From the NCBI GenBank assembly GCA_903958565.1, contig CAJBTJ010000163.1, positions 1-33,587 of the forward strand: a DNA stretch of 33,587 bases, given 5' to 3'. The position numbers and the translations under genes are program-made. The notes below the pieces were generated by a model that saw only the letters and a list, made by a program, of their open reading frames with translations, ran no database searches and was not told the DNA's origin. This document shows positions 1 through 33,587 of this stretch, one piece after another. Origin of the DNA: an uncultured beta proteobacterium (lineage in GTDB: Bacteria > Pseudomonadota > Gammaproteobacteria > Burkholderiales > Burkholderiaceae_B). Within the stretch, counting starts at the first letter, position 1; the number at the start of each line of letters is the position of its first letter.

Positions 1-261
1 ATCGTTCAGCGTACGCATTAAGTCGCCGCGCACCGTGCAGCACACGCAACCGTTCGACAGCTCGACGATCTCTTCGTCCTGATCTTGGACGAGCAAGTCG
101 TTATCGATGCTTTCTGGTCCGAATTCATTCTCGATCACGGCGATGCGCTTGCCGTGATATTCGGTCAGGATGCGTTTGAGGAGGGTCGTTTTACCTGCAC
201 CGAGAAAGCCGGTGAGGATTGTGACGGGGACCATTTTGTCCAGACTGCTAGGGGAATTCAT
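1..261 (-). CDS. CobW/COG0523-family metal-binding GTPase, N-terminal part (continues beyond window start)
   Basis: Reverse-strand translation MNSPSSLDKMVPVTILTGFLGAGKTTLLKRILTEYHGKRIAVIENEFGPESIDND...VELSNGCVCCTVRGDL: Walker A GxxGxGKT and the CxCC motif typical of COG0523. Confidence 0.93.
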   Translation of the reverse strand, partial: MNSPSSLDKMVPVTILTGFLGAGKTTLLKRILTEYHGKRIAVIENEFGPESIDNDLLVQDQDEEIVELSNGCVCCTVRGDLMRTLND

Positions 262-372
262 GAGCGGATTAACTTCAAAAACGGAAAGGGTGCATCAGGC
301 ACCGGACCAAGCCTAGACTTCAAGGCAAGGCGGGATTACAGCACAGCCCACGCCAAGGGGCAAACATTCTAG

Positions 373-394
373 ACTGGGGGTTTATACCCCTAGT
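373..394. promoter_or_regulatory. Perfect inverted repeat ACTGGGGG-TTTATA-CCCCTAGT upstream of the CobW-type gene
   Basis: 8-bp arms (one G-T wobble) with a 6-nt spacer, about 112 nt upstream of the cobW-type start; no U-tract on either strand. Confidence 0.4.
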
Positions 395-510
395 TGGCAA
401 AAATACTTAGTGCCGCGAGCTTAGCAGACCCAAATTGCAATACCCTGACAAATGGGGGCGCTTTACGTAATTTCAATAAGAAAGTTTATTTTAGCTAAAT
501 TAATAATTAT

Positions 511-1485
511 TTAGCTTTTGCGTCCGGCACGAGGGTGGGCGGAATCGTACGCTCGGGCCAGATGCTGAAAATCTAGCTTTGTATACAGTTGGGTGGTGGA
601 AATGTTGGCGTGACCAAGCATTTCTTGTACCGCACGCAAATCCTGGGCAGATTGCAACACGTGGCTCGCAAAGCTGTGGCGCAACACGTGCGGGTGCACA
701 TGGGTAGGCAAACCGGCCAGCAGCGCCAGACGGGTGAGTTGGGATTGCACAACACGAGGGCTGATCCGTCGTCCGCGTGCGCCTAAAAAAAGCGCCGTGG
801 CATCTACGTCCGGGGCTTGCGATAGGGCGAGCGCGGGGCGGGCCTCGAGCCACTGCCCCAAGCTGGCTCTTGCCTGCGTACCAATCGGTACGGAGCGGCG
901 CTTGCCGCCTTTGCCCAGAACGTGAACCTCTTGTTCGCGTAGATCAATCCAGCCCGCCGAGGTGTACTCCTTGGATTGGGTGTATTGCAGGTCAAGGCTC
1001 ACGAGTTCGCTGAGCCGCAGGCCGCTCGAATAGAAGAGCTCAAACATGGCCCGATCGCGCAGACCGACTGGGTCGGTGCGTGTGGTCAGGACGGTGGCGT
1101 CCAGCAGGGCCTGGGTCTGATCGACAGACAGCGCTTTGGGTAGGCTGCGCTTGATCTTTGGCGCGCGCACATCTGCTGCGGGGTTAGTCGGCATCTTGGC
1201 TTGCGGCGCCCACCATTTGAAAAAACCGCGCCAAGCCGCCAGCATGCGAGCAAGGCTTCGAGGGCTATGCCCTTGCGCATGTAGGCGTCCTAGAAAATGC
1301 CGAATGTTGCCATTGACGACTTGCTCGAGTGGCTTGTCCTCATGGAGTCTGACAAGCTGTTGCAAGTCACGGCGATAGGCGTCAAGCGTATGAACAGAAT
1401 AGCGTCGGTTACGCTCGAGATGCGTCAGCCACAGAACGACGCTTTCAGGTAGCAGTGGTTCGATGGCCTCGGACATTTTCTTCAA
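511..1485 (-). CDS. xerC: Tyrosine recombinase XerC
   Basis: 324-aa ORF with tyrosine recombinase motifs (SGLRLSELVSL, HVLRHSFASHVLQ, LGHANISTTQLYTKLD); ATGA overlap with the upstream DUF484 gene. Confidence 0.95.
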   Translation of the reverse strand: MKKMSEAIEPLLPESVVLWLTHLERNRRYSVHTLDAYRRDLQQLVRLHEDKPLEQVVNGNIRHFLGRLHAQGHSPRSLARMLAAWRGFFKWWAPQAKMPTNPAADVRAPKIKRSLPKALSVDQTQALLDATVLTTRTDPVGLRDRAMFELFYSSGLRLSELVSLDLQYTQSKEYTSAGWIDLREQEVHVLGKGGKRRSVPIGTQARASLGQWLEARPALALSQAPDVDATALFLGARGRRISPRVVQSQLTRLALLAGLPTHVHPHVLRHSFASHVLQSAQDLRAVQEMLGHANISTTQLYTKLDFQHLARAYDSAHPRAGRKS

Positions 1486-2186
1486 GCGCGGGTATTGAGT
1501 GTCGGGATCGTTGGGTCGCCCGACGTCGCGCTGCTGTTTAAACGCGAAAGCGCAGCGCTGGCGAGAATCCCGACTGTCTGCAGAAAAGCACGACCCATAT
1601 CCGGCGCAAAGCGCTCAGCGTCGTCCGAACCGAGCACGAGCATGCCAAAGGCAGGCGCGTTTGGGGCGGGACGCAGTGACAGAACGGCAAACGATGCAGG
1701 TGGACGCTTGAGCCAGCTAGCAGCGGTGAGTTTGGTGTCGTTCCCGCAGTACGGTGTGGTCAGCGCATTGGCATAGTCACGCACCTCATTCGACACGGCT
1801 TCGCCGATGCCTTCTTCAGGGAGGTCTAAACTCCATAGACGCATACCGACCTCTTGCAAATTGAACTGCTCAGTCAGGCCTTGCGCGACTTGCTCTGGCA
1901 CACGCGCAGTGACGGGCTCGGCTAGCATGCGCACACACCAGCGATTGAGCTTATCCGTGGTCAACTCATTAAGTGCGGCATTGCGCACGAGTTCGGCGAG
2001 ACGAAACTCAAAATCTTTCAGGCGCTCGCGTAGCGTTAGGATTTGACGCTCACCGAGCGAAATCGCACGCGCCTGATGGGGATGTGGCACTTCGATTGTT
2101 GAAAAAAGCTCTGCATGTTGCACAAAGAATTCTGGATGCTCTTGCAGAAAACGCGCGACGGTCTGTGCGGTTAGCGAATCAGTCAT
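1482..2186 (-). CDS. DUF484 family protein
   Basis: MTDSLTAQTVARFLQEHPEFFVQHAELF...VPHPHQARAISLGERQILTLRERLK is the typical DUF484 N-terminus; located between dapF and xerC as in many proteobacteria. Confidence 0.9.
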   Translation of the reverse strand: MTDSLTAQTVARFLQEHPEFFVQHAELFSTIEVPHPHQARAISLGERQILTLRERLKDFEFRLAELVRNAALNELTTDKLNRWCVRMLAEPVTARVPEQVAQGLTEQFNLQEVGMRLWSLDLPEEGIGEAVSNEVRDYANALTTPYCGNDTKLTAASWLKRPPASFAVLSLRPAPNAPAFGMLVLGSDDAERFAPDMGRAFLQTVGILASAALSRLNSSATSGDPTIPTLNTRA

Positions 2187-2213
2187 GGCTACATACTCAT
2201 TAAGAAGAGTGAA

Positions 2214-3104
2214 CTAAATACCTGCGGGGATCGAGGCCACCAAGCGGTCGATATCAATGCTGCTGGAAAAAACGGTTGTGGTCGGACCGGTCATGCGCAG
2301 CGCCTGACCATCCCATTCAATCGTGAGCCAGCCGCCTCGCGCGCGTAAGCGCACCGGCGAATCGAGAAGCCCGCGCCGAATGCCGGCCGCCACTGCGGCA
2401 CAGGCGCCTGTGCCGCAAGCGAGCGTTTCACCTGCGCCGCGCTCGTAAACGCGCAGGTAGGCGGTGTGCCGATCGACGACTTGTAAAAAGCCTGCATTCA
2501 CACGGCGCGTAAACCGCGGATGGGATTCAATCAGCGGACCGATTTGCGCTACGGGGGCGTGATCAACATCCGCAACAACTTGCACGGCGTGTGGATTTGA
2601 AATCGCAACGGCCGAAAGCCAGACGAGCTGCTCGGCACCGTTTACGTGCAAGGGCAAACCATAGAGCGTATCTGTGCCCTCGGTGCGCGCGGCGAGCCCC
2701 GTCACATCAAACGGCAGGTCGGCAGGCGCAAAGCGGGTTTGGCCCATATCCACCACAACATCCCCATTGGGCAGTGCCTCGAGGGTGATCAGGCCAGTCG
2801 CGATTTCCGCGCGTAAGGGGTTGCGGGAGGACAGTTTTTGTTCGTGAACAAATTTAACGAAACAGCGCGCGCCGTTCCCGCAGTGTTCGACTTCACCGCC
2901 ATCCGCATTGAATATGCGATAACGAAAATCCGCTTCAGGATGGTGGGGGGTGTCGACTAATAAGATTTGGTCACAGCCAATGCCGAACTGTCGGTGAGCG
3001 AGCGCCCGTGCGCGTTCTGGGGTCATGTCAATGGACTGACGCACCCCATCGAGCATGACGAAATCATTGCCCAAACCGTGCATTTTGGTGAAGTTCCAGA
3101 TCAT
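2214..3104 (-). CDS. dapF: Diaminopimelate epimerase
   Basis: [30 protein letters not shown] and [10 protein letters not shown] catalytic Cys motifs. Start placed at the Met preceding IWNFTKMHG, with GGAGGA upstream; the ORF extends to 3122. Confidence 0.95.
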
Positions 3105-3186
3105 GTAGGCATTATCCTCCATTTACCTCATGGGTAGATACCTGTGTGCTTGTGACTTGCTGGCGTAAGGTTATAAGCAGACGTAA

Positions 3187-3216
3187 TTACAACAATTGAT
3201 TAATTTCGCATAAAAT
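3187..3216 (+). promoter_or_regulatory. Putative sigma70-type metK promoter (TTACAA, 18 nt, TAAAAT)
   Basis: TTACAA at 3187-3192 and TAAAAT at 3211-3216; predicted start near 3222-3224, at the 5' edge of the pseudoknot. Confidence 0.4.
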
Positions 3217-3222
3217 ACCGAC

Positions 3223-3266
3223 AGTCGCTGAGTTAACCGACAACTTGCGGAGCGACTACGCTAGGT
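3223..3266 (+). ncRNA. Candidate SAM-II-like H-type pseudoknot in the metK leader
   Basis: P1 AGTCGCT (3223-3229)/AGCGACT (3251-3257), perfect 7 bp; loop GAGTTAACCGACAACTTGCGG pairs with the 3' tail through GCG (3247-3249)/CGC (3259-3261) and ACC (3236-3238)/GGT (3264-3266). Confidence 0.45.
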
Positions 3267-3416
3267 CTAAGCCGATGTGCTGGGCCGGCATAAAAATAAT
3301 TCCGCTAAAGCGTCGCGCCCATTCCAGCGTCTATCAGCGTCTTTGACAGGTGAAGGTACGGGGTGCAACGCACCTCCTTAACCTACCCCTCTGGTTTTCC
3401 AGAAAAGGACGTGATC

Positions 3417-4583
3417 ATGTCTAAAGCTAGCGATTATCTCTTTACCTCTGAATCGGTCTCTGAAGGCCATCCCGACAAGGTCGCTGACCAAGTCTCCGAT
3501 GCCATTCTTGATGCGATCTTCACTCAAGACCCTCACGCCCGTGTCGCCGCCGAAACGCTGTGTAACACTGGTTTGGTTGTGCTTGCTGGTGAAATCACCA
3601 CCTCTGCGAACGTTGACTACATCCAGGTTGCGCGCGATACCATCAAGCGTATCGGCTACGACAATACCGAATACGGTATTGACTACAAAGGGTGTGCCGT
3701 GTTGGTGGCCTATGACAAGCAATCACCCGACATCGCGCAGGGTGTGGATCGTTCGTCCGAAGACTATTTGAACCAAGGCGCTGGTGACCAAGGCTTGATG
3801 TTTGGTTACGCGTGTAACGAGACACCGGATCTGATGCCCGCACCGATCTGGTACGCACACCGTTTGGTACAGCGTCAGAGCGAATTGCGTAAAGACGGCC
3901 GACTGCCTTGGCTGCGCCCAGACGCAAAGTCGCAAGTCACTTTCCGTTATGTGGATGGCAAGCCTGTTGAAGTGGATACGGTTGTGTTGTCGACCCAGCA
4001 TGCCCCCGAGATTTCGCAGACAGAGATCCATGAAGCGGTGATCGAACACATCATTCGCCCAAGCTTCCCAGCAGGTCTGTTGACGGCAAAAACTAAGTTC
4101 CTGATCAACCCGACCGGTCGCTTTGTGATCGGTGGTCCCCAGGGCGATTGCGGGTTGACCGGCCGTAAGATCATTGTTGATACCTACGGTGGCGCATGCC
4201 GTCACGGTGGCGGCGCGTTCTCGGGCAAGGATCCTTCAAAGGTTGACCGTTCGGCGGCTTACGCTGCGCGTTACGTTGCCAAAAACATTGTGGCGGCCGG
4301 TTTGGCTAGCAAGTGCGAAGTGCAGGTCAGCTACGCGATTGGTGTGGCAGAGCCTATCAACATTACCGTCAACACCGACGGCACAGGCGTGGTGTCAGAC
4401 GAGCAGTTGTCCAAGTTGGTCCGTGAGCATTTCGACTTGCGTCCCAAGGGCATCGTCAACATGCTTGACCTCTTGCGCCCGATCTACAGCAAGACAGCTG
4501 CCTACGGTCACTTCGGCCGCAACGAGCCTGAGTTCAGCTGGGAAGCCACTGACAAGGCCGCTGCGCTTAAGAAGGCTGTTTAA
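3417..4583 (+). CDS. metK: S-adenosylmethionine synthase
   Basis: [32 protein letters not shown]..., [31 protein letters not shown]. Start at 3417 with AAAAGGA upstream. Confidence 0.98.
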
Positions 4584-4774
4584 TGGCAGACACGAGCACG
4601 CCCGATTCACCTTGCGTCGCGGTGTGCTCGACCTTGTTTGACGACATCTGTCGCGGCTGCGGTCGCACCGTGATGGAAGTCTCGAACTGGGTGTTTATGG
4701 ACGACGCCGAAAAGCAAGCCGTCTGGGTGCGTATTCGTGCTGAGGGCTACCCAAGACGACCTGACGGAAAGTAA
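4583..4774 (+). CDS. DUF1289 domain-containing small Cys-rich protein
   Basis: 63 aa, SPCVAVCSTLFDDICRGCGRTVMEVSNW (CxxxC...CxGCxR); start overlaps the metK stop (TAATG). Confidence 0.88.
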   Translation: MADTSTPDSPCVAVCSTLFDDICRGCGRTVMEVSNWVFMDDAEKQAVWVRIRAEGYPRRPDGK

Positions 4775-4777
4775 AAA

Positions 4778-4824
4778 AGAAAAGAGCGCTTGGTGTGAAC
4801 TACACCCCAAACGCTCTTTTTTAT
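4778..4824. terminator. Bidirectional rho-independent terminator
   Basis: AAAAAAGAAAAGAGCGCTTGGTGTG-AACTA-CACCCCAAACGCTCTTTTTT between convergent genes. Confidence 0.85.
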
Positions 4825-4849
4825 TTCCGCTTCACGAATACCGCGTCTT

Positions 4850-5758
4850 TTACTTCTTATCTGACAGCGTATCGCCAGCAAGTGTCTCTGTGAGCTTGGC
4901 AATCGCAGTGTGATCCTGTCCGGGCCCCAACATTGCAGCACAAGAGGCCCACATTTCACGGCACAGGGCCGAGAATGGTGTCGGGGTGTTGGTGTCGCGT
5001 CCGATCTCGAGCGCGATACTCAAATCCTTGACCATCAAGTCCAGCCCGAAGCCTGCGTTGTACTGACCCGACAACACAAATTGTTTGAATTTCTTTTGAG
5101 TCGAGTTGTTCATTCCCGTCGAAGAGTTCAGCACATCGACCATTGCTGAAGGATCCAGACCAAAGCGTTTGCCAATCATCAGTGCTTCGACGCCAATCAG
5201 AAAACCACCGGCCGAGACCAGGTTGTTCAGCGCTTTCATCGCATGTGCGGAGCCAACATCACCCGTGCGGGTAATGGAGGTACCCATACAGGACAACACA
5301 GGGCGTACACGCTCAAGAATGGCTTCGCTACCGCCAAACATGATCGCGAGTTCGCCCGTCTTGGCGCGCGGCACGCCGCCCGAAACAGGCGCATCAACCA
5401 TATGCGCGCCCGCTGCCGCGACTTGCTCGGCCAAGCTGCGTGTGATGGTGGGTACGCCCGAACTCATCTCGATCACGACAGCGTCTTTACGCAGCCCGGC
5501 GAGTACGCCATTCGTGCCTTCAAGGACTGCCTGCACGATCGCGCTGGTGGGCAGAATTGTGATGATGATGTCGGACGCTGCCGCGAGCGCGCGGTTTGAT
5601 GCTGCGACCGTACCGCCGAGTTCTTTGGCGAAGGCCTGCGCGCGTTCAGACGACGCATCGACGATTTGTAGAGGATAGCCAGCTTTGTGCAGAAGGGCAG
5701 CCATGGGCCAGCCCATACTGCCTACGCCTACAAAACCTATGGTGGGTTTGGCGCTCAT
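4850..5758 (-). CDS. NAD(P)-dependent oxidoreductase, 3-hydroxyisobutyrate dehydrogenase family
   Basis: GFVGVGSMGWPMAALLHKAGYPLQIVD Rossmann motif, DAPVSGGVPRAKTGELAIMFGG, KALNNLVSAGGFL. Confidence 0.92.
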   Translation of the reverse strand: MSAKPTIGFVGVGSMGWPMAALLHKAGYPLQIVDASSERAQAFAKELGGTVAASNRALAAASDIIITILPTSAIVQAVLEGTNGVLAGLRKDAVVIEMSSGVPTITRSLAEQVAAAGAHMVDAPVSGGVPRAKTGELAIMFGGSEAILERVRPVLSCMGTSITRTGDVGSAHAMKALNNLVSAGGFLIGVEALMIGKRFGLDPSAMVDVLNSSTGMNNSTQKKFKQFVLSGQYNAGFGLDLMVKDLSIALEIGRDTNTPTPFSALCREMWASCAAMLGPGQDHTAIAKLTETLAGDTLSDKK

Positions 5759-6273
5759 TTCTTGACAGCCTTTTTAGTGGTCGGTTTTTTAGCGACAGCC
5801 TTTTTTGCTGCTGCTTTTTTTGCGGTTGGTTTTTTAGCAGCTGATTTTTTAGTGGTCGATTTTTTAGCGGCAGCTTTGGTGTAGGCGCCTTCCTCTTCCA
5901 ATACCTGGTTGGCTGCTTTGAAAGCGTCCAAGCCGGCAGGGATGCCACAGTAAACGGTTGCGTGCAGCAACACCTCTTTGATTTCTTCAACCGTTACGCC
6001 GTTGGCGAGTGCGCCTTTGACGTGTAGTTTGATCTCGGCTGAACGGTTCAGTGCGGTGAGCATTGCCAGGTTAAGCATGCTGCGTGTTTTACGGCTTAAA
6101 CCATCACGCGTCCAGGCGTAGCCCCAGCACCATTCGGTGGTGATGTGCTGGAACGCCATGGTGAAGTCGTTGGCCTTAGCGATCGAGCCATCCACATAGT
6201 CTGTGCCGAGTACCGCGCGGCGTACGGCCAGGCCGTCTTTAAAAAGTTTTGCAGTTTCGTTTTTGGCAGACAT
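5755..6273 (-). CDS. Carboxymuconolactone decarboxylase (CMD) family protein with C-terminal histone H1-like Lys/Ala tail
   Basis: MSAKNETAKLFKDGLAVRRAVLGTDYVDGS...TEWCWGYAWTRDGLSRKTRSMLNLAMLTALNRSAEIKLHVKGALANGVTVEEIKEVLLHATVYCGIPAGLDAF, then (KKxxx)n repeats; ATGA overlap with the downstream oxidoreductase gene. Confidence 0.92.
   Translation of the reverse strand: MSAKNETAKLFKDGLAVRRAVLGTDYVDGSIAKANDFTMAFQHITTEWCWGYAWTRDGLSRKTRSMLNLAMLTALNRSAEIKLHVKGALANGVTVEEIKEVLLHATVYCGIPAGLDAFKAANQVLEEEGAYTKAAAKKSTTKKSAAKKPTAKKAAAKKAVAKKPTTKKAVKK
5762..5878 (-). repeat. 15-nt period repeat encoding KKxxx pentapeptides
   Basis: KAAAKKSTTKKSAAKKPTAKKAAAKKAVAKKPTTKKAVKK; the plus strand shows TTTTTT at about 15-nt spacing. 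Confidence 0.9.
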
Positions 6274-6385
6274 GTGCAGCTCCAGGAAAAAAAGATAAAA
6301 ACTGTCAGAAGCATTCCGTCGCGCGGCGCGCGACGGTGCGATGATGACGGGTTGGGTACGATTGTCTGCGCTCGGCCTGACTGAT

Positions 6386-6425
6386 GTCAAGCACGCTGTC
6401 TGCTAATCTTCTTGACAGCGCGTGC
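6386..6425. promoter_or_regulatory. Overlapping inverted repeats in the divergent promoter region of the lactonase-like gene
   Basis: GTCAAG (6386-6391)/CTTGAC (6411-6416); GCACGCTGTC (6391-6400)/GACAGC-GC-GTGC (6414-6425). Confidence 0.4.
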
Positions 6426-6480
6426 GCAGCAAATCCAAAATGAACCAAACGGCGTCTTCAGACGCGAACACGGAGACACC

Positions 6481-7278
6481 ATGACACTGCCCCAATACGA
6501 GATCTTTGCGCTGCGTTACGGCACAATGGCCAAGCGCTCTCGTCGTGAGAACTTCATCACGCAGGATCCGCATGATGAACCCATGCCGATGGACTATTTT
6601 GTGTGGGTGGTGCGCAACGCTGAACGCACAATTTTGGTGGATACGGGTTTTAGCGCGCGCCAAGCCAAAGAAAGGGGGCGCACGCTCTTGCGCTGTCCGA
6701 TTGAGTCGCTGTCCTTGCTTGGGATTGCGCCAGAAGACATTCAAGATGTCGTGTTGACACACCTGCATTACGACCATGCAGGCAATATCGATTTATTGCC
6801 TAATGCGCGGTTCCATGTTCAAGACGGTGAGGTGGACTACGCCTGCGGTCGCCATATGTGCCACGGGTTGTTCCGTCATGCCTATGATATTGAGGACGTG
6901 GTCTCGCTCATCCGTCGCTTATACGCAAATCGCGTGGTGTTCCATGATGGTCGTCAAGAGCTTGCCCCCGGGCTCGAATTGATAAAAATCGGCGGACACA
7001 CCAAGGGACTGCAGTCCTTGCGTGTGCACACGGCGCGCGGCTGGGTAGTATTAGCCTCGGACGCCAGTCACTATTACGACAACATGGAAAAGCCGTCCCC
7101 CTTTCCGATTGTGTTTCATATCGGAGAGATGCTGGCGGGTTACGACACGCTGCGTGCGGCGGCCGCTTCGCCGCAGCACATCATCCCTGGGCACGATCCG
7201 CAAGTAAGAGAGCGTTACCCGTTCCATGGCAATCCAGCCGATGACATCGTGGCCTTGCACCAACCGCCCAAAGCGTAA
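6481..7278 (+). CDS. MBL-fold metallohydrolase, N-acyl-homoserine lactonase (AttM/AiiA-like) family
   Basis: VVLTHLHYDHAGNIDLLPNARFHVQ (HxHxDH), GGHTKGLQSL, VLASDASHYYDN, IIPGHDP. Start chosen at MTLPQYEIFALRYG. Confidence 0.85.
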   Translation: MTLPQYEIFALRYGTMAKRSRRENFITQDPHDEPMPMDYFVWVVRNAERTILVDTGFSARQAKERGRTLLRCPIESLSLLGIAPEDIQDVVLTHLHYDHAGNIDLLPNARFHVQDGEVDYACGRHMCHGLFRHAYDIEDVVSLIRRLYANRVVFHDGRQELAPGLELIKIGGHTKGLQSLRVHTARGWVVLASDASHYYDNMEKPSPFPIVFHIGEMLAGYDTLRAAAASPQHIIPGHDPQVRERYPFHGNPADDIVALHQPPKA

Positions 7279-7418
7279 GTGGCGGTGTAAGCGTTGACCT
7301 GAGCGGTGCCCTAATCGATGGCCTAATCGCTTAAACATCGCGGGGTCTTTTGCCTGTGATGCACACCAATAGGTGGGTAAACCCTGCAGAAGACCTATAA
7401 ACGGGCTACAATTGCCAT

Positions 7419-7526
7419 GCTTTTGAGGAGCGTTGCGACGGAACGGTGTTGGTTGTCCCGATATTCCGCCAGGCTCAAAAGCTTCCACGTTACCGTCGGC
7501 GAACCCGACCTTAACGGCGCTCACCC
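7419..7526 (+). ncRNA. S-adenosylhomocysteine (SAH) riboswitch
   Basis: P1 GCTTTTGAG (7419-7427)/CTCAAAAGC (7474-7482), perfect 9 bp; conserved GAGGAGCGTTGCGACGG core; pseudoknot GAGCG (7428-7432)/CGCTC (7518-7522) with AACGGCGCTCACC; directly upstream of ahcY. Confidence 0.93.
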
Positions 7527-7613
7527 AATCCTGTCTTTGCAGCGTTTGTGGTGGTGCCGTATCAATACAGCCCCTCTGACGTTGCAAGCAGGCCTAACGG
7601 AGCCTACTTAGCC

Positions 7614-9029
7614 ATGAACGTCGTTAAAGAAAAATTTGCTGATTACATCGTCGCCGACATCGGTCTTGCCGATTTTGGCCGTCGCGAAATCCAGATCGCT
7701 GAAACTGAAATGCCCGGCCTGATGGCCACCCGCGAAGAGTTCGCGAAGACCAAGCCGCTTAAAGGCGCCCGCATCACTGGCAGCCTGCACATGACCATTC
7801 AAACGGCCGTGCTGATCGAAACGCTGCAAGTGCTTGGCGCTGAAGTCCGTTGGGCTTCGTGCAACATCTTCTCGACCCAAGACCACGCTGCTGCCGCGAT
7901 CGCCGCAACAGGCACACCCGTTTTTGCCAAAAAAGGTGAGAGCTTGGTGGAGTATTGGGAATACACCCACAAGATTTTTGAGTGGCCAGGCGACAAGCAA
8001 GCCAACATGATTCTGGATGACGGTGGCGACGCAACGTTGTTGCTGCATCTGGGCACCAAAGCGGAGTCCGATCTTTCCGTGCTGAACAATCCCGGCTCGG
8101 AAGAAGAAGTCGTCTTGTTCGCCGCCATCAAGGCGCAGATCAAGAAAGATCCAAAGTGGTACTCCACACGTCTGGCACAGATCAAGGGCGTGACTGAAGA
8201 GACCACGACGGGTGTGTTGCGCTTGTATCAAATGTCCAAAAAAGGCGAGCTTGCCTTTGCAGCAATCAACGTCAACGATTCAGTCACCAAGTCGAAGTTC
8301 GATAACTTGTATGGCTGCCGCGAGTCCTTGGTTGACGCGATCAAGCGCGCAACCGATGTGATGATTGCAGGCAAGATTGCGGTTGTGGCCGGTTACGGCG
8401 ATGTGGGTAAGGGTTCGGCTCAGGCGCTGGCTGCGTTGCGTGCACAAGTTTGGGTCACAGAAATCGATCCAATCTGCGCCCTGCAAGCCGCGATGGAAGG
8501 CTTCAAAGTCGTCACCATGGAAGAAGCTGCTGACAAAGCGGATATTTTCGTGACAGCGACGGGTAACTACAACGTGATCACACGTGCACACATGGACCGC
8601 ATGAAAGATCAGGCCATCGTTTGCAATATCGGTCACTTCGATAATGAAATCGATGTGGTGGGCATTGAGAATCTTCAGTGGGAAGAGATCAAGCCACAGG
8701 TCGATCACGTGATCTTCCCGGACGGCAAGCGCATCATCTTGCTGGCGAAGGGTCGTCTGGTGAACTTGGGCTGCGGTACGGGCCACCCATCGTTTGTGAT
8801 GTCGTCTTCGTTTACGAACCAGACGATCGCGCAAATCGAATTGTTCAGCCGTAACGAGCAGTACAAATCGGGCCAGGTTTACGTGCTGCCTAAGCACCTC
8901 GACGAAAAAGTTGCGCGTTTGCACCTCAAGAAAATTGGCGCCAACCTAACGTCACTGACTCCGCAGCAAGCGGCCTACATTAGCGTGAAGCAAGAAGGGC
9001 CTTTCAAGGGCGACGCATATCGCTATTGA
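7614..9029 (+). CDS. ahcY: Adenosylhomocysteinase
   Basis: [59 protein letters not shown]-terminal KGDAYRY. Confidence 0.98.
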
Positions 9030-9042
9030 TGTCGTGTGGTTA

Positions 9043-9077
9043 ACGGGTGTGAGTCGGGTTTTCCGACGAGCACCCGT
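9043..9077 (+). other. Strong two-segment hairpin between ahcY and the holin-like gene
   Basis: ACGGGTG-tga-GTCGG-gtttt-CCGAC-gag-CACCCGT; both arms perfect, symmetric 3x3 internal loop, no U-tract. Confidence 0.7.
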
Positions 9078-9101
9078 GAGCAGTGCTCAACGGAGATTGA
9101 A

Positions 9102-9443
9102 ATGATGACATTATTGTTAGTCTGGATATTGAACGCTGTAGCACTGCTTGTCGTAGCCTATGTATTGCCAGGCATCGTTGTTGCGAGCTTTGGCTCTGCC
9201 ATGCTCGCAGCGTTGGTGTTGGGTTTAATCAATATGTTGGTTAAACCTGTCCTAATTCTACTGACCCTGCCAATCACTATTGTTACCCTTGGGCTGTTCT
9301 TGCTTGTCTTGAACGCGCTGATGTTCTGGTTTGCCGGCTCCATCCTCAAAGGATTTCAAGTCAATGGTTTCTGGTGGGCCGTGGGCGGTGCAATTCTCTA
9401 CAGCCTGATTTCAGGCTTCTTATCGAATTTGATTAATAAATGA
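9102..9443 (+). CDS. Phage holin family (four-TM) small membrane protein
   Basis: MMTLLLVWILNAVALLVVAYVLPGIVVASFGSAMLAALVLGLINMLVKPVLILLTLPITIVTLGLF; typically found between ahcY and metF. Confidence 0.85.
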   Translation: MMTLLLVWILNAVALLVVAYVLPGIVVASFGSAMLAALVLGLINMLVKPVLILLTLPITIVTLGLFLLVLNALMFWFAGSILKGFQVNGFWWAVGGAILYSLISGFLSNLINK

Positions 9444-10285
9444 CCACTCAAAATAACCAGGCATTCAGCCTGGAGTTTTTTCCCCCTCGTGACGCGGCTG
9501 CGCAACAGCGTCTGATCGAGGGTGCGAAACAGATGTTGGTGATTCAGCCGCACTACGTCAGCGTGACGTTCGGTGCCGGCGGATCGACACGCGAAGGCAC
9601 ACTCGATACGGTACGGACGATGCGCGATTTAGGGTGTGATGCGGCACCGCATTTGTCATGTATCGGTGCGTCGCACGATGATCTGCGCGCGTTGTTGCAG
9701 CGTTACCGACAAGAGGGCGTCAAAAGAATCGTCGCGTTACGCGGTGACATGCCCTCAGGCATGGGGGCCGATGTGGCGGGTGCCTTACGCCATGCTAACG
9801 ATCTCGTCGAATTTATCCGTAAAGAGACGGGTGACTGGTTTCATATCGAAGTTGCCGCCTACCCAGAGATGCATCCACAGGCTGCGAGCCCCGAGCAGGA
9901 CTTGATGCATTTTGTACGTAAAGTACGCGCCGGTGCAGATAGTGCGATCACGCAGTACTTTTTTAATGCCGATGCATACTTTGATTTCGTTGATCGCGTG
10001 CAAGCTAAGGGGATCGACATCCCGATCGTGCCGGGCATCATGCCGATCACCAATTACACACAGCTGATGCGCTTTTCAGAAATGTGTGGCGCAGAAGTGC
10101 CGCGCTGGATTCGTCTTCGTTTGGCGGGGATGGGGGATGATAAAGAGTCGATTCGTGCGTTTGGCGCAGATGTGGTGACAGACTTGTGCGAGACCTTGCT
10201 CGACAATGGCGTGCCTGGTTTGCATTTTTATACGCTTAACAACGCCGAGGCGACCTTGGCGATCTGGCGTGGCCTGCAAGGATAG
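9440..10285 (+). CDS. metF: Methylenetetrahydrofolate reductase [NAD(P)H]
   Basis: FSLEFFPPRDAAAQQRL, VTFGAGGSTREGTLDTV, HLSCIGASHDDLRALL, ITQYFFNADAYFDFVD; ATGA overlap with the upstream gene. Confidence 0.97.
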   Translation: MTTQNNQAFSLEFFPPRDAAAQQRLIEGAKQMLVIQPHYVSVTFGAGGSTREGTLDTVRTMRDLGCDAAPHLSCIGASHDDLRALLQRYRQEGVKRIVALRGDMPSGMGADVAGALRHANDLVEFIRKETGDWFHIEVAAYPEMHPQAASPEQDLMHFVRKVRAGADSAITQYFFNADAYFDFVDRVQAKGIDIPIVPGIMPITNYTQLMRFSEMCGAEVPRWIRLRLAGMGDDKESIRAFGADVVTDLCETLLDNGVPGLHFYTLNNAEATLAIWRGLQG

Positions 10286-10339
10286 GGCAGGCTGTCAGTC
10301 GATGTGATCAAACAAGTAAGCAAGCAAGTAATCAAGCAA

Positions 10340-10374
10340 TAAAAAAGGGGCCTCGTGTAGAGACCCCTTTTTTA
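10340..10374. terminator. Bidirectional rho-independent terminator
   Basis: AAAAAAGGGGCCTC-GTGTA-GAGACCCCTTTTTT between convergent metF and the Bug-family gene. Confidence 0.9.
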
Positions 10375-10423
10375 TTAGAACTGTTTGAACGGATTGCCGA
10401 CGGGGCAGATCCGTTCAAAGGGC

Positions 10424-11413
10424 TTAGTCAGCGTACTGACCGGCAGCCTTGAGCAGTGGCGCCCATTTATTGATTTCGTCTTTCACCCATGCCTGTAAGG
10501 CGGCAGGAGTTTGCTTGGCTTCGGGGACAATGACTGCACCCAGGTCGGCTGCTTTAGCAATCACGGCTGGATCCTTCAGTGCTGCCTTAAGCGATTGGTT
10601 CAAGCGTGCGGCGACTGGGGCTGGGATGTTCTTTGGCCCATAGATGCCATGCCAAACTACGATTTCAAAATCCTTGAGGCCGCCTTCACGCAAGGTTGGA
10701 GTGTCTGGCAGGTACGACAGACGCTCGGCGGATGTCACGCCGTAGAGCTTGACTGTTTTAGCTTTGATTTGTGCAAGAGTTTGTGTGGTTTGATCGCACA
10801 ACACGTCGAGCTGGCCGCCCAGCAGCGCAATCATCGCGGGGCCTGTGCCTGAGTAGGGAATTGCGGTGAAGCCAACGCCCAACGCTTGTTGCAAGAGGGT
10901 GCCACACAGCTGTGACACGGCCCCGAGTCCAGCGTTTGCCAAGTTGAGCTTATTGCCTTGTGCTTTGGCATAAGCAATGAACTCAGCCATGTTGTTTGGC
11001 GGGAGGTCTTTGCGGCCAAGCAGAGTCATGGGCACGTCAGCAACGAGACCCACGTAGGTGAAGTCGGTCAATGCATTGAAAGGCAGCTTGCGATAGAGCG
11101 TGGGTGCTGTGGCCATTCCGTTGTGATGGATTAACAGCGTGTAGCCATCAGCGGGTGCCTTGGCAACGAAGGCAGACGCGATCGTGCCGCCAGCGCCAGC
11201 ACGGTTTTCAACGACGACCGTTTGGCCAAGATCTTTAGTCATGGACGCAGCGATTGTCCGAGCCAGGATGTCGGTCGGGCCGCCTGCGGCAAACGGCACA
11301 ACCAGCGAAATTGGCTTGGTCGGAAAGGTCTGTGCCATCGACGTGCCCGTGAAGGCGGTCGAGATCAAACCGGCGGCAAGCATCAGGCCGCGAAGTGTTT
11401 TTGAGAAGGTCAT
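10424..11413 (-). CDS. Tripartite tricarboxylate transporter substrate-binding (Bug family) protein
   Basis: Signal peptide, then FPTKPISLVVPFAAGGPTDILARTIAASMTKDLGQTVVVENRAGAGGTIASAFVAKAPADGYTLL. Confidence 0.96.
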   Translation of the reverse strand: MTFSKTLRGLMLAAGLISTAFTGTSMAQTFPTKPISLVVPFAAGGPTDILARTIAASMTKDLGQTVVVENRAGAGGTIASAFVAKAPADGYTLLIHHNGMATAPTLYRKLPFNALTDFTYVGLVADVPMTLLGRKDLPPNNMAEFIAYAKAQGNKLNLANAGLGAVSQLCGTLLQQALGVGFTAIPYSGTGPAMIALLGGQLDVLCDQTTQTLAQIKAKTVKLYGVTSAERLSYLPDTPTLREGGLKDFEIVVWHGIYGPKNIPAPVAARLNQSLKAALKDPAVIAKAADLGAVIVPEAKQTPAALQAWVKDEINKWAPLLKAAGQYAD

Positions 11414-11543
11414 GTCGTGCTCCAGTCGTTGTATGTCTAAACGTAATTTTAGCGTGATACCGTCAAAGTGACTGCAAAATTTCCCCTACACCTCATGAGG
11501 TGGATCAAAGGAGTGTTCAATTGTCTGGGGGCGTCGAAATTGC

Positions 11544-12146
11544 TCAGAGCGGTGCTTTGGGTACCCAGCCAGACGGGGTGGCGATCGCATGCAGCACAAA
11601 ATCGTGGGCGGCAGCCTTAAAGCCATCGGCCTCGGGTATTTGCGCCTCATTCCAGGCGATTCCGAGGGTGACAAGGAATCGATTGTCTTGCATCAGTTTG
11701 GCGAGACTACGATCGTAGTAGCCACCGCCATACCCAAGACGCTCGGCGCGCGGCCCAAAACCAAGGGTTGGCACCAGAACAACATCAGGAATGAGCGGTC
11801 GATTGCGTGCGGGCTCGAGCACCCCAAAGGCGCCTTCGCTCAGGCTGTCGCTCGGCATCCAGCGATGGAACTCTAACGGTGTTGTCGGGCCTGCCACGGC
11901 GGGTAGTGCAACGTGGGCACCTTGTTCGTGCAACCAAACCAGGAGGGGACGAATATCAGGCTCGTCAGCCAGGGGCCAAAATCCCGCAACGACTCGGCCC
12001 CGCAAGGTGGGCTCGCCGCGCTGGCTGAACCAGTACCGTACCTGCGCGCAAAGCAGGTTGCTGTGCCGTTGACGCTGATCAAGCGGAATCGTCTTACGAA
12101 GCTCGCGAAGGCGCATCCTGAGCGTGTCTGCGTTATTCTTCAACAT
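11544..12146 (-). CDS. 5-formyltetrahydrofolate cyclo-ligase
   Basis: LRKTIPLDQR...PDVVLVPTLGFGPRAERLGYGGGYYDRSL, a 5-FCL family signature. True start may be an internal Met. Confidence 0.93.
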   Translation of the reverse strand: MLKNNADTLRMRLRELRKTIPLDQRQRHSNLLCAQVRYWFSQRGEPTLRGRVVAGFWPLADEPDIRPLLVWLHEQGAHVALPAVAGPTTPLEFHRWMPSDSLSEGAFGVLEPARNRPLIPDVVLVPTLGFGPRAERLGYGGGYYDRSLAKLMQDNRFLVTLGIAWNEAQIPEADGFKAAAHDFVLHAIATPSGWVPKAPL

Positions 12147-12214
12147 ATAGGAGCGTTGACCGCCAAATGTGTATTGATAAACCGTTTATGACTATTCGAC
12201 CAAGATACCAGAAT

Positions 12215-14401
12215 ATGAAGACTCTTGTGGTCGCCGTACTGGGCTGCGTGTTGCTTTCTTCGCAGGCTCACGCTCAGTCTGCCGCATCTGCCGGCGCAAC
12301 AACTGAGCAATTTGTTTTGAAGTCGGACGGAACCCTCGTGCCAGTTGCGGGGGCAGGTGGCGCCTCAACTGCAGCGCAAAGTGGCACCACAGGCGTAGCG
12401 CCTCAGGCAGCGCCCCGCACTGCGACGCCGATCGCCGCGCCTCAAGCGTCAAGCCCAAGCGCTCCTGCCATTAGCAGCAGGCCAATAACCGCCGCGCCGG
12501 TAGCAAGCTCAGGGACCATTGCAGATCCAGAGTCCACCTCTGCCGCGCAAGCGGTGGCGGCGGCCCGCCAGGCGCTGAACAACAAGCAGTTCACACAACT
12601 CTCGAGCTTTGTGCCTAAGGCGCGGGGCGATATTTTGGCGATTTATCCCGAGTATTGGGCCGTGCGTACCAAGGTCTGGTCGTATAACGCGGTGGGCGCG
12701 CGCGAGGAGATTCAGAGTTTTTTGGAAAAATACAAAGGCTCTTACCTAGAAGATCGTTTGCGTACGGACTGGATTCTGATGGCCGCACGTCAGGGTGACT
12801 TTGGCATCGTGCGTGAGCTCGGTGCGGTGCGCCAAAGCAGTAGCAACGTATCCTGTGCGCAGCTCGAAGCGAGCCATATGACTGGGCGACGCGCTACGGT
12901 CCTTGAGGCGACTAAAGTCTTTGCTCCGGCGCCGGCCTGCTGGAAATTGTTTGATCAGCTGGTCGCAGATCGTGTGCTGAGCAACGAAGACTTGCTACCC
13001 TATTTGCAGGACGCGTTGGAAGATAACAAGACGACGGATGCCAGAAAATTTGCCGCTTACATTTTTGAACCTGCGGACTTAAGCGCCTACGATGCGATGA
13101 TGGCTGGGCCCGCTAAGTGGCTGTCTGCGCAAACGGGCTCGGTATCTGGGATGCGCGCTGAAGTTGTCGCTCTGGGCCTTGCGCGCCTCGCACGATCGGA
13201 TCTGAATGCTGCCGTTGCCGCCACACAAGGCACTTGGAGTTCACGTCTGCCCAAGAAGAATCTGCAATGGGCCTACGGCCAGCTTGGCTTATGGGGAATG
13301 ATGCGTCTCGATCCCCTTGCAATCGACTGGTACAAAGAGTCGGGGGGCGTGCGGTTGTCTGTTCATAACGAAGCGTGGCGGGTGCGTGCTGCCTTGCGCC
13401 AGCCCAAGATTGATTGGGCGTGGGTGATTCGCCATATCGATCAAATGACGGCCGCACAGAAAGCAGATTCAACTTGGGTGTATTGGAAGGCTCGCGGACT
13501 GGCTGCGACGGGTAAAAAGAATGACGCGCAAAAGGCTTACGCATCCATTGCAACCGAATACAGTTTTTATGGGCAACTCGCAGCCGAAGAGTTGGGTAAG
13601 TCTATTGCCGTACCCGATCGCCCTGCACCAGTGACCGCTCAGGAACTTGCACAAGCGCGTGCCAACCCTGGTTTGCGCCGCGCGGTGACACTGTTTAAAC
13701 GCGGTTGGCGCACGGATGCGGTACCGGAGTGGAACTTCACGCTATTAGGGATGACAGATCGCGAACTGCTTGCCGCTGCAGAGCTTGCCCGACAAGAACA
13801 TATTTATGATCGCGTGGTGGTGACCTCTGGACGCACTAAAAAGGAAGTCGACTTCACGCAACGCTTTGTCGCGCCATTTGAATCGCGTGTGAGCGAGCAG
13901 GCTCGCGCGGTCGATGTAGATCCGGCCTGGGTGTATGGCTTGATCCGTCAGGAATCCTTATTCATCATGGATGCACGTTCGCACGTTGGCGCCTCGGGGC
14001 TGATGCAGTTAATGCCAGCGACCGCACGGTGGATGGCCACTAAAATCGGTATGAAGGATTTCACGCCGGGCAAGGTCAACGATTTCGACACCAACACCAA
14101 GCTCGGGACCAGTTACCTGAGCATGGTGCAGTCTGATCTGGGTGGATCGCAGGTCTTGGCAAGCGCGGGCTATAACGCGGGCCCTGGACGTCCGATGTTG
14201 TGGCGATCGCGACTGAGCGCTCCTGTGGAAGGCGCGATTTTTGCCGAGACCATTCCGTTTAACGAGACGCGTGACTACGTTAAAAAAGTGATGTCAAACG
14301 CAACGTATTACGCGGCGCTCTTTAGTGGGCAGCCTCAATCGCTTAAGCAGCGCTTGGGTCAGATTGATCCTCAGCCGTATGCGCGCAGCCCTTTGCCATG
14401 A
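12215..14401 (+). CDS. slt: Soluble lytic murein transglycosylase
   Basis: Signal peptide [21 protein letters not shown], Ala/Pro-rich linker, SLT domain [36 protein letters not shown]...[11 protein letters not shown]. Confidence 0.93.
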
Positions 14402-15483
14402 GCGCTGATCCCGTCGTCGCTGGCTTGCAGACCTACGTGGTCGGCGGTGCAGTGCGCGATGCGCTGCTTGGTCTGCCGCACGGCGATCGTGATTGGGTCG
14501 TCGTGGGCGCGACACCCGAAGAGATGGTGAAGCGGGGGTTTATTCCCGTCGGTGGTGATTTTCCGGTGTTTCTACATCCAAAAACAAAAGAGGAATACGC
14601 TCTCGCACGAACCGAGCGTAAGTCTGGACGTGGGTATAAAGGGTTCACGTTTTATACCGGCGTGGATGTCACGATCGAGGAAGATCTTCGTCGTCGTGAT
14701 CTGACCGTAAACGCCATTGCGCAGAGCGTGACGGGCGCACTCATTGATCCTTTGAACGGACAGGCGGATTTAAAAGCCCGTGTGTTTCGGCATGTCGGCG
14801 AGGCCTTCAAAGAGGACCCGGTGCGGATTTTGCGTCTAGCCCGCTTTGCTGCGCGTTTTGTAGATTTCACTGTCGCACCTGAAACGATGGCCCTTTGTCG
14901 GGCCATGGTGGCCGAGGGTGAAGTGGATGCGCTCGTACCCGAGCGTGTCTGGCAAGAGTTGTCTCGCGGTTTGATGTGCAGACAGCCCTCTCGCATGGTT
15001 CAGGTGCTGGATGAAGCTGGGGTTCTGCCCAGAGCGCTACCCCAGTGGCAATCAAGTGAGCGGGTACTTACGGCCGTCGATAGCCCTATGTCGCAGACGC
15101 TTGCGCTCGATGCACGGTATGCCTTGTTTTGTTTGAGCACGGAAGATCGCGTGGGTCTGTCGCGGCAATTACGTGCGCCGGGCGACTGCGCGGACATGGC
15201 ACGTCTTCTACCGGTTGTTCTTGAGGCGTGTCAGGCCCAGCAGAATGCGGAGTCTGTGCTCAGTCTGTTTGAGGTTTGCGATGCTCTGCGCAAACCAGAT
15301 CGTTTACGGGCCTTGTTACGCGCGGCAGCAGTGGTGGCTGTTGTGAATATTGAACAGTGGGAGCAGCGTTTGCTGTGCGTACTAGACGTGGATGCTGGCA
15401 AGGCAGCACAACAGACGAACCACCCTTCAGAGATCAAAGCAGCGGTGCGTCAGGCGCGCTTAAGTGCGTTACTGAGCGCGTGA
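14398..15483 (+). CDS. cca: CCA tRNA nucleotidyltransferase
   Basis: [60 protein letters not shown]; overlaps the slt stop. Confidence 0.95.
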
Positions 15484-15500
15484 TCTTGAGCGCTTAAAAG

Positions 15501-16697
15501 TTAAAGTGACCCGCTTCGATCGCCGCGTGTAAAGCCGATGAGTGGGCCCGTCACGCCTCGCCCAAGTGCGATCACTTTAAATAACTCGCCCATCTCAGCT
15601 TCAGAAATCAATTTTTGTACAGCACCGTTGGCTTGTGCCAGTAGGCGCGGTGATGTGGGTGCGTAAGCGGCGAGTATGTCAGCCAAGCCTGCGTTCAACA
15701 GAAAACGCGCCTGAGAGGTATAGCCCAGCACATCGAGCCCGACGGTTTGTGCTGCCTGTGCGATGGCAGTGAAGTCTACGTGTGCAGTGATGTCCTGCAG
15801 ACCTGGTGCGAAAAACACATCGTCGTGTGCCCGGTGCTGGATGTGGCACATCAGCGTGCCCCGATGACGTTGCGGGTGATAGTACTCGTGGCGCGGAAAA
15901 CCATAATCGATCAACAGTGCGGCGCCCCGAGTCAGCCAAGTACCTAGATTGTTGACCCACGTTTCGGCTTGAAGATTGATCTCAGAGCGATAGTCCGGCA
16001 AAGCGGGCATACGATCTTGCATCGCGTGGGTCAGTGCTTCTGAGGCGGGTTGGTCTTCAAAGACAAAATCTTGCCTGCCATCGGTTGTCATTACTGACTT
16101 CACGCCTCGGACGTGCAGGGTGCCGCTTTCCGTCCAGCGAAACAATTCCACGGGCATTGCATCCAGGACTTCGTTGGCAACGATGCACCCCGCGAACTGT
16201 TCTGGAGCACGATCGAGCCATTGCACACGCGTGCCCCAGCGCGCGAGTCGTTCTTGTTGTCTGTGCTTGAGGTCTGCAGAGACCTCGAGAATGGCATAGT
16301 TGGCGCTTATCCCTTGCTCCTCCAAGGCTTGGAGAATGTCTTGCGCTAAAGCGCCGCTGCCAGCCCCAAACTCAAGCACCTGCGAGGTATCGGTCTGGAT
16401 CAAGATCTGTGCGATTTGCCTGGCAAGGGTTTGACCAAATAAGGGTGTGAGCTCAGGCGCAGTGACAAAGTCTCCGCTTAAGTGTGTGGCGGCGTTTGTC
16501 TCGCTCTCTGCGAGTTTAGTGTTGCCGACTGCGTAGTAGCCTAGACCTGGTGCATACAGTACGTGGTGCATCCATTGACTAAACGATAGCCAACCACCTG
16601 CTTCGGCAATACGTTGATGCAAAAAAGCGCTGACGCGTTGGCTGTGGGCCATCGCATCAGCGCTTACCGAAATGGAAGGTTCGGCCTGCACTGCCAA
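15501..16697 (-). CDS. Class I SAM-dependent methyltransferase, MidA/NDUFAF7 (DUF185) family
   Basis: GWLSFSQWMHHVLYAPGLGYYAVG, DFVTAPELTPLFGQTLARQI, VLEFGAGSGALAQDIL, VANEVLDAMPVE. Confidence 0.9.
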   Translation of the reverse strand: MAVQAEPSISVSADAMAHSQRVSAFLHQRIAEAGGWLSFSQWMHHVLYAPGLGYYAVGNTKLAESETNAATHLSGDFVTAPELTPLFGQTLARQIAQILIQTDTSQVLEFGAGSGALAQDILQALEEQGISANYAILEVSADLKHRQQERLARWGTRVQWLDRAPEQFAGCIVANEVLDAMPVELFRWTESGTLHVRGVKSVMTTDGRQDFVFEDQPASEALTHAMQDRMPALPDYRSEINLQAETWVNNLGTWLTRGAALLIDYGFPRHEYYHPQRHRGTLMCHIQHRAHDDVFFAPGLQDITAHVDFTAIAQAAQTVGLDVLGYTSQARFLLNAGLADILAAYAPTSPRLLAQANGAVQKLISEAEMGELFKVIALGRGVTGPLIGFTRGDRSGSL

Positions 16698-16728
16698 TCT
16701 TCCTTGACGTGTTGCTTAACGCTGCACT

Positions 16729-18501
16729 TTAACGGCGACCGCCGTCAAAGGTAAAGCCGCGACGTGCACCGGCTGCGGCACGTGGCGCGCCTGGACGCGG
16801 AGCGCCTGTGCGAGCCGGACCGTCACCGCGAGGTGCGAAGGTCTTGCCGCCCGGAGCGCCCGCACGTGGTGCGAACTCACGGCTTGGGCGCGCTGACTTA
16901 CCTGCGTAGGCAGGACGGTCAGACGGCGCACGATCTGCGCGTGGGCTGGCGTAAGGATTGTCGCTGCGTGGTGTGCGCTCGCCACTAAATGGCTTGTCGC
17001 CACGCGGTGCAAAAGCAGGCTTGTCTCCACGAGGGGCGAAAGTACGTTCGCGATCGCCGCTGAAGGGACGGTCACCACGTGGGGAGTCGCCGCGTGGAGC
17101 GAAAGCTGGCTTATCGCCGCGAGGGGCAAAGGCTGGGCGGTCACCGCGAGGCGCATCACCCCGGTACCCTTCGCCTCTGGGGGCATAGGCCGGTTTGTCG
17201 CCACGCGCGGCGTAAGCGGGTTTGTCACCACGAGGCGCAAAGGCGCGCGGCTCACGTGCGCTATAGCGGTCGTTGCTGCCAGCGCTACGGTCGTTGCTCC
17301 AACGCCCACCTTTTTTGCCACCAGCACCACGCGAAGCACCCTCTGGGCGTGCGCTTGGTGTGCGTTGTGGCTCGAGTCCGGCAATGACGTCGGACTGAAT
17401 GGTGTAGCCAACGAAATGCTCGATACGGCGAACTTTGTGGCGCTCGCTGTGAACGGCTAACGTGAAGGCAGAGCCGTCACGACCTGCACGACCGGTACGG
17501 CCAGTGCGGTGAATATAGTCTTCGGGCTGCATTGGTAAGTCGTAGTTAATGACGTGGCTGATGCCCTGGACGTCGATGCCGCGTGCGGCGACGTCGGTAG
17601 CGACTAATACACGCACACGTCCATCCTGAACCTCAGAAATCGTACGTGAGCGTTGCCGCTGGTTCATATCACCATGAAGCGCCATTACTGAAAAACCTGA
17701 GTCGGCAAGGTGCTCGGCCAAGTCATCCGCGCCACGCTTGGTCGCCGTAAAGACAATCGCCTGATCCATTGAGGCGTCGCGCAAGAGGTGATCGAGCAGG
17801 CGAAGTTTGTGACCTGAGTCGTCCGCATACAGCAGGCTTTGGGTGATGTTGGCATGGCGATCGGACTGACCGGCCATTTCAATACGCTGTGGGTCGCGCA
17901 TCATGCGTGCGGCCAGCTTGGCAACCGTGCCGTCAAGTGTGGCCGAAAACAACAGTGTCTGACGTGACTCTGGGCAGCGATCGACGATGGTGTTGATGTC
18001 GTCGATGAAACCCATGTCTAACATGCGATCGGCTTCGTCGAGGACGAGAGTGTGCACGGTGGATAAGTCAACACGGCGCGCTTGCAGGTGATCAAGCAGA
18101 CGGCCTGGTGTGGCCACCAACACATCGACGCGACGTGACAGCGCTTTGAGCTGCGCACCGTAAGGCATACCGCCGACAACGGTGGCGACGCGGAGGTCGT
18201 CGAGGTTGCTGCCGTATAGTTCCGTGGCTTCGCTGACTTGCAAGGCGAGTTCACGGGTAGGGGTCAACACCAGCACTTGCACGCCACGACCTTTGTTCGC
18301 CGGTTTGTGGGCGATGCGGTTCAGTGCGGGCAACATGAAGGCAGCCGTTTTGCCGCTACCGGTTTGGGCGGACACCATTAGGTCGGCGCCGGCGAGTGCG
18401 GCAGGAATTGCCGACATCTGGACGGGCGTCGGCGTGGTAAAGCCGGTGCGTTCAATGGAAGATAACAAAGCGGGGGCTAGCCCCAACGAATCGAAGGACA
18501 T
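16729..18501 (-). CDS. DEAD-box ATP-dependent RNA helicase (RhlE-like) with long RGD/PAF repeat C-terminal tail
   Basis: MSFDSLGLAPALLSSIERTGFTTPTPVQMSAIPAALAGADLMVSAQTGSGKTAAF, VLDEADRMLDMGF, SATLDG, VATDVAARGIDV, HRTGRTGRAGRDG. Start at 18501 with AAAGGAAAG SD. Confidence 0.95.
   Translation of the reverse strand: MSFDSLGLAPALLSSIERTGFTTPTPVQMSAIPAALAGADLMVSAQTGSGKTAAFMLPALNRIAHKPANKGRGVQVLVLTPTRELALQVSEATELYGSNLDDLRVATVVGGMPYGAQLKALSRRVDVLVATPGRLLDHLQARRVDLSTVHTLVLDEADRMLDMGFIDDINTIVDRCPESRQTLLFSATLDGTVAKLAARMMRDPQRIEMAGQSDRHANITQSLLYADDSGHKLRLLDHLLRDASMDQAIVFTATKRGADDLAEHLADSGFSVMALHGDMNQRQRSRTISEVQDGRVRVLVATDVAARGIDVQGISHVINYDLPMQPEDYIHRTGRTGRAGRDGSAFTLAVHSERHKVRRIEHFVGYTIQSDVIAGLEPQRTPSARPEGASRGAGGKKGGRWSNDRSAGSNDRYSAREPRAFAPRGDKPAYAARGDKPAYAPRGEGYRGDAPRGDRPAFAPRGDKPAFAPRGDSPRGDRPFSGDRERTFAPRGDKPAFAPRGDKPFSGERTPRSDNPYASPRADRAPSDRPAYAGKSARPSREFAPRAGAPGGKTFAPRGDGPARTGAPRPGAPRAAAGARRGFTFDGGRR
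16985..17250 (-). repeat. Degenerate repeat encoding (F/Y)APRGDKPA units in the helicase tail
   Basis: YAARGDKPAYAPRGEGYRGDAPRGDRPAFAPRGDKPAFAPRGDSPRGDRPF...TFAPRGDKPAFAPRGDKPF. Confidence 0.9.
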
Positions 18502-18503
18502 GA

Positions 18504-18660
18504 CTTTCCTTTTGGCCAGATAGTGGCCATTTGACGCAGCCCGGATATTGTTTGACCGGCGGTAGTCGGTTGAATCGAGCATCGTGCCGACCGAATCAAC
18601 CGAACGTCTGGGCTGGAGATCCATCTATCTGGATCGCACTAGCTGCCCACGAAAGGAAAG
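18504..18660 (-). promoter_or_regulatory. Structured 5' leader of the DEAD-box helicase mRNA with SD-sequestering potential
   Basis: Nested perfect inverted repeats 18504-18512/18652-18660 (9 bp, includes SD), 18516-18523/18625-18632 (8 bp), 18537-18542/18610-18615 (6 bp), 18566-18573/18596-18603 (8 bp). Confidence 0.65.
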
Positions 18661-18808
18661 GAGGTCAGGAATCGATGATGTGTGGTCAGTGACCAGTTTT
18701 GCCTACTACGACTAACGTTGGCAAGTCTGTGTATGAACCGCTGCAATTTTTTGCAGAGCCCGAATACTAACCTATTTTTTAGGGTGGGTAAACCCTTTAT
18801 TTGGAAAT

Positions 18809-19546
18809 TTATACTTTCCAGTCAATAACTTGCAGATTTTGTTGCAAAAGCCACGCATTTGCCCGCTTGAAATGGCCGCAGCCTACAAAGGGCACGGGAG
18901 CACGCCGAGCAGATAAGGGCGAAGGGTGATTGGCAGTCAGAATCAGGTGCCGCCCCTGGTTTTCAATGAGGTCCAGCTTGGCTTGCGCATGCGCACCCCA
19001 CAGCATGAACACCTTGGGCGCGTTGTCGAGCGCCACCTGCCGTATTAGGCAGTCCGTAATGATTTCCCAACCTTGTCGCGCATGCGAGGCGGGTTGTCCA
19101 TCCTCGACGGTCAGGACAGTGTTCAGTAGCAATACGCCTTGTGCTGACCAGCGCGACAAATCATTGCGCTGTAGGTTGGAGGTCAGAGTCAGCACGCTGT
19201 CGTCGGTGGGGTAGTCAGACTCGACTTCCGCAAGAATGTTGCGTAGGCTTGGGGGACGCTTGAAGCCATCGGGGACGGAGAACGCGAGCCCTTGCGCTTG
19301 ACCCGCGCCATGATAAGGATCTTGCCCAAGAATCACGACCCTCACGTCTTGTGGCGCGAGCGCTTGTAGTGCGCGAAAAGGCAGGGCAGGATAAATCGTT
19401 GCGCCTTGTTCAAGGCGTTCGGACAAAAATACAGATAAGCGGTCAAGCGCCTGTCGGACAGGGGCATCGTCTAAGGCCACCTGCCATGGCACGGCAAGTG
19501 CCGCGATGGCTCTTTTAAACGATGCGTCGGTCAGTCGGTTATCCAA
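18809..19546 (-). CDS. ung: Uracil-DNA glycosylase
   Basis: VRVVILGQDPYHGAGQAQGLAFSVP, GVLLLNTVLTVE, VFMLWGAHAQAK, LTANHPSPLSA. Confidence 0.97.
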   Translation of the reverse strand: MDNRLTDASFKRAIAALAVPWQVALDDAPVRQALDRLSVFLSERLEQGATIYPALPFRALQALAPQDVRVVILGQDPYHGAGQAQGLAFSVPDGFKRPPSLRNILAEVESDYPTDDSVLTLTSNLQRNDLSRWSAQGVLLLNTVLTVEDGQPASHARQGWEIITDCLIRQVALDNAPKVFMLWGAHAQAKLDLIENQGRHLILTANHPSPLSARRAPVPFVGCGHFKRANAWLLQQNLQVIDWKV

Positions 19547-19991
19547 GCGCTTGCTGCAACGCTAAGTGATAGGCAGGTAGACGCGAGGTAATCGCTACCT
19601 TGCGGGCGTCGAGCGCCGCCTGTGCGGATGCGTCGTGCTGCGGCGCCGCCGCCCAAACAGGGGCGGGGAAATGCAAATCGTCTTCCCAGCGCGGAATGAT
19701 GTGCCAATGTAGGTGTGGGACGACATTGCCGAAGGCCGCCAGATTAATCTTGTGAGGCTGCAGAATGTTTCGTTGAACAGATTCCACCAGAAATACGGCG
19801 CGCATCAAAGCGGTTTGTTCCTGTTCGCTGAGGTCTGTCATCTCGACGACGTGAGCAGTCCACACTACACGCGTGAAGCCCGGGTAGGCTGGGTCGACCG
19901 CATCGATGACCCGAAACTGCGGTCCTTGCCAAAGCAACACGCCACCGATGGTCTGGCAAAGCGGGCAGTCTAAAAGAGACGCGTGTCCCAT
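19539..19991 (-). CDS. HIT family protein
   Basis: CPLC N-terminal motif and PHLHWHIIPR histidine triad; overlaps the ung start. Confidence 0.92.
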   Translation of the reverse strand: MGHASLLDCPLCQTIGGVLLWQGPQFRVIDAVDPAYPGFTRVVWTAHVVEMTDLSEQEQTALMRAVFLVESVQRNILQPHKINLAAFGNVVPHLHWHIIPRWEDDLHFPAPVWAAAPQHDASAQAALDARKVAITSRLPAYHLALQQALG

Positions 19992-20009
19992 GTTGCGGAT
20001 GCCGTGCGC

Positions 20010-20798
20010 TTAGGCAAACAGCCGGGCAAGCTCAACGCCAGGGTCTGGCGCACGCATGAACGCTTCACCCACCAGAAACGCGTGTACCTCGTGAGCGCGC
20101 ATTTTCTTCACATCGGCTGGTTGCAAGATACCGCTCTCGGTGACGACGCGCTTGTCTGCAGGAATGCGCGCTAGCAAGTCAATCGTTGTTTGCAGAGACG
20201 TTTCGAACGTACGCAAGTTACGATTATTAATGCCTAGTAATGACGTGTTCAGGTCTAGCGCAATTTCAAGCTCTTGTGCGTCGTGCACTTCGACAAGCAC
20301 GTCCATGCCGAGCTCGAAGGCGCAGGCTTCAAACTCGCTCAGTTGGGTCGCGCTTAAGGCTGAGACGATTAGCAAGATGCAGTCCGCACCCATGGCGCGC
20401 GCAGCGATGATTTGATACGGGTCGACCATAAAGTCTTTACGCAGCACAGGAAGCGCGCAGGCAGCACGGGCCTGGCGCAGATATTCGTCCGCACCCTGAA
20501 AGAACCGAACGTCGGTCAAGACGGACAAGCAGGCCGCGCCGTGCGAGGCGTACGACACAGCGATTTCAGCGGGTTGGAAGTTCTCTCGCAGGACGCCTTT
20601 TGAGGGAGACGCCTTTTTGACTTCGGCAATCACTCCGGGAAGGCCTGCTTCAATCTTTTGTTCGATCGCTTGTGCAAAGCCACGGATATCGTGGCGAGCT
20701 TTTGCGGCCTGGAGAAGTTCCGCCTCGCTCACGCGCTTGCGGTCTGTTGCCACTTCTTCTTGCTTGACGGCAAGGATTTTGTTGAGGATGTCGCTCAT
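20010..20798 (-). CDS. trpC: Indole-3-glycerol phosphate synthase
   Basis: [70 protein letters not shown]. Confidence 0.97.
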
Positions 20799-21823
20799 GC
20801 TGCAAATTTCCGGGTGTGGGCGCAAAAGGCTTCAAGCTTGGCGCGTGCGGCGCCGCTGGCAATGGTCTCGAAGGCCATGTCTATACCCTGCTTGATGGTG
20901 GCGGCATGGTTGCCGACATAAATCGCTAGCCCTGCGTTGTACACGACGATATCTCGAGCAGTTCCGGGCGTATTGTCCAGCGCTTCGAGTACACGATCTC
21001 GTGACTCTTCTTTGCTATTGACGCGAATGCCGCGAGTCGACACCATGTTCAAGCCAAAATCTTCCGGATGGATTTCATATTCGCTGATTACGCCGTCCTT
21101 GAGTTCGCCCACCAGGGTGCCAGCACCCAGCGACGCTTCATCTAGACCGTCTTTGCCGTGCACGATCATCACGTGCCGTGAACCAAGTAACTGCAACACG
21201 CGGACTTGAATGCCGACCAAGTCTGGATGAAACACCCCCATCAGCTGATTGGCCGCGCTTGCAGGATTGGTCAGGGGCCCGAGAATATTAAAAATAGTGC
21301 GCACACCGAGTTCTTTGCGAATCGGTGCGATGTTTTTCATCGCACCGTGGTGGGCTTGCGCAAACATGAAGCCGATGCCGATTTGCTCGATACACTCAGC
21401 AATCTGCTCTGGTGTGAGCGCCAAATTAGCACCCAGTGCCTCAAGCACATCCGCACTACCAGAGGAGGATGAAGCGCTGCGCCCGCCGTGTTTCGCGATC
21501 GGCACGCCTGCGGCAGCCGCGACAAACATTGCTGTCGTGGAGATATTAAAGGTGTTGCTGCCGTCGCCACCTGTGCCGCACATATCGACCATGTCTTGCG
21601 AGTTGGAGACCTTCACAGGAGTTGCGAATTCGCGCATCACCGTAGCGGCGGCGGTGATTTCACCAACGGTTTCTTTTTTGACGCGCAAGCCCATCAGCAG
21701 CGCGGCTGCGATGACGGGCGACATTTCGCCGCGCATGAGCATACGCATCAAGTGCAGCATTTCATCGTGGAAGATTTCGCGATGCTCGATGCAGCGATGT
21801 AGCGCTTGACTAGGAGTAATCAT
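20795..21823 (-). CDS. trpD: Anthranilate phosphoribosyltransferase
   Basis: [52 protein letters not shown]. Confidence 0.97.
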
Positions 21824-21825
21824 GC

Positions 21826-22410
21826 TTAGGCTCCGTATTGTGCTGAACCGAGATCGATGAAATTGCGCAGCATGGCGTGGCCGTGTTCGCTCAGGATAGA
21901 TTCCGGATGAAACTGTACGCCATAGATCGGCAAGGTTTTATGTCGCACGCCCATGATCTCGCCATCAGCTGTTTGAGCTGTGATGGCCAAGCAATCTGGA
22001 AGGGTCGCGCGTTCGATGGCAAGCGAGTGATAACGGATCACCGTAAAGGGTGACGGCAGGCCTTTAAATACATCAGAGCCTGCGTGCGTGACCTCCGAGG
22101 TCTTGCCATGCATAATTTGCTGGGCGCGAATAATCTTGCCACCAAAGGCAGCACCGATCGCTTGATGCCCGAGACACACACCGAGCAACGGCACTTTGCC
22201 GGCATAACGTTTGATCACATCAATCGAAATACCGGCTTCAGCGGGCGAGCAGGGGCCAGGTGAAATGCAAATATGGTCCGGACGCAACGCGTCGATTTCC
22301 TTGAGCGTGATCTGGTCGTTACGATGAACACGAACGTCTTGACCTAGCTCGCCAAAATATTGCACCAAGTTGTAGGTGAATGAATCGTAGTTGTCGATCA
22401 TGAGAAGCAT
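21826..22410 (-). CDS. trpG: Anthranilate synthase component II (glutamine amidotransferase)
   Basis: [58 protein letters not shown]. Confidence 0.97.
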
Positions 22411-22482
22411 AGTAAGCCCTAAGTCATTGATTTGAATAGAAATTAGTATGGAGTTATGTTTGAGGACGTATCGATCTCTACG

Positions 22483-22557
22483 GCTACTCGACTTACAACA
22501 TTTACACTAAACTCAGGATCTCGAGTGTTGTGACTGTAGCCAGTGTAAGCGAGTAGC
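22483..22557. other. Long inverted repeat in the trpG / isochorismatase-like divergent intergenic region
   Basis: GCTACTCG-a-CTTAC (22483-22496) pairs with GTAAG-CGAGTAGC (22545-22557): 13 bp with one bulged A. Confidence 0.65.
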
Positions 22558-22586
22558 AAGTTCAGGCTCAACGCTGTTTTAGGCGA

Positions 22587-22623
22587 CCAATCTTGGTTGC
22601 AAACCGCCAAGCGGTTTGGATTG
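22587..22623. other. Perfect hairpin CAAACCGC-CAA-GCGGTTTG extended by CAATC/GATTG
   Basis: 22600-22607/22611-22618 perfect 8 bp with 3-nt loop; outer CAATC/GATTG separated by an asymmetric bulge. Confidence 0.6.
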
Positions 22624-22694
22624 CAAAGCCGTACACTTTTTAGACTCATTTAATTCTATTCCCCGATCGAAGAAAAATCGTTTTTTAGGAGCCC

Positions 22695-23327
22695 ATGATG
22701 GCCGATCTTGATGTCTATAAAAAGCAGAAATTTGGTCAAAAAATTGGTTTTGGTCAACATCCGGCATTGCTAATTATCGATTTTCAGGTTGGCTTTGCCG
22801 ACGCTGACGTGCTTGGCGGTTTTAATATGCTCAGCGCGATTGAGCAGACGTCAAAATTGTTAAAGACCGCGCGTAGCTCGAAAGTGCCTGTTGCGCACGT
22901 GCGATTTGCAACAGAAATGCAAGGCGACGACATTGGTACATTTGCCGTCAAGGTGCCATCGCTTAGGAAGTTATCGCCTGACTCGAAAGACGCGCAGTTT
23001 GTCGAAAGTGTCCGGCCTAAGAAAGGCGAGTGGGTCTCTACCAAACGCCACGGATCAGCTTTTTTTGGTACAAACTTGGCGTCATGGCTTAATTCTATAG
23101 GCGCAGATACGTTGCTTATCACGGGCTGCACCACGAGTGGTTGCGTGCGTGCGAGTACGATTGATGCGTCAGCCTACGGCTTGCGTCCGATGGTAGTGAC
23201 GGACTGTGTAGGGGATCGCGCAGAGGGGCCTCATCGGGCCAATCTGTTTGATATGGAGCAGAAGTATGCGGACTTGGTAACGTCCAAACAAGTAGTTGCA
23301 TATTTTAAAACGCTCAAAAATAAGTGA
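22695..23327 (+). CDS. Isochorismatase-family cysteine hydrolase (N-carbamoylsarcosine amidase / maleamate amidohydrolase-like)
   Basis: GFGQHPALLIIDFQVGFAD, KRHGSAFFGTNLASWL, LLITGCTTSGCVRASTIDASAYGLRPMVVTDCVGDRA; start at 22695 or 22698. Confidence 0.9.
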   Translation: MMADLDVYKKQKFGQKIGFGQHPALLIIDFQVGFADADVLGGFNMLSAIEQTSKLLKTARSSKVPVAHVRFATEMQGDDIGTFAVKVPSLRKLSPDSKDAQFVESVRPKKGEWVSTKRHGSAFFGTNLASWLNSIGADTLLITGCTTSGCVRASTIDASAYGLRPMVVTDCVGDRAEGPHRANLFDMEQKYADLVTSKQVVAYFKTLKNK

Positions 23328-23356
23328 GCTAGCCTGTCGGGGTTTTGTTTGCCTGA

Positions 23357-24895
23357 TTAGAACGGTTGATCAAGACCGTTTTGCACTTGTTCAGCGGCGC
23401 GCAACACAGCGCGGGCTTTCGCCTCGGTTTCAAGCCATTCCATTTCTGGATCTGAGTCGGCCACGATGCCCGCTGCGGCTTGCACATACAGCATGCCGTC
23501 TTTGATGATGCCAGTACGGATAGCGATGGCCACGTCCATCTCTCCGCCATAACTCAGGTAGCCGGCGGCGCCGCCGTAGATGCCGCGACGCACGGGTTCG
23601 AGCTCGTCAATCATCTGCATGGCACGCACTTTGGGCGCACCGGTTAGTGTTCCGGCCGGGAACGAGGCACGCAACACATCCATATTGCTCATGCCGGCTT
23701 CGAGTGTGCCCGTCACGTTCGATACAAGGTGCATGACGTGCGAATAGCGCTCAATCACCATGGTGTCGGTAACTTCGACGGAGCCGATCTTGGCCACACG
23801 CCCGACATCGTTACGCGCGAGATCAATCAACATCACGTGTTCGGCGCGCTCTTTCGGATCGGCTAGCAGTTCGGCTGCGAGCGCGGCATCTTCTTCGGGT
23901 GTGCCACCACGTTTACGTGTACCAGCCAAGGGGCGAATCGTGATGCAGGTTTCGGGCGCCTGACCCGCTGGCGCACCGTCGGGTAAGGGGATGGCTTCCT
24001 GGCGAACTAAAATCTCTGGCGACGCACCCACCACCTGGAAATCACCAAAGTTCCAGAAGTACATATAGGGTGATGGGTTCAGAGAGCGCAATGCTCGGTA
24101 CAGCGATAACGGTGAGTCATTGAAAGGCTTTGTAATCACCTGACCCACTTGCACCTGCATCAGATCGCCGGCAGCGATGTATTCCTTGGCGCGGCGCACG
24201 GCGGCCAGATAGTCGGCTTTAGCGAAACTACGTTGTTCTTTCGTGACTACGCTTGCATGACTGTACGGAATCTCTACCGGCTTACGTAATTTAATACGCA
24301 AGTCTTTCAGACGTTGTTGCGCCCGGTTATAGGCTTCGGGTTCTGAGGGGTCTGCGTAGACCATCAAGTAAATCCGGCCCGCTAGGTTGTCGACGATGAC
24401 GAGTTCGTCGGTTTGGAGCAACAAAATATCGGGTGGACCTTCGCCCATTCCCGCTGGGTACGGTTTGGCCGCGGGGCCAAGTTTGGGTTCGATATGTCGT
24501 ACCGCGTCATAACCAAAGTATCCTGCTAGTCCACCTGCGAACCGTGGCATGCCAGGACGCAACGCAACTTTAAAGCGTGCCTGGTAGTCGGAGATAAAGC
24601 GCAAGGGGTCGCCTTCGTAGGTCTCAACCACCTTGTCATCACGCAAGACGGTGGTTGTCGTGCCTCGCGCCTGAATCACGTTGCGCGCGGGCAAGCCGAT
24701 AAATGAATAGCGACCGAAACGCTCGCCACCCACGACGGATTCGAGCAAGCAGGAATTTTTACCGTTTTGCGGGCTGCTGTGCGCAAGCTTCAGATAAATG
24801 CCCAGAGGCGTATCTAGGTCAGCGTAGGTCTCGGCGACCAACGGGATGCGGTTATAGCCTTGTGCCGCAAGGGCTTTGAATTCAAGTTCAGTCAT
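23357..24895 (-). CDS. trpE: Anthranilate synthase component I
   Basis: NRIPLVAETYADLDTPLGIYLKLA, LLESVVGGERFGRYSFIG, CITIRPLAGTRKRGGTPEED, IDLARNDVGRV, FPAGTLTGAPKVRAMQMIDELEP. Confidence 0.97.
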   Translation of the reverse strand: MTELEFKALAAQGYNRIPLVAETYADLDTPLGIYLKLAHSSPQNGKNSCLLESVVGGERFGRYSFIGLPARNVIQARGTTTTVLRDDKVVETYEGDPLRFISDYQARFKVALRPGMPRFAGGLAGYFGYDAVRHIEPKLGPAAKPYPAGMGEGPPDILLLQTDELVIVDNLAGRIYLMVYADPSEPEAYNRAQQRLKDLRIKLRKPVEIPYSHASVVTKEQRSFAKADYLAAVRRAKEYIAAGDLMQVQVGQVITKPFNDSPLSLYRALRSLNPSPYMYFWNFGDFQVVGASPEILVRQEAIPLPDGAPAGQAPETCITIRPLAGTRKRGGTPEEDAALAAELLADPKERAEHVMLIDLARNDVGRVAKIGSVEVTDTMVIERYSHVMHLVSNVTGTLEAGMSNMDVLRASFPAGTLTGAPKVRAMQMIDELEPVRRGIYGGAAGYLSYGGEMDVAIAIRTGIIKDGMLYVQAAAGIVADSDPEMEWLETEAKARAVLRAAEQVQNGLDQPF

Positions 24896-24935
24896 CTGTT
24901 TAGGCGGTTCTCGCAGTTAGCAGACCGGGTTAAGC

Positions 24936-24970
24936 AATAAAAAAGCCCGGCCATGGTTGGACGGGCTTGG
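24936..24970 (-). terminator. trpE attenuator terminator
   Basis: Minus strand AAGCCCG-tccaaccatggc-CGGGCTT-TTTTATT: 7-bp GC-rich stem and U-tract between the leader peptide and trpE, in the sense of trpE transcription. Confidence 0.88.
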
Positions 24971-25023
24971 TTTGTACTGTTGGCTATTCGCTTATCGCGA
25001 CTAAGCCGGACTTTGACGCACCG

Positions 25024-25095
25024 TCACCCGGAACACAAACGCCACCAGCGCCAAGAGGCGACAGGTACGGAAGCGGTACGTAGTGACAAGGACAT
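25024..25095 (-). CDS. trpL: trp operon leader peptide (23 aa, MSLSLRTASVPVASWRWWRLCSG)
   Basis: Small ORF with TGG CGC TGG TGG Trp codons, 14 nt after the gph stop, followed by competing hairpins and an intrinsic terminator before trpE. Below the ORF track size cut-off. Confidence 0.88.
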   Translation of the reverse strand: MSLSLRTASVPVASWRWWRLCSG

Positions 25096-25108
25096 CTTTA
25101 ATCTCTAT

Positions 25109-25807
25109 TTAACATTCTGCAACCCACTGAGCCGCATGTTCGATGGAATCTACTATAGCATCGACATCAAGCGAATGCACGCTCTTGCCCTCGTTGTAGC
25201 CATAGGGCACCGCTAGGAAAGAGCAGCCTGCAGCACGGGCTGATAGGGCGTCATTCACAGAATCCCCCACGGCAACGGTCCGATTTGGTGAGCTTTTGAG
25301 TAAATGACAGGCATGCAGCATCGGGGCGGGGTGGGGTTTTCGCTCGGCAAGCGTGTCCCCGCAGACGATGGCTTGCATGTATTTGGCCAAACCGGTGCGC
25401 TCTAGTAGTGGCACGGCGAACTCGGCATTTTTGTTGGTCACCACGGCCATGCGCATACCCATTGCCTGGAGGCGATCGAGGCCGGGTCGAACCCCCTCAA
25501 AAATGATTGCTTGATCGCCGTTGATTCGGTGGTAGTTGGCCGTATAAGCCACTTTGGCTTGCTTGAACAGCTCGTCCGAAGGGGCTTGCCCAGCCTGAAC
25601 ACTCGTGAGGACGCGCCGAATCAGATTATCGGAGCCCTTGCCGATGTATGTGGCGATTTCCGCTTGCGTGATGGCGGCAAACTTTAAGTCGGCAAGCATG
25701 GCGTTCACCGCCACCGTAAAGTCAGGAATCGTATCCATCAAGGTGCCGTCCAAATCGAGTAGGACCGCATCAAAAGCCAAGGCAGAGCGTGTATGACTTG
25801 AGGTCAT
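25109..25807 (-). CDS. gph: Phosphoglycolate phosphatase (HAD family)
   Basis: [69 protein letters not shown] overlap with rpe. Confidence 0.95.
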
Positions 25808-26505
25808 TTGTCAGCCAAAGCAATCTGGGCGCGCATCGCGTTAATCACGGTTTGATAGTCGGGTTGCCCAAAAATTGCTGAGCCTGCAACGAAGGTATCG
25901 GCTCCAGCCGCACGAATGTCTCGGATATTGTCCGTCTTGACACCGCCATCCACTTCGAGAGCGATGGCTTGTCCGCCAGCCTGAACGTGCGCGTCGATCA
26001 GTTTGCGCGCGGCACGCAGTTTTGTGAGGGTCGCAGGGATAAAGCTTTGACCGCCAAACCCCGGGTTCACCGACATCAACAGAATGATGTCGACCTTGTG
26101 CATGACATGCGTGAGCCAATCCAGCGGCGTGGCAGGGTTAAATACGAGCCCCGCTTTGCAGCCCTGATCGCGGATGAGGGCCAGGCTGCGATCCACATGA
26201 CGAGACGCTTCGGGATGAAACGTAATCACGTTGGCGCCTGCTTTGGCAAACATCGGAATCAGGCTGTCGACCGGTTCGACCATCAGGTGCACGTCAATCG
26301 GCACCTCCACATGGGGGCGAATCGCCTCACAAACCATAGGGCCAATCGTCAAATTGGGAACGTAATGGTTGTCCATGACGTCAAAATGGATCCAATCGGC
26401 GCCGGCGGCGACAACATTTCTAACTTCTTCACCCAGTCGGGCGAAGTCCGCAGATAAAATACTGGGAGCGATGCGAGCTGTCGTCAAGGCGGTTGTTTCT
26501 GGCAT
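25804..26505 (-). CDS. rpe: Ribulose-phosphate 3-epimerase
   Basis: [72 protein letters not shown]. Confidence 0.97.
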
Positions 26506-26558
26506 GATGTGCGAACACCGAGTCGGATTAACGCTCATTATTGCAGTTTTCTCTGGAT

Positions 26559-26939
26559 ATGCATGTGAAACCTTTTGAACTTTCGGTGGCAGTCGAACCG
26601 CACTTTGTTGCGGATCAGTCCAATCCGGCCAAACAGCAGTTCGTTTTTGCCTACAAAGTCCGCATTACCAACACGGGCGAGCGACCCGCACAAGTGATTA
26701 GTCGCCACTGGGTCATTACGGACGGCGATCAGGGCGAACAAGAGGTTCGTGGCTTGGGTGTGGTGGGACAGCAGCCCTTACTCGCTCCGGGCGAAACCTT
26801 CGAATACACCAGTGGTTGCCCGTTAAAGACGCCCGTGGGAACCATGCGTGGCAGTTACCACTGTGTGGGAGAAAACGGTGTGCCGTTTGAGGTCGATATC
26901 CCTGAGTTTGTGCTGGCCATGCCACGCACGTTGCATTGA
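26559..26939 (+). CDS. apaG: ApaG protein
   Basis: [73 protein letters not shown]. Confidence 0.96.
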
Positions 26940-26947
26940 AAGCGCTC

Positions 26948-28231
26948 ATGATCAGCTCACATCAACCTATGCGTCTACTTTGGGTTAGTTTTTTGTTGGT
27001 CTTACTGGCGGGCTGCACGACCGTGAGTGAGCCTCCTGCGCCTGTGGCCCCCGCACCCGTCCCTGCCGTGACACCGGCTGTGCCGTCGGGACCGATCTCG
27101 GACAGCGCCGCACGTCAGTTGCAAGGTCGTTTTGTTTCGGCAAACTGGTCCGAGTTACCCGGGTGGTCCGATGATGATTTGAAAAATGTTTGGACGACAT
27201 TTCTGCGTAACTGCCAAGGGCTGATGCGCCCCACCTCGACGAACCTCGCGGGCCCGACGCGTGCGACACCGCTTGCCTGGCAGCCGGTGTGCGCGGCCGC
27301 ATCGGATCGCGCGCGCGCTCCGGCGGCGAACGACCCACAGGGCGTCAGAAGATTTTTGCAGACCTGGTTGAGCCCTTGGCGCTTACAGGGCCCAGATGGC
27401 AAGCCGGCGAGCAATATTGTGACGGGCTACTATGAGCCGCTCGTGTTGGGTTCTCGTACGCGCACGGGCGCGTATCAATGGCCGCTTTACACCGTGCCCG
27501 CTGACTTGCTGACGATCGATTTAGGTCGCGTGTATCCAGAGCTTGCCGGTAAACGCGTACGCGGTAAATTAGATGGTAAGCGGGTAGTACCCTACGAAAG
27601 TCGAGCGGCAATCGAGACCTCTGGTCGACGTCCTCCCGCAATCGTTTATGTCAACGATCCCGTGGACAACTTCTTCCTGCAGGTGCAGGGGTCCGGTCGT
27701 GTGCAGCTGCCAGATGGAAAGACCATACGTGTGGCGTATGCGGATCACAACGGCCACCCGTATGTCTCGATTGGTAAGTGGCTGGCAGACAAAGGTGAAA
27801 TGCCCATTGCACAGACTTCCATGCAAAACATTCGGGCGTGGGCTAAACGCAATCCCAATCGTACGCAAGAGATGCTGAACGCAAATCCGGCTACGGTGTT
27901 CTTTGCGGAAGAAGCCATCACAGATCCAGAAATTGGCCCAAAGGGTGCCTACGGCATTCCCCTGATGGCGCAGCGCTCGATTGCAGTTGATACAAATTTT
28001 GTACCGCTCGGCACACCTGTGTTTTTGTCGACGACCATGCCCTCGTCCAACACAGCGTTGAATCGTCTAGTGTTTGCGCAAGACACGGGAACCGCTATTC
28101 GTGGCGCTGCAAGAACGGACTTTTACTGGGGCTTTGGTGCCGCGGCGGGTGAGCTTGCCGGAAGAATGAAACAGAACGGACAGATGTGGGTGCTGTGGCC
28201 GAAACAGGCCGGCGCACCGTCGGCGCGCTGA
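26948..28231 (+). CDS. mltA: Membrane-bound lytic murein transglycosylase A (lipoprotein)
   Basis: Lipobox LLAGC; TGYYEPLVLGSRTRTGAYQWPLY; VYVNDPVDNFFLQVQGSGRVQLPDG; FAQDTGTAIRGAARTDFYWGFG. Confidence 0.95.
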   Translation: MISSHQPMRLLWVSFLLVLLAGCTTVSEPPAPVAPAPVPAVTPAVPSGPISDSAARQLQGRFVSANWSELPGWSDDDLKNVWTTFLRNCQGLMRPTSTNLAGPTRATPLAWQPVCAAASDRARAPAANDPQGVRRFLQTWLSPWRLQGPDGKPASNIVTGYYEPLVLGSRTRTGAYQWPLYTVPADLLTIDLGRVYPELAGKRVRGKLDGKRVVPYESRAAIETSGRRPPAIVYVNDPVDNFFLQVQGSGRVQLPDGKTIRVAYADHNGHPYVSIGKWLADKGEMPIAQTSMQNIRAWAKRNPNRTQEMLNANPATVFFAEEAITDPEIGPKGAYGIPLMAQRSIAVDTNFVPLGTPVFLSTTMPSSNTALNRLVFAQDTGTAIRGAARTDFYWGFGAAAGELAGRMKQNGQMWVLWPKQAGAPSAR

Positions 28232-28249
28232 TCAGGATGACGTAACCAG

Positions 28250-29416
28250 ATGAGCGCATCAATCGTCGTTTGTGGGAGTGGCATTGTCGGTTTAGCCACG
28301 GCTCTGGCGTTCGCCCGAAAGGGTGAGGCGGTTACGCTCGTTGGCCCACGACCGACTGTGCAGAATCTGTCTCAAGATGAGTTCTTTGCCCGGGTGTATG
28401 CCTTGTCGCCCGCAAGTCAGCGTTTTCTGGCATCGATCGGCGTCTGGGCTTTGATCGATGCACGACGGTTGACATCGGTCCAGGCGATGGAGATTCATGG
28501 CGACGGTAATGGATTGTTGAACTTGAACGCCTGGCAATCCGCGCAATCCGAGCTGGCCTGGATCGTCGAGTCCTCGGAGATTGAACGTGTGTTGGTGCAA
28601 GCAGCACAGGTGATGGGCTTGCGCTGGGTCACCGAAAAATTTGCATCCTATGCGCCTGGCGCGCTCACCACAGACCGAGGTACCACTCTCGAGGCCGAGT
28701 TGTTCATCGCTGCCGACGGCGCACAGTCGCCGTTACGTGCGGCAGCAGGGTTGACAGTAGAGAGCCGCCCTTACGGAGCGACTGCGCTCGTGGCTCATTT
28801 CAATTGCAGCGTGCCTCACCAAGGCACCGCCTTACAATGGTTTGGTTCGGAGGGTGTTTTGGCCTTGTTGCCTATGCCTGACACGGCGCAGGGTCCACAA
28901 GTGTCGATGGTGTGGTCCTTGAAAGAAGCCATCGCGAATGAGGTCCTAGCGATGCCCGCTGCACAGCAGGCATCAGCATTACAGACAAGGTTGGCGGCTG
29001 CGACAGCAGGGCGGTTAGGCGCATTAACATTGCGCAGCGCGGTGCATGGCTTCCCGCTGACGCTCAATCAGTCTCCCATCATTGGCGATTGCTTGGCGCT
29101 CGCTGGCGATGCCGCGCACCGCTTGCATCCCTTAGCTGGGCAAGGACTTAACCTTGGTTTAGGTGACGTACAAGCGCTAGTCGACACCGTCGCTGCGCGC
29201 GAGTCGTTCCGTAGTCCGGGCGATCCAATGGTATTGCGGCGGTATCGCCGACTCCGCGCGGAGCCTGTGATGGCGATGCGTCTCGTGACAGACGGTCTGG
29301 CCCGTCTGTTTGATATTCAACATGCACCCGTTGTTTGGTTGCGCAACACGGGGATGAACCTCGCAGAAAAGTTACCGTTTATTAAGCGGCAGCTCATCGC
29401 GGGTGCATCCCGCTAG
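28250..29416 (+). CDS. UbiH/UbiF/COQ6-family FAD-dependent monooxygenase
   Basis: GSGIVGLATALAFARKG, ERVLVQAAQ, ADGAQSPLRAAAGL, LAGDAAHRLHPLAGQGLNLGLGDVQAL. Confidence 0.92.
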   Translation: MSASIVVCGSGIVGLATALAFARKGEAVTLVGPRPTVQNLSQDEFFARVYALSPASQRFLASIGVWALIDARRLTSVQAMEIHGDGNGLLNLNAWQSAQSELAWIVESSEIERVLVQAAQVMGLRWVTEKFASYAPGALTTDRGTTLEAELFIAADGAQSPLRAAAGLTVESRPYGATALVAHFNCSVPHQGTALQWFGSEGVLALLPMPDTAQGPQVSMVWSLKEAIANEVLAMPAAQQASALQTRLAAATAGRLGALTLRSAVHGFPLTLNQSPIIGDCLALAGDAAHRLHPLAGQGLNLGLGDVQALVDTVAARESFRSPGDPMVLRRYRRLRAEPVMAMRLVTDGLARLFDIQHAPVVWLRNTGMNLAEKLPFIKRQLIAGASR

Positions 29417-29424
29417 GAGAAATA

Positions 29425-30174
29425 ATGTTTAACCGTTTGTTCATGAATATGTCGTGGGTAGTGGTTTCTTTGTGGAGCACTGCCGTGCTGGCGCAGGCGA
29501 CACCCCCCGCCGTCGCAGCAGCTGCAGCAGTGAGCGCCGAGGATGCCAAAGTGGCGGCGGTCAAAAAGCTTTTTGCCGAACGCTTTAATAATCCACCGAT
29601 TGTCGGCGTGCGCTCAACTCCTTACGGTCTGTATGAAGTCCAGCTTGGCTCTGATCTCGTCTACACCGACGAACAGGTAAACTTTGTATTGGATGGAACG
29701 CTGATCGATGCAAAAACACGCCGCGACATCACACGTGAGCGTCAGGACGAGTTGGCAAAGATGCCGTTTGAACAGTTGCCCTTTGAGTTATCTTTTAAGC
29801 AGGTGCGGGGCGACGGCTCACGTAAGCTCGCTATTTTCGAGGACCCTAACTGCGGATATTGCAAAACTCTGCGTAAATCCTTGGGAGAAATTGACAACCT
29901 GACTGTTTACACGTTCCCCTACCCGATCCTCTCTCCTGACTCGACACAAAAAGTTAAAAATATTTGGTGCGCAAAAGATCGTGGTGAAACGTGGGATGCT
30001 TGGATGCTAAAAGGTGTAGTGCCCCCCAAGGTTGACTGTGAGGTTCCTGTTGATAAGATGGTGGCGCTTGGTCAAAAGTTGATGGTACGTGGGACGCCAG
30101 CCCTATTCTTCGCGGATGGCAGCCGAGTCGGAGGCGCGATTCCTAAAGAAGAGATCGAGAAAAGATTGAAATAG
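29425..30174 (+). CDS. dsbC: Thiol:disulfide interchange protein DsbC
   Basis: Signal peptide; KLAIFEDPNCGYCKTLRKSL (CGYC active site); MVRGTPALFFADGSRVGGAIP. Confidence 0.93.
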   Translation: MFNRLFMNMSWVVVSLWSTAVLAQATPPAVAAAAAVSAEDAKVAAVKKLFAERFNNPPIVGVRSTPYGLYEVQLGSDLVYTDEQVNFVLDGTLIDAKTRRDITRERQDELAKMPFEQLPFELSFKQVRGDGSRKLAIFEDPNCGYCKTLRKSLGEIDNLTVYTFPYPILSPDSTQKVKNIWCAKDRGETWDAWMLKGVVPPKVDCEVPVDKMVALGQKLMVRGTPALFFADGSRVGGAIPKEEIEKRLK

Positions 30175-30258
30175 TGAGTCTTGTCAGTTAAACAATGCAG
30201 GTGATTTTTTAAGTGGACCGTGATCAAGGTCTTAAAGTCTGACTATCTGGAGATGACA

Positions 30259-31206
30259 ATGCGTATTGCAGTGCTTGATGATTATTTGAAAGTGGCCCAA
30301 GGGCTGGCTGACTGGTCTTCGCTAAAAGCGGACGTAAAGTTTTTCGATGAGTTTATCCAGCCGGATCAGCTCGCAAAGACCTTGGCTGATTTCGAAGTGG
30401 TTGTCGCCATGCGTGAGCGCTCAGCCTTTCCTGCCGCCGTCATTCAAGCGATGCCGAAACTTAAATTACTGGTGACCACAGGACTGCGCAATAACTCGAT
30501 CGACCTGGACGCCTGTCGCCAAAAAGGTGTGGTGGTGTGCGGCTCGCCAGGCGACCCCAAGAGCACCGGTGCCACCGCAGAACTCGCTTGGGCCTTGATG
30601 CTGGCATTGTTTAAAAAGATTCCTCAAGAGTCGGCCAACATGACGAACGGACTTTGGCAGACGTCGATGCCCCCCACCATTGAAGGTAAGCGCCTTGGTT
30701 TGGTGGGTGCTGGCCAGTTGGGTAAAAAGGTCGCCAAGGTTGGTCAAGCATTTGGTATGGAAGTGGTGGCCTGGAGCCCAAATCTGACCGAAGAACGCGC
30801 AGCTGAGGCGGGTGTCAAGCTCGTCAGCAAGCAAGAGCTCTTCAGTACATCAGACGCGATCAGCGTGCATATGGTGTTGAGCGATCGATCGCGAGGCGTT
30901 GTTGATGCGGCGAGCTTGAAGTCGATGAAGCCGACAGCGTTCATCGTCAATACGTCTCGCGCAGGCCTCATCGATCAAGCGACTTTGCGTGCGTTGTTAG
31001 AGCAAGGCAAGATTGGTGGTGCCGGCATAGACGTCTATGATTCGGAACCCTTGGCGGCCAATGATGTGTGGCGCAAAACCCCACGTACTTTACTCACGCC
31101 ACACCTGGGTTATGCGACGCCAGAAAACTTCGCGGTTTTCTACCCCAATGTTGTTGCAAATATCGCGGCGTGGGTTGCAGGTAAGCCGCAGCGGGTGCTG
31201 ACCTAA
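30259..31206 (+). CDS. D-2-hydroxyacid dehydrogenase family protein
   Basis: MRIAVLDDYLKVA, GKRLGLVGAGQLGKKVAKVGQAFGMEVVAWSPN, AFIVNTSRAGLIDQATL, GIDVYDSEPL, TPHLGYAT. Confidence 0.93.
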   Translation: MRIAVLDDYLKVAQGLADWSSLKADVKFFDEFIQPDQLAKTLADFEVVVAMRERSAFPAAVIQAMPKLKLLVTTGLRNNSIDLDACRQKGVVVCGSPGDPKSTGATAELAWALMLALFKKIPQESANMTNGLWQTSMPPTIEGKRLGLVGAGQLGKKVAKVGQAFGMEVVAWSPNLTEERAAEAGVKLVSKQELFSTSDAISVHMVLSDRSRGVVDAASLKSMKPTAFIVNTSRAGLIDQATLRALLEQGKIGGAGIDVYDSEPLAANDVWRKTPRTLLTPHLGYATPENFAVFYPNVVANIAAWVAGKPQRVLT

Positions 31207-32270
31207 TGCAACCCGTCTTGCCGCTCCATATTGTTGCGAGGTTGCTGCTTGTTTTATTAATGGCAGCAGCCGTTTATTTTTTTAGCGGCTTTGTGGTGCC
31301 GGTGCTCGCAGCGTTGATTATTGGCTTTGCGAGTTGGCCTCTTTATTCAAAATGGTTGGAGGTTTGTGGCGGACGGACGATACTGGCCGCCAGCACGGCG
31401 CTAGTGGCTATCGTTGTGCTACTAATTGTCCCGATTTCGATCGCACTCTACTACTCTGTCAATGAGGCAAGAATTTTTGTGGCTTGGGTGTTGGCTGCGA
31501 ACCGAGACGGTGTCGACGCGCCTTCGTGGATTGTCGCACTGCCGGTGGTGGGCGAAACCCTAGGGTCGTACTGGGCCGAGTATCTCGGCGAGCCGCATGC
31601 AATCGGGAGCATGATTGAACTGGTCAGCGGCCAACACATTGGCAATATTTATCGGCTCGTATTGACTGCAACCGGTAACTTCTTCCACATCATGCTTACC
31701 TTGTTGTTCATGCTGATTACGCTGCTGTTCGTCTACAAAGACGGTCATCACATGGCGGCGCAGCTCGATATCTTGGGCGAACGCGTACTGCCAACCCGTT
31801 GGCAAAGATTTTCACGTGTGGTGCCCGCGACGATCAGTGCGACCGTGACGGGGATGGGTCTTATCGCAATAGGTGAAGGCGTTGTATTGGGCTTGGCTTA
31901 CTGGGTGGCTGGCGTGCCATCGCCAGTGTTGCTAGGCGTAATCACAGCCGTAATGGCGATGATCCCCGGCGGTGCGCCGCTCGCCTTTACCCTGGTGTCA
32001 CTATATTTGGTGGGTTCAGGCAATCCTCTTGCTGGTGCGGGTTTGTTTGCCTGGGGATCGGTTGAACTCTTTATCGTCGACAAGACCTTACGACCACGAC
32101 TGGTGGGTGGGCCCGTTAAGCTGCCGTTTCTACCAACGTTTTTTGGTCTAGTGGGGGGCGTGACGACGATGGGCTTTGTCGGTCTATTTATTGGCCCAGT
32201 CTTAATGGCGCTAATTGTGGCGCTGTGGCGCGAGTGGGTCCTTGGCGTGAAGGTTGACGCCCTCACATAG
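31206..32270 (+). CDS. AI-2E family (UPF0118/PerM-like) transporter
   Basis: Multi-TM protein; LLTLLFMLITLLFVYKDGHHMAAQL, GVITAVMAMIPGGAPLAF, DKTLRPRLVGGPVKLPFLPTFFGLVGGVTTMGFVGLFIGPVLMAL. Confidence 0.9.
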   Translation: MQPVLPLHIVARLLLVLLMAAAVYFFSGFVVPVLAALIIGFASWPLYSKWLEVCGGRTILAASTALVAIVVLLIVPISIALYYSVNEARIFVAWVLAANRDGVDAPSWIVALPVVGETLGSYWAEYLGEPHAIGSMIELVSGQHIGNIYRLVLTATGNFFHIMLTLLFMLITLLFVYKDGHHMAAQLDILGERVLPTRWQRFSRVVPATISATVTGMGLIAIGEGVVLGLAYWVAGVPSPVLLGVITAVMAMIPGGAPLAFTLVSLYLVGSGNPLAGAGLFAWGSVELFIVDKTLRPRLVGGPVKLPFLPTFFGLVGGVTTMGFVGLFIGPVLMALIVALWREWVLGVKVDALT

Positions 32271-32861
32271 TGTGAGCAGTTCGCTCAGGGACTTGACCTG
32301 CATCTTTGCTAAAACGCGTGAGCGGTGCAGTTTAATCGTTGCCGCGGCTGAGCCGCTCAGCTTCGCGATCTCTTTGTTTGACCGCCCCGACAACATTTCC
32401 ATACAGACTTCGGTTTCTCTGGGTGTCAACAGACCGAGCCTGGCTTTGGCTGTCGTTACCCGTGTCAACTGACTGTGTATCTGTCGATCTAGGGCGATGC
32501 CGCTTTCGATGGTGTGCACGAGGTCTTGCATCGAAAACGGTTTGAACAAAAAATCGACTGCACCTTGCTTCATAGCTGTGACGATTTGTGGAGAAAGGCT
32601 TTCTCCACTGATGAAGATCACGGGTGTTTGCCACCCATGTTTTAGCAGCGTCGCCTGCACCTCGATGCCAGATTGTTTTGGCATGCGCATATCTAAAAGA
32701 ATGACTGCCGGTGAAGTGGGTACGGCATCACTTAAAAAAGATTCGGCGCTGTCGTATTCATTGACAATGTAGCCAAGCTCGGTGAGAGAGCCCTTGAGCG
32801 CCCGTCGGATGGATGGATCGTCGTCGACCAGGTACACGTGGCCAAGTGCTGCTGTTGTCAT
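32211..32861 (-). CDS. FixJ/TtrR-type response regulator with LuxR-type HTH
   Basis: VYLVDDDPSIRRAL receiver, VILLDMRMPKQSGIEV, LFKPFSMQDL; LTPRETEVCMEMLSGRSNKEIAKLSGSAAATIKLHRSRVLAKMQVKSLSELL. Confidence 0.95.
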   Translation of the reverse strand: MTTAALGHVYLVDDDPSIRRALKGSLTELGYIVNEYDSAESFLSDAVPTSPAVILLDMRMPKQSGIEVQATLLKHGWQTPVIFISGESLSPQIVTAMKQGAVDFLFKPFSMQDLVHTIESGIALDRQIHSQLTRVTTAKARLGLLTPRETEVCMEMLSGRSNKEIAKLSGSAAATIKLHRSRVLAKMQVKSLSELLTLCEGVNLHAKDPLAPQRHN

Positions 32862-32958
32862 GATTGCAAACCATTCAAGATGATCCAACAATACAAAATA
32901 TTAGACAAATAGGATATACGCTAACTGGCCTATTTAAGACGCTCAAACCGATACTCGG

Positions 32959-33587
32959 CTATAGTTTTTGGATCTCGGCGCGGCCAGCTTCTACTGAAAA
33001 GCGTGCAAGAGTATGGGCATCAGACAGTGGGTCGGTTGCGTCGCGGACCGCCTTGAGAGTGGTGGTTATTTGCGCAGGCGTGATCTCCACGACTCCAAAG
33101 CCACGCGATTCGCAGTCACCAAAAACAAAGTGTGGATGACGCTCAATGATTTTCGCCTGCTCGAGATTCGTCAGGGCGGTGAGCGAGGTGATGCTCGTCC
33201 CGCAAAACTCTACACCCACTTTCTCGCTGTTTGGATTATTGTAGTCCGACAAAATATTGCCTACCCAATTTTGATGGACGTCACCCCCTAGCAGCACGGG
33301 GTTGGTAAGCTGGGTATTGCGCATGGAATCAATCAGTCTTTGTCGGGCCGCAGGATAGCCATCCCAACCGTCATTTGAATAGCTTTGACCACCTTGCGTA
33401 TTAAAGTTGCGTGGGCCGAACACGCTTTGCTGTCCGATGACATTCCAAGTCGTACGCGAGCGTGCGAATTCAGTATTGAGCCACGCTTCTTGTTTCGATC
33501 CTAGTAACGTGCGCTGGGGATCATTCCAGATCGCACAGGTGCCTGGGTCGACTCTGCTCCCGCCCGGCCTGCCATTGCGCGTGCATG
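32959..33587 (-). CDS. PhoD-like alkaline phosphatase, C-terminal part (continues beyond window end)
   Basis: Reverse-strand reading DPGTCAIWNDPQRTLLGSKQEAWLNTEFARSRTTWNVIGQQSVFGPRNFN...DGWDGYPAARQRLIDSM...NPVLLGGDVHQNWVGN...VGVEFCGTSITS. Confidence 0.93.
   Translation of the reverse strand, partial: CTRNGRPGGSRVDPGTCAIWNDPQRTLLGSKQEAWLNTEFARSRTTWNVIGQQSVFGPRNFNTQGGQSYSNDGWDGYPAARQRLIDSMRNTQLTNPVLLGGDVHQNWVGNILSDYNNPNSEKVGVEFCGTSITSLTALTNLEQAKIIERHPHFVFGDCESRGFGVVEITPAQITTTLKAVRDATDPLSDAHTLARFSVEAGRAEIQKL

Follow-up and report, generated by a model that had tools for sequence, protein, structure and literature searches.

DEAD-box helicases influence how RNA folds, how ribosomes are assembled and how cells adapt to cold, and a number of them are believed to set their own amount. 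Control through leader structure is familiar from other genes of E. coli: RNase E, an RNA-metabolism enzyme, is under feedback control by the structure of its own 5′ UTR (rne), and in the S15-type ribosomal-protein operon leaders a pseudoknot beside the Shine-Dalgarno (SD) controls translation of an RNA-binding protein. Both differ from the leader described here, which is built on two helices that we call S1 and S2. The S15-type leaders have another gene, other strands and another distribution, and no rRNA-like site was detected in our leader; the rne feedback, which is cited in PMC5874925, works through mRNA decay, its gene and fold differ, and our leader has no Rfam match. Two precedents concern RNA helicases themselves. 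In Caulobacter crescentus, expression of rhlE is higher in an rhlE mutant and a 186-nt 5′ UTR matters, which suggests autoregulation (PMC5472812). Our leader resembles that 5′ UTR in being long and structured and in preceding an RhlE-type helicase, and a relation to cold would be a further likeness, although the Caulobacter system is alphaproteobacterial, no S1 or S2 is described for it, and the two are compared by description rather than by sequence (PMC5472812). In Synechocystis, the RNA helicase CrhR is subject to temperature-linked control of its own expression, which is partly post-transcriptional (PMC3485376). The likeness is that of an RNA helicase governing its own expression with temperature, which for our locus is a proposal; the crhR system is, however, cyanobacterial, and the passages of PMC3485376 covered define no leader element.

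Our locus lies on the minus strand of the window, by which we mean the whole stretch of 33,587 nucleotides analyzed. The helicase protein begins MSFDSLGL, its ATG occupies 18501-18499, and the SD, AAAGGAAAG, ends 2 nt 5′ of that ATG. Among the NCBIfam matches of the helicase CsdA was the best, and none scored above its own equivalog cut-off. The RG-rich tail (16729-17400, minus strand) is a series of degenerate APRGDKPA-like repeats. The features to which we refer are as follows.

16729-18501, minus strand: DEAD-box RNA helicase of the RhlE/CsdA kind, 590 aa with an RG-rich tail (open reading frame and NCBIfam)
18504-18512, minus strand: S2 3′ strand, the SD AAAGGAAAG, paired with 18652-18660 in the minimum-energy fold
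18513-18529, minus strand: local hairpin UGGCCA/UGGCCA directly 5′ of the SD (compensatory cells in the genus)
18566-18603, minus strand: central hairpin UCGGUUGA/UCAACCGA, arm 4 of the original prediction, invariant in the genus
18580-18592, minus strand: S1 3′ strand GGUCGG (18592-18587)-CA-CGAUG (18584-18580), inside the loop of the central hairpin
18609-18649, minus strand: local stem UGGGC/GCCCA (18649-18645/18613-18609) closing a hairpin GAUCCA/UGGAUC (18635-18618), with compensatory changes in the genus
18652-18660, minus strand: S2 5′ strand, the anti-SD CUUUCCUUU, arm 1 of the original prediction (cognate versus swapped duplex energies)
18663-18677, minus strand: S1 5′ strand CAUCG (18677-18673)-AUUC-CUGACC (18668-18663), near-invariant in Alcaligenaceae and found again in orthologue leaders of the order
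18684-18757, minus strand: variable 5′ part of the leader, genus mean pairwise identity 0.42, with insertions
18764-18792, minus strand: putative promoter, TTTACC (18792-18787), 17 nt, TAGTAT (18769-18764)

The original prediction, made from this one sequence, was of four nested perfect inverted repeats forming one closed structure whose outermost arm pairs with the SD. All four arm pairs are indeed present on the minus strand (arms 1 to 4: 18652-18660/18504-18512, 18625-18632/18516-18523, 18610-18615/18537-18542 and 18596-18603/18566-18573). They are unlikely to have arisen by chance: nested perfect arms totaling 31 nt were equaled in 1 of 1000 dinucleotide-preserving shuffles (shuffle mean 11.6 nt), and the predicted folding energy of the 221-nt leader, -73.8 kcal/mol, is lower than that of shuffles (z = -2.4). 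The single closed structure did not hold up, since the relatives support only arms 1 and 4 as conserved pairings, something that one sequence alone could not reveal. The bases of arms 2 and 3 form local hairpins in the relatives, and both arms are absent outside the genus. Arm 2 (CCAGATAG/CTATCTGG) is rivaled by the hairpins GAUCCA/UGGAUC and UGGCCA/UGGCCA and is disrupted in divergent genus members; it has four double-sided compensatory cells in the genus, against seven and five, respectively, for these two hairpins. Arm 3 is rivaled by the local stem UGGGC/GCCCA, which has two such cells. Equivalents of the UGGCCA/UGGCCA hairpin are present in family leaders, and the stem of the central hairpin (arm 4) is common in the family and gone from some lineages, the compact leaders included.

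Within the genus (Zwartia-like Alcaligenaceae) the 180 nt 5′ of the ATG have a mean pairwise identity of 0.90, compared with 0.42 for the leader farther 5′ and 0.535 for third codon positions. The promoter-like pair is kept in most genus genomes, with an identity of 0.70 versus 0.42 for the stretch just 3′ of it; it was not listed by a consensus promoter scan. From this pair we would expect the transcript to start near 18757, which would place every 5′ arm within the mRNA, as the original prediction needs.

The pairing of arm 1 with the SD is borne out. S2 is part of the minimum-energy fold, and among 48 divergent Alcaligenaceae leaders, across which a helicase leader with a sequestered SD is kept, its cognate duplexes average -15.5 kcal/mol compared with -12.9 ± 0.39 when partners are swapped, a result that none of 20,000 permutations matched (p < 1e-4). 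Covarying variants include the change from CCUUU/AAAGG to CCUUG/CAAGG (L074-L076) or to CCAUU/AAUGG (L102), and in L097 S2 is lengthened to 13 bp. To judge from these comparisons, S2 is maintained by lineage-specific compensatory change. Outside Alcaligenaceae the complementarity of the SD to the 5′ arm is weaker (-9.1 versus -7.8, p = 2e-4), so that pairing of the SD within a conserved helix is found in Alcaligenaceae and less clearly elsewhere. The fold predicted for the window leader carries S2 on into the start codon (AUCGA/UCGAU, GAC/GUC); these added pairs are not conserved across the family. As a separate observation, the anti-SD arm is lengthened in L097, L114, L116, L217, L218 and L222, so that its match takes in the 3′ arm of the hairpin preceding the SD as well, which would make that hairpin and S2 mutually exclusive in leaders of this type.

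A second pairing, S1, had gone unnoticed in the original prediction and is, on the comparative evidence, the most widely conserved pairing of the leader. It joins CAUCG-n-CUGACC (18677-18663), directly 5′ of the anti-SD, to GGUCGG-n-CGAUG (18592-18580); these are the two most conserved segments in the family and they are mutually complementary. Both strands are kept in leaders that lack the hairpin stem (L071, L226, L233, L236), and S1 is present in most of the betaproteobacterial orthologue leaders examined. The B/B′ arm is paired in 99% of cases. In fixed register the outermost pair is paired in 135 of 136 leaders versus 123.6 ± 1.0 after shuffling (C-G in 127, A-U in 5, U-A in 2, U-G in 1, one mismatch), counts that represent sequences rather than independent events, as the A-U and most U-A cases come from one genus; L244, of a further lineage, has U-A. 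In some lineages the A helix is replaced outright (UGUC/GACA, AGUC/GACU, UUCG/CGAA), and in other families of the order variants with GGUUAG or GGUUGG as 3′ strand and CUGACC, CCGACC, CUAGCC or CUGACU as 5′ strand are nearly always fully paired. Double-sided changes are few because S1 is mostly invariant. Swap tests of the A arm that left the register free gave no significant result (p about 0.24, then 0.13); short strands always find approximately 4 bp, so the fixed-register test was adopted, a switch made after the first result had been seen. An alignment of the S1 3′ strands at the A′ arm as short fragments failed. Given that the looser test was not significant, we regard S1 as a real conserved pairing that is strongly but not exhaustively supported by these comparisons. 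There is modest support for an order-level stem around the S1 3′ strand (ACCGG/CCGGU and variants, 105 of 140 versus 98.5 ± 2.7).

Two further observations concern S1 and its surroundings. In part of genus g39 (L221, L230, L235, L240) CUGACC is doubled and CAUCG and CGAUG have been lost together, while the same leaders keep CUGACC and GGUCGG (GGUCGA in L240). A number of order-level leaders (L287, L292, L316, L320, L324 and others) have a GCGC...GCGC pairing 3′ of S1, not found in the window, which could represent an additional helix in the wider family.

How widely is the leader distributed? A covariance model trained on genus sequences only (R1) found the leader in 188 of the 269 family genomes, spread over 32 of 43 genera and with rarely more than one copy in a genome, and the helicase start (MSFxxLGL) lies just 3′ of nearly every R1 locus fetched. 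Contigs with the same leader are named Zwartia, Sheuella, Jezberella, Achromobacter, Bordetella, Pusillimonas and relatives, all Alcaligenaceae. Three MAG contigs titled ‘Bordetella parapertussis’ or ‘Candidatus Methylopumilus’ (L134, L202, L150) have a leader of the Zwartia type, and their labels look wrong. None of the ten genomes of family genus g2 matched R1, and the three of these checked all lacked a close helicase orthologue (best 48% identity). At the level of the order, 89 of 130 sampled genomes have a helicase orthologue, and the S1 strands were found in approximately 67 of 86 leaders, a count that leans towards S1 since the search list consisted of known B-strand variants. For a second model (R2) we used 44 leaders from outside Alcaligenaceae and specified no structure other than S1. 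It found matches in 57 of 120 genomes of the order, and 55 of the 59 matches are just upstream of the helicase orthologue; the independent part of this support is smaller because many matched genomes had supplied training sequences, and outside the training genomes approximately 15 order genomes match, upstream of a DEAD-box helicase gene. The three R2 matches in other gammaproteobacterial orders are likewise each followed by a DEAD-box helicase gene. A phylum-wide R2 scan gave matches in 3 of 249 genomes, which we attribute to chance as none precedes a helicase, and the E. coli deaD region had no R2 match. R2 gave 30 bits to a Bordetella-group leader (L063) and a weak 8.9 bits to the window leader, which thus joins the wider family via its Alcaligenaceae relatives and S1. 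Both models link the element to the helicase gene and, at the level of sequence, the comparison establishes conservation of the leader, the complementarity of S1 and S2 and the tie to that gene.

The strands occur in the order A, B, anti-SD, B′, A′, SD, so that S1 crosses S2, and the complementarity of these two crossing conserved helices, the arrangement of a pseudoknot, is kept in relatives. Nested folding makes S1 and S2 exclusive, and S1 is missing from the minimum-energy nested fold of the complete leader. When the nascent RNA was folded in this manner, S1 reached a probability of approximately 0.8-0.9 once its 3′ strand existed in six of seven leaders (in L122 it was at most 0.38), and it was lost when the SD strand appeared in the compact leaders L071 and L233, and at closure of the hairpin stem in most long leaders. 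The summed energy of S1, S2 and the hairpin approximates that of the nested optimum before any pseudoknot penalty. Exclusion in nested folding together with this equal energy makes a docked pseudoknot and a switch both possible.

We conclude that the leader most likely acts in cis to control translation of the helicase mRNA and that it probably controls the amount of helicase, because the SD is hidden and the core pairing is conserved across betaproteobacteria; that it is a conserved translational-control leader built on both S1 and S2 we hold with good confidence. In the mechanism we favor, translation would be controlled by S2, with S1 as a conserved modulator. Pairing of 18652-18660 with 18504-18512 would hide the SD and block ribosomes, giving the off state, and S1, in which the bases at 18663-18677 meet their partners at 18580-18592 in the central hairpin loop, would tune the formation of S2. 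Because the SD is transcribed only well after both strands of S1, S1 is able to form ahead of S2, and the two helices may then either lie docked against each other in a pseudoknot or compete. The weakest step is that the helicase should unwind short helices such as S1 and so hasten refolding to the form with the SD hidden. If it does, excess helicase would repress its own synthesis and cold would delay that repression, a proposal encouraged by the Caulobacter rhlE and crhR precedents. We put forward this helicase and cold feedback, drawn by analogy, only tentatively, and are a little more doubtful still of its full form, a helicase-sensing switch in which S1 forms first with the SD open, until the helicase unwinds S1 and S2 masks the SD.

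Of the other explanations, the one that survives best is that the conserved strands form an operator which mainly binds the helicase, a ribosomal protein or an Hfq-like factor, their complementarity being secondary. The S1 strand sequences are more conserved than pairing alone demands, and other helicases are autoregulated (PMC3485376). Yet the strands co-vary in several lineages (AAUCG/CGAUU and UAUCG/CGAUA, besides the three replaced A helices given above), the S1 linkers vary in both length and sequence, and no rRNA-like sites were found, matches of the window leader to E. coli 16S, 23S and 5S rRNA being no longer than those of shuffles, on which ground mimicry of rRNA as a bait for the helicase was rejected. 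We consider an operator of this kind unlikely. Separately, the compact leader L233 has a 13-nt sequence, CGGTTGTCCCGGT, in common with E. coli 23S rRNA (shuffled maximum 11) that is absent from the window leader.

Less probable again is an RNA thermometer, in which temperature alone, with no protein, would open and close S2. The position of the SD within a helix and the frequency of cold regulation among DEAD-box helicases of this kind (PMC5472812) would suit it. S2 is, however, part of a fold of -74.7 kcal/mol at 37°C that is predicted to become more stable in the cold (10-37°C), which makes it seem unlikely that S2 simply melts at physiological temperatures, and a thermometer would have no need of the conserved S1 strands.

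A metabolite riboswitch, with S1 and the central hairpin as aptamer and S2 as expression platform, is very improbable: a conserved domain with an SD-masking helix fits the general layout, but the downstream gene is solely the helicase rather than one of metabolism or transport, S1 and S2 account for almost all the conserved bases, and no Rfam aptamer matched. The window does contain an S-adenosylhomocysteine (SAH) riboswitch elsewhere (7419-7529, plus strand; 54 bits against Rfam RF01057), immediately followed by an open reading frame (7548-9029) that reads as adenosylhomocysteinase, an ordinary arrangement in betaproteobacteria. Coding conservation, through an upstream reading frame, an attenuation leader or an N-terminal extension, is scarcely credible, for although an in-frame extension is open in the window (a 631-aa reading frame from 18624), the core ATG falls in the three frames 32, 39 and 31 times over 102 leaders, is in frame and open in only 22 and is missing from compact leaders, and genus leader lengths (212-218) change in single-base steps.

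The original prediction had not recognized the fold, and no Rfam 15 family matches it: for the window leader none reached the gathering threshold, the best at E up to 5 being a 12-bit chance match, and for 20 order-level leaders there was none up to E 0.5. The leader is undescribed in the open literature searched, which included PMC4603805, PMC2864571, PMC8632094 and PMC11109978. A table in PMC2864571 names Burkholderiales-1, an old candidate structured RNA that has no Rfam accession, is also from Burkholderiales and is unassigned there; it could be the same RNA as our leader or a different one, the portion of that text covered giving neither its sequence nor its gene context. SD-masking structured leaders are a known kind, and what appears to be new is the S1/S2 architecture with a DEAD-box helicase across betaproteobacteria.

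For the present helicase gene, neither Rfam 15 nor the open papers searched contain a conserved RNA element for its control, and the leader, which recurs before this one orthologous gene in many betaproteobacterial lineages, would add an RNA family to genome annotation. It also provides defined strands for asking whether the RNA on which a helicase acts serves to measure that helicase. If the helicase-sensing switch is true, the mRNA would measure helicase activity and turn off its own translation, translation would persist in the cold, where refolding is slow, and the design would be common to betaproteobacteria, with S1 as its conserved sensor.
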